Program-made: the position numbers and the translations under genes
The notes under the pieces: model-generated
The model's input: only the letters and a program-made list of their open reading frames with translations
Databases searched by the model: none
Told to the model about the DNA's origin: nothing
Assembly (NCBI GenBank): GCA_963855995.1
Contig: OY979718.1
Span: 2,317,501 to 2,381,500, forward strand
Direction of reading: 5' to 3'
Length of the DNA: 64,000 nt
Origin: Muricea muricata
Taxonomy: Eukaryota > Cnidaria > Anthozoa > Malacalcyonacea > Plexauridae
Part shown: piece by piece, positions 1-64,000 of the stretch
Numbering within the stretch: position 1 is the first letter of the stretch
How the letters are laid out: every line of letters starts with the position of its first letter

Positions 1-419
1 AAATAAGATTATTCAAATGAAAAAAAAAACAAAGGATTATGCCAGAGCCCCCAGAGCCCTTCATTCGTCCTCCACTAGGATTGCGGGCTTTGCGTACGAG
101 ATTGTCTGTTAATATATGACGTGAGAACGAATGGTATGGTTGTTTTGTAGTATAGTCCTATTGCAGGTATTTCTGCAAAACTGTACGTAACGTGCGTTGG
201 GATGCCTGTGATATTATAAGTACCAAACCAAGTTCTTTTAATAAAAAAATTCGTACATTGAGGCGCTTCACGAAATAGAGAGAGATTTCAGATACTTTCA
301 CAGTGTTTATAGGTAATTTTATTAGCATCGCGTTGAGCCTAAATATGTACGTTTGTTGAAGACTATTCCTCATATTAAAGGAAACTTTCAAGTTGATTTC
401 AATATTAATACTTTTTCAG
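1..419 (+). other. Intron sequence upstream of the first visible MCT-a exon
   Basis: No coding exon is recognisable here. It ends in a pyrimidine-rich acceptor (AG at 418-419). By analogy with MCT-b, whose first intron is 1.7 kb, this is most likely the 3' part of MCT-a intron 1. Confidence 0.5.
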
Positions 420-3209
420 GTTGGATAGGCTCAATGGTATTTATCCTAGGATTCATGTTGTCTCCTGTCGTGCTGTATATTTACAGACGTATTGGCTTTC
501 GCTGTTGTATGTTTATCTCGAGTGTATTGTATGGTTTTTCAATATGTGTCACACCGTTTATGACGAACCTAAACATCGTTTTCTTCACTTTTTCAATTCC
601 ATTTGGGATTGCGTTGAGTTTTGCGAATATATTATCGATTACAACTCAACGAGAATATTTTGATAAATATTTTGGTTTCGCTGTTGGTGTGCGTTTTTGT
701 GCCAACTCATTGGGTTCAGTTGTGCTATCGTTTATTTTACCAATAATTTTGGCTGCGCTTGGATATAAGATGACATTTCTGTCCATGTTAGTCATTGTTC
801 CAATAATTTTATTCTATGGTTTTGTCGCTCGTAATCACACCCATCAAGAGACAGGTGCAAGGGAACAAAGTGGAAAATCTGTGATTCTTCTTTACAAAGA
901 GATTTTACGAGACAAATCTTTTGCAACATGTTTGTCAGGATTGACGATTTTTTTCCTTGTTTGCTTTGCTCCATTGATATTTATGGTAGGTACCAATTAA
1001 ATTTTAGTATTATTATTATTGTTATTAAGCACCGTTGTCTTGGCGATTGCAGTGCCATTAGCCTCATTTTGCGGTTATCTGGAAAGTCAGAATATTGTAT
1101 AGGTTTGATTTCTGCCCATGAACCGCGTGTTTTCATGCGAGTTTTCATTGAATCAAGAGCGACACAATCGTAGCTAAACCTCGTAAACCTCGATATAAAG
1201 GTGTTTAAAGTATGCACTTGAATACCTCTCCTGTCTCAAATATTCTGGGCTGTTTTTTGATGTTAAGAAAGACAAACTACAGTGGAAAGGAACGCTATTA
1301 TCTTGTTTGAAATATTATGCCAATATCTTTGCACAATCGATTTCGGGGGTTTAATTAAGCGTGGCTTGTGGCAACTACCGTAACGTTTGTTGTTACAAAA
1401 ATTGCCAAATATGACCCATCACATATTAATCTAATTTTCTAATTCAAATTTTACCCCTTAGGTTCGTTATGGTGTAACGTTAGGTTATCCATTATCAAAA
1501 GCAAAATGGTTTTTGGTTATCAGAGGATTAACAACTTTTGTAGCAAGATTGCTCGCTGGTTCTATTGGTGATCTTGCTTTAAAACATGGCAAGGTGAAAA
1601 TACTCGTTCAAGTAACGTTTGGTTTGTATAGTATATTAAATTTTACGTGTTCATTTCTTCGTACATTTCCCTTGTTACTTCTTTATATGGCTTTAATTGG
1701 AATACTCGAGGGCGTGTGGTGGGTGATATATCCAGTCTTGGTTATGGAAATTACAGGAGGATATTCTTTCAATGAAGCTTTATCCTTGAGCAATTTTACT
1801 GGCGCTTGGGCGTGTCTTGTTGGTATTCCCTCGTCAGGTACTGTGCTGTTTTACAAATCCACTATGAGCGACCATGTTTTATCAGCAGATACAAACTGAT
1901 ACAAACTCGAGAGTCGTATATCTAATACAACCTACACGCGAATGTGAATAATATCTAATACAACCTGCACGCGAATGTGAATAATATCTATTATTATATA
2001 CTGAATGTCAAAGTTCATTTATTCCTGTTTCTTATTGGTTAAGAACGTATCACGTGATAGTGGAGAAATTCTACTGTCTCCCTGGCAACGTAGCTAAGCG
2101 GTGGACATTACTTTTATTCACCGGTAAATAACAAATCCACAGAGCCTCACGCAGCCATGTCAGGTAAAAGGTAATCCTTTTTACACATGTTTGATTGATT
2201 TGTGGTACTTTTCTTCTCTTTTGACACTCAGTATATAATAAAATACTTATTGACTGAGACCTCGGGAAAGCAGTATGTTTTGTGGACCCTCGACTGTCGA
2301 TGTTTCCCTCGGCTTCGCCTCGGGAAACATCGACAGTCTCTGGTCCACAAAACATACTGTTTCCCTCGGTCTCAGTCAATAAGTGTTAAATACAACCTAC
2401 ACGCGAATGGTGTGAATGTTTGCGAGACTGTCCAATTTTGTAGATCTATTTTACATCTTATTCATTAAGACTAGAAAATTTAAGTCTAATTTTATGTAAA
2501 TTAAAGAAATGTGTATCACATATACATACTACTTTAAATGTTTGTTGTCGTGAATTATTTGATAATTGAATTCAAAAATGTTTAATTATATCTAACTTTA
2601 AAGATAGAATAAAGTGTAACTGCGTTAATATAGACATATACCCGTTTCTTGTCATATACTTCAAGCTAAACCAATAATGATAAAATTGTGTATTGCCTTC
2701 CACTCACCAGCTACTGTCATTACGGCAGCCCGAGCCCTTGTGACACTCGGAGGCGGTTTGCCTCTGAGTGTCACAAGGGCTCGGGCTGCCGTAATGACAG
2801 TAGCTGGTGAGTGGAAGGCAATACACAATTTTATCATTATTGGTTTAGCTTGAAGTATATGACAAGAAACGGGTATATGTCTATATTAACGCAGTTACAC
2901 TTTATTCTATCTTTATCTATTTCACTGCGTACAATTTACTATTTTAAATATCTAACTTTGTTTTTCATTTCTGTAGGTTGGATTTTTGATGAAACTAATG
3001 ACTTTCGTTACGTATTTTACACTGTGTCGGGGTTGTCGTTGTTAGCAGCGTTCATACTGAATATAAGCTCGCGGATAAGAGTTGAGAAAGAATATTCACT
3101 GATACAAAAAAGTAAAGATGATACAGAAGATCTTGCATCTTGTGAAATAGCGGAATCTGAAAGTGGCACGATGTCTCAAACAAAGTTGGTGTACGAAACG
3201 ACAGTTTAA
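420..3209 (+). CDS. Monocarboxylate-transporter-like MFS protein, MCT-a (5' part missing)
   Basis: SLC16-type major-facilitator transporter; the family moves monocarboxylates or related small molecules across membranes. Exons seen: 420-985, 1462-1837 and 2977-3209 (stop included), joined in phases 0 and 1. The first exon, which should carry the start and the acidic-G-aromatic-W signature, must lie left of the window, because the exon at 420 begins in phase 1 after an AG. Visible marks are the loop RRIGFR, the second family signature around EYFDKYFGFAVG, and many hydrophobic segments. The 376-base middle exon is exactly as long as its counterpart in MCT-b (17224-20860), and wording such as RYGVTLGYPLSKAKW is nearly identical, so the two are paralogues. 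The last 40 or so residues are a polar cytosolic tail. Family sure; substrate unknown. Confidence 0.88.
1921..1986. repeat. Two tandem copies of a 33-base unit
   Basis: The unit contains ACAACCTACACGCGAATGTG and is repeated with one substitution, inside the MCT-a intron 1838-2976. A third partial copy lies near 2390-2412, just after the hairpin 2245-2384, so the whole stretch 1920-2412 may be one inserted element. Confidence 0.8.
2245..2384. repeat. 140-base inverted repeat (hairpin) in MCT-a intron
   Basis: The arms, about 68 bases each, read ACTTATTGACTGAGACC at the left and its complement GGTCTCAGTCAATAAGT at the right, with a handful of mismatches and almost no loop. It lies in the intron between exons 1462-1837 and 2977-3209. 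Confidence 0.9.
2599..2915. repeat. 317-base near-perfect inverted repeat in MCT-a intron
   Basis: The arms are about 155 bases each and almost identical, with a loop of only a few bases near 2757. A 12-base direct repeat, ATATCTAACTTT, lies at 2588-2599 and again at 2948-2959, which could be a duplication left by insertion. The right flank ends 17 bases before the exon at 2977, so the hairpin sits close to the branch point and acceptor. Confidence 0.93.
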
Positions 3210-3348
3210 AAGTGTTATTTCCCGTATTATGTATGTCTGTATGTAAAACTTTATTCAATAACGCTAGCCCCATCAGCAAATGCTGGTTTCCGTGGAGGGC
3301 GTCTCAACATATAATTATTTTCAAAATATCTACCTATTATTATAGTAT

Positions 3349-3354
3349 AATAAA
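3349..3354 (+). terminator. Possible poly(A) signal AATAAA after MCT-a
   Basis: An AATAAA hexamer lies 140 bases after the MCT-a stop. It is the first canonical one on this strand, but nothing else supports it. Confidence 0.4.
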
Positions 3355-3404
3355 TTAATCTGGTGTGACCCGTATGTTATTTATAAATGGGTGGACAGAA
3401 CTTG

Positions 3405-3470
3405 CTAATTTGGAAGACTGTTCCACAGTTTTCCCCCACTATAATTAAAACTTTTTTTGAGAAACTCCCT
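3405..3470 (-). mobile_element. LINE 3'-end fragment joined to gypsy integrase
   Basis: The last 20 or so residues of the ORF that ends at 3405 contain SGGKLWNSLPN, a motif I know from the end of non-LTR retrotransposon reverse transcriptases, not from gypsy integrases. It runs in frame from gypsy integrase sequence, so the reading frame is a chance fusion of two elements. Confidence 0.5.
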
Positions 3471-4461
3471 TTTTATAGTGTGTGGATGTTTGTTGTACGG
3501 TGAGGATAGTTTATTGACGAGTCTTTGACGAACAAGAACAGTGTCGCCAACTTTGAAGCTGTGTGGCCTTGCTTTGGCGGCGGTATCAGCATATTTCTTC
3601 ATCTTCTCCTTCTTTTTGAGATCGGTATCGGCGAATTGAGAGCGTGATGGTGACGTGGGGACTAGTTCGGGTAGCTTGACGTTCATTTTTCGTCCAAAGA
3701 GGAGCTCGGCAGGGGAAACGCCAGTGGTGGAATGTGGTGTCGCACGATAGTTTCGGAGAAAGAGAAACAGTTCTTGCTTCCAATTCTTGTTTTCAAGGTG
3801 TGCAGCGCGGAGCGTTTTTTGTATTGTTCGCATGAAACGTTCCGACTCCGAATTGGCTTTTGGCCACGCAGGAGTAATTTTTCGATGGTGGAAACCCATG
3901 TGCTGTGCGAATTGGGCAAACAAGTGACTTTGGAATGGTGGTTTATTGTCAGACTTGATTTCTGCCGGAATTCCATGCGTGGATAAAATGCGGTCAAGTT
4001 TCGGGATGACGGTGTTTGAACGTAGAAGGTAGAACGAACGATCTCAACCTCTGGATAGCGAGACTATTCGTCGATTACCACGAAGAGCATATCACCGGAG
4101 GGAAGAGGGCCACAGAAATCGATAGAGAGTTGTTGCCATGGAGCTGGGGGTAGCTCTGTCATACTTAGGGGTTCGAAAGGATGTTGAATGGTGGTGGCCT
4201 GGCAAGCAAGGCAATTGTCAAGCAATTTTTTCGTAAGACCATCAATTCCAGGAAACCAAATCTTTTCGCGGAGGAGCTATCATGGTCATCAGAAACACTC
4301 AGTTCGTCACGAATATTGCAGAGAGCATAAAGGTCTTGGGAGTTGACAAGGGTACCGGGTGTCTGTAGAGTGGAGTACCAGGAGTTGTTACGGAGAGCAG
4401 CGATAACAGCTTGCAGAGTCAGGTCAGCACGGGGGAATTGTTTCACTTCAGCAACGGTCAT
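3405..4461 (-). pseudogene. Gypsy-1 integrase region, frameshifted
   Basis: Pieces in different frames (4461-4165, then about 4250-3925, then 3923-3470) together cover the zinc-binding N-terminal part (NCLACQATT), the start of the catalytic core (QQLSIDFCGPLP) and the core's C-terminal half. The last piece reads PAWPKANSESERFMRTIQKT and NYRATPHSTTGVSPAELLFG. It inserts transposon cDNA into chromosomes when intact. Frame changes near 4250 and 3925 and an in-frame stop near 4070 make it non-functional. Confidence 0.85.
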
Positions 4462-4484
4462 AGCTTTTGGGGTGGTACGAAAGG

Positions 4485-5843
4485 CTAAGAACGCGATATA
4501 TTCTTAAGCTTGGTCGGATGCAGTGGAAGAATGGCTAGTAGCGAGAGGGTGGCGGGACAAATAATCCGCGGGGTTAGTTTTGCCAGGGGAATAGGAAATG
4601 GTGAAATGATATGGTTGAAGCTTGAGCGTTCTAACCGGGCATTGGAGCGAGCAGCAGGATTGGTAAAAATGCGTTCAAGAGGTTTATGATCGGTGATGAT
4701 GGTGAATTTGGCGCCATGGATGGAAATGTGGAAATGTTCGCAAGCAAACAGGACGCCGAGGGCTTCTCGTTCTGTTTGGGAATAATACCGCTGAAAAACG
4801 CTGGAAAATGTTGTGGTATAACGGCTTTCGGGTGCGAGTTCAAGTTTGTGGTAACCAGAATTCAAATCAATTTTAGAGAAAACGGTGGCACCGTTTAGAT
4901 CATGGATCAGGTCATCAATAGTGGGTGCAATATGACGTTCACAAAGAATCGCACGATTGGGTTGGCGCATGTGGACGCAGAGACGGATCTCATCAGGGTT
5001 CTTTGGTTTTGGTGTGACAACAAGGGGGGATACCCAAGGGGCTGGGCCATCAACCGGTTCAATAATACCCTGACGTTCAAGTTTGTCAAGTTCAGTGTCG
5101 AGCTTTTTCCGAAGGTGGAACGGGATTCGCCGATGTGGTTGCGTCACGGGGGGTACAGAAGGATCGATATGGTGATGAACTTGAAAATCCTTCATCTTGC
5201 CAATGCCGTCAAAAAGATCTGAACATTCAGAACGTAACTGCGTGCTGCTAAGTGCGGAAGGAACTGTGGTGGAGCTGACAGATGTGTCGGTTTGAGCGAT
5301 GACAGAGATAAGTTCTAATTCATTTGCAGTTTTGTAGCTTAAAAGGCACCCATTTTCACCTTTGAGGACATAAATGGTAGCGGGGGTTACGCGTGTTCTC
5401 GATGCAACATGAGTAGAAAACGTCCCTAGAACAGATAGAGGTGAAGTACCGCCATAACTGTAGATTTTGGTGAGGGTAGGACGCAATGAGAGCTGTTTAT
5501 TCTGTGGGGATTTCGTGATAGCGTGATAAGCTTTTTCATCAATTATATTAATGCTGGCGCCGGAATCAATCAACACTTGAAGTGGGACATTTGCAATAAC
5601 GACTTTGGCCTTGGGGGTGGTTTGATAATTAACCTGGGATATAGTTACTCGGAAAAGATACTCATCATGAGAGATAGGGCATTGTTCAGCATCGGTAACG
5701 TGATGAATCTCGCGTGGAGGGGGTTGACGTGGAAAAGAGTTAGTAGGGGGTGGTTTCAGACGCGATGGAGGACGGGGGGAGCGATTGTCAGCAAGCGGTG
5801 GTCGGATAGGTTTAGATCGACAACAGCGGGCGAAATGGTTCAT
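4485..5843 (-). pseudogene. Gypsy-1 protease / reverse transcriptase / RNase H ORF with internal deletion
   Basis: An open frame of about 452 codons. A zinc knuckle of CX2CX4HX4C form (CHSCGKMNHFARCC) overlaps its start. The protease active site LIDSGAS is at about residues 91-97. Reverse transcriptase begins at about 220 (FSKIDLNSGYHKLEL at 322-336). At about residue 346, near base 4805, it jumps directly into RNase H (YYSQTEREALGVLFACEHF, then TDHKPLERIF). The RT palm with its catalytic YxDD motif is missing although the frame stays open. After about residue 400 the frame no longer matches RNase H, which indicates another frameshift. Confidence 0.88.
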
Positions 5844-6002
5844 TTTTCCGCACGAATGACACTGGGAACCGTGCGCAGGACAGCTAGCTGGACCTCGAGG
5901 ATGAGGATAGGCATAACCGCAGTGTCCACACGTAGATGATGGCGCAGGAAACTCTCGAGATCGGGGAGGCGGAATAGAAGGCGATTGACGGAATTGAGAG
6001 CG

Positions 6003-6511
6003 CTAAAACGTACGAGTATAGTTTAAAAGTTCAGGTTCATTCGGGAAGGTAGACTGAGATTCAATACCAGAAGCCTGTTTTTCAGCCATTTCCATGGTAC
6101 GACCGAGATCAAGGAGTGCTTTGAGGGTTAAAGATGATTCACGAAGTGCGCGTCGACGAGGGTGAGACGAAGAACAGTTAAGGATTATCTGCGATTTGAT
6201 TTCTTTGTCCACAGAGTTAAACGCGCAAGTTGAGGCTAATTGACGCGGACATGTGGCGAATTGATCCAGCGTCTCATTCGGTTGTTGGCGAGCTTGACGA
6301 AAAAGGTATGTTTCGTAATCAACGTTGCGTTGTGGCGTAAAGTGCTCGGTTAGACGGCCCATTGCTGCCTTGACTCTTTTTCGTCACCGGTTTCACTTAA
6401 AGTCTCGAATATATCAAACGCTGACGAACCAATGTAGTGCAAAAGAAGTGCGCGTTTGCGAGTGTCGTCTTCGATGTTCATGGCAAGAAGAAAGTTTCCA
6501 GCTCGTTGGGT
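6003..6511 (-). pseudogene. Gypsy-1 gag, 5'-truncated and frameshifted
   Basis: Two overlapping frames resemble gypsy Gag capsid: NFLLAMNIEDDTRKRALLLH near 6500-6440, then VDYETYLFRQARQQPNETLD near 6330-6270. The frame changes at about 6360. Everything upstream of the NFLLAM block is replaced by a BEL/Pao LTR at 6512. Confidence 0.8.
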
Positions 6512-6955
6512 TGTTATGACTATATTAATCTTTAATATCAATGGCATACTAATATATACAAGTGAAGTCACATACATGCATGACGTCAGGTTATTACAGT
6601 GTTGGGAGTTGGATTGAAAGGCCTTAGTACCTTAACAACTACACACAATTTGTGTAAGGCCTTGTGCCGTGTGAATACTTGCTATAAAGAAGTTAAAGAT
6701 TATTACTGAATAAAGTCAAGGAAGAACCATTACCGAAAGGGTTGTTCTCAGGCATACAAGAGAGATAAGTTGAACTGAGATATATGTATATAATTATATA
6801 GTAATCTAATTACATTATAAAGACGCTAATTATCTGTTAGACAAATTCGAAGAAACAAATAGTTTATATATCTATCTGGGTCACACTGATATTTGTTGCG
6901 AGTGAAACCGGACCGAAACGCGAGAATCGTTACACTCACACTTACTCTCGTAACA
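6512..6955 (-). repeat. Long terminal repeat (3' LTR) of the BEL/Pao element
   Basis: A 444-base segment with matching ends, TGTTA...TAACA, lies directly downstream (minus strand) of the BEL/Pao integrase-end ORF and directly upstream of truncated gypsy gag. An ATTAAA lies close to its end. No second copy is visible, so the call rests on position and termini. Confidence 0.55.
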
Positions 6956-6996
6956 ATGATGAAAGCAGAAAAATTTTAGAAAACCTATGCAAAAAT

Positions 6997-7230
6997 TCAT
7001 GAAGAAATGTCAAGTTTGGTCATACTGAGGAAGGAATAACACTCAGTATCAATAACATGCCCATAAAACAAAAAAGAAAGAAAAGTATTTTTTCCGCCCA
7101 TGCACCTTATATACTCGAGTCGTCTAACAATTCCATCTCGTCCATTGTATAATTCTTCCACGATACCGAGGGGCCATTTACCGCGACTACGTTCATCGCA
7201 ATGAATTATAACGATATCTCCCTTTTTCAC
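6997..7230 (-). pseudogene. BEL/Pao integrase C-terminal domain (DUF5641-like)
   Basis: The reading MKKGDIVIIHCDERSRGKWP followed by GIVEELYNGRDGIVR matches the conserved end of BEL/Pao polyproteins, the small barrel after the integrase core. The part beyond RYLEYIRC is frameshifted relative to the family. Confidence 0.8.
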
Positions 7231-7648
7231 TGTAAAGGTTGACTTAATTCTTTGTGCTCTTGATTATATCGCTCTCGTAGTCCACGAACATACTCTGTTG
7301 ACCGTCTCTTCCTCATCGCTTGTTTGTTCGATGTGATGACCTTCCAACTCTGGCGCCTATGTACAACCGACGAACAGCATGGAATTTAGAGTCAATATTG
7401 GTAACTGAACATCATCTTCTAGTGGCCTTTCATTCAACGCGACTTCAGTGTCCAAGAGGACCTCTTTTAGCTCATCCCATCTCAGTGATCCTTGACCAAT
7501 CGTTTTATATAGAGCTCGTTTAACCAATCTGAGCAGGCGCTCGAACTGTCCTCCCGACTAGGGGACGCAGCGCTTAGTTTGAATTGCTATTCAATTCGAT
7601 TCTTGCTCAGCAATTAACTTCTCGTCACTCTGAGCCTTACGTAGCCAG

Positions 7649-7966
7649 TCAGCAGCTGACACAAAGGTCTTTTGCATTGTCAGAATACACTTTGTTGGGT
7701 CTTCCTTTCCTAGCAATAAACTGCTTGAAACCTTTGGAAAACTTCGCGGTGTCTAGACTGGGGATCAACTCGAAATGTACCGCCCGCGTAAAAGACTGCA
7801 GCAATAGAGCAAAACGTATTCCTTCCCTTCGTCCTTTCGTCTCTTCACATACTTGATAGGGCCCGCAAAGTCTATACGTATCGCTTAATTTCAGCTGTTC
7901 GATCTTGTGGGAACACGCCTGGGGGTGGTTGTTGAACTGCGTTTGCTTGGAATCACCGGCAGCCAT
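7649..7966 (-). pseudogene. BEL/Pao integrase catalytic core fragment
   Basis: It contains FTRAVHFELIPSLDTAKF and a downstream VYSDNAKD, the conserved D-containing blocks of the BEL/Pao integrase core. The usual tryptophan-rich strand before it is scrambled, so it cannot be active. Confidence 0.8.
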
Positions 7967-8512
7967 AACACTTTTTGATAACCTTTTGAGTAAGTTGCCT
8001 CAGTCGAGGTAGCCCGTCTGACTTTAGCCGTGTTCATTCCCACCCCCCCCCCCCCACCCCCGTGCAGGGTTTGTAAATAGGAATCTTCTACCACCTTGGT
8101 CGTGAAGATATGCTTGTTTGGCAGTCATATTGGGTAATGGCGAGGGTAATGGCTTTGGATACGTCCTCTGCATTCCAAGACACCTTGAAGATATTCTTGC
8201 AGGTTAATTAAGACGCTCTTTTTCATCACCGTCATCCCAATCTCGTTGTACTCTCTTTTCTTTGAACGTGTACTGCTGCTCGATTTCTTCGGTCGTTAGT
8301 GGTCCGAAAATTCGGTTGTTAACAGGACGTCGTCATAGATTTCCCACGAACCTTGTGATCCACGAACATATTCTCAGAGCTTTCCGTTTTGCAAACTTCT
8401 CAAGGATGTAGTCGAAACCATCCGAGTTCTCTTGGGTCACTCTCATTATAGCTTTGATGATCTTGGCTTCTGCTTCACTTTCTTTCGTGGATTGGGTAAC
8501 AATATCATCAGG

Positions 8513-9107
8513 TTAACTACGGTTATCTTTGAGCCAATCAGGACCGTTTAAACACAGCTCGTTTCCTTTTACTTCTCCACCTCGATTTGCGACATCAGCA
8601 GGATTGCGATCAGTCGAAACATATCGCCACGCTATGCTGGGTTTGGACTGAATCTTTTTCACCCGGTTTGCAGCAAACTGTTTATGTTGTCCACCGTCCT
8701 TGATCCAGTGGAGCACCACTGTACTATCGAGCCAACCGAACGTGTCTTCAAGCATTTTGGAGCATTTCGTACGTTATCTAACAAGTTGCAGGCCATGTGC
8801 GCCGAGACCAGCTCCAAGCTTGGTATGGTCAAACCTTGTTTTGCGAGTCTCGCCTTGGCGGTTACGATACCTTGTGTTGTACCAGAGGGTTGGTTGACTG
8901 CAGCGTAGACAACAGCCGCCACGCCTTTGCCACTCGCATAGTCGCATCCCAGAATCCGTGCAACTGAATTGAATCGATATTTTCTTGGAACATTGGTATT
9001 AAACGCAGTACGGCCACTAGGTTTGGCCGTTGTTTCACCCAATTAATCAAACTTTTCTTTTGCTCTGTAGATAATGGAGCATCCCACGGTATCTTCTTTT
9101 GACACAC
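8513..9107 (-). pseudogene. BEL/Pao RT connection and RNase H fragment
   Basis: Overlapping frames 9107-8862, 9042-8659 and 8755-8513 give QKKIPWDAPLS, then a degenerate RNase H start, then KARLAKQGLTIPSLELVSAH and DSTVVLHWIKDGGQHKQFAA, ending in NPADVANRGGEV. These are the ordered blocks of Pao-type RNase H. Frame changes near 8900 and 8700 break it. Confidence 0.82.
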
Positions 9108-9320
9108 TTCGCGATAGATTATCTTTCCTTGTAAAGTTGTCGATGATTACAGTCCGATCGGGTCAAAGACTTGAGCCAGTTTGCTTAGAATCCTGCGATT
9201 AGTTGAAATCACTTTACTCTTTGGAACAACAACCTTTACTTCGTCTTTGGACCAGGCTAGCCCGAGAATACTCGCGTCTATTTCACCAGGTGCCCCCAGT
9301 TGCTGTTTTGGAAACAATCG

Positions 9321-10231
<911 letters not shown>

Positions 10232-10386
10232 TGGTCAAATTGCCTCCTCCCGACTCACAATTACAGCATTATGATTATGATATAATTATGTCCTCAGGGG
10301 GTATTCTTATTATAAAGATCAATGCCCAACATAATGCTTTGAGTAAAGCCATAAAAACAAGATTTAAAATAGAAATTATTTATTGT

Positions 10387-10417
10387 GACGTTTCGTCTTA
10401 ACTTAAGACATCTTCAG
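10387..10417 (-). ncRNA. Hammerhead-like ribozyme core in PLE-1 3' end (probably degenerate)
   Basis: On the minus strand: CTGAAGA, one extra base, then a seven-pair stem (GTCTTAA / TTAAGAC), then GAAACGTC. This is the CUGANGA - stem II - GAAA order of hammerhead ribozymes, known in Penelope-like elements. The extra base after CTGAAGA and the lack of a loop in stem III make self-cleavage doubtful. Confidence 0.45.
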
Positions 10418-10570
10418 ACAAGTGGATAATATTACATACAAAGTTTAAATATATATCTATGCTAATAGTGTTGTTATATTTACAAGGTGTAAAATTACAA
10501 GGGTTAATTAAGGATATAGACGTGTGAAGGTGGATAGGACATTACAAACACACACAACATAAACGACAAA

Positions 10571-11347
10571 TTAGAAGAGGTTAAGAGGAATAGAGTTGCC
10601 TTGAACGATTAAATTAGGTTTGTATTTATTAATGAGGAGACTCTCGTGTATCATTAATTCGTATGAGTCTGAGGAGGAAGAAAGAATTTGAAAGTCGTCA
10701 AAGCTAGCAGGGTGCCCAGAGGCGTTTATATGGGACAGAATACTAGACATAGCTGGGTTGGTTGAATGTTTTCCCGTGATTGGAGAGATACCCAGATGTT
10801 CAGATATCCTAGTGTGTAGATGGCGCGTGGTTTGACCCACATACGACGCGGAACAGCATCGACACTTGAATAAGTATACCACACTGGATCTCAAGTATTT
10901 GGGAACTTTATCCTTGAAGGGAAAAAAGGAAGAGATTCGTCTGGAAGAACGAAAGACGAATCTAATGTCAAGATGAGGAAAAGCAGCGTTGCAGAGTCGG
11001 TTGATTTGAGTGCGTATCTGTAGAGAATGTATCCCTGTGAATGGGAGGCAAAAATAGATTATTTTCTTAGAGGCGGTCAGAACAGGTGGTCTAGGATCAA
11101 AGGTGTGCTCGAGGAAGCGGCGAACAATGCGGTCGAACATGTGAGAGGGAAAACCATTCGAGTTAAATAACTTTCTGACAACTTCAAGCTGTGTATGAAA
11201 ATTTTCATAGCTAGAACAAAGGTTGAAAATGCGATGAATCAAACAAGAAACTAAGTTCTGTTTGTAGGCAAGAGGAATAAAACTGTTAAAGTTGGTGAAT
11301 AAACCAGTAAACGTAGGTTTGCGGTAAACAGATGTAGCGGTCCCCAT
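10571..11347 (-). CDS. RT C-terminus plus GIY-YIG endonuclease of a Penelope-like element
   Basis: An intact frame of 258 codons. It opens with TSVYRKPTFTGLF, the segment after the palm of Penelope-type reverse transcriptases. It continues through the thumb (about residues 20-80) and a basic linker, and ends in a GIY-YIG nuclease (about 165-258). The nuclease shows VVYLFKCRCCSASYVGQTTR with HLHTRISEHL after it, which has the conserved Y, YVG, R and E/H pattern. Such enzymes nick target DNA for retrotransposition. The first ATG may be internal because the frame begins at the truncation. Probably a fossil rather than an expressed gene, but undamaged over this length. Confidence 0.82.
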   Translation of the reverse strand: MGTATSVYRKPTFTGLFTNFNSFIPLAYKQNLVSCLIHRIFNLCSSYENFHTQLEVVRKLFNSNGFPSHMFDRIVRRFLEHTFDPRPPVLTASKKIIYFCLPFTGIHSLQIRTQINRLCNAAFPHLDIRFVFRSSRRISSFFPFKDKVPKYLRSSVVYLFKCRCCSASYVGQTTRHLHTRISEHLGISPITGKHSTNPAMSSILSHINASGHPASFDDFQILSSSSDSYELMIHESLLINKYKPNLIVQGNSIPLNLF

Positions 11348-11359
11348 GTTGGACCTTGC

Positions 11360-11487
11360 CCAAGGGGTAGTAGCTCCCCGAGATGGGCACTCTAAATGTC
11401 CAAGGGGTAGTAGATCCCCGTGATGGTCATTGTTTACTCAAATGTCCAAGGGGTAGTAGATCCCCGTGATGGTCATTGTTTACTTTA
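11360..11487. repeat. Three tandem units of about 40-46 bases
   Basis: Each unit begins CCAAGGGGTAGTAG and contains TCCCCG and GATGG. Units start at 11360, 11400 and 11446. The array abuts the truncated start of PLE-1. Confidence 0.85.
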
Positions 11488-13017
11488 CAATACATTGGTT
11501 TGTGTGAGTCTATGGGGTTAAGGGTGACCTTTGGCAGCACTACATCCCCACAAATGCGCAGCATGCACATTCCCCATAGACGAAAAACCTTCCCCCGGAA
11601 CGTTGGACCAGATTTTTGGTTGTTTTGTTCTTTTTGTTAAAATTGCAATAGCTGTAATGAAATAGAAACTGCTTTGCCAGGTGATGGAAAAACTAGCCGT
11701 CTGAGCATTACCTTTGCTTTTAATACAGCTGGATTGTCAGGGAGGCCAGGAAAACACCTGCAATACAGGAAACCTGAATGATGAACCTATTACAACTTGA
11801 TGATGAAGCCATTGATAATACAGCAAACAGAGCTGACCATCCCTGCATTTCTTATTTCTTCATGTTTGCACTTTTAATAGTTTAAAATCTATTCATTGGT
11901 TAGGCAAAAACCAAATGCAGAGTATTTTCCAGTTGTCTTTCATATCATGTTGTTAAGAATTTTAGAAAGAAAAGTTTCGGTGCAATTCACATAGTTGTAA
12001 TGTAGTTTTAAATATCACTGATAATATTGATAACACTGATTTGATTGAATATTGCCGTTGCAACAAGATAATTGCTATATTGCAAAGATCAATTGGCCTT
12101 GGTCATCAATTAGTATAACTTTGAAAACATAGTAGTACTATAAGGCAAACATGCTATTTTTCTTATATGAACTGTGTTGCAATTGACAGGTTGCCAGTTT
12201 TAATTATATTGATTGTGACCACATATAATGCATGGTGGTATAAATGGGTAACAAGCTGCATCAGATATACCAGATAGCTCTCTCTCCCCAACTATAGGGG
12301 CCATCAACAAATTTACTGTGTAGTGTTTTGTGTGAAGCAAATATGAACAAATTTCATTTCAATGAATTATTAATTAAAATTGAGCTCAAAATGCAGAAAG
12401 ACAGGATTAACATTAATTTTGGCAAACAAAGTATAAAGTACATGGTCATATAGACCAGGCAATTCCCCAGGTTTGCCGAGAAAATGAAGCATTTTTTTCT
12501 AACTGGCAGTAAAATCCCAGTTTAGAATTACCCTAAGCCAAATTCAAAACTATTTGCGTATGTAGATTCACATAATATACAGTGCTGAATCTTCTGATGA
12601 AAATTACATTTATATATGGTTTTATTACTTTATGATTAATCTTGGCGCCGAAAAATCAAGACTTGTATTAAGCATTAAAATTCAAATCAATATTGAACCA
12701 TACATATGACGACAAATATGCATGGAAAAGGCTTTCCAATGTATTCTAATTTGTGACGTTGATATAAAAACTTGAACTTTGAACGTCATCATCTTTGCCG
12801 AATCATATGTCAAATTCACAGTAAAGTATAAGTCGAATATATCAGATAATTTAAGTAAACTTTATGTCTGAGTTTTATCACAAATGACAAACTTTATGCA
12901 TTTTCGTTAGATTTTTCATCGAAATGTGCACTAGAAGTTTGAATAGAACGGAATACTTACGTATCACTTTCGCGCAATATGATATGTTGATAGCTAATGT
13001 GGATCTCAGCCAAGTGC
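11488..13017. other. 1.5 kb without a recognised gene
   Basis: AT-rich sequence with stops in all frames. I see no long inverted repeats, no recognisable protein and no RNA gene. Confidence 0.5.
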
Positions 13018-13434
13018 TCAGCAACTTGGCGGTGTTTCAAGGTTGTTCCAGTTGTTACCCATAAACTTTGACTTATCGCGGTACTCGGTGAATTGGCAAG
13101 ACAATACTTTTACCATATAATACAAATGAGACGAGTATATACAGGAGATTCGCCGAAGACAGATCCCACTCGCACATATCGATTCCAACGTCAAATCCTT
13201 CCCTACAACGCTAGATTGTACCTTTTCTTTGAGAACCCACAAATCTTGATCGTTCGTTGTGTTCCCAATTTTCTTGTAGCTCGGTCCATGCCTTTTCTTG
13301 GTTAGGACTTGAAAGTTTGTGAAACTGTGACCTTTGTCTTGACCCTTGACGCGAATGCTATTTATAGTGTTCTGTATATAATCGGAGGAAAACTGAACTG
13401 GACGGGAAAGCACTGTATTTTTGTCTTCAGACAT
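13018..13434 (-). CDS. Hypothetical ORF, 138 codons, unrecognised
   Basis: Begins with a real ATG (MSEDKNTVLSRPVQF). It is rich in charged residues and has no hydrophobic segment in the first 75 residues. A GT donor-like site (AAG|GTACAA) follows the 70th or so codon, so only the first half might be an exon. I recognise no family. It lies 290 bases downstream of a transposase pseudogene on the same strand and could be part of that element. It may also be chance. Confidence 0.25.
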   Translation of the reverse strand: MSEDKNTVLSRPVQFSSDYIQNTINSIRVKGQDKGHSFTNFQVLTKKRHGPSYKKIGNTTNDQDLWVLKEKVQSSVVGKDLTLESICASGICLRRISCIYSSHLYYMVKVLSCQFTEYRDKSKFMGNNWNNLETPPSC

Positions 13435-13720
13435 AATCGGCCGTACAAACAGTGTGTCAGCGTCAATTACTCAAAATTCAAAAATCTCTTGCTGCAGCGG
13501 TCAGATGCCTTTGGTTGCATGTGGCAGAATGAAGCTTACTTATCCAAACAGGAAGCTATGTAGACAAAATGGTGCAACCTGAAGACTTATCTGGTTACAC
13601 TCTCCCCCTTTTAAAATCAATGTTCTCTTACATTTCTATCACTAGTATTCCAAAATACAAAACAAGTAACCAATGATGTTACTTATTTGAATGCTCATGT
13701 TGCTTAATGCCTCTTTCATC

Positions 13721-14423
13721 TTAGAGTAGATGCTCTACACTGCCGTCTTCCGTTTCCAGCATGTCGACCAACCAGTATTGCATTTCAAATTTTTCCATGT
13801 CAAAAAAGGTGGCAACAATCGCAAGCTGCTTTTTGGTGCTTTCATCAATAATCACGTTGAAAAAGCGGCAACGCAGCAACGAAACCAATTCCTTCAAATA
13901 GTCAAACCCAAGACGGACAATGTTTGTCGCCTTCTGTTTTCCAAGCTTGACATTTCTCAGTACGGCGTCGTTTGGGAAAAGGGAGCGAAGCAGTTCAACC
14001 ATGTCTTGAGAAAGAGACAAAGGAAGATTGTGCTGTGCAACGAATGCGCACAATTTCACCTCCATAGTGGTTGTCGCATCAGCAGTTGTGACTTGATTCA
14101 TTTGGCGGAGTCACCGGAGTGGGTTTGTTCTCGTCGTCGTCTTAACCTTTTCCTGGTGCTTTTTACTTACTCATGCCGTTTTATACCAGTTTTTGAAAAG
14201 TTAAGTATTTTCTCACAAAGCTTGCAATAAGGCTTCATTCCTTTTTACAATGTAGTTTCTTCATAAGCCAACCTTTAGACTCGGGAATTGTTAGCCAATT
14301 GTCCATGAACGGTTGATCTCGAGGTGGACCGCATTTACGTTTCGCTGGCCCATGGCTAGGCCGGGTGGGCTCATGGCTTTCGATTTCATTTGCATCACTA
14401 TCAGACTCGCTTTCAGAATACAT
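13721..14423 (-). pseudogene. hAT-like (ZBED/SCAND3-type) transposase, degenerate
   Basis: The N-terminal piece (14423-14235) ends in WLTIPESKGWLMKKL. A BED-like finger follows in another frame (YCKLCEKILNFSKTGIKRH). The next piece (14101-13721) reads VAQHNLPLSLSQDMVELLRS and FFNVIIDESTKKQLAI. These blocks are typical of hAT-family transposases and of the genes domesticated from them. At least two frameshifts and stops separate the pieces, and the catalytic C-terminal half is missing. Confidence 0.75.
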
Positions 14424-14473
14424 TGCTAATGTATCATCACTATCTGTGTTACTTTAAATAGGTTCGTCACAAC

Positions 14474-15156
14474 TAGACCACAGGGTGAGATTTATCAATG
14501 GCCTAGAAGTAAGGAATTCGTTCCGTAATCACGAAACTACATAAAACTCTGTCATTTGGTGGTAAAACGTATATCAAGGAGAAATACACAAAGTTGTACT
14601 GAGAATTAAATCCTTTCCAAAACAGTCAAATTCATTGTTTTTTCTCGATTTTCCTTTAAATCCTTTTTACAGCTTAAAAGTGCAAAATTTTAAACTTGGT
14701 TTAAACAAAAATGACCATGCAACATCACTAGAAAAGTTACAAAAAACTACTTATAAGACATTTGAATAGTTACCCTGATTTTTAATATGATTATTGAGTT
14801 ATTGTTGCTCCAAATGTTAAAAATATGTCAAAGTCCCGCTAAAAAGACTGGGTGCTAGACCAAAAACACGTTTCAACAGCTCAAAACTTTTAAAGACCTT
14901 AAAATCATTGTAGCCATTTTAATTTTCTGTATGTAGTTTTTTGTAAACTTTCTAATGATGCAGGTTATTTAACTGATAGTAGTTTTAGTAGGAAATTTGG
15001 AGAAAACCCTAATGTTTTAACATTTTGCAAAGAAATTTTTAAAACAAGTATTTGATTTTATATTAATAATACTATAACCTTACATATTTCAGCAGTTCAG
15101 AAAGTTTCGTTTTATAGGAACGAAACTGAAAAATAGGAATTTCACCCTGTGGTCTA
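14474..15156. mobile_element. Non-autonomous DNA transposon, 683 bases
   Basis: The ends are perfect 15-base inverted repeats, TAGACCACAGGGTGA and TCACCCTGTGGTCTA, extending to 19 with one mismatch. If the outer TA is the duplicated target, the element is Tc/mariner-like. No coding capacity. Confidence 0.72.
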
Positions 15157-15277
15157 AACCGGTTTGCGTGCCTTTCACATCCTTGTTAATATTTTACCCG
15201 AATCAAAAATATTACTTTGTCTTAAATTCTTAGAAAGATCAAAATTAAAGTCGACGAGTTAATGCTGGTAGTAGAAC

Positions 15278-15363
15278 GAATAGGAGTGCAATTAATGCCA
15301 AAATCATTATTTGTTTATAATCACGAGTATGATTTGGCATTAATTGCACGACTTGATTCGTTT
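15278..15363. repeat. Inverted repeat, about 86 bases
   Basis: The arms GTGCAATTAATGCCAAA and TTTGGCATTAATTGCAC lie about 30 bases apart. No function seen. Confidence 0.8.
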
Positions 15364-15492
15364 TGTATTTCGCAAACCAGTATTTCGAAACGTTAACATA
15401 AGAGCGCTCAATACTGTTTTAGTAGTGAGTGTCCCACATCTCTCTTGTTGTCATTTGTAGTATATATACTTTCTGATGCAAGGACTCACTAT

Positions 15493-15548
15493 CAGCTACA
15501 CTGTGCTGACGAGTCCCAATAAGGGCGAAACAGCGTCTGCAGTTGCTG
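15493..15548 (+). ncRNA. Type I hammerhead ribozyme
   Basis: Self-cleaving RNA motif. The core CTGACGA is at 15506-15512. Stem II is GTCCC-AATAA-GGGC, followed by GAAA at 15527-15530. A two-pair stem III with an AGC loop leads to GTC, so cleavage is predicted after C15537. Stem I pairs ACTGTG (15500-15505) with TGCAGT (15538-15543), two of the pairs being G-T, and continues after an internal loop with CAGC/GCTG. Stem II has one unpaired base. It lies just beyond a Penelope-like GIY-YIG remnant (15581-15960) but on the opposite strand. Hammerheads are known in the terminal repeats of Penelope-like elements and in retrozymes. Confidence 0.78.
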
Positions 15549-15580
15549 GTGTGAGTTCGGGCACTCATATGTCTCATTCT

Positions 15581-15960
15581 CTATGGGCCAATCGCTGATA
15601 AAAAACTGCGACATGCAGTATATATATTGCTGACGTGCTTTACTGTTCGCGCGTACTTCGCAAATATCTCAGATCTCCTATTCAGCAGACTGTTTTTATT
15701 ACTCAGCATTATTTGAAGCCTCTCTTGGATACTGCCAGGACTTCTCATGGTAGTTTTTGTGCCTATCTTTAAATTCATTCGACGTCATACCGATGTATTC
15801 TTTGATACTGCCATCATCAACCGAACTATAACTTCAGCTTTATACATGTACACGATACTTTTGGATGGACAGTGGCCATCCAGAGGGCACTCGATTCTTT
15901 GTCTACAATTGCAGTTTTTTGAGGGCAATGTAGTCCTTGGCTTGTTTAAAACATGCTGAT
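15581..15960 (-). pseudogene. GIY-YIG endonuclease remnant of a second Penelope-like element (PLE-2)
   Basis: On the minus strand, CPLDGHCPSKSIVYMYKAEV is followed in another frame by DGSIKEYIGMTSNEFKDRHK and in a third by SLLNRRSEIFAK. This is the order seen at the end of Penelope-like proteins that carry a CPLDG-type finger in the nuclease. The part between the nuclease core and the LLNRRSEI block is mostly deleted. Clearly dead. Confidence 0.75.
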
Positions 15961-16404
15961 CGCGGAATGATATAGTGCTCTTTACATTAGGCTTACAGCT
16001 GTAGCTTACTTTAACTATGCTTTAACTGTGTTTCGGTTGAACAGTTTATGCAATGGACTAGATTTCGGGAAGTGTTTGTCAAGGAGTTGAACAAAATTAC
16101 GAGTTAAAAAAAATCATGGTATTAATTAGCCTTATTAAAAATTAGATTTTTATTGCAATTAATGGAAAGCAGTGAGTGTATGGATAAGACAAAGCATTTG
16201 ATATGTGTTTACATACTTTTTTTAGGCTACAGCTGTTTAGTTCATTTAGGAGTCGGTTAATCCTTAGATTTATCTCAGTCACTCTCTGATGGTCACCGTG
16301 AAGAAATGTAGATTAAACTTGTGAGAAAATCTCGAAAAATTAATCTTGACGCTTTTCAAATCGATGGATACTTCAAAGAAGTCAGATAATTTAAATTGCC
16401 TATA
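15961..16404. other. No gene recognised
   Basis: AT-rich spacer between the PLE-2 remnant and the next repeat. Nothing further is visible. Confidence 0.5.
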
Positions 16405-16922
16405 TAGGTAATAGCACGAGTTAGTTTTTCAATGACGCCAATATTGCAATTTGGCGTCATTGAAAAACTCACTAGTGCATGTTATTTCAAATTTGCACGA
16501 GAAAACATGCTATTACTTGTCAATAATATAAAAGAAAAACGAGAATACACGCAATTCGAAACAAGAATACACGCGACACAACTGTACTTACATCGCGATC
16601 GCTCCCCTTCACTTTTTCCTTAAAACTTTTAATTTACGCCCATAACGTCGTGATAAATACGTGTAGAGTTCGTTAAAACCCAGCCAAATTTGACCGCAAT
16701 CGCTCTCAAATTTCACCCGCCACGTTTGTTTTTTTTTGTTAAGAAAATTTGAGCTCCCGTTTTCCTGCGTCAAATTTGATTGGTTCTTCTGTTGTTACAG
16801 ATTTTTGCACCGTTGTTACAGATTTTTGCACCGTTGTTACAGATTTTTGCACTCCTATTCGGCATTAACTGTACTGAAATTGACCAGTCACAGTCCAGAT
16901 ACCATTCCTTGTATATTATTAA
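16405..16922. mobile_element. Non-autonomous repeat family X, copy 1
   Basis: A head hairpin of about 110 bases (TTTTTCAATGACGCCAA / TTGGCGTCATTGAAAAA) begins TAGGTAATAGCACGAG. It is followed by a tail with three tandem TTACAGATTTTTGCACC units at 16796-16852 and an end reading CCTTGTATATTATTA. A second copy with the same plan lies at 30263-30880 in a TMEM63-A intron. Confidence 0.75.
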
Positions 16923-17223
16923 GTTAGTTAGAAACCGACTTGCTTTCTGACTGTTTTGTCGCTTTTCTATTTTATCCCCCTAATATAGCAAGACGGAGTA
17001 TCTAGTCGTTTTTATACATGACCCAACACGTTCCCCACTCCATGCCTGTATATCAATTGCCAGTATCAAATGATGTGTTGATTTAGCGCCTACAGGCAAT
17101 ATGTCAGGCGACACTAAGCAGGCATGAGACGCACCATCAGGCTGGATAGTTATAATGTAAAAAATTAAAGTTCAATATGTATATGTATCATTTGCGGTTG
17201 TGGAAATTGAAGCTTATCGTATT

Positions 17224-20200
17224 ATGTCTGCTGTACAGAAAGATGGTCCTTACGCGTGGTTTTTTTCCGCGATTACTCTCCTGATCACATTCCTAATCCT
17301 CGGTTTATGTGATTCATTTGGAATTATCGTCGCCGTGTTCATAGTTCACTACAAGGAGAGCAATGCAAAAGGAGGTACGTAAAGGGAAATAACAGGATAT
17401 GATAGTTGTTCTAGTTTGGTCGATATAATATTTTTGTCACGTTCAGCCTAAGAAGTGAGGATCAACAACAGACATAGGTTCAAATCCAATTAACTTTTTC
17501 GTATGTTGACAATTTAATTTTATGACCTTGAACCCCATCTTAATAAGGCTGATAGAATGAAATATATCTTACGTGTTTTGCTGAAATCTGTGAATAACTA
17601 CAGACTACAGTATTAAACATTTACCTAAATACTGTGCATGTTTCAAAAACTATTGCCCCCAGTGCTTCTGGAATCAGTGAAAGTTAAATCACTCAAACGT
17701 ATCACATAACTTTGATTATATATAGCTCTGCGTGCTTTCTTTCTCGGCTCCTGGCGATCTACAGTAACTCGATCAGTTGTTAACTTCTTAAAAGATCCTG
17801 TTTTACATGAGACCGAAAAAAGTCAAAGGAGAGCGAAAGATAAAGTTACAAACTCCCAAATGGCAATATATACTGCAGATATTTAAAATCCTCTGTTCGC
17901 GATGGGATAGACTATTTCCCTCAGTCAGATCTCAGGTTAAAGGCGCGGATGCGGGAGAAATGCGCGAGTTTTTTTTAAGCTGATACGTAGACGCGGGTCA
18001 TCTCGTCTCTGTACATCGGAAGATGAAAATTGAAAAAGTGGAAGTATAGGCGTCGATCAAGGCTGATCAAGCGATTATGTATGCAGTCATTTTCCGTGCA
18101 TGTTTTTTAATGAAAAACTGCAAGTCTTATTAATGTAAATTTATCTATATTGCTTGTGTGTTTGTGTGTATCATGTGCAAAAAAACTTTGTACTATAGTG
18201 GATACAACATTTTACTTCTATCGTCTCTCCACATACCAACTTACCTTTTAAAATATAACTAGGCGAGATGCTCCTTTCAATTTTGGATTCAAGTGTGAAG
18301 TTGATTATTGTTGTGTAGCTAAATTCAATCGAGTGATGATTGCTCGAACAGTAGACCAAAAGGGGTAGAGAGAGAGAGAAAGTGTATGCGTCTGTGTAAA
18401 CAATCTGGGGAGAGGGTGGGGGTGTTATATGTGTGATTATATATTTTGTCTATTATAGCAAATTTTTTTCCCAAATGTTTTTAATACAGCTATTTACAGA
18501 GCTATATATAGTCGGATTGGCGGCTATAGCTCTGCATTATGTGGCATAATAGTTATAATGCAGAGCTATAGCCGCCAATAATGCTTTGTTTTAATCAAAC
18601 AGTTGGATTCCCCTTGTCCGTTCGGTTCTATAAATGAACACAAAAACATTGTGGTATTTCACTACCTGGGACGATATAACCCGATGTTTCCACTATACTT
18701 AAGTCTACTTTCTACTTAGTCGTATCTGTCGTAGCAAAGTCATTCTCGACGATGCGATAAATACATAAATAATCCAGATCGACCTTTTCTTTTGTGAGCT
18801 GTATTCATATTATTCATATTAAGTGTAGATCAGCGCACATACTCTATCACATCGGTCACTTTGATATATTCACGACATTTACGAGAATTAGCTAGGGAAA
18901 CTAGGCTTTACTGAACTGAATTTCACGATTGTTTTCAAAGGTAGTGAAATATCCTATGTTTTTGTGTGCTTTTGACTGCTCTACCGACACTGACAACAAT
19001 GTTAGTTGGACATTGTCTCTGTTTGTCACTTCATACATAGCAATACATGCCTGCGCTCATGTACCACTGCGTACTCTGCTAGTTTTGATGTGTCTTTCTT
19101 TCAGGCTGGCTCGGTTCCATTGTCTCGTGCCTCATGTTTGCCTTAGCTCCATTCGTGGTCTACCTGCATAATCGAATTGGATTTCGCTGGTGTATGTTAA
19201 TTTCCAGTGTCTTTTACTGTTCATCCTTGGTTGTAACACCCTTTGTACAGAACATGAACTATGTTTTTTTAACTTTTTCAATCCCATTTGGAATATCGAC
19301 AAGTTTTATCTCAGTTCTTTCTGTAGTCACTCAACGCGAATACTTCAGCAAATATTATGGCTTAGCCATTGGTCTACGCTACAGTGCAAACGCCTTGGGC
19401 TCAGTGGTGATATCATTAATCTTACCATTTGTCTTCGATGAAATTGGTTTTAAACACACTTTTTTAGCCTTAATTTCTCTCTCACTTTTCATCTTATGCT
19501 ATGGGTTTGCCTCTCGTCATCAAGTTACGAGCCATAGGTCGTACAAGAATAAAAAGTCAACAAAAAAGATTTATTGGGAGTTTTTGCAAGACAAATCTTT
19601 TACATTTAGTTTGGTTGGAATTCTTTTATTCATGTTCTGTATTTTGATCCCACATCTTCTCATGGTAAGTTTACATACATAATACTTTACTAATTGCTAT
19701 CCAGATGACCAGATTTATTTATTTCAGTGAAAAAGTCGATCCTATCAAAATAGCTTCTGGTTCAGTGTTGGAGCATACTAAACCAACGTACTGCATGATA
19801 AGAAATAAGAATCCGTCAGTTATGCTACAAACGATTCACAACGGAACAAGACCAAGACTAGCACGTTAACGTTGACTCGTACTTTCAACAAGACTATATA
19901 GTGATACCATATGCGACGACAAGAGTGACCCATGATTGAATCTCAGTTGATGCTGTTTTATGACGTCATGTACGTGGCATACCAGCTGCGCCAATCAACA
20001 AAATGTCGCTCTCTCTTTCTTACAATAATCTTTTTTTAAATTTGTGCAGGTTCGTTATGGCATGACGCTAGGTTATCCATTGTCAAAAGCTAAATGGTTA
20101 TTAGTACTTAAAGGATCAACATCATTAATAGGAACTCTAATTATTGGTCGAATAAATGACAAAGCATTGAAGTATGGAAAGGTTAAACTGATCGCTCTTA

Positions 20201-20860
20201 CAGCATGCATTATGTTTGGTGTATTTAGTTTACTTTGTTCGTTTGCGGAGTCATTTCCATTCATAATGGTATACATGGCATCGATAGGACTAGTGGAAGG
20301 AGTATGGTGGGCTTCATATCCTATTCTTATAGTCGAAATTACATCTGGTTATCGCACAGATGAAGCATTCAGTTTGGCTACATTTGTTGTGGCTTTTGTA
20401 CGCCTACCAGGCCCTCCACTTTCAGGTATGTATTGATTCTTAATGCTTATACCAGTATATCCCCGATTTCCAGTAACATAGGTTTTCTTGTCTACAAAAC
20501 CTACAAAAATCTCCCGAAGAAATCTGTCACATTGTATTCAAGAAAATAGCTAAGTTCCTTACTATATGCAAGTTTCAGAACCAAATGAACGTTCTTATTT
20601 CTGCAGGTTGGCTCTTTGATGTTTCGGGTGATTTTCGTTACGTACTGTACGTAATATTTGTGATTTCTATGATAGCTGCTTTTCTAATTGGCATAAGCTC
20701 ACGTGTGAAAGTTGAAAAACATCTCTCACTGAAGGAGAAGAGCAATGCAAGAAAAACAGATGTAGAAGGTAGTGAATGTGAAGAAGGAGTTTCTCAGCAT
20801 TGGTTCGACAACCCTGTTAGTACAGGGGTATTATTATTTCATTATGAAACTTCGGTGTGA
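17224..20860 (+). CDS. Monocarboxylate-transporter-like MFS protein, MCT-b (complete)
   Basis: Exons 17224-17374, 19105-19664, 20050-20425 and 20607-20860, phases 1, 0 and 1, give 446 residues, normal for SLC16. The start is the first in-frame ATG (MSAVQKDGPYAWFF). It places the family signature DGPYAW at residues 7-12, just before membrane segment 1. The second signature lies at about 129-140 (EYFSKYYGLAIG) and the loop HNRIGFRW at about 71-78. A polar middle loop (HRSYKNKKSTKK) separates the two six-helix halves, and the C-terminal tail is charged. It is a tandem paralogue of MCT-a, 14 kb downstream across a transposon island. It probably imports or exports a small carboxylate or similar solute at a membrane; the substrate cannot be read from the sequence. 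Confidence 0.9.
17375..19104 (+). other. MCT-b intron 1 (1.7 kb)
   Basis: GT at 17375 and AG at 19103-19104. Apart from a short hairpin at 18516-18579 I see no gene or element in it. Confidence 0.7.
18516..18579. repeat. 64-base hairpin, perfect 25-base arms
   Basis: The arms ATTGGCGGCTATAGCTCTGC(ATTAT) and their exact complement surround a 14-base loop, within MCT-b intron 1. Confidence 0.9.
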
Positions 20861-21321
20861 TAAAACATTATTTTTGAATATGTAAATCATATTATTTCTA
20901 CGGTGATTGCTATGATAAAAAAATTTAAAACAGAAATATATTTTCCTAGTGTGTCTTGATCAATGCGCTTTTGGTAACGAAATAAACCTTAAATACTAAA
21001 CATCCGTGTGACCGTTTATAAGCACTTTTTGTCAATTATTTTAATACCTTCTGTATAAGGTCCAACCAAAGTTCACAACACCACACATGCTAGTTGTTAG
21101 GGGGTGAAAATTTTGCTCAATGCTCTGACCTGTGCCAAAAGGCAGTGATTACATAAAGTGCTATAATTATTACCAATTCCAGCATAGAGATTATTATTTA
21201 GCGGCCGATTACATGCATGAAGAGTTTTCAGACCGGTTTGCTGAGCTGAGATTTCACTTTTTAGAGATTACATAATCACGTAAAAAATGTCACAATTATA
21301 CTTATAAAAATCGCTCGAACA

Positions 21322-22066
21322 ATAAATATGCCTCTAAATATAATGTTTTTTAGTTGGAAATTGCAACAGTTTTCTTGGTTAAAGATGGGAATGGCCAGGA
21401 GAAAATGGACGATTTGACTTGCCTCAGTATTCTACCTCGCGTACATGCGTGTGTCAGGGCGTCAATGCCTGCACAAGTTGAAAGCCAAAATGGTAGTTTT
21501 TTTCGTCATTGTTCAGGTACATTGTTTCGAACTACTACCATCAGATACCATGGATGGATGCGGTCGATGCACAACTTTTAAATGCTATAGGCTCGTTCAC
21601 AAGATGAAAATCATGAAGTACAGTAAGCATAAGGCCATAAGCACAAAATAAGCATAAAAATTAGCAATAAGCACAAAAAAGGAAAATTTTGTCTTCTTGT
21701 GCTTATGCTTATTTTATGCTTATCTTGTGCTTATCTATACGTGTTAACGTGACTATCGTGTTTCTGCTTATTGCCTCACGCTTATTTCATGATTCTCATC
21801 GTGTGAACGAGGCTAAAGCATATAAAATTTGTGCATCGACCGCATCCATCAATGGTATGAGATGGTAGTAGTTCGAAACGATATACTCGAACAATGACGA
21901 AATTTCTGCTGTCAAATTGTGGCTGTGTAATAGCTGTAGAATACTGACAACTCAAATCGTCCATTCTCTCCTGGCCATACCTTACTTCCTGTCCCATCTT
22001 CAACCACGAAAACTGTTGCAATCCTAACTAAAAACATCGTATTAAGGGAGACATTTATAGTAAACA
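21322..22066. mobile_element. Foldback element, about 745 bases
   Basis: Long imperfect inverted repeats span almost the whole element. The left side has GATTTGACTTGCCTCAGTAT, matched by the complement of the right side near 21940, and GGATGCGGTCGATGCACAA near 21555 pairs with TTGTGCATCGACCGCATCC near 21845. The centre is a run of AGCATAAG / GCTTATGC-type repeats that also pairs with itself. No open frame of its own. Confidence 0.85.
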
Positions 22067-22911
22067 TAAAAAATTTATTAAATACATTATTAATAAAGAT
22101 AGGTTCTTAAATTTTAAAAAATAATGATTAAACATACATTAAATATTATGGCAAGCCGCTCGATCGGCAGTTACTTGAGAAGCTTTTTTATTTTTAATGC
22201 ATCTTTTTTCGAGGCGTTGTCGTACACAAATATTTCTTCGTCTTCCTGGTTTAAAATGCTATCCATCACAAGAAATACAAGGAGAGCAAAGCGAGTAAAC
22301 CGTTACAAAATATCTGAATGACAATACCCGTAACAGTGTTGAGACTTGCAGTTGTTTCTCATGTAAGATATAAATAGACTTACAGTTACTACCAACCGCG
22401 TGTTATAAAACTATGATTCGATTAAGGAATTTACGTAATACTGAAGATAAATAGCTTTCATCAAAACGTATCGCAAGACGGCTATAAAACCAATCGAAAA
22501 TGCGATCTGAGTATTAATATTGGCATGAATGTGTGACCGTAGGGCGGGCTAGTCCTCTAGTCCGCTTTAGCTTCACCAATAATTTTTCCATGTTATCCGA
22601 TATATTTTATATCATCGCTTCTTGTGTGAATGAATGAAACATGAATCTAAGTAAACTGATGAAAACAGTAGTTTTATGTGGAAATCTATCGTTACAAATT
22701 AGTTGTGTTCAGTACTGTTTTGGTGAAATCTGCCAAATCAATATATACTGCAAAACACAAAAAGTATCTCCTGTCAGAATCCTGTTCTCAAATTTGTTAT
22801 CAGTTAGTAATGCTGTGTCTGTTAGGCCATCCGCCACCTGCCAAAAAGTGCCTGGAAAATAAATTTTGCCATAATATAGCATTTGTAAGTTCTGAACGCT
22901 GATTAGCTAAG

Positions 22912-23095
22912 AGCCGTGTTGATATAACTCTGTGTCAACACGGAAAATTTCCAGCCACTCTTCTGTTAAAGTTCTTTGTGCTATGCTCGAAATTGTGTGA
23001 AAACACTCCGCCCTTCAGGCGTCGTGTTTCCACACAATTTCTCGTTTTTCCAATTTCCACTCGTGTTGATATAACTGTATATCAACACGGAAAAT
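22912..23095. repeat. Short hairpin-rich repeat, related copy at 39901-39938
   Basis: The motif CGTGTTGATATAAC...ATCAACACGG forms a small hairpin and occurs twice, near 22916-22952 and 23062-23093. Between them lies GTGTTTCCACACAATTTCTC, which recurs with one change at 39903 in a TMEM63-A intron. A dispersed non-autonomous repeat is likely. Confidence 0.65.
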
Positions 23096-23536
23096 GTTGT
23101 ATATTTCTTAATTATTCATTGTTTTTAACTGATGGTGGCTGCCCATTTCTGTATGTTTTGAAAGATCTCTACTATCTAATTTTACCCTTCTGTGTAACCG
23201 GGACGTGGAGGTAGATTTTAAAGAAGACGTCCAGTCCGTTCTGTGAATCGGTTTTGCTCATAATAAAGGCCCCCACAAATAAACATTTTCTAAAGTTCGC
23301 ATCTTTTGAACTATTATTTGAATCAAAACTCTGATTTATATCAACTGAGGATTGAAAAGCAGACAAATGCCCCCAAATACTCATTTTCAGTTGGTAAGTC
23401 ATATTTTTCAATATTACCCAACAAAAATTGTCAAAAATCTAGCTGGTTTTTTAGCTTTTCAAGAGGGGGGGGGGGGGAGATGTTGTGCAGTCGCTACGAG
23501 GGGGGGGGCAGGGCTACAAGGATTTTAAATTTCAAA

Positions 23537-26500
23537 ATGGCGGAAGATTTGCCGTCAGAATACGATGCTATCATTTTGGGAACAGGTTTGAGTATTTATT
23601 TATACTGCATCTGAATAATGTGATACAAAAATTGATAAATATAAATTTCAGTGACATTATATTAAATGGTATTTTCTCTATTTACTGTAGTTGAATTTGC
23701 GAAATGTTTTGTGGTTTAAAACGTTCAATTTTCACATTCTGGCTTCTTGTCTGTGTCACTGTGTGTTTCTATCTTTTATATAAAATTCCTATCATTGGAT
23801 ATACATCTGTCAGCCATTGTAGTAAATTGATGTAACTTTCTGTTTCATTTTTTGAATTCTGTCAATTCCACCTGCGACCACCCCCCCCCCTCTTAGGACA
23901 ACCCTGGGCATTGGTAAAATTTCATTTTTTTATACAAGCGCCTGGGGGTTGGTAAAAAATAAGCAAACCATGCTCCAGCCCTTTGGACAAAAAAGCAAGA
24001 CAAATGCCCACCCCTGGGCCAACAAATCATATATAATGGAAGTTAAATATGAAAACCTTCTTATTGTTTTTTGTGTAATTGCTATTTGTCATGATTCATT
24101 ATCACTCACTGGTCAGCAAGTACCCTTAACAGAAGCAGTCATGCCCCACCCCCTGTTTACCACATGGGTGACTGCTTCTGTTTAGACCAGGTAATTGCTG
24201 AGAGAAGAATCATGACAAATGGCACTTACATAAAAATAACGCTGAAGATGACTATCTGTACTTGCCTATTTTGTGCTCATATTTTTGTGTGAGGGAAATA
24301 TGGCTAGCCAAAAAACAAAAAAAAAATGGTATATATTTTGTACTTTCCCATCACATATGGGATGTAAATCTGGCCATTGAACTTTTAATCTAAATTCTTT
24401 GTCAAGATCATATAAGATCTGTGTAAATTTTACAATGTTTTAAACTTCAAGAATACATATAAATTCTGAAATTTCAAATTACTGGTACAAATATAAAAAC
24501 ATAAAAACATACCTTCTTGATTAATTGGGCAGTATGAACTTTTTTATGAACTTTTTTCATACCATACAGAAAATTTTTTATGTTGTCAAAATCTTTATGT
24601 TTTGTCAACTTTCATTCACAAGTAATAAGTAAGTGCGAAGTATTTACAGAATTGATATTTAAATATGACATGAATGGATACAGAAATTAATGCACAAAAT
24701 TGGTATTTTGTGCCATTTTGTAGCAGCAGAATGCTTTCAAAATGAGATTTTTTGATCAATAAAAAAGTTCTGCTAAGAAAAAAATTTTGGTGTGGATTTT
24801 CAGCTTCTGGCCGATCATCTAATATGTTTGTTGGTTAATAATCTAAGTACTGATTAACCAGCATGTTTGTGAGCCTTTAGGAGGTGAAAGTATGATTGCA
24901 TCTAAGTGCATTTTGAATTTTTTTCAGACTTTCTCCTGTTTATTAGAAATAATGTACAATTTTCTTAAAAAGTACATAATGTTTTGATTTGTTCATTTAT
25001 TTGGAAAATTGTATTTTAATATTTATCTTAGGGCTTACAGAATCTGTTGTTGCTGCTGCTCTTGCAAGGGTTGGGTACAAAGTACTGCATTTGGATAGGT
25101 ATGTGTAAAAAGTTATGCTTTGTGCACTGTCTTTTCTATTTTAATAGCTCGACTTACAAAGTTGTGTTGTGTAAATATGTAAATTATTATCAGTATGTAA
25201 ATATCTGGTGTGTGTGTGGGTGTGTGTGAGTGTGTGTGAGCGCGAGCGCGATATAAAAAACATGCTCAGGCGTTAACTGTGATGATAATATAGCTATCTT
25301 TAAAATAAAATTTGTCTGCGTGCTGTTTTAGTAAAATTATGAAATTTTCTCGTTCGCAATTGAGCATCTAGCTTAACAGTATTTATTGCTACCACACAGT
25401 ATTTAATATTGTCACTTGCCCATTCATTGTCACTTACCTTCATCTTCTTTAAATGCTATTCAGAAATGACTACTACTCAGGCTACTGGGCATCATTCTCT
25501 TTTGACAGTTTGCAGGAGTGGATTAAACAAAACAGCGAAGCGGTAATTTTTAAAATTATATATATTATATATGCACTGTAAGATATGCATCAGCTGCAGT
25601 AGTGTTGAGGCCCTGCAAATTCGTTAACCAACTGCGACATTTTTTTGCACCATTTTATTTTTAAAGATACAGTCAATAGACCTTAGAAGTGCTTACGTCA
25701 TGCGATTTTCATTGCATATAAATACAAGGTAATTTTTCCCACATGTTTCCCACATTGCACTGCAATTTATTGTTTATTTCTGGTGTGACGTAAGAACTTC
25801 TAACGTCTATTCATGCAACTTTATTCACAAAGCAAAATATTCTTAACCACAAAATTTTGTACTGTTCAATAAACTTTTTTAAATTATCCTAATATTTTTT
25901 AGGAAACTGACAATGATGAAAATATTCAACTGAACGGAGAAGTATGCTTTCCTCAAAGGGGAAGTGCAATCAGTAATATAGAAGTGCGATCATATTTAAG
26001 GTATACAGTAGATATAGTTCTCATAATATTTCCAAATAATCCTTGAGTAGCAAATTTTATGTGAAGTATATACGGGTAAATACCAACCATAAAATGATCT
26101 GGCTTTTTGATACAGAAGTCACCATTGTTTGGGATTTGTTCTTTAGTCTTTCATTGTTATAAACAACCACTCACAAAGCATGTCAATATGTCTTGGTGGC
26201 GACCCGTATATACATTTGGTTTCATTAATTAGTCTTTGATTGTTCTTAGAAAGGTGGAATCTGAGAATGAGAAAGAAGTACAGAAACAATCTGGAGAAAA
26301 CAAAGCTGGTGAATCTGTGTCACATCCTTCAGATGAGAATGTGGAAGAATGTGCTCAGGATGGGACCGTTGCCAAGCCTGCAAATGTGACAGATCTGAAC
26401 TGCGATACACCTAAATCATATAAAGACAAGGATGTTTCATTTGATTCCAAAACAGATGTCGAAGCGTGCCATGAGTCTTCTAGTAACGTAGAAGTTGTAT

Positions 26501-28473
26501 CAAATATAGAACAAAGTAATGTGAGCAATGTAACTGGATCACTCGAAGACCCCAAACCTGAAGATAAAAGAAATGAAGTCAATGAAGGACATGTTAAGCA
26601 AAGTGAGCTCAGTGAAGTGACTGAGACAAACACCGATCCTGAATCTGAAGACAGTCAAAAGGAAAGTATCGAGAAAGTTTCAAAAGATGAACCTCAAGTC
26701 CTTACTTGGGCAGAAAAACGAAAACTGAAGAACAGGAAAAAAATGGACAGGAATTCAACCCTCAAAGATTTTTCAGAAAAAAGTCGAAAATTCAATCTTG
26801 ATCTGTCTCCGAAAATCCTTTTTTCACGTGGCTTGTTGGTGGAGTATTTGATAAGTGCAAATATTTCACATTATGCTGAATTTAAAATAGTCAGTCGTAT
26901 TTTGACCTATATGAATGGAATGATTGAAGAAGTTCCTTGCTCTAGATCGGATGTTTTTAGCAGTGAGTTAATTAATGTGCTGGAAAAACGAGCTTTGATG
27001 AGGTTTATGACGTTTTGTCTTACATTTGAAGATTGTCCTGAGCAGTATGAGAGCTTCAAGGATAAACCATTTGTGGATTTTTTGAAATCTCGGAAACTCA
27101 CCACCAACCTTCAGCACATTATTGTTAACGCCATTGCTGGTGTACCCGCAAAAACGTCCACCCTTTCAGGATTGAAGTCCACTCAAAATTTTTTGCGATC
27201 GTTAGGTCGCTATGGAAACACGCCATTTTTATGGTCACTATATGGTGCTGGCGAATTACCACAGGCATTCTGTCGTATGTGTGCAGTGTTTGGTGGGATA
27301 TATTGTTTGCGCAAGAATGTAAAGTCGTTAATTCTTAATGAAGACGGCAAGAAATGCCTGGCAGTTGTTTCTGAAGCTAGTCAACGACTGAACACCCAAT
27401 GGCTTATCATGGAGAGGTCGTATGTACCAGCCGTATTCAAGATAGCCACTGAAAGCATGAAATCACGAGCTATATTAATCACAGACAGATCACTGAAACC
27501 AGCCGAACGGGAACACATCTGTTTGCTCACAATGCCAGGTCGGTCGGATGGACACCCTGTGCGTGTTATTGAGTTAGCACCATCTTCAATGGCGTGTCCA
27601 GAATCCCTGTATGTTGTTCATTTTACCACTGAAACTGTTGTGAATGCCTTCGAAGATCTTAGTTTCTATGTAGAAGACTTGTTTACCACAGCAGGTGAGT
27701 GGAGGTTACAGTGTGAATATGAGAGTTTTATGTCATGAAAATTAGCAACAGGTCATTAATATCCATAAATTGAGACGAAAGTCGCGACTGTTTACGATGA
27801 ATGTGCATTAATTGCCTTTGTCATAGGGTCACAAATGCTGGAAAATATCGCGTGACTATTACAGTTAATCGAAAGACGGGAAATTTTCAATCCCCGGATT
27901 GGGAAATTTATATAATCGACACCCATTCAGTATTTCATTATAGACATTGTGCGCTTTGCTAAAACTTAATTAATTAATGTTCAAATTAATTTCCTGTCTG
28001 TCTACAGATGCAGTTTCTGTCGATGACGAGAGTGAGAAGCCGGTAGTTTTATGGTCAGTATATTTTAATATGGAATGTGGCTCTCCCGCAAATATTAGTG
28101 AACTTCCTGCTAATGTAAGAATAACCGCACTGCCTTCTGCCACCTTGGATTTTGAAGATGCCTTGCTAGAGGTAATTGTAAAATTATACTATTCGCAAAA
28201 TACAAATGCAGAGTGTAATAAGTTTTTTAAAATTAGGCTAAAGATATCTTCACATCCATATGTCCAAATGAAGATTTTTTGCAAGCTGTTCCAAACCCAG
28301 AAGATATAATATGGGATGATATTGGGAAGGAAGCAAAAGAGAAAGCTGATGAACAAGCTAGTGATGACGTGATGCCTGACAATGAACGGCAAGATTCATC
28401 AGAACAGTCGACCGAAAAAAGTCATGTTCAAAAATCTCTTGGCGAGTCAGATCCATCAGACGTTAAGATGTAG
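23537..28473 (+). CDS. CHM: Rab escort protein (Rab geranylgeranyltransferase component A)
   Basis: REP binds newly made Rab GTPases and presents them to geranylgeranyl transferase II in the cytosol. Seven exons (23537-23585, 25032-25098, 25464-25542, 25903-26000, 26250-27694, 28008-28171, 28237-28473) give 712 residues; vertebrate REPs have about 650. The N-terminus MAEDLPSEYDAIILGTGLTE carries the GDI/REP dinucleotide-fold motif, then VLHLDRNDYY. A long acidic, serine- and glutamate-rich insert fills about residues 98-275. The GDI core resumes with FNLDLSPKILFSRGLL at about 279. The hallmark GRYGNTPFLWSLYGAGELPQ is at about 417. The end, DIFTSICPNEDFLQ then PNPEDIIWD, is characteristic of REP and absent from RabGDI. 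The insert explains the extra length. Confidence 0.93.
24074..24226. mobile_element. MITE-like inverted repeat in REP intron 1
   Basis: The arms, about 40 bases each, share ATTTGTCATGATTC and its complement. An inner pair, ACAGAAGCAGTCA / TGACTGCTTCTGT, lies inside. About 153 bases, non-coding. Confidence 0.75.
26066..26213. mobile_element. hAT-type MITE family Y, copy 1, with 8-base target duplication
   Basis: Element 26074-26205, flanked on both sides by GTATATAC. Its ends read GGGTAAATACCAACC and GGTGGCGACCC, imperfect inverted repeats of GGGTnnnnACCA form. It lies in the REP intron between exons 25903-26000 and 26250-27694. Related copies are at 43076-43177 and 51811-51926. Confidence 0.85.
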
Positions 28474-28618
28474 GTTTTGTACATCTCATATCCTCCTTGA
28501 ATCAAATTTATGTTTTGTATGGAGTAGCTACAGGTTTCATCGTGAGACCCTCCAATATATATTGTACAAGCCGAAGGAAATCAAGTACAAATATATAAAT
28601 GAATGAGGTAAATAATTA

Positions 28619-28624
28619 AATAAA
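28619..28624 (+). terminator. Possible poly(A) signal AATAAA after the REP gene
   Basis: Canonical hexamer about 146 bases downstream of the REP stop. No other evidence. Confidence 0.45.
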
Positions 28625-29577
28625 TGAATGAGTAGATATAAAAAAGTAAATTAAGCAAAACATGAACAACTATAAATCAGGGAAACTCATAATCACACGA
28701 AACGGTCAAATTGTATACGAACTCTAATTGGACAATTCCCATTATAGAAGCAATAAAATTCCAAGGTGACAAACACACAGGCGACTTGAAAGTGCATATT
28801 AGTTTTTTTTTAAAGCTGTAAAATGTGGGAAATATAGCCTTGCAAAATATTTGGTATATTTGAATTTTATTATACGTGTACCAGCTTCCTGCCAATTTCG
28901 GCTCAAATTTTGCAAACTTTGCAAGGTTACATTTTCTGTATTTTACGACATTTCGCAACCAAACTTTGTGTTTTACCAATTTGAAGATGCTATAGATTTC
29001 GTTCGATAGATTTCATTGTTTCTTCAAACATTAATAAATTTTATTTTAATCGTTAATCACTTTAGCTAACTCTGGGCAGGTGTCTTGCATGTTCCTTGAG
29101 TTCCTTTTGGGCCTTACCCATTTAGGGTCCTACAATAATTGCTTATGAATAATACTTTGTAAGATAGAGAGTTTCAGCAAAGAAGATGCGACGCCCAAGA
29201 CGAGTGGAAATATCATGATCACATCCATAGATGGTTTTTAAGCTGCCTGTGTCCCTAAAGGAGGGTCTATATTCGAAGTTTGATTTCAAAATAAATTAGT
29301 CGGGCAAAACACGAATATAAGAGTATACTCCCCCCCCCCATAAACGCTCTAGGCCTACCTCCGGCTAGAGTGCCCACCGTGAGCGCCCGAAACATTAATT
29401 TGGTAAATTTTAAATAAAAATATTCGGAAAATCCTGGTATGAAGGTGGAAACACAAAAGTATTTTGAAAAGCAAATGAGCAATTATAAATGAAAGCGACT
29501 AAATAAACAGTATTTTGCCGAAGTTGGTGTGACGTTGTATACCCAAGGAGAGCTACAATATATTCAACTAGAAGAAT
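28625..29577. other. Intergenic, REP to TMEM63-A
   Basis: AT-rich. A C-run at 29331-29339 is followed by a short GC-richer patch. No exon, repeat or RNA gene is recognised. The TMEM63-A promoter should lie here but shows no motif I would trust. Confidence 0.5.
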
Positions 29578-32500
29578 ATGTTCTTTGAAGATCTAACTCA
29601 TAAACTTGTCGGCAATATCTCCACAATTTCCACAAACAATGGGACAGATGAAGGGAAAGCGCCACCGATCACGGGAAAAGCATTGGCTGTAACATCTGTA
29701 ACAAATGGATTTTTCCTGCTTTTGACGCTCGTATTATTCTCCCTTCTCCGTCACAAGTTCCCACGAGTTTATACGCCGCGGCTTCTTCTCAATGAGCTGG
29801 ACTATTCTATTATTAAACTACCAAATAATTTATTAGGGTGGATTGTGCCAGCGCTCAGATTAAAAGATGAACAAATATTGCGGTATTTGGGTCTTGATGC
29901 TTTGATGTTCTTGCGATTATTACGCATGTGTTTTATGTTTGGCCTCATAATTTTACCTTACGGATTGATTGTTACTGTACCTCTAAACTATGAAGGAGGG
30001 AATTCTGAAAACGACCCTGACATTGACACTTTAAACCGTTTAACACTGGGAAATGTTGAAGCCAAGTCAGACTTTTTATGGGCTCATTTCATTGGCGTTT
30101 GGATGTACACCATCGTTATATTGTACTTCATGCATCGTGAGTACGTTGCATATCAAAGGTTTCGTCAGCAATGTTTTTGTAATGGAGAGAAATATCATCA
30201 TCGGTATCTTGTAATGTTACAAGATATTCCAAAAGAGGTAAGGTAGCATTGGGATATTAGTATAGGTAATAGTATAATTTCGAGTGCAATTACGGATAAA
30301 CAAGCACGAGTGAGTTTTTAAAAACTGCAAAATAGCGCGAGTCCGTAGGACGAGCGCTATTTGCGGTTTTTAAAAACTCACGAGTGCTTGTTTTCCGTAA
30401 TTGCACGAGAAATTATGCTATTACTTATTAATAATATAAAAAGGAAATGTTTAAACAAGCATTTTGTACTTACAACTTCGCATTATGCAGGTGCACTCAT
30501 TCTCGAATTTCTTCGCTTAAACAATCCATGTTTATAAAAGCCATGGCTAAAAATTTTATGTACAAAGTTCCAGCATACTTTAGAGTTTGTTTTGTGATCA
30601 TAATTGTCAGAGAAGAATCCCAAATTGTGTTGAAATTTCGACGAAATCTTTAAGCAAACGTGAAAATTCGGCCGCCATATTTTTGGTTTTTCTGCGAGTA
30701 AATCCCATCGCTCAAAGAGTTTATTACAGATTTTTGCACTGTTGTTACAGATTTTTGCACTGTTGTTACAGATTTTTGCACTGTGTTACAGATTTTTGCA
30801 CTGTTCTGGGTGATGTTTGGGATTAACTGCACTCGAATCAACCAATCACAGCCCAGAAACATTTCCTTGTATATTATTAGATTATTAATAAATGATAGGC
30901 ATGAGCGATTACTGAATTAGTCATCTGTACAATAATGACAGCTATTCCCGCTCCAGTGATTCTTTAATTTTCATGTTATAGTATTTAAAATTTCATCGGC
31001 AAGCTTCCATGTAGTGGGGAAATGGGAAAGATGATGTATCTGGATTGTTCATGCAACTAAACATGTTTGAAGTATTTAGAACAAAAACATGGAGCACCTT
31101 AATGCTCCAGTAACCATCAAGTGCTCTAGTAATTCCATCAATTTGATCAACTATGAATTAGATAACGCAGATAGCCAGGTCTGTCAAACTGTGAAAGAAT
31201 GATTTCTGTAGATTAAGTATTGAGCTAGATCACTCCAAAGTTCAATTACCTTTTTCTAATCCCTGTATAATGTAAGATCCTTGTTACTTTAAAGATAGAC
31301 TAGCAAGGAACTGTTGATTTTGTATGAAACTAGGATTATACTATACATTAATTTAAGGACTTGGTGATATGGTTGGATTTTTGAAAGCATCACATAACCA
31401 AGGGAGTAAAAAGCTGGATAATTGCATAAAGGCATGTCCATACATCTGTGTTTGCATACTGCACAAACAATGGTGCAGAATATGCTCCCTCCCAATAATT
31501 GATTTTTACACCCTTGCATGTAAGACCACAACCAAGGTTTCAGATCAAAAGGTTTGCTATAATAAATTTACATGGTTTCTAAACCATGACCAATCAACTC
31601 TTTTTTACTCTTTTACTGTCAAAGTTGTTACCGGTATAACTTACTCTAACAATTGCATACCTAACTCAACATGTGTTCTCACTTTCATGTATATATCACC
31701 TGTTTGCAGGCCTACACAGGGAGTACATCAACAGTTATTACACTTGATCCTCCCCTTTAATCTATGCCTGTTTGTGATTAATTAAATAAAGTAATATCCC
31801 AGTCCTTAAATACAAGAGTTTCAAATGATTATTTCATGATCTATACTGATCAAGTTCCTTAGTTTATAATCCTGAAGGTGTTGTGGAACACGACACTCTC
31901 GGGCTGGTAGTTGTCTTCGAGCCTGACCATCTTCAACTGGTGAAATCAGACCTGGTTGTTCGAGTTGATCCACATTGGCTTGGTAAAGAGGCCTCTTCAA
32001 AAGAGGGCATCACTCTCAATTTTTCATTGGCGGCTTGAGAAGTTTTTTCATTTCATTACCTCAAGTCATGTGGGTGTATGCATCTATACACTGAGTCGTT
32101 CTAACTTCTGTTTGTGAGGCGCTTTCATAACATAGGGCACTAGGCATACCTTCGCAGACTTAGGCAGAGCCCCTTCTTTTAAATAGATTTTTGCTTTCGT
32201 ATGTCTCGATAATCCTAGATATTTTGCAAAAACTTCTTTGTGGGCATCCAGAAGGTTCTGTGCAGTTTGTCCACATAAAACATTGAGTCCCAGTTCAATT
32301 TTATGGCTTTCAAACAATTGCGATTAAACAGACAGGGAAATTTGCTTCTAACCACTAAAGCTGGCAAGTGTAAAAGATATAACATTGCATCTAATTTTTA
32401 CAAATTCTTAAATATCATCCAGCTATTAGCCTAAATAGTTTTTAGAAGGTTGAAAAAAACATGTAGAAAATGTATTCGACTCTATGACCATTTCCATTTA

Positions 32501-35500
32501 TTATTGTTTTGGTTGCACCTGCACTTGGTACAAGCTTTATATGCTATCTAAGCCCTCCCTTGATGAGGTTACTAGATGTGATTCCGATTTGAATTCTTTT
32601 CTTCGGGTGCATTTACTTTCAGGGGGGGGGGGTTGCTGCTTAGCTGTTTGACCACGGCATACTTTGGCTATGTGGTCCAATTTTTGGCATACCTCGATTT
32701 ACAAAAGCCGCGCAAATTAGCTCGATGTTTTCCTCTACAGTAGTAACAGTCATTTTGCTTGTTCGTATCCCCTGAACATTGTGCTGGTTGTGCTTCGTTT
32801 GGTTGCGTTCATCAGTGTCCGATCTTCGATATCATTCCTGATGACATTCAAAGTCATATCCACTGTTTTTTATGCATTAGCTAAGTTTCACTAAGCTGCA
32901 TTCCTTGTATACTTTCGTTCTTCGCGCCACACACAAGACGATCGCGTGTCATATCCTCTAGAGTCTCGCCAGAATTACAATATTCTGATGGCTCCTAATT
33001 CTGCTATGTAACTAAGTATTCGCCTTCTCTTCCACGTCGTTAGCAATGAAATACTGCTTTAACCATTCGACATATTGAGCCCACGTCTCCGCCGTCTCGT
33101 TATATATAGACCTATTGTCCCACGTATAAACCTGCCATGATGCTGTAATTTTTCGTCGCCAAAATGTTATAACTTACTCTAACAATTGCGCACCCAACTA
33201 AACATTTGTAGCCACCGTCTTGTTTATATCACCTGTTCATGGTAGCCTGCGTTATGCAGTATGCCCAAGAGGGAAGCTTGAAATACCGCCTGCCCAAAAA
33301 CTAAACTAAGCATTTCGAGTTCCGCCCACCGAGCGCATGGTTCCGCCCATACTAATGTGTTTGCTTTAGAAAATCAATCAGAACGCGAGTTATTAATAAT
33401 GCTTTTAGCGGGTTTGCAATGAAGCAAAAGATGTCAATTTTGTAATTGTTTTGTATTTTTCTGTCATGTCGAGCAAAACAACTCTTACAAAACCTTCATC
33501 AAAGGATACACGGTAAATATCGTGCATTTTCCAACTCCAATAGGCAAAATTGCTATCACGTCTTTACCAAGCAACAAATGTTGGATTGATATTCTTTGCT
33601 CATACTTCAAGTCGATGGTTCGACCGATAGCAGATAAATAATTCAATGATTTCTCAATACATTCGTTAATGTTTTCGTCAGTGTCTGCCATCATTCGATC
33701 ACAGTAAATTTAAAAATACTCAAGAGTCAAGATGTAATTTAATATCACTCAAGATTCAACTTCTAAAATTAGCACTAATTGATTCCAATTTCTTAAATAA
33801 ACACAAGTAACACTTTCCTGTCAATCATAAATTCAAATCGATATTCTAACCAATCAGAACGCTCCGTCATCTAGCTGCCGGAGAACTCAAAATGCTTAGT
33901 TTTTGGGCAGGCAGTATTTCAAGCTTCTCCCCTTGTGCCCGCAAATACCGCCTGCTGCGCAGGCTAGTTCAAAGTGAACATAGATTATGACGAGAAGAGG
34001 ATACCTTAGGCAATATCCTAAGTCGTTACAGATGCTATGTCAGTTGGAGCAATAGACCGTCATATCAGAGTAAACAGGGATGAAAAAAATGTTAAAAGCA
34101 ATGTGATGTTGAAAACCATGAATCGCTGAACATGATTCTATCAAGGATGGAAGATTTGTTAGACTTTTAAATAAAAAAACCCCCACAGTCTCTGATTGTA
34201 AAATAGTCATAGAGTCAGGTTTTCCACAATACATTTTCTACATGTTTGTTTCAACCTTGTAAAAACTATTTGGGCTAATAGCTGAATGATATTTAAGAAT
34301 TTGTAAAAATTAAATTCAATGTTATCTTTTACAGGTGGAAATGTTTTCTTCATTGGATTTGTATTCCGGCAATTGTTCTTCAAATTTCACAAAAATGGTG
34401 ACTTTCCGACTTTGAAAGAATGATTTCTCTAAATTAAATAATGAACGAGCTAGAGCACTCTAAAGTCCGATAACCTTTTTTTTGACACACCCTGTATAAT
34501 CTCATGCTTTGGTTCATTTTATATATAGCTGCAAGATCAGCAGAAAATGAATGACTATGTTCTTGAGCGTTTTCCAAATGAGGTAAAAATGTGATCTGCC
34601 GGTTAGAGGCGTGCAAGTAAATTAACGAATTCTTCTCTATTGCTGTGTAAATAATTTGAATAATTTATTTAATAAGTATTAGCTAGACTATCATTTATCT
34701 TTTATGTGTAGTCAAATGTGTTTTTTGTAACTTTTCATCAGTTATTTTTTCTCATCAAATTAGACGCTTAATGTGTATGTTTTGGAGGATGATGTAGAGT
34801 GGAAGAAACTGATTGATAAATACGTCAAAGCTCAAAGGAACCTTGCTGCTGCAAAGGTAAATTCTAACGTTGTTAAAAATTTAACTCTAATGCAAAACTG
34901 ATGAGGCCTTTCAACTTGTTATACTGCAGACCGAGTATTGCAAAACTAACATAAGACCAGAACATCATCCAGAGATGTTTGGTTTAACTGGTTCCAAAGT
35001 GGACAGTATATCCTTTTATGAAGAAGAAATAAAGGTAAATTTTAAATTTATTAATACTGATGAATTCTTGGTAATCCTGTATCACATCAGCACAGTAGAA
35101 CGGTTACAATTGCATAATTTGTTTTTAGTATTCTGTATTTTGTCTTGCTTTGGTTGTTCTTCACTAGAATTTGAAGACAGAGCTGGAAGCAGAAAGACAA
35201 AAATCACATCTTGCACTGAATCATTGTTTTGTTGCTTACAAATGTCTACGTGACGCGGCAGTTGCAGGAAATGGTCTCGCATGGGATCGTTATACTGATC
35301 AAATGCAAGCGAGAATGTGTCCTGAAAAAGATGATATTGTTTGGAGCAATTTGAAAAAAGACAGACGACTTAGGTGCGCAATATAGTGGATTTATCATCA
35401 ATCTAGTCAAACCTTGCTTTATAATTTGGAAACGTCGAGCGTAATTTTAAAATACATTTACTATCTTTGTTGTAAATTATTGGATGAACAGTGAAATAGA

Positions 35501-38500
35501 TATCTTTCCTGTGAGTGTATTGTAATAGAGCGCAAATGACGTAATGGCGTGCGAAGTACGGCACGAGACGAAGTCGTGTGTTGTGAACTCAATGACGTCT
35601 TCTGTGATCTATTACAGCACACATGCACAAAATGAAGTCTATACTTGTTTGATGTTTTAATAAACCAAGCGAAAAGGTTTAGCTAACGTCGTTTGTATTT
35701 TTGTATTATAATAACGAACAACTTTCTTTTTGCCTGTTGCATATTTTTATCATTTGAACGTCATATTTTATTTTCAGATTTGTTGTATCTCTGGTCATGA
35801 ACACCGTCGTACAATTTTTCATGATATTTTTCTGGGCTCTTCCAGTTGGGATTGCTTCTGCTATGGTCTCCTTTGAAAACATGGAGAAAAAACTACCTTT
35901 CTTGAAAGGGTGTAAGAAAATTAAGCTAAAAAATTTTCCCTGAGCATGTATATAGGAATTAGATGAGGTGTTCCGCGAAGAGTACTTCATGTAGTTATAA
36001 ACAAAAGATATTTATCCAGATGCTTTTGTTCAGTGCTATTTGTTGAAATGCTCTTTTTAAAACATGTAGAGATTACTGTATACTGTTATTACTGTATATT
36101 AAATTATTACTATGTATTTAAATTATTACTACATATTAAATTATTATTACTATATATTAAATTATCATTACTATATATTAATTTTTTTAGTGGAGAAACT
36201 TGGACCAGTTGTGACTGGATTTATTTCCGGTTTTTTATCGACTGTTTTAGTCGTCGCCTTTTTTGCGTTATTGCCAATGGTGAGTATGTTAAAATGTGTT
36301 AAGACAGTGTGAAAAGGTGGACCCAAAGCAAGAAATTAAAATGTCATAAAACAACACTGCATGTTTGATCAAGACTATAAATTTGATGTTTAGCTGAAAG
36401 TACATCTACAGCAGACAGGCTGAAAAGTACGAGCGCTTATGGTGACAGTATATTTTTCTTTACCCCCTTACCTGTTTTACATTTTCATTTCATCAATTTA
36501 ATTACTATGTGTTTTGTTTTGTTAGATACTGGCATTTTTCGCATATATTAAAGGAATTCAAACCTATAGTGAAATACAAAAGGACGTCCTGGAAAAGCTG
36601 TTTGTTTTTAAGGTGTGTATAAAGTTGAGCTACGTTCTTTATTCTGCGAGAACTTTAAAAACGTTTCTGCGAGAGAAACGGCTACCCAAAGAGTTATGCA
36701 TGTGGGAGTTGCTATGCGATGAAATAAGGTTATAATATATCGCTAGTGTATTGTCAAACAATCACGTGATATGAAAACAATCACGTGATAAAAATAAACC
36801 AAATGAGATGACTTTAGACGTAACAATGTGCAAAGTAACATTAAATTTGCAAACAACATAACATTAAAGAATATCGTACGTCACTGGAAGAAATGACAGC
36901 CAGTATAATGCAAGTTTTATATATCAGAAATAGAAACGCTTGTTAATATCACAGGAGTAGAGAGTTTCAAATAATGGAGCAAAATAATTTAATAATATGA
37001 ATCCTCTACTGGCTAATATAAAAAATTAAAGTAATTCCAAATATTGTGTTTATAACATTGAAATGAAAATAACTGGAACGCTACCTGAGCCGGGAAACTT
37101 GAAGCCAAATTTCTGGGGGAATCACCAGGCCCCCACGAGAAAAACACGCGCGGCCGTCAGGAGAAAATAAACAAAAAGCCGACCGAAAACTTCCAAAAAC
37201 ATGCCAAAACACTTCTGAAATTTTAATTTAATGGAACTAAACCAAAGGTGAAATGGCTATCTTTTGAGTCAGGACTTTTGACCAATATTATGTGAATTAA
37301 ATGCCATTTATTACGCTAAAACGTAGAACCAGGAGTGGAGATCGTAACAGCGGCCGACTGAGGTAATATTATACATTGTTTCCCATGTTTTTTTGTACGT
37401 TTTTAAAGCTTTATTGACTCTTTGTTTAATTTATTAAAGCTTATAAACCTTTAAGCGTATAAAATAAACATTAAAATCGACTAAAATACAGTTTGCTTTC
37501 ATACAGAAATTCTTTTTTCAAAAATACTAATGATTAATACAAAAGTTGTTTTACAATTCCATTCTCCCGGACATGTCACATCTTCCTGATTAGTAATGAA
37601 ACAAGAACAATTATACCTTGAAAAAAAAACAATTGTATACTGTGCTTATCTTTAACTTCTAACAGCTTTCCTGTTTTTTCAATCGTCCCGACTTCAGACG
37701 CCCAAATTGTATTAACATTGCACGGCTTTTTCAAGGAATCTGACAGTGTTTATATCCAATTTATACCATTGCAAATGACACCACACTTTTAAAAAAAACA
37801 TTTTGTTGGTATTTTTAAGTTTTTACTTTAGTCAAAACGATGAAATAAACTGATTTTCACATTGAAAACCACAAGTTTTCAATTTTATTGCAGTCATTGC
37901 TTCGATTTCTTGACAGGCAAACTCGTTGATTTCCCAACAAAAACATGCGTCACGCGAGAAATTCCCCCAGACACGCGGCTTCAACTGATCATAGGCGAAA
38001 GTTTTGGAGGTAGCGTTCCAGTTTTTTTCAGTTCACTGGTTTATAATGAACTTTACACAAGTGAATACTGCATATTTCGAATCAATCGATTCATCTTCAG
38101 CAGCAATTTGCAAGATCTTTGTAAATTACTGCTAAAGATGGATCGACTGATTCTGTATCGAATTGATTAATTAAATCAATTGTATGAATTAGATATACAG
38201 TATTTAATTGTGTAAAGTTTCATTATGAACACAATATTTGGAGTTACCTTGATTTTAAATAATTTTACTTATATAACCCTGCAATTTACGTTTTATTTTT
38301 AAAGTATTTACATATACTTGTTCGCTTGTAGGTGTTGAATCAGTTCGTGTTGTACATACTTGGGAATACAATGTTGCAGAGACTATCAGAAATTCTTGAT
38401 AGCCCATCAGAAATTCCGACGGTTATGGCAAAAGAAATGCCTTCAGCTGCGAATTTCTTTATCAATTTCATCATGTTAAGAGCAACAACCATTTTTGGGA

Positions 38501-41500
38501 TGGAACTATTGAGAATTGTACCCTTCATTCTTATAAACATCAAAAGAAAGTAGTAAGTCAAAACAACTACACGCAATTCTGAGGTCACGGAATTCCTTCT
38601 CGTGTTGGGTAATTTTCTATTGCGCATTGAACTCTCTACATGATGTTGTATTGCTATTTGCTTGAGTGTAAGCCGTTCAAAACGTCGCGCAAAAATCCGT
38701 ATTTTGAGCAAAATGGGCTTTTGTGCTTGCTGAATTTATGTATTTACCTAATTTGCATACAGCTCCCAATGCATACAACTCCTTATGTATTTACCTTATT
38801 TGCATACAGCTCGCTCTCGATTTCTTAAACATGGAATATTCAACAAAAAATTTGATTTTTAAGCAGTTTTTTTAAAAGAAATCTCTATGGGAAGATGATT
38901 GTTTTGCTACTCGCTATCTATCGAGGAATAGATAGCGAGTAGAGCAACCAATAAAATGACAGCATCTGCAATAGAATACTAGTATGATTCTACTAATTAA
39001 AATTAGAACTTTTGTGAAGAAAAACAATTCTTTTTTTAGAAAAATACAAGTTCGCGTGGCGTTTTGAAGAACTTGAACTCGAGCAAATCTCTTGACATTT
39101 TGAACAACAATAAAATACCTAACAAATTTTATACCTACAGACTCAATATTACTTTAAGCCATCCAATTTGGTAATTTCGTGCGCAAGCCATTTTTAATGT
39201 GCCGAATATACGCGCATGGGTTGCAAACATTTATCAGAATTTTTTCGTTCGTTCTACAATACAAGTACCCAAGCAATCTATATTTATAAAAAAACTTCAT
39301 ATTTCAAATTTCATATTTCGCGACGTTGAGGGCGATTTCAAATTTGTTCAGTCTTTTAATACACCCTGCACGTATTACTGTTTAACATTCAATTCGTCAA
39401 AAACTTTCAGGTAGTTAATTCTTTTTTTGTGCTTGTCACATATAGTGAGGTTACTGTCCATTTGTTCAGTACATGTTACCGATACTAAAAATAGCTGCGA
39501 AGTTTTTAAAAGGCGCCTAATCAACTATTTGTGCCAGATCCTCACCTGACATATTAGTCCGACCAGTTACTGCAGAGATATTCATGTACAAGTTAGAGAC
39601 TAGTGCGGAACAGACAACCCTCGCAAGCAGTTTATTTTTTTCCATTTAGTTTTGTCAAGAGTGCAATAGAGGATAAAGAATCCTGGGAACCACCTGAAAT
39701 GTGGTATTCTACACAGGTGAGTTTTAGCTCGATTTATAATATAGCATTTGTGAATTATGGACGCTATTTGGATATTTCTTGTCGCTCATTCCTTGAAGTA
39801 ATTTTTTTGTGCCATATTATAAAGGAAATATGAAACATTTTTTCTCTATTGTTATACAGTTATATCAACAATTTTGCTAAATTTAGTTAAAATACTGAAT
39901 CGTGTTTCCACACAACTTCTCGTTTTTCCAATTTCCACTTTTGTGTATGTCAACCGCCATGCTTGCGAATATATTTAAAATTTGACTAAAACTTACCCTC
40001 ATTAACTCGTATCATTTCAAAATTACACCGATCCTTCCATGCAATGGTTGTTAGTGAAGAAATAAAGCTTAAATTCAAGCGCTTTTGTACTGAAAATTTC
40101 GATTGAATACATGAAATAGAAGCTTATTTACAAGCACTTTTATATTGTCGGGAATTTCCGTACGAACACGCTATTAACACTATTCTCACGCTATTCTCAG
40201 CGAATTGAGTGCGTATAATTGTAAAATATATGTTTTCTTTGGCGTTGCGTAAAACTTGAGCTATGCTACGGCAAAGTCATCGTTCTTTGAAGAATCTAAT
40301 GACAGGAAAAAGTTTAAAGGGGTTCCAATACTAAAAAAAATTTTTGTGTGTTTTAATGCTATGCAGTTCATCTTTGTTCAGGTGTTAGGACATGGTACCA
40401 CAAACATAAAAATAAGTTTTTCAAAGTTACCATTGCCATGGTTACCATGTTAATTACTCCCTGATGGTGAAAAATCCATGTATTTGTAAACATGATATCT
40501 CAACAACTATGAATGATAAAAATCTAAAATAAGTTTATTTTAATAGTATATCACATGCTCTTGGAGATGAACCAGAACTATGGTGATTGAGGCAAAAATA
40601 AATTTTTTGCGGACAAAATATTGAAACTAGATATTATCGAGATGATACTGACTATCATAACTTGCATGCTATTGCAAATATTTTTATGATTCTGGTTCAT
40701 CTCCAAGAGAATGTAACACAGAACACACACTGAAAGTTTGAAGTCAATAGCTTACATAGTTCTTGAGATATTGCGCATGCAATAATGGCGATTGGTGGTT
40801 TTCGCCAATTTGAGAAAAACTGCTTTAAAGTTTTTGCATGCATTAGAATAACATTAATCGAACAATGCTAGGGAAAAGGACACAATAGAGTAAACCAATT
40901 GCATACCATTATTTGCTCTGGGTAAAATCATGGTTTTACCCTAACATGGTGTAGAATTTGCTGAATTTCTCCGTTTATAATTCATTTTGTTGTTTGAAAT
41001 TTTGGATATGTTTAGAGAACGCCGTTGACAATATTTTGTAAAATTTTTGAAAATCGATGAATTTTGAAATTATTTACTGTTGGACCCCCCTTAACAGATA
41101 AAATACGCGTGTTTATTGCAAATATGGCGGCAAGACAATGAGGTAGAGCTGTTGTACAATTATCCAATTCGATTTACCCGTTATTTTCCATTTCAACAAA
41201 ATATTCATGCTACAAGTTGTGAAGTCAATAATAATCAGTATTGTCTGATTTCCCGAACCCATCTTAAGTCGTCACAAATGTATGCAAGCATAAATTAGCA
41301 TACGCACATTTTTGCAAAATGGCGGACGACAGTTAAACATTTTTACAATTATTTGCAAGACCAAAACGTGACAAACGCACAAAAACTAAAAATTAAGTAT
41401 TCCGTAGGTAAGTTGAATGGATATAAGAAATAAAAATTTTCGTTGCCAATGGCCTTTCAATATAATTTTCGTCGTAATTTTATAACTTTTCTAAATGCAT

Positions 41501-44318
41501 AATTTCTTGTTTTATGAGCTAAAGTCTCCACGATCTTTGCTTTTCTGCATGACTACTGTGGAAGTACACCTTAGGATCACCCAACACATGTAGTCTTCCT
41601 GTTGCTATCATTGCTATATTTCCAACATACTTGTTAGATTTACGAGTTTCTTGTTCAAACAGTATGCCGAGATCTTGTTGGTGTTCATCATTCTTATGTC
41701 GTACTCAGTCCTCGCTCCGTTAGTCATCCCATTTGCTCTCTTGTACTTTGGATTTGGTTACATCACGTGGTTAAATCAATTATTGTTTGTTTACGTACCA
41801 AAATGGGAAGGTGATGGCGGTATGTGGCCTATAACATTTCACAGGTAAAATTATTTGTCAAAATAAGTATATCAGAATAAGCTTTACTAAAGCTTTGTCA
41901 AGTTAATCAAAATAAGACATGTGTATTTCTTGAGAGGTTTGTTGCAGCAGCCTTTATTGACATACATGCATGGAATCAGTAGCGAAGCCAGCCCGATAAT
42001 TTGGTCATGTTATGCAAATTTAAATCATTACATTATTCATTTCTTTAGAAATTGATTCCTTATACGGTCTATAAACACAGAAATATTTGCATTTGCATGA
42101 CCAAATGTCGGGCTGGCTTCGCCACTGCATGGAATTAGTAGGAAAACTAACGTAGGCGAATATTTTGGTCATGGAATAAGTTTTTTAGTGTTGTGTATTA
42201 TCTATTTCAAAGTTCTTTCAACTAGGTCGTGTGTTGTGCTCTTATATCGTTCAGTTTCATAGTGCATGTCTAAAAACTGAAATATTTTTATGGGAGCTGA
42301 CAATACTAAAGCATGCTGACTTCAAATCCGAAGAGTTCCCGCTTCCTAGAACTTCACAAAGTGTTATTTTATCTTCACCGATTTCTCGACATTTTTTCAA
42401 AAAGAAAAATTTCTATTAACCAGTTTCCTTGCAACAAAAGATAAAATAGCGTGCTTGAAAGTGTTAGTTCCATAAAAATATTTCAGTTCTCAGAGATGCA
42501 CTATGAAAATCGTTTTCTAGACACGTTTCCAGGTTACAACATACGCCCTAAACCGAGTTAAACTATATTTAATTGTTTATTCGGGTGTCAGTTGATTTCA
42601 CATGAAACACTTTTTGTGCCAAATGAATGTTCAAATAAAGTTAATGAGAACCAAAACAAAGAATACATAAAGCATATAAAGAACGCTGAATGTATGTGTA
42701 TGTTTCCAAGCACTGATCAATGAATTGACTTGAACTATTTGCTTGTTTTAGAATGATGGTGTCAATTATTGTGTTTTTATTGTTCATGATGGGGTTCTTT
42801 GGTTTGAAAGAAAACACTGTCATTCCAATTCTCCTTCTTCCGCTCTTGGTGATCTGTATTATTTTCTGGCATCACGTCAACCAAGTCTTTCACAAGCAAT
42901 CTGCTGCAATAACATTTACAACATGTACAAAAGTACGTGATCTTGACACGGATTTGATTCAGGTAAAATTTATATTGTCATTTTCACACAACCTACACCT
43001 GATTCAAAATAATCCTTAAGTGGGTATTGTATATGCCCTAATTACTTGCTGGGTTTTCTGTACCTAGGCGAGTGTGGGTAAATACCAACCTAAAATTATC
43101 AGGCCTTTTGATTGGACTTCTGAAACAAAAGTCATCAACTACTCTCAAAGCTTGTTGGTATAAGTTTGTGACGACCCGCGAGTATAGGTGTTTTTTTTTA
43201 TTTAGCTTTGCCACAAGGGCAGGGTCACCACTACAGCGTGAGCCAATTACTGTTGGCCCGTACTACCTGTCCCACCCTGTCAACTTTTCCTGTGGGAGGA
43301 AACCAGAGTACCCGGGGAAAATCCACGACTTTCGGCTGAGCGTTGACTATACTCTTCACATGAGGACTGGGTTCGAGTCCACCATACTGGGGATCGAACT
43401 CGGAACATTAGAGATGAAAGGCGAGTGGTCTGACCACTACACCACCGAAGTCCCGTTTCGGCTTCGTCGAATGGTCGTCGATGGCCAGAAAATTTTATTG
43501 AGCCAGCAAATTTTACCATGTGTGTTCATTATTATCCACACTATTTCTGCCGCTCATGGGTGATACCGCGGGCACAAAAGCTGCGTGAGCCCATCTGAAC
43601 ACGGCGTTAAAAGTCAATTTCTAGCAGAATATATGAGCAAAACACGTATTTTGACATGTATACTACAACGTCTAAATTATCCGGTTCTACGTCCAAAGAT
43701 TCCCATGAAAAAGTTTTAAAACAACAAATTTCACGGCGAAACTTTCGCCAGGAGCGATGAATCGCGGTGAAGTATTGAGAGCGTGTTTCCGTCATTCCCG
43801 CTGTGTTTCCACTTAAATTTCCTCACATGCTTCAAACTCGTATTGTACTGAAATATCTACAAAAATCACAATTTTGACATGTAGATAGTGAACAAAAAGG
43901 GGAGAAGGTTCGTTATCATAACATTAGCATGACTCGGGCAGCTCTAATTTGACGTTTTTGTAGCCTATCGCTTAGAGTTACTCCGAGTCCGTCCCATACT
44001 GGGCGCATTACGAAAAATAGGGTTCAATGAAACCTTTATAAACTGCTCATAAACAGGGCGGCCAAAGGCTTTTGCAATTGCAGACATAATTGATATAGGT
44101 CGATAGTTGCCGAGAGCGTCTTTATCGCAAAGCTACTGTAAGTATTACCCTGATGATTTTATTTAATGCAGGAAACATTCCAAGAATACAAACGAAATGA
44201 AAATATTCCCGAGTTTCCAGACGAGAACGAAGAAGACATTGGACAAAAAGAATTGGAGTCAGTTAGTGCTACAGAAGATGGAGAAAAGCAAAATCTGTTG
44301 TTAGAACAAGGCCATTGA
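29578..44318 (+). CDS. TMEM63/OSCA (CSC1-like) channel protein, paralogue A
   Basis: The OSCA/TMEM63 family forms mechanically or osmotically gated cation channels. Thirteen exons: 29578-30237, 34529-34582, 34764-34856, 34930-35034, 35168-35373, 35778-35911, 36191-36279, 36526-36612, 38332-38552, 39650-39716, 41663-41844, 42752-42962, 44172-44318. All frames join, giving 751 residues. TM0 is at about 36-57, TM1 at 112-137 and TM2 at 168-188; GLDALMFLRLLR just before TM1 is a family hallmark. Exons 2-5 encode the cytosolic loop, ending with KDDIVWSNLKKDRR. Exons 6-12 encode the pore-side helices, including FFWALPVGIAS and YSVLAPLVIPFALLYFGFGY. The C-terminal tail is acidic. The exon 6 donor must be the second GT (35912, GTAAG) to keep frame. 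Its 3' end is 565 bases from that of paralogue B. Confidence 0.92.
30263..30880. mobile_element. Non-autonomous repeat family X, copy 2
   Basis: Starts TAGGTAATAGTATAATTTC and has a head hairpin of about 165 bases (AAAAACTCACGAGTGC pairs with GCACGAGTGAGTTTTT). The tail has four TTACAGATTTTTGCACTG units at 30724-30802 and the end CCTTGTATATTATTAG. Same organisation as 16405-16922. Lies in TMEM63-A intron 1. Confidence 0.8.
31190..31275. repeat. Direct repeat pair in TMEM63-A intron 1 (partner 34410-34505)
   Basis: Both stretches share GAAAGAATGATTTCT, GAGCTAGA, GCACTC-like and CCTGTATAAT blocks in the same order. They bracket the transposon cluster 31632-34334, so they may be the edges of one larger insertion or two copies of a short repeat. 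Confidence 0.6.
31632..33243 (-). mobile_element. Second Ty3/gypsy element (gypsy-2), internally deleted, with LTR remnants
   Basis: LTR ends of about 80 bases lie at 31632-31715 and 33165-33243; both share ATAACTTACTCTAACAATTG and TATATCACCTGTT-like blocks. Just inside the right one (minus strand) is TTTTGGCGACGA, a typical gypsy primer-site region. Then come gag-like sequence (ETWAQYVEWLKQYF), a degenerate zinc knuckle near 32730, a pre-RT piece (32317-32084) and LEQPGLISPVEDG near 31950. Most of pol is missing. The right LTR is cut by the element at 33243. Confidence 0.72.
32084..32317 (-). pseudogene. Gypsy-2 polyprotein fragment (start of reverse transcriptase)
   Basis: The reading AKIYLKEGALPKSAKVCLVP, then YVMKAPHKQKLERL, matches the segment just before the first RT motif of gypsy elements. 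No active-site residues are present. Confidence 0.7.
33243..33965. mobile_element. Terminal-inverted-repeat element carrying a RecQ-like helicase fragment
   Basis: Inverted ends of about 75 bases: CCTGCGTTATGCAG... with AAGCTTGAAATACCGCCTGC at left, and GCAGGCAGTATTTCAAGCTT ... CTGCGCAGG at right. It interrupts the gypsy-2 LTR. Inside, on the minus strand, is a short helicase-like piece (33485-33694). About 720 bases. Confidence 0.72.
33485..33694 (-). pseudogene. RecQ-like DEAD-box helicase N-terminal fragment
   Basis: The frame includes LKYEQRISIQHLLLGKDVIA then ILPIGVGKCTIF. This is the helicase Q-motif followed by motif I of RecQ/BLM-type enzymes, where the family has a GxGKS/T loop. Here the final S/T is C, and the frame ends soon after. 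Too short to be an enzyme. Confidence 0.65.
35521..35616. repeat. Small MITE-like hairpin, TGTAATAGA...TCTATTACA
   Basis: Nine-base inverted ends and an inner hairpin CACGAGACGAAGTCGTG, in the TMEM63-A intron between exons 35168-35373 and 35778-35911. Weakly supported. Confidence 0.45.
36060..36190. repeat. AT-rich imperfect tandem repeat before an exon
   Basis: Repeats of TATTAAATTATTACTA type run right up to the exon at 36191, so the acceptor lies in simple sequence. Confidence 0.75.
36613..38331 (+). other. TMEM63-A intron 8 (1.7 kb)
   Basis: Mostly filled by the transposon at 37071-38023. No exon seen in the remainder. Confidence 0.6.
37071..38023. mobile_element. DNA transposon, about 950 bases, non-coding
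   Basis: The ends are AACTGGAACGCTACCT and its exact complement AGGTAGCGTTCCAGTT. A second matching block, GAAGCC...CTGGGGGAAT, lies 25-50 bases inside on both sides. No open frame. No clear target duplication. Confidence 0.75.
38739..38812. repeat. Short tandem duplication and nearby palindrome (38903-38947)
   Basis: TGTATTTACCTAATTTGCAT is repeated about 42 bases on with one change. A separate palindrome, CTACTCGCTATCTAT...ATAGATAGCGAGTAG, follows at about 38905-38942. Both lie in a TMEM63-A intron. Confidence 0.75.
39717..41662 (+). other. TMEM63-A intron 10 (1.9 kb)
   Basis: Holds the repeat match at 39901-39938 and the inverted repeat 40558-40709. Otherwise no recognisable element or exon. 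Confidence 0.6.
40558..40709. repeat. Inverted repeat with perfect 20-base arms
   Basis: CTCTTGGAGATGAACCAGAA at 40558-40577 and its complement at 40690-40709. Probably a MITE. Confidence 0.8.
41969..42135. mobile_element. hAT-type MITE with 8-base target duplication
   Basis: Element 41977-42127 begins CAGTAGCGAAGCCAGCCCGA and ends with the near-complement TCGGGCTGGCTTCGCCACTG. CAGTG-type ends are usual for hAT. CATGGAAT flanks both sides (41969-41976 and 42128-42135). 151 bases, non-coding. Confidence 0.9.
42255..42508. mobile_element. MITE-like inverted repeat, 254 bases
   Basis: Ends TTTCATAGTGCAT and ATGCACTATGAAA. Similarity continues inward for about 60 bases (ACTGAAATATTTTTATGG and its complement). 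In the intron before exon 42752. Confidence 0.78.
43068..43185. mobile_element. hAT-type MITE family Y, copy 2
   Basis: Element 43076-43177 starts GGGTAAATACCAACC and ends GACGACCC. Flanks GCGAGTGT and GCGAGTAT are an 8-base duplication with one change. Same orientation as the copy at 26074. Confidence 0.82.
43190..43456 (-). mobile_element. tRNA-derived SINE
   Basis: Read on the minus strand, it starts with a tRNA-like head holding box A (TGGTGTAGTGGTCAGACCAC) and box B (GTTCGATCCCC) with usual spacing. A body follows with GGGTACTCTGGTTTCCTCCC, a block I recall as widely shared among animal SINEs. It ends in an A-rich tail at 43190-43205. Box A and B are RNA polymerase III promoter elements. 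The head is too degraded after box B to be a tRNA gene. Confidence 0.78.
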
Positions 44319-44882
44319 AAAGGACTAATAACAAATTTCATGATTCATCAACAATTTGTGTGACTGGCCCCTCCTCCCCAAAGAACACCCTGCATTAGCA
44401 TTTTGCAGGGTTGTTGTAAATATCAGACAAATATTTCAACAGAGGGGAGGAATCTTTGAATCCTGTAGTATAACTTTAGGCCCGAAGCCTTCCGATGCAC
44501 TGCTTTAAAAACAAGCTTTCCAGTCCGTGAGCAGCATAACCAGCTGGAGAAGAGGTCACTCATACATAACTTGCGTGTTTACAGATATGCTTAGATATTG
44601 GCAATGTAATGTAATCAAATTCGATCACTCAAATATATATTATTTCTCTTCAACAATATGTAGTTAGACATTTGTGATTAGACATTTGTAGTTAGTGAAT
44701 TAGACATTAGTAATTAGACATTTGTGGTTAGTATGTTGTACTTTATGTAACACTTTAGTTTATAACTCGGCCCACAATAGAAGGAAGTCTGGGAACGTGC
44801 ATGGTTAGTAGCGAGAATTGCTGACTACATCACAAATTCTGAGTCAAGTCGTGGAGTGAAATCAGCAAAACGTCTTCACACT

Positions 44883-47800
44883 TCACACTTGTTGCTCTCG
44901 TCCATTTCTTTCAATAAGATTTTCCAGTTCTATTTCTTGCAAGCTATTTCTGGACGTTTTAGATTTATTTCCCGCATCTGATTCTTGGTCAGTGCTTGGC
45001 TGATCTTTCTTGTCTGTGCTCAATGCAAACATCTCTGGTACAAACAGAATCCTGTTATATTTTTCTGCTGCAATCTAGAAAACACAGGGATATAACTTAC
45101 TGAATGACTGTGTGTTTCAACTGCATTGCCATATAACTACATTACTACCTTCCTTTCCCTTAACAATTAAGCACTCACAGACCGTCACCTTGGCATACGC
45201 GTTTCATAGACCGTGTGCAAAAATCGCGACCGCATGCATGAGTAAGGATTACAGTTCAAAAGAAATGATCAGTAATAATGTGTAAGTTCCTGTTTTCTAG
45301 TATGCACGGCCCGGATCACGACTTATGCATATACATTCTCGCGAAGCTTGTACTAGTCGGCGCATCGCCATTCATAAACCGTACACCATACCTTTAGAGA
45401 GTCCTCTTCAAGTGTCTTCGTCTCTTGTGCGAAAGAAAGGTTGAGGTGGATGGTGGAACGATCAAAGTTGTTTCGTATAAATTTGTAGAAAAAAAATGAC
45501 ACAGCAGGAAGAGGAACGCAAAATGAAGAAACAAGAGCATTTTGTTTCAACGCAAATACACCAATCATGAGTAGTTGGAAGACAAATATGCCAATCATCA
45601 TTCTAAAAATGTATAAACATCACTGACTGACTCGTCCCTAGTCGCTGACCGAACGCGCACTGATTGATAGGAATGCGACAGCCTCGGGGCATTCCCGTGA
45701 TCCTTTGCGTTATGCGCATTTTTTTGTTAGGGACTGTGGAAGAGTCAGTAAACATCAGCGTTTTGATGTTAGAAGTCGACAAAATTAATCGTCAACCATT
45801 CCAAGATCAATAGTTCACAAAGGAAATCATGACCGTGAAAGAGTCTATATGTGAGGGAGTTCACGTTGATGTACACAAAAATTATTTCTTTATTTTCATG
45901 GCTGCAACAAAACTTTCAGGATTATGTGGAAAACTATTTCAACCGTTGCTTTTTAGTTTATAAAATATTTTGATTCAGGGTAATGCGATCATTTCCCCTA
46001 TTTATGCATCCAATAGTCATTAGGCCAAAATTATATTTTGGTGTCACCGTCATACACCATACTTTACAGTACTTTAGAATAATACTTTAATTCAGCTCTG
46101 CTTAAGGGTGCTTTTTACTTTGACAAAAAGTCACTTTAAGCGAGAATACAATATATGTTCATTTCTTCACAAACCAAAACAAAAACAGATAATGATTTGC
46201 GTTGTAATTCTAATACCTTTCCAAACCATGTTTTCTATTAACTATGGTTTCAGGAGCGGAGAAGCCTCAATATACATTACCTTGACCAAACATAGTTAGG
46301 TTACCGGCAAACTCGTGACAAAACATATACTTAGGTTACAGGCGTGACAGAACATATAGTATAAGGTTACAGGCGTGGCAAAACATGCAAACGCAGACAT
46401 CTGCGCGTGTGAAAAGTTTCAGAACAATTACTTATTTAAAAAAAATTCCTTCCAAATTATTTGTTCGTCATACCTGTTAAACACTTTTGGCCACATGATG
46501 CCACCAGCATTAAATGAAGTTTTACAAACGTAGATAAGACGGTAGAAACGGACGACATAACCCAAGGCGAAATACATGACAACAAAGATCAAAACCAGAG
46601 GAGACAGAACTGAATATGATATTCCAATTATAAACACAAAAAGATTGTTTGCAAACTGTAAAAGAAATTTTCCATGTTAATTTTTTCTATACAACTTACG
46701 GCATGTATCATTACGCGGATTTTCAGAATTCTTGTACTTTAATATTTTCTTTTCACACAATTGAACATTACAATCTCCAATTTGTTGCAAAACACAGGGT
46801 AGATAAATTCCTTCTAGGATCCTTCCACAATACATGAGTCAATTTGATCTGTGAACAGACACGTGTATTTCTCATGCAAGATGTCACATACCATTCCGGG
46901 ATATCTGACAGGAGGGGGTTTCCAAGCTTCATTATTTTCACGAGTCGTCTTGCAAAACCTTTAATTTTCAAATACTGATTGAATAAATAGAATGAGCTGG
47001 CATGAAAGCGGGCTTGTTATAAGTATAGGTTAAAAGCCAAGGGGGGGGGGGGTTATTCAACTGTGAACTTGAATAAAAACCGATACCCGCGTCTTTTAAC
47101 TTTATATTCTCATGAGACCATATTCTTTTGTTTTTGGAGGTTTTCTCTATATTTTTTCTACAGTGCGTTTCGTGATTGTTTATGCATAATTATGCGACAC
47201 TCTGTATTGTTGTATTTGTAAAAGAAAATTAATTCTGTTGCAATTGTCAAGCCAACGCATCATGAATTCATCTAAAATAGGCGTTCATGCAAAGCTAGAT
47301 CGCGTAAATCTTGTCCTAATAGTGTGCGGCCGGTCATGGACGACAGTGACAAAGAACTTTATCTGATAATTCAGAAATAGCAGAAAGTGATGTTATATTA
47401 GATGACGATGTTTATATCAAATTGAGGGCAGATTTGATTGACTTAGATTGATAAACGAATTATAATACAGTCTGTTCCTTTAGCAACTCGTTACAAAGAC
47501 GAATGGGCGGTAAGAGACTTCGAAGCTTGGCGTTCAAATAGAGCGACTGTGGGCATGGCTTAAAGTGTATTCGCTGTTTTCCGATGACTTTACAGTACGT
47601 GCCGCCGGCCCAGCTCAATGATTCGATATCACTTTTTGAAGTTAGAACTCACTGCATTGCTTGGTTTGCTTGACATAACGATATAGTCTATGTACTGGAT
47701 ACTCTGTTCATTTGAAGATGTGTATAATACGTGGGCAATTAAGAAATGAAAGAGTTGAAGTATACGTTGAGCGAGTTTTGTTGTAATAAGCTGATTTTGA

Positions 47801-50800
47801 ACGTAGTTTTCTGAGGTTATTATTTTCCGTAATAACCCAGTAACCGGTTATTATTTTCCGTAATAACCCAGTAACCGGTTATTATTTTTCGTAATAACCT
47901 TCAACCCCGCATTTCCGCCGGAAAACTCAAATTACGGGAAATTTAATTACGGGGAGGTTATTACGGGAAAATTAAAAAGTGACAAAGAACAAAAGAATAT
48001 GGTCTGATGAGTTTATAACTAATATTAAAAACTTATTATCGAACTTGAGAGACGTATGATTTGATTTACCGTACATAATAGAATCTAACAGAACCGTAAC
48101 TTGAGGGGGGGGGGGTGCGGAGGTTACATGTTCTGCCCTACTAATGTGATGTCTGAAATGAAGTCAACCTTTAATTAAAAAATTAATTTCAGAAGAAATT
48201 TCTTGGGCAGAACACAAATATATTAATATGCACGCGCACTCCACACTTAACGCTCTCGTTACTGCTAGTGATGGTACTATGTATAAGAAATAAAACAGAA
48301 TTGTTATTTAGTAGTTTCCAGATAACAAAGCTTACCATTTTCGCTTGACGGTAACCAACAATAGACGAAACAAGTGAAGAATCTCCATTGGAAAGCCAGT
48401 TAAAGTTCGAAGCATTAAAACTTTGATGAAAAAATTGGCCATACTTGGCATAGACTCTGCGAGGATTTGAGGGATGTTTGTAGGATAATCGATGATATCA
48501 TGAAGTCTACTAAGAAGTGCACCGCCAAATAAAACACCAAGAAATTTATTCACAATCTAATATCAACAAATAAGTATTAGGAAGACTTGAAACATAAACA
48601 AACATGATAAACGGTTCCATCTCACTGCTGCTTTTCAGACATGTGCTGTACAAGATATGCCCAAATTCTGGGATTCGGGTTAGGGTTATCCCAGACCCTC
48701 TCATTTCTTCGTGTAAAAGGATCGCGGGCTCGGGGAACGAGATTGCTCTGATGCATGAACTACATATTATCAGTATTTGATTGTTGTCGGAAGTGATTCT
48801 TTGATAAGAAGAACAATTACCTGGAATATGAAAAGCTTTCCAATACATGACACAGCAACGCCACTTCGAGATGAGATTCCTTCAACACGAGCAAGAAATG
48901 CCATTAGCTGTAAACGATATATAATAGTATTCAAAGTTAATTCATCCTTTTTCCATGTTGCATTGCTCACTCTTAACGCATACTACCATACTCTGCAACT
49001 TACATCTGGCAAAATTGAAAAGAAAATTTCCAGAACTATAGTTGCTAGGAATCCTTCAATAAATCCTTTGACAACATGTGGAAGACTGTTAACTATATAG
49101 AAAATATTTAGCTACTGTAAAATGTGCATGTAAGAGATTTTAAATGCGAAAATTGTTATATTATCTCATACACACTCAGTAAATGCACGTTATACGTAAA
49201 CTAAATCGTTACCTCCTTGAAGAAAAGAAAACTTTTTTTGCAAAGCTTGTAGTGAGACCATTGATGAAACAATCACAACAGGAATGCTCCAAAAGAATAC
49301 GAGGAAGAACAAACAAACACAAACAATGCCATATCGAATTGTCCTGAAATTGATTTTCTCACATTAAGTTTAGAATAAAAGTATATGACAACCTGGAGGC
49401 GCGCTGAATCGCTTAGTGGAATTTTGTAAAAAGTAAATGTTGCTGAATGACCGGCTTATATACAACTGTTCAGATGGCATTGAAATATTTGCAGTGCACC
49501 AGCTCAGTCCATTAGGGGGAGGCGGGGGGGGGGGTATATTCATATAATCGATATTCGATGAATTTCTTTTGCAATCAGTTGATCATCACTTGGAAACACA
49601 ACGGGAACAGCGTTTATATTGCAGCGTAGTTCGAAGCTTTGTGGGAGAGAATAGATGCCGCTCAGGTGTTTCAGTGCGTGTGTTTTTGTGCCAAAATCTT
49701 ACTTAATGAGCTTAACCGATGTGCTGATCTGAGCCAGATCTGAGCTCACAAAACAATAACTGCAGTATATCATCTGGATAAAAAGTATGAACGTCCACAA
49801 AACCCTCGGTACAAGAAAGTTTGAATTATTTTTAATTGCTACACAATTTTTGTACATATAGGCTGGTTTTTGAAGATTTTTGTTATTTCGCTGCATGATG
49901 AAGTATTTAACTTCGACTTGCCACATATCACTCAGTGCATTGGTAACTGTATGCGAGGTGTGCAGCTGCGAGCTTTGCGAGTTGCAAGCTGCAGGACGAA
50001 GTTCGAAAGGACTGGGTAGATTTAGGACTTGGTCTGATAACAACATGTGATTTACAGTTTGCAACGAACAACATACAACCTCAATACCTGTAATTTTTGA
50101 GTAAACCAATATTCTCCCAGATTATATCTGACGCTGCTGGAGCCTGTGTTGCAAATGACGTCACGGGAGAATTGCTCCAACAAGTTTGTAAGCCAATGCT
50201 GGTATCTTGAAGAGTTTTGAACGTGACTATGGCCGTTGGTAGGGAGGGATGACACTGTTGTTGTTCAGATGTCATTTCATCATGAAGATGCTGAATGAGG
50301 GAAATTCAAAAGTTGTTATTCATGGTAGTGATGTTTCGTACCTATTCATGCAGAAAAGGGCTTGTTAGAGTTTGGATCGAAAGGACTGGTAAACACTTGA
50401 AACAGTAAACAACATGAAAATTAAAATTTTGGCCAAATTAGATCAACATGATATACACACTAGATAACAGTTGTTTGAACTCAGCTATCAAGCTTTAATT
50501 AATATTATTATATGACAATGACGCCATTTTACCAAATAAGGTCACGAGAACACGAAAAATCTGAGAGCGGATTGCATGGTAAAAGCCGTATTTGCTCTCG
50601 TCTGTACCGGTTTTTCTGGTATAGACGAAGCAAAAATCCGACTTTTTGCAGTCAAAATGAAAAATGTAAAACTTGATTGACAGGTTTTGTATTTGTAATA
50701 TTTTATCGAATCAGATTAAAGAATGATGATGTCAGTGTAAACGGTTTTTCCTTATTTAGTGTGCAACTCGCAACTTGTTCTATTGTTGTTCTCATTTCAC

Positions 50801-53620
50801 TTGAAATAATTTGCCGTTTACAAGGCCACATACAGTAAGCAAATTGATTTAGTTTACAAAAGCTTTCAAAAAGCCGCGTGGAAATCGAGTACAAAATAGC
50901 CAGAACATCATGATCTGATGACATGATGGATGCATCCACGCCCAGAGCTCGACCAGCACTCATCTACAGACATGAAAACAAAAAAGGCCAAAACATTCGG
51001 GTAATTAGATGTTTAAACGCTTATCATCGTGATTGTATATATGCAATAATACCCGTGAAATAAAATAAAAACTTATGTACCTTTAGCCTGTTTTCGTAAA
51101 ATGTAATGGAATCATATTTAGTGCCAATAATAATAAACTTTTTGTGGCATGGTCTTTTTTTGCTGAGCTGAAACGTGGCCTACAGGAAAAAAAATCATTC
51201 TATAGAGACGAATGTTATGTCGATCATTATTGATGCCAAGAAAGTGACATCTTACCTGAGCATGTTCATAATTCCAAACCATATCATTGTGGGCTTCAAT
51301 TAAATCACTCCATCTTGGTACAGCTTTAAACACATGTACTGAGATAACCTAGATTCAATGTAAATGACTTGCTATTTATGAGGGAAGTTAAGTTTTAGGT
51401 GACTTTTTAGTTAATTAGGCAAATTATCAAATATCAGAACCAAAAAATATTGACTGTTCAATACAATTTTAACTTTATCGTCAGTCATGACAGTCATAGG
51501 AAGCATTCTTAGTCCTTTTTAATCAATGTCTATAGTACATTAATCGAGTTACATCCTACAGTGTTATAATGTACATGTACAGGTATATGAATGAATGATA
51601 ACATCACGTTTGCGAGTTTTCCTTTTAAGAAGTTCAAAATACAACATCTGACTGCCGACTATAGTTGAAATATCAGTTATTTAATACATGCTCTCAAGAA
51701 TTACCAGCTTATCGACTCACATTTTTCCAGAATAATTTTAGATTCATGTGCGGTTCGGTGATTTGTAGGACTCATCTCAGTAAGTCTGACAGTTTTTTAT
51801 AAGAATATTCGGGTCGCTATCAACCTATACTAACCGCCTTGTGAGTGGTTGGCTATAACAATGAACTATAGAAATTGCTTTTTAAAACAACAAATCACAA
51901 ACAATGATGACTTTTGGTATTTACCCGAATATTCCTTCGATATCCAACGGAGCGCAATCACCAATTGTGCGTCACAACTCACAACAAAACAATGTGATTT
52001 GTGAAGGTAGAACACAATATCGCTTGCAGCAAATTACTAACAAAAATGAATTACCTATTATAACTGTTACGACTCCGGCAAAGCGTGGCAGACTGGTAGT
52101 GCTAGTAAATACTCCTTATTAAAAAAGGAAAACTACAAAACGTGATGTTATAAAATGATTAGACTACAAAATGGTCACAAAATTTTGGCGAATTAGCTGT
52201 TAACCGAACTCATCCTTACTATAGTAACATGTTGTTTTCAAAAGAGGAGGTAAAGGATGCAAGAGATGTTGATATTTTACCTATGGCTATGCTGAATTTA
52301 TACCATTATTTATATTTCACAATATATGTGACACAAACCTTCCCTGGAAAAATATTTTTAAAGAACTCGCCAAGGTTTTGGTCATTTCGAAGCTAAAATA
52401 AAATACGACTGAATCAAAACCATTGTCATCCACAACAACATCAGTTCAGTCTGTACAAGATACAATAAATGTTTAAGGTTAATTAAAACAACCCACGGAC
52501 TCAATCCCGTGGTACTATCATGAAAAAATTCTGGACTGCCAATTCCATCGTCGCAGACATAGCTGCATGGTAGTATACGGATATTTTAATACTTTTTATT
52601 TCATGCTAATAACGGCACAATCTTTAACTGCATGTCCATCGTCCCCATCATGAATATAGTATAGCGAGTGGTCACACACGTATACAAATGCATTACTACA
52701 GTTCCAATTAAATTAATTCCAATGTACATTTGAACTCGTGTCATTTCGGACAATAGATAAAACATTTTGGTCCATGTATAGTTAGCACGACGTACCAGAC
52801 TCATCATACCAAACAAAGACAAACAATACACATGGAGTGTGGTTGCGGGGTGGATACCATCTAGCTCATTATCCAGTTTTTGGAGGGAAAACCTTAATTA
52901 GCTACAGGGAAGCTGAGAGATAATTGATATGCGATCTACGATTCACATCTAAGCACAATACAATATTCATATACTGAGTTTCCATAGTATTTTACTTACA
53001 TGTGCTGGTAAGTCCGTCACTAAAATACTGTGTTGTTCTTCATAACCTTTCCTCAGATGCTCCTGGCGATAGTGAGTAAATGTTTGCCATTCTCGATACA
53101 ACAGAAAGTAGATAATGAATGAGTAAACCCATACACCAAATACATGTGCCCAGTAAATATCTGATTTCAGTTCTATGTTTCCCATAGACAAACTGGACAA
53201 GCCTTCAAGTTTCGCTTTACCATGAATGTTTAGTGGAAGCAGAACCAATAAACCGTAAGGTAAAATAAGGAGGAAAAATTTTAAACATAAACGCACAAAT
53301 CGAAGATAAACAAATATGTCAATGCCAACGAGATGAAAAACTTCTTCATCACTTATTTTAAAACAAGGAATTAGCCACGAGAAGACAGAGTCGGAAAGAT
53401 GTAATCGTTTCCAAATTTGCACTTGGGTCTCCGAGAGTTCAGAAAGTAGTTTTGTCGTGTGAATTATAAAGTTAGACAGGTAAATATATTTGAAACGACG
53501 ACGAATAACGGAGAATGCAATAAATCCAATAAGGCCAATGAGTAAATTCACGATAAAAGCAGAAATAAATGAGTTGATACTGGGTGCCTGTGCTTCTTCA
53601 TTCGTACTTGTGTTCGACAT
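44883..53620 (-). CDS. TMEM63/OSCA (CSC1-like) channel protein, paralogue B (two exons unresolved)
   Basis: Exons, 5' to 3' on the minus strand: 53620-53000, (exon 2 not found), 51348-51256, (exon 4 uncertain, possibly starting at 50963), 50290-50088, 49343-49213, 49092-49004, 48907-48821, 48556-48336, 46958-46892, 46655-46474, 45602-45392, 45074-44883. The start is ATG at 53620 (MSNTSTNEEA); the open frame extends upstream only by a GTG. Exon lengths 93, 89, 87, 221, 67, 182 and 211 equal those of A exactly, with equal phases. Family marks are RFVRLCLKFFLLILPYG in TM1, the RT/WSIPVVIVSS helix and YSVLSPLVLIFVVMYF. Exons 2 and 4 encode the fast-changing cytosolic loop, so they may be too diverged to see, or lost. 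Convergent with A. Confidence 0.88.
46294..46387. repeat. Three imperfect tandem units of about 30 bases
   Basis: Each holds AGGTTAC(A/C)GGC...GACA(A/G)AACAT. Lies in TMEM63-B between exons 46474-46655 and 45392-45602. Confidence 0.75.
46959..48335 (-). other. TMEM63-B intron 9 (1.4 kb)
   Basis: Contains a G-run at 47041-47052, the palindromic array 47815-47900 and another G-run near 48105. No exon or coding element seen. Confidence 0.6.
47815..47960. repeat. Array of palindromic 31-base units
   Basis: GGTTATTATTTTCCGTAATA followed by ACCCAGTAACC occurs twice and then a third time in part. Each unit is itself a hairpin, GGTTATTA / TAATAACC. Related GGTTATTACGGGAAAATT text continues to about 47960. 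Confidence 0.88.
51803..51934. mobile_element. hAT-type MITE family Y, copy 3 (inverted)
   Basis: Element 51811-51926 starts GGGTCGCTATCAACC and ends GGTATTTACCC. GAATATTC flanks both sides. It is in opposite orientation to the other two copies and lies in the TMEM63-B interval where exon 2 should be. Confidence 0.85.
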
Positions 53621-54712
53621 TTTCTTTCCCTTTCTTTTCACTCGTCTATAACTTCTTCTTTGATTAGATTGTAGGCTGGATTACCTGAATCTGCGAACAG
53701 GTGGAACCATGTGTATCTACAGTTGTCAACAAACGTAAATTCGCGGGACGCTCGTTTTGCCTTCGATCACTGTTTACAACTGATATGTTTTGTAAAAAAT
53801 ATTGTGAATTTGAAAGCGTGCACATTCAACTGATTTCTATGATCTACCGGAGAAATACAGTTGTAATGAAACTGACTGCGATATTCAATAAAATTTCATC
53901 AATCAAAATATACGATAAAACAAAGCAGGTAACGTCTTGTTGCAATAATGATTAGCATAAAGTTGATTGAAATTGCAAATTATGTATAGAACACATGAAC
54001 ATATCAGATTTGATATTTCAATCAAAGGATGCGAACTCGTCCTTGATCTCCCTTCATCACCCTCACGTGGTGCACCCACAGCGTCAAGACGTGTCGAGAA
54101 TGTATTGAAATTTCGCGACTCCTGTGCACAATGTTCTCATCTGAGAGATCTTTACACATAGAGCACATATGAAAACCGCCGGATACGACACAGACAAGTA
54201 CGCCTTTTAAATGAAAACATGTTTTTAGCAGTTATCATGCATGGGGTTTCTGAACGCTATTCATCAATTGTAATACTAAGAAAACAACGGCAGACGACAT
54301 GCCATTTACAACACCTTCCCATGCACCAAACGTTTCCAATGAGATAATAATAAACTGCGGTCGCACACATTTTCAAGCTAAATTACAAAATAATTATAAA
54401 TAATATATTTATTTGTGTTTCACAAAAACAACGATTCACAAACAAGCTACAAGCCTATTGACATGACAAACTCTGACATGCAAACAAGAAACAAAACAAC
54501 GTTAATTTCACGCTTGTGTCGGACCGCGTAGTCCCCCAACAGGTCTCCCAGCTGAACGACATGCCCGAAAAGAGGTACAAGCTATGAAATGTGCATATCA
54601 CTGAGGCCCCTGCATATATTTTCAACTGACTATAATTACCACAGACACGCTCACAATGAGACAGCTTCAAGAGCGTAAACTGTGAAATGGAGGATGAATT
54701 ATTATTGTTTAT

Positions 54713-54966
54713 TTAAAGAGGGGTTACAGTCCGTAATGTAAACAAACGCGTTGTTTACATTTTGAAATTCTATATTCGTAAAATATGACTTACTAAATGA
54801 ATATCTGACACTTTTCTGGTTTGCTATGCTTATACATGAATGTAAACCAGAGTTTCAATTCAAAAAGAGTTCGACAAATGTGAAATTTGGACAATGTTTA
54901 CATTTGGTGGCCCCCCTTTGTTATGAGCAGAACCGATGCGCAGAACAAACTGTAACCCCTCTTTAA
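54713..54966. mobile_element. TTAA-flanked MITE (piggyBac- or Kolobok-like)
   Basis: Perfect inverted ends AGAGGGGTTACAGT and ACTGTAACCCCTCT, each flanked by TTAA (54713-54716 and 54963-54966). The element proper is 246 bases and non-coding. TTAA is the target duplicated by piggyBac and Kolobok transposons. Confidence 0.85.
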
Positions 54967-57774
54967 GTCCTAATATACTCAGGTATTACCTTTCTAGCAA
55001 GTAAATTTGTCGTCGTAAGTTTCCTATGTGTCCTCGATGCTGTTTCAATGAAATAATGCCGACTGTTCAGAAATGAAAATAAGCAATAACCCGTCATCCC
55101 TTGCGCGCTCACAGTTCACAGTTTACGCTTTTGAAAGGACAACCTGTATTGAATTAGCTGTATACATGCAAGGAACTATTATAATAATACATTTTCAAAG
55201 AATTTTACTGATTTTATATGGAGACAGTTCGTATGGTGCAACAACTGTGACAACTAGAATTGGCAGTCTGTGCGCAAATCCAATGATTGGAATGCAGCGC
55301 TGTACGAGGCCTCGATATTTTGAGGCGGAATTAAGAAAAAAAACGGTTGTGTAAATTAAAAGGTTCTCGCGTTCAGAAAATTTATATAACTGATACAAAA
55401 ATATATGCGGTAGTAAATATTTGAAAAATTATTAGTACATTAACTTTGTGGATATATATTCTAAATTCATTATGCACTATTATATTATAAACCGACATTG
55501 CTATTTTTAATACATTAACTTTGCGCACGGATATTCTAAATTCATTATGAATATTCTAAATACACATTTTAACTTATCGTTCCATAAGGATTTTTACGTC
55601 TCTCTAATAGATGTGGATAGTGTTGAGCATTTGGGAACAATGGAACTTCACTCAAACGTTTAAGAATCACAGCAGCTGTTGGGACTGACCATTTTCTTTT
55701 GTGAACATTCTTCTTTCTAGATTCGTGAGAAAAATTCCATTGGTACTGCAGCAAAGTAGTGTAATTGCTAAGTAATTAAGTTCTGCACATATATACTTTA
55801 AATCTTTTACCAACGATTTAATATTACTTTCAATACAAAATTTAATTTTAGTATAAACAACGTGTTACATACGTCTTTAACAGTTAAATTTATTTTCAAA
55901 CTGAGTTAAATGCTTTTACATTTTAAATACCTTTTTATGATTTTCGACAATTTTATATGCCGTTTTATGTCATGAGAACGTACATGCATGTATTAGGATA
56001 AAATTAACTAGGTTATATGGCTTAGACTGATCATAGATACATTGAAACTATTCATTTTGATTTCAATTTAACAACCAAACACTATTGTGTTTATGCTCAT
56101 CATATATTTTAAAGTGCCACCGAAACGAAAAAATCGCTGATCCAATTTTAAACGTCATCGGATCTACTCATGAATAATAAATTACAAAATGGTAAATGTC
56201 CCAATCGGTAAATAACAAACAGGGCTCTTTCAAACTTAGCATGAGTATAGCAATTTGGCAGCAAAACACCACTATTCCTATTGTTTGGATCGGTAACATG
56301 GACATGGCACATTGCATACTTTGAAAGCCTAAATATCTCGAAAACGAAAAAAGATAGTAATATACTGATAAGGTTATCTGGAAATTGCAGATGTTGCGTT
56401 TAAAACTCAATTATCAACTTTTTTTTACGTTAAAAAATTTTCACTCACAACATCATTATTCAGGAAGGTGAAATATGCCTGAAAGAGAAATCCTGTAAAG
56501 AAAACTTTTGAAGAAATTTTCCAACAAAACTTATCTTATAATGCTAAGTGGCAAAGAATGCCACTATATTATGTTTTGTCCATGGAAAATTCATGTTGTC
56601 TTACTATTTCTCTGAAATTTACGTATTATGGTGAGAGACTGCAGTCGGAACTTGTATGAACAACTTGCTGCATGTATTTAAATTAAACTTGTGAATGATA
56701 ATATTTATATTTGGTCCAGTAACCTCCTTACCTCTTATAAAAAATCATTCAGAGCCTTTGCCTGAGCATAAAAAAGTAATTGCACAAAAAAGTAATTGCA
56801 CACTATATCAGCTAAACTCCAAATCTTCTGATTAATGTCGATATTAAATTTTAAAAAAACACGCTTTGTTAAACCAAGTTAAATTACTGCACACAAATGA
56901 AGCAACCACTATTAATGCCTATGAACACCTATATAGGTACAGTAATGAACTGTATGTGTAATAAAGTTTTATTGCATTTAATTCCAATTATTACTGTTTA
57001 GTATTATTAATGACAGTATATATATTTATGTGGATGAAAACATATGAATTGTAATATAATGTATATACCTGTACCATATATCTTAAATTATAAATATTTG
57101 TATTTAAATATTACAATGATTAGCGTGATTAGTATTATATGTTAGTTGTATATAAAAATATATGATAAATAACATTATTTAATATATATATAGGCATATC
57201 ATATAGTCAGCCTGAGGATAATATATTAGTAAATACGAAAAACGAGTTTTGACCTTGTGTATATCTGAATAGTGCAACCTTTAAAATTTAATTATAACCG
57301 GCTCAGAAGATTAAGATGGAATCAAGAAAGAGTTGAGAAAAAATCATCAATCGAAACATATTGGGGTATACTCTGCTTTTCATAATTAAAAAGTTTTCGA
57401 AAAACCGATGATTATTGCTGGTTATTTCCATCAATTAAAATATTTCTTTCTTTTTAACATCTTGATCTTCTTACAGGTCATCTATGCTACAGTGTAGGAC
57501 AGTGCAAAATGGTGAAATAACACTGAATATATAAATAAAATGTTCATTCTGCACGCATTTTCCACGTTGATAACAATACTGGACTAAAGGCCCGTGTCGT
57601 CAACAGACTCTGCACGTAGATCACTAAAAACAAACATGATGGAAATTGTATAATGATGTCACGCGTTCAGGCAGGTGAATGCATATGAATAGTGTGACAA
57701 TAAAATCAATCAAAATGAAAAACAATTCATTTTTCAAACAAAATGCATTCATTTTACATCAGACAAACACTCTT

Positions 57775-58022
57775 CTAGAAATAGTTTACATACCAACTTG
57801 CTCCCACCAGCCATGTTTTAATACAAACTACTCTATACATGCATAAACCCTAAATGTGTATAATTGGTCTTGATCACTTTACTTTAGTAACATTTTATCT
57901 AGAAATAGTTTACATACCAACTTGCTCCCACCAGCCATGTTTTAATACAAACTACTCTATACATGCATAAACTTTAAATGTGTATAATTGGTCTTGATCA
58001 CTTTACTTTAGTAACATTTTAT
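57775..58022. repeat. Exact-length tandem duplication, 2 x 124 bases
   Basis: Units start CTAGAAATAGTTTACATACC at 57775 and 57899 and differ at only a few bases (CCCTAAATG against CTTTAAATG). The right unit ends in CTAG, so the break lies at a short CTAG repeat. Recent by its identity. Confidence 0.93.
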
Positions 58023-58252
58023 CTAGTGCATAAAACTACATAACCCACTGGTGATACATGTGCTAAAATATGCTAATACAGGAAAATAAACTCCAGACAA
58101 ATATTACATCCTATAATGCTCCTCATGAGAGGTGCCGTTTCATCTACGTATAATAATTATGTACTGTATAGAGCTTATAACTAATACACAGGCCTAATAA
58201 AGAAACCCTTCATACAGTGGGGAAACGAAAAAGATTTTCTGGTTAGTACGAA

Positions 58253-61200
58253 TTACATAGGTGTTTCATTCGAACTGTCTGCTTCAACTAACTTTGTGGT
58301 TTCTTGATCCTTGGCACCAGAACTTCCTTGGATATCTGCCTTGCCGTCATTTACTCCATTCGCGGCAGATGGATCATCCGTGCTCAACAGAAAGAGACCG
58401 GGAACAGTAGATGTAGCGATGAAACAGTTATGGGCAGCCTGTGGCGAACAATGCAAATTAGTTAGTAGATGCAGAAAGGTGTGCAAAGTACTGAAAATTA
58501 AAACCGTTTGTATGTATTTTAATCCCCCCCATTTTTTTGCTATGTGACTCTTTTTTACTAAGTTAGTGTTAAATACCGAGAAGGGAGGATGTATGCTATA
58601 TACAACCCCCGAGGACACGCAGCGTCCGAGGGCTGTATATGACATACCTCCCGACTTTCGAGGTATTTAATTAACTTAATTTATTTTTGAAGAGGTTTTC
58701 TAACAGAGTCTTTTGACTTTAAACAATTTAAGTCGAGATTCGTCGAGATTTTTCCACAACTTTGATCTAATTATTTATTCAAGGTAAATTATATACAACC
58801 CGCGGTACATCAAAGAAAACCGACTCAAAAATAAATTAATCATAAATAATGCTCCTTGAGAAAACATACATCACAAATACAAGATATTTCAATAGCAATG
58901 TTAGACAGGTTATTGTAATTTTAGGTGTAAGCGGTGCAGCGAGCTTTCGACTAGAGCTGAGCCAATACAAGGAACAAACCTTCCTTAACATTTTAGAAGA
59001 AGAAATAAATTTAAGGCTCTTTGATACTACTCTTTATGTTTTCCCACTTGTACCTGCAGAAATTCCTCATCAGCTTCCTCCTGTGCTTCCTCTTCATCTT
59101 CCTCAGATTTTTCTTCTTGTTTAGGACTATCCAGCTGCATAGGCTTAGACACACGTTCAAAATACATCATAATCACGATCTTGAAGATAATTGTGAAGAC
59201 AAGTGGTGGTACAGATAATGGCGCGACAATTGGATTGTCTTTCAAACCAAACACACCAATCATCAAAATTTGGAAAACTATAATGGCCAACAGCATCCTA
59301 TAAAAAGGAAACAGTAGATACAAAATTACCGTTTCATACTTTTCTTATTAGAGATGAATGGGAAATTTATACAAACTCACTGATTAATAATAAAAGTAAT
59401 AGACTTTTTATTTTTTAGCAGCATTAATTTACCATAGTTTAATCAAATGCCAATTAGTCAGACCTCGACAAGTAGTTTAAATACAGAGTTAATCTAGGCT
59501 GACCATAAACAGATGGATAACCGTGTACAATCCCATCTGCGAAACATAATAAAAGAGGTGGGAACGTGCTTATCAAGGACAGCGGTGAAGATAAACTTTT
59601 TTAACGTCAGTTGGTTCTAGTAATGTGCATGAAAAATAGCTATAAAAACTAATATGATACATGTGCAAGCGTTAAGTACAAGAACACACATGAAAAGATT
59701 TAGTTGTGCATCAACCCACCTGTTGAAAACCTTGGGCCACATTCTACCGCCTGAGTTGAACGGAGGTCGCATAACATAAACCATGTTGTAGAAATGAACG
59801 ATATAACCAAATCCAAAGTAAAACATAACAAATGGCACAACATATGGAGCTTGGATACAGTAAGAGACGCCAATCACGAATATATACAGATCATTGGGAA
59901 ACTTAAAGAATGAAGAAAATCAATTTTTCGATGCTAATTTGATTGCTGTATATACTCGCTTACGTTGGACATGGATGTTATTGATATAATTTGCACACAT
60001 TGAAAGAATTATGCCATTAGGCGTTTAATCTTGATTATGAAAGCTTTTAACCCCCAAGGAATGAAAAAAGGAAAACAAGGCAAATGTTTTTGTGGGAGAG
60101 GTGGGTGTAGATGTGAAGTACTCTCATAATAAAAGCTATTACATAGCTTTATTAGTGTTATCATAGACTCATAAACATGCATGGTGTATATGTGACCGCT
60201 AGGAGACTGAAGGACTTTGGGGTTACAAACCCCGTCCTGCAATGTTAGAGGGGTTACAATAATTTCTTGTACTAAACTACTATATTACAATGTCTTTCTC
60301 TAATGTCCTTTCTACTGAGTTGTATCGTCTTTAATCATGCATATCCATATGAAAATTATATAACCTAGCAGGGTATATATATATGGCTGCTAGGGGCCTT
60401 AGGGGTTACAATCCCCTATTAGGCAATGTTAGAGAGGTTACTATCTTCCGTAACGTTAACCTGTCCAAAGGAGTTTGGTGGAATGTCCTGTTATTCTGGC
60501 GAGGTGGGTAGGTGGGAAAATGTTTATAAGCAGCTTTCGCGCTACCTATCTCTCTAAATGTTAGGACAAAGAAATACTTAACACGCATACATCACCAGCT
60601 TATGTCTTGCAAGGTTATTTTTATTGGTTATCCAATGGCAACAAAATATAATATGAAAAAGCAACTTCAGTTAACAACCTACCATAACGCCATAGTTTGG
60701 AGAAGGTGGAGTCCAAATGTTTTTCAATTCCCTGGGAGTCTTGGCCAACCTAGGTTTTAAATGACATTATTTTATTTCAAATTATAACTTAGTTTCTAGT
60801 TTTCTTCCTTTACAACTATTCTCTTCGCTTTACCATTTTTTCTTTATATGGATGACAATCAGAGGTCCAATACGAAGTAAACGTAAGGCATGCCCCATCA
60901 AAGATTGCAACATCGCAAAGTTAGTGAAGAACAACGCCATGGCCGGAAGAGATTCAGCTAACAGTTTTGGTAATGATCCTACATCATCAAGAACATCCGC
61001 GATCTGATTCAAAAACGCACCAGCCAAAACCAGGATCAAAAATTTGTTGACAATCTATAAAAGATGATTTAAAGCATTTAGCTTACTCTCTAACAACCAC
61101 AATCGATTGCGTGCTGCTATCCAGTTATCTTCAAACGTCCTACATTTCTTTATGTTCAACGCATTTTTATAATCATTTTCCTGAAGAAAAATCATCTACA

Positions 61201-63681
61201 TTTTAAAACTTAATTCCCAATGAGAATTCAATGAAAGGTTGATAGATATACCGTGAATATAAACATCTTTCCGATTACAGACTTCTGCACTCCACTGACC
61301 GTCATAACTCCTTCTTTTTTTGACATAAATGCAAGTAACTTGGAAAGAAAGAAAAAACATCTGTAAATTAATTAAACTTTCTATTTTCATTTTCAAAACT
61401 GTTCATGAATGCAGTCCATCTTTACCATTGGAAGAATTGCAAAGAAGATGACCAACGCAATAGTGGACAGAACACCTTCAATAATTCCTTTCACTGATGC
61501 AGGTAAGTCATTGACTAAAATAAAAAAAAAACTCGTGTTTTCTGTACGTTGTAATTGCTATATTAATTGACATCGCCTGCTACATTATATTCCTACTCAT
61601 TATTACCCCATATATTATTACATTATTATTACTCATATTACAATTTGAGCCCGTCATCTAACGTTTGCACTGGCAGGTTGTATAAACTTTTATTCACTGT
61701 TTTGTATTTAAATAGTGATTAAGTACAAAATATACTGTTCTGATTGGTTGACCTATCCACCAATCATAGCTATAACTTTATAATCATTTTTTGCACTCCT
61801 GGCTCCAAATTTTAATTAAATATTGTTGAGTTTCAACAGGAAGACAGCAAAATGCTAGTCCGGGGTTATGAGATGAAGCCCACCGCTTGTAATTTGATCT
61901 GCAAAATCCTATCTGCATTAAAGCTAGGATATCAACGCTCAGTAACTTTTCTTTTACAACCCTGCTATATTTTTAGACTGGTAAGGTCCGTCATTAAATT
62001 GTCATCAAGCGTTTTGATCAGTACGTACATTTACGGCACAATTATTTAGCAATGCGTTTGAGAGTCTTACCAGCTTCTAAAAATTCGACCTTTTCTTGAA
62101 GACTTTCAAGCGAAACCAGTGAAGAAACAATTCCGACTGGGATCATCCAAAAAATTACAAGAAAGAATAAAAGGACGGAAATGATTGTCCAACGAATCCA
62201 TCTGAAACAATTTATAGATGCAAGGTTTATGTTACAGTTATTATTATTAAATAAAACCATACAGAATAAACTTCAGGTGGTAGATAAATTTTGAAAATAA
62301 GTGAGTTGTTTTTATGCATGAGTGTTCAAAATAGGAACTCTTTTTTGTTGGGATTGCTTATCGAAAATCTGTTTTGTGTTGACAGGCCGAAACTATTTAC
62401 GATCTTTTGTTAAGCCTTGCCACTTGAAGATTCTCCTTGGATATAACTTCTTGAGGTATTTTTTATTATCTTGTTTTAGTTTGCCTGTATGGTATTTTGA
62501 GAGCCCTTATCTTTAAAGAATTGCCAAAACTTGAAGCAATATAGATATATAAGATTCAGTTAATCGATAAATGTTGCACTAGGCACTACACACATACAGC
62601 TTCGTACTGACCTGTACTGTCGATCACTATTTTATGTTAAACAATATAAGTAATCTTGCAAGCTTAAAGTGCTTATAAACCCAAAATGGGTTTTTGGTGA
62701 TCCAAATAGAGCTAAAAAGTTAGTTAGTAAGTTATAATTTTGTTGAGCGTATAGTTGTGGAGATAAATGCAGTCAAACGTGCTAGTTTGGCCACATTTGG
62801 GAAAAAAAGCGCGCATCCAAATTTTACGCTGAGAGGCCTGGGTCCCAGGAACAATTTTCACAGTCACTAGGCACTTTCTATTGCGAATGCATGTGTCACC
62901 GTAGTTTTTTGTGGAAAAATGCCTGAAAGATGCGTTGTTTACGGGCGTTCTAATACTACAGCTTTCTTTGAGCTTCGAGACTACAATTACTATGTAATTG
63001 TATATAAAGTCTACATAAACATGTTCCTGGGATCCAGTCTCCCACAGGCGCGCACTTTTTCAACGAGCTGGCTTCTTTGAGCCCGGTTACCTCCGTAACC
63101 AAACGCTTAACGAAAAAACTAAATCATAACTTACTAACTAACTTTTTTAGCTCTATCTGAATCACCAATAACCCATTTCGGACTTATAAGTAACTTTAAA
63201 AGTTGCTCAAAACAGAAGGATATGAAAGGACGTTCTAGAAAAACATACTTGTTCAGCTCTGAATTAGTCAAGTTTGCCCAAATGATATCTTTTGGTTCAG
63301 GAGCAGCTTCAACAAATGTATTGTATGGTTTATCTTGCCACAAAACTTGACTTGCAATTCTTGCATCGCGAATAGTTTTGAAAGTAATTATTGCAGCATT
63401 TGTCACTTGTGGTTCTTCACTCTTTACTCTTTCCAGTTCAGTTTGATTGCCCTGAAATTTAAAAATTTACTTGTTCCTCTTGTCATCATTAATTAAAAAT
63501 TCTTTTACTGTGTTACTACTACAAATTGTCGTTAAAAATTCGTGCATGCACGTACATAATTAATCGTCGTATAAGCTCTTACCCTAAGTTCTTCATCAAA
63601 TTGATTAATGGAGTCTACTTTCTCTCCAACGACCGGTTTCAATTTGTGTTCAGGTCGTTCTCCTTTCTCCTCGAAAACTGC
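58253..63681 (-). CDS. TMEM63/OSCA (CSC1-like) channel protein, paralogue C (5' exons beyond window)
   Basis: Ten 3' exons on the minus strand: 63681-63583, 63451-63249, 62201-62071, 61514-61426, 61338-61252, 61054-60834, 60749-60683, 59901-59720, 59297-59054, 58438-58253. Together they give 502 residues, corresponding to exons 4-13 of A. Lengths 203, 131, 89, 87, 221, 67 and 182 match B. The frame opens inside the cytosolic loop (GEKVDSINQFDEELR) and runs through FWMIPVGIVSSLVSLE, IVNKFLILVLAGAFLNQIAD and MLLAIIVFQILMIGVFGLKD. Two differences from A and B are visible. The usual YSV(L)xP in the exon 11 helix reads YCIQAP, and exon 12 is 33 bases longer and holds a run of Glu and Asp. Exons 1-3 should lie right of base 64000. 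Confidence 0.88.
60186..60445. repeat. Two diverged direct repeats in a TMEM63-C intron
   Basis: 60186-60255 and 60382-60445 share GCTAGG, GGGGTTACAA and GGCAATGTTAGAG-type blocks in the same order. No function seen. Confidence 0.55.
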
Positions 63682-64000
63682 CTATAAATTGATATCGTAC
63701 GCTACTCAGAACTCAAACTACTGCAATATAACTGCAAACATGTTTTTTTGAACTAGATATGCATGTAAACGCTGACAAATCGTGGAAATATGGGCTGCAA
63801 ACACAACGGTTCAGACGAATATATTCAGCGACTGTGAAGCTGGAAGCGTTTCACTGATTTTTTCCTGTAGTAAGGTATTCCCTTTTTTACATTTTTGAAA
63901 TAACTTATAAAATATGCAGATGATCTTATTACAGCATTTCCCAATGAATATTAATGTGGAAAACAAAACTTAGTATATGGGCATTACCAGTAAGTGAAAT

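Follow-up and report, generated by a model that had tools for sequence, protein, structure and literature searches.

A type I hammerhead ribozyme on the strand opposite the decayed tail of a putative Penelope-like element in Muricea muricata

Hammerhead ribozymes share a core numbered C3UGANGA9 / G12AA14-A15.1 / U16.1-H17, and retrozymes are small non-autonomous elements spread through hammerhead-cut circular RNA. A link between animal hammerheads and Penelope-like elements (PLEs) has been in print since 2014 (as cited in PMC7761336). The consulted sections of PMC7761336 describe the PLE hammerheads as minimal, lacking helix III and loop contacts, call their role still a mystery and treat a connection between PLEs and retrozymes as likely but unproven. 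In the Penelope pseudo-LTR Pen2a of Adineta vaga, TATATATA is followed after 20 bp by the initiator-like TCACT; inverted pseudo-LTRs are an established arrangement of PLEs, and solo copies are known, according to the consulted part of the same article (PMC3846280), from which the word "hammerhead" is absent. In the Poseidon element PAc of Anolis, an assay with the ORF/pseudo-LTR junction as target found the ATT site just downstream to be cut most often (PMC11167929, sections consulted). The hammerhead of the one purified PLE system is described there as protein-assisted and dispensable for insertion in vitro.

Here we analysed 64,000 nucleotides of Muricea muricata (contig OY979718.1, positions 2,317,501 to 2,381,500; hereafter the window), together with a sample of 285,200 bases (of which 1,000 overlapping and 200 N) from 30 loci drawn from two contigs of 124 and 72 Mb, a small part of the genome. 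The window carries on its + strand, at 15482-15558, a hammerhead with a full core that both sequence and structure assign to type I. The site is a well-formed case of something known already, a further animal hammerhead in the vicinity of a PLE-like element. No antisense hammerhead at a PLE tail appears in the consulted portions of the literature surveyed, from which we claim no novelty.

Compared with the Pen2a pseudo-LTR, the locus has the same TATATATA and TCACT in the same order, 17 nt apart instead of 20 bp, but in one copy, with no + strand ORF of its own seen, and at the tail of its neighbour rather than in the usual head-to-head place (PMC3846280, in part). PAc, a Penelope/Poseidon PLE, offers a parallel in that its hammerhead lies where pseudo-LTR and ORF meet; its ORF begins at hammerhead helix II on the same strand, whereas here the sole recognised ORF runs on the opposite strand and no start codon occurs in helix II (PMC11167929, sections consulted). 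A canonical-looking type I hammerhead in low-GC DNA is shared with the metazoan non-LTR retrozymes as described in the consulted part of PMC7229834; unlike them, the locus showed no 150-450 bp tandem repeat and has promoter-like elements. Set against the minimal PLE form (PMC7761336, in part), its helix III has 2 bp and a triloop and its long helix I contains an internal loop, whereas the motif of another PLE-like element in the window, PLE#1, has no helix III loop.

Three helices surround the core, and the ends open on helix I, whose 5' side (15482-15505; 8 + 6 + 6 paired bases) and 3' side (15538-15558) form 20 bp in three segments (15482-15489/15551-15558, 15491-15496/15545-15550 and 15500-15505/15538-15543). 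Read outward from the core, these comprise 6 bp, an internal loop of UAC (15497-15499) opposite U15544, 6 bp, a single-U bulge (U15490) and 8 bp. The core segment CUGACGA (C3 to A9; 15506-15512) leads into helix II (15513-15526), 4 bp of GUCC/GGGC (15513-15516/15523-15526) closed by the loop CAAUAA, and is followed by GAAA (G12 to A15.1; 15527-15530). Helix III (15530-15536) is weak, with 2 bp (A-U and C-G, 15530-31/15535-36) around the triloop AGC; U16.1 is 15536 and C17 is 15537. The preliminary description, made before this analysis, had described the core bases of a type I hammerhead as all present and in order, which the numbering bears out (CTGACGA, GAAA, 15536 and 15537). It had also recognised stems I, II and III; these exist, but the extent of 15493-15548 given for the motif is too narrow, as the helix I pairs reach 15482-15558. 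Its predicted self-cleavage after 15537 coincides with the position that we take, from the established hammerhead numbering, to be the cut after C17.

At the gathering threshold, Rfam gave no match in the 64-kb window. When an E-value threshold was used instead, RF02275 (Hammerhead_HH9, clan CL00010) came out as the best hammerhead model; it spans 15487-15560 with all of its positions (1-77 of 77) and scores 27.3 bits, below its gathering score of 52, a curators' annotation cut-off that lies outside the structural definition of a hammerhead; the E-value is 1e-4 when 501 bases are searched and 0.013 for the whole window. The covariance-model check proposed in the preliminary description thus yielded an end-to-end match, though one under the gathering score. 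The core is identical to that of the model except at the variable position 7, and both have a 6-bp inner helix I with UAC on the 5' side and a 6-nt loop II starting with CAA; the helix III loop has 3 bases here and 7 in the model, and a PLE-like neighbour distinguishes the present site. This match is one of nine Rfam matches with E up to 1 in the whole window; seven of the remaining ones come from microRNA models, and a pair of these has lower E-values. The covariance score alone is therefore not decisive, and it is the descriptor scans that decide.

A relaxed hammerhead descriptor matched the window at this site alone, against two matches in 300 dinucleotide shuffles, and a strict one, which demands that helix I continue beyond an internal loop, likewise matched here alone, against two in 600 shuffles, a chance rate of about 1 per 19 Mb of shuffled sequence (64-kb shuffles). 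The consensus-like 26-mer of core and helix II, with up to 3 mismatches, had a single match in the window and a mean of 0.00 in 100 shuffles. A chance hammerhead-like sequence without ribozyme history would fit the Rfam score below the gathering threshold and the two strict matches still obtained from 600 shuffles of 64 kb; we consider it very improbable, given that the string of core and helix II went unmatched in 100 shuffles, that the covariance E-value is 1e-4 in 501 bases and that the motif lies 22 nt from the stop codon of an element. Elsewhere, viral contigs gave no match for two hammerhead patterns and no confirmed relative of PLE#1, and the sole pattern match among genome contigs, in a CPR bacterium contig, corresponds to a weak RF00163 score (19.9 bits of 34) and was taken as unrelated.

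The hammerhead fold is not the minimum free energy (MFE) fold, the two having -24.5 and -35.0 kcal/mol, respectively; none of 200 shuffles folded as well as the MFE structure. The latter retains helix II and, of helix I, the outer and middle segments, but pairs GCUG of the core with CAGC of helix III. Because this competing fold buries the core, cleavage of the monomer would be expected to be slow, and dimerisation would probably help only in part, since ACAGCGU of helix III is not self-complementary in its centre. Among the hammerheads reported in the consulted part of PMC7229834, HHR_Amex1 of axolotl, with a helix III of 1 bp, was 6% cleaved in an hour as a monomer, HHR_Amex2, with 2 bp and a tetraloop and called similar to the invertebrate ones, was 22% cleaved, and invertebrate retrozymes cleaved efficiently. 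Such comparisons of helix III cut both ways for the predicted cleavage at 15537.

On the - strand next to the ribozyme, at 15581-16107, lies a 5'-truncated and frameshifted PLE-like C-terminus, PLE#2, delimited from reading frames, tblastn and a tail alignment. Its pieces occupy several frames (16107-16018, 16012-15968, 15955-15824, 15818-15702, then 15688 to the stop at 15583-15581), and the connection from the YIG piece to the C-terminal tail, part of an endonuclease-like region, is missing. Two related elements from the sampled loci served for comparison. PLE-b, in locus L023 and with a complete C-terminus, matches window positions 16006-15848 and 15797-15720 (tblastn, E 1.7e-10), and the tail of PLE-a aligns with 15688-15611 of PLE#2 better than any of 500 shuffles, the one strong result among 6 frame-by-target comparisons. 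As the C-terminal frame ends at the stop 15583-15581, PLE#2 reaches its ORF end; judged by these alignments, it is the true end of an element that recurs in this genome in copies less decayed than PLE#2. The preliminary description had placed the motif 33 bases past the end of the remnant, which agrees with the 33 positions between 15548 and 15581; from the outer edge of helix I, the stop codon is 22 nt away, on the opposite strand.

That description had further called the ribozyme antisense to a Penelope-like remnant, and here the opposite strand and the true element end hold, while the name is less well backed. We presume the family to be Penelope-like from the C-terminal signatures CxC...CPLxGxC, Y(I/V)GxT and CNLC. 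Pfam and PDB searches with PLE#2 returned no match of note, and PLE-b matched no family in Pfam or NCBIfam and no PDB chain, its one PHROG match (E 0.27) being meaningless. PLE-b and PLE#1 were not significantly similar by BLASTP; hhalign aligned the GIY-YIG positions of PLE-a/PLE-b with those of PLE#1 at E 0.0098, with a probability of only 4.2%. Because Pfam, NCBIfam and PDB gave nothing of note, the name rests on these signatures and the weak GIY-YIG similarity.

We also rejected a location of the ribozyme inside the PLE coding end, an idea prompted by a - frame open across the hammerhead: the tail aligned with PLE-a ends at its stop codon (15583-15581) without reaching the motif. With a motif opposite a PLE-like ORF, and an intact core beside a broken ORF, one might think of an antisense ribozyme that regulates or destroys in trans, or that cuts transcripts running antisense into the PLE; for one isolated site next to a dead element no such function has to be invoked, and we find it hardly credible.

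The surroundings contain other repeats. A foldback element at 14474-15156 has 19-nt inverted ends (14474-14492/15138-15156, 94.7% identity) and inner arms at 14723-14782/14901-14960 (77%), and two small palindromic elements (15275-15362 and 16414-16478) flank the block of PLE and hammerhead. The lowest Rfam E-value in the window (9.2e-5) belongs to the microRNA model MIR7996 at 30272-30420, far below its gathering score; this stretch has the look of a palindromic repeat and is in part similar to 16460-16533 (84%). A broken retroelement pol lies at 3405-6383 (-), where Pfam recognises reverse transcriptase, RNase H and, weakly, an aspartic protease in the ORF at 4485-6002. Animal-like genes split by introns, together with the assortment of retroelements, point to an animal genome.

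PLE#1, the comparison element within the window, is an ORF on the - strand (10571-11437) with a GIY-YIG-like C-terminus that scores 20.1 bits against PF01541, just below the cut-off of 22.6 (E 8e-4). After this ORF and on its own strand (-), pattern scans found at 10387-10417 a minimal motif without a helix III loop (CUGAAGA, a stem, GAAAC-GUC, with UUGU/ACAA as helix I), the only one of its type in the window and without counterpart in 600 shuffles; we call it hammerhead-like because Rfam gives no hammerhead match for it. A motif CUGAAGA...GAAAC also follows the ORF, on the ORF strand, in PLE-a and in both copies of PLE-b, where helix I is not clear and the motif is weaker than that of PLE#1. 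PLE-b (L023:623-2804) consists of two 5'-truncated copies placed head to head, with arms at 623-819/2608-2804 and 825-1472/1959-2606 that are 98% complementary and a hammerhead-like motif after each copy's own ORF, at L023 663 (-) and 2764 (+). A further PLE end, in L031, showed no motif by eye and no CTGANGA core on the ORF strand at 7900-9000. As the preliminary description had stated, hammerheads of PLEs are normally read with the ORF: all four other motifs (PLE#1, PLE-a and both arms of PLE-b) are on the ORF strand, which makes the + strand hammerhead of the window an exception.

Near 3' ends of these elements we also observed (TA)n runs, which lie within a few hundred bases in four of six PLE-like ends (window 10101-10226; L023 about 3200-3500 and 2919-3000; L031 about 8500-8600), as if the elements inserted into or seeded TA repeats; PLE#2 has no such run, and the six include the other arm of PLE-b, read only a short way. 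A loose core match at L007 6191 in the sample looks like chance.

Upstream of the hammerhead and on its strand, pattern scans and the published Pen2a layout identify a TATA-box-like TATATATA at 15461-15468 and, 17 nt after it, the initiator-like TCACT at 15486-15490, a putative transcription start that overlaps the outer 5' arm of helix I at the 5' edge of the hammerhead. A promoter-like pair of the kind expected upstream of a pseudo-LTR hammerhead is thus present on the same strand, the expectation being drawn from one published example. The pattern TATATATA-N14-23-TCACT matches once in the window (15461-15490), against a shuffle mean of 0.03 with 3 of 100 shuffles having a match, and six times in the 349,200 bases of window plus sample, both strands. 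TATATA starts 45 nt upstream of the core here, 38 nt upstream in PLE#1 and 47 nt in both arms of PLE-b, and no TATATA occurs within 90 nt before the motif of PLE-a; a start 30-55 nt upstream was seen in 513 of 20000 random draws. These figures flatter the pseudo-LTR reading, because the test was chosen after the site was known and after the published layout had been read.

The preliminary description had left two readings side by side, an inverted terminal repeat and a separate retrozyme. The former comes closer, because the TATA/initiator pair on the ribozyme strand resembles that of a published Penelope pseudo-LTR, although no opposite copy was found in the window. We infer, with a probability of about 0.55, that what lies on the + strand is a module of a PLE pseudo-LTR, made up of promoter and hammerhead, and that it abuts, in reverse, the 3' end of a - strand PLE which is decayed and truncated at its 5' end; it is the layout of TATATA/TATATATA and TCACT that tips the balance. 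The candidate module lies immediately beside PLE#2, on the other strand, a neighbour that belongs to a family probably of PLE type by its sequence signatures. Inverted copies do occur in this genome, as the two copies in L023 demonstrate, but these stand head to head with each motif on the strand of its own ORF, whereas the present module is at its neighbour's tail. Against the pseudo-LTR reading also stand PLE-a, the best tail match to PLE#2, without its TATATA, PLE-b, the reference copy, without a match in Pfam, NCBIfam or PDB, the departure of this ribozyme from the minimal PLE form, and the core-burying MFE fold.

DNA alignments weigh against it too: judged by genomic controls, no alignment between this region and the 3' regions of other PLEs is significant. 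With PLE-a, a shared 3' sequence looked good by eye but was equalled in 337 of 1998 random windows from the genome and in 401 of 2000 shuffles. For the two arms of PLE-b and the 3' region of PLE#1, random stretches were as good in 92 of 500, 431 of 500 and 205 of 498 cases; against mononucleotide shuffles, the similarities to PLE-b and PLE#1 had looked better (2 and 17 of 200 as good).

Further copies were sought at several scales. Neither blastn nor the 26-mer pattern with 3 mismatches found a second copy in the window, and no second module was seen there or in the 285 kb sample, so that no inverted repeat came to light. Local alignment over 15 kb on either side gave direct and inverted scores of 18-20, at or below the shuffle medians of 20-21, which does not support an inverted terminal repeat within the window. 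A tandem dimer, considered from a 400-nt flank-to-flank alignment, scored 25 in direct orientation against a shuffle median of 19 and a maximum of 29 in 100, weak at most. In the sampled genome, the hammerhead descriptor had no match in the 30 loci, and blastn of 15161-15700 returned nothing beyond a 19-mer (E 0.15). Tandem copies, for which the preliminary description had suggested a search, were therefore found neither in the window, including 15 kb on either side of the motif, nor among the 285 kb sampled.

These searches bear on the main rival, in which one remaining non-LTR retrozyme unit had inserted next to the PLE, perhaps with the help of the PLE machinery. The form of the ribozyme speaks for it, being nearer to the canonical type I than to the minimal PLE form (long helix I with internal loop, CAAUAA loop II, some helix III). 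The 2-bp helix III recurs in axolotl HHR_Amex2, and PLEs and retrozymes co-occur in animals, where PLEs have been proposed to move retrozymes (PMC7229834, consulted part). Yet no tandem or second copy was found within 15 kb on either side or in the 285 kb sample, tandem repeats of 150-450 bp with a hammerhead, as expected of a retrozyme, were not found in the window, and metazoan retrozymes are said in the consulted sections of PMC7761336 not to seem to harbour promoters, whereas a TATA/initiator pair is found here. A lone decayed unit may be compatible with the absence of tandem repeats, and we regard the retrozyme as a serious but rather unlikely origin.

If the site is instead a pseudo-LTR module, the TATA box (15461) and the initiator (15486) would start an RNA with the hammerhead at its 5' end; a start inside TCACT would cost the outermost few pairs of helix I and keep the remainder. 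Cleavage after 15537 would then leave a 5'-OH on the downstream RNA and, in an intact element with tandem copies, the cuts would separate units or trim the leader. The inverted joint could have arisen from a second insertion near the ORF/pseudo-LTR junction or, alternatively, through strand switching during reverse transcription. Visual inspection of the three + frames of 15400-15650 revealed no PLE-like reading; because no PLE ORF is recognised downstream on its own strand, the present copy would be a relic, which may still be able to cut.

A bolder idea, which we hold to be quite unlikely, is that a retrozyme-like canonical hammerhead within a PLE-type promoter module, fused in reverse to a PLE tail, would be a physical link between PLEs and retrozymes, produced by a template switch of PLE reverse transcriptase or representing a PLE family whose pseudo-LTR carries a full ribozyme that gives rise to retrozymes. 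With minimal motifs and a full-form hammerhead under a PLE-like TATA/initiator pair, this one genome offers a test case for a shared origin of both kinds.
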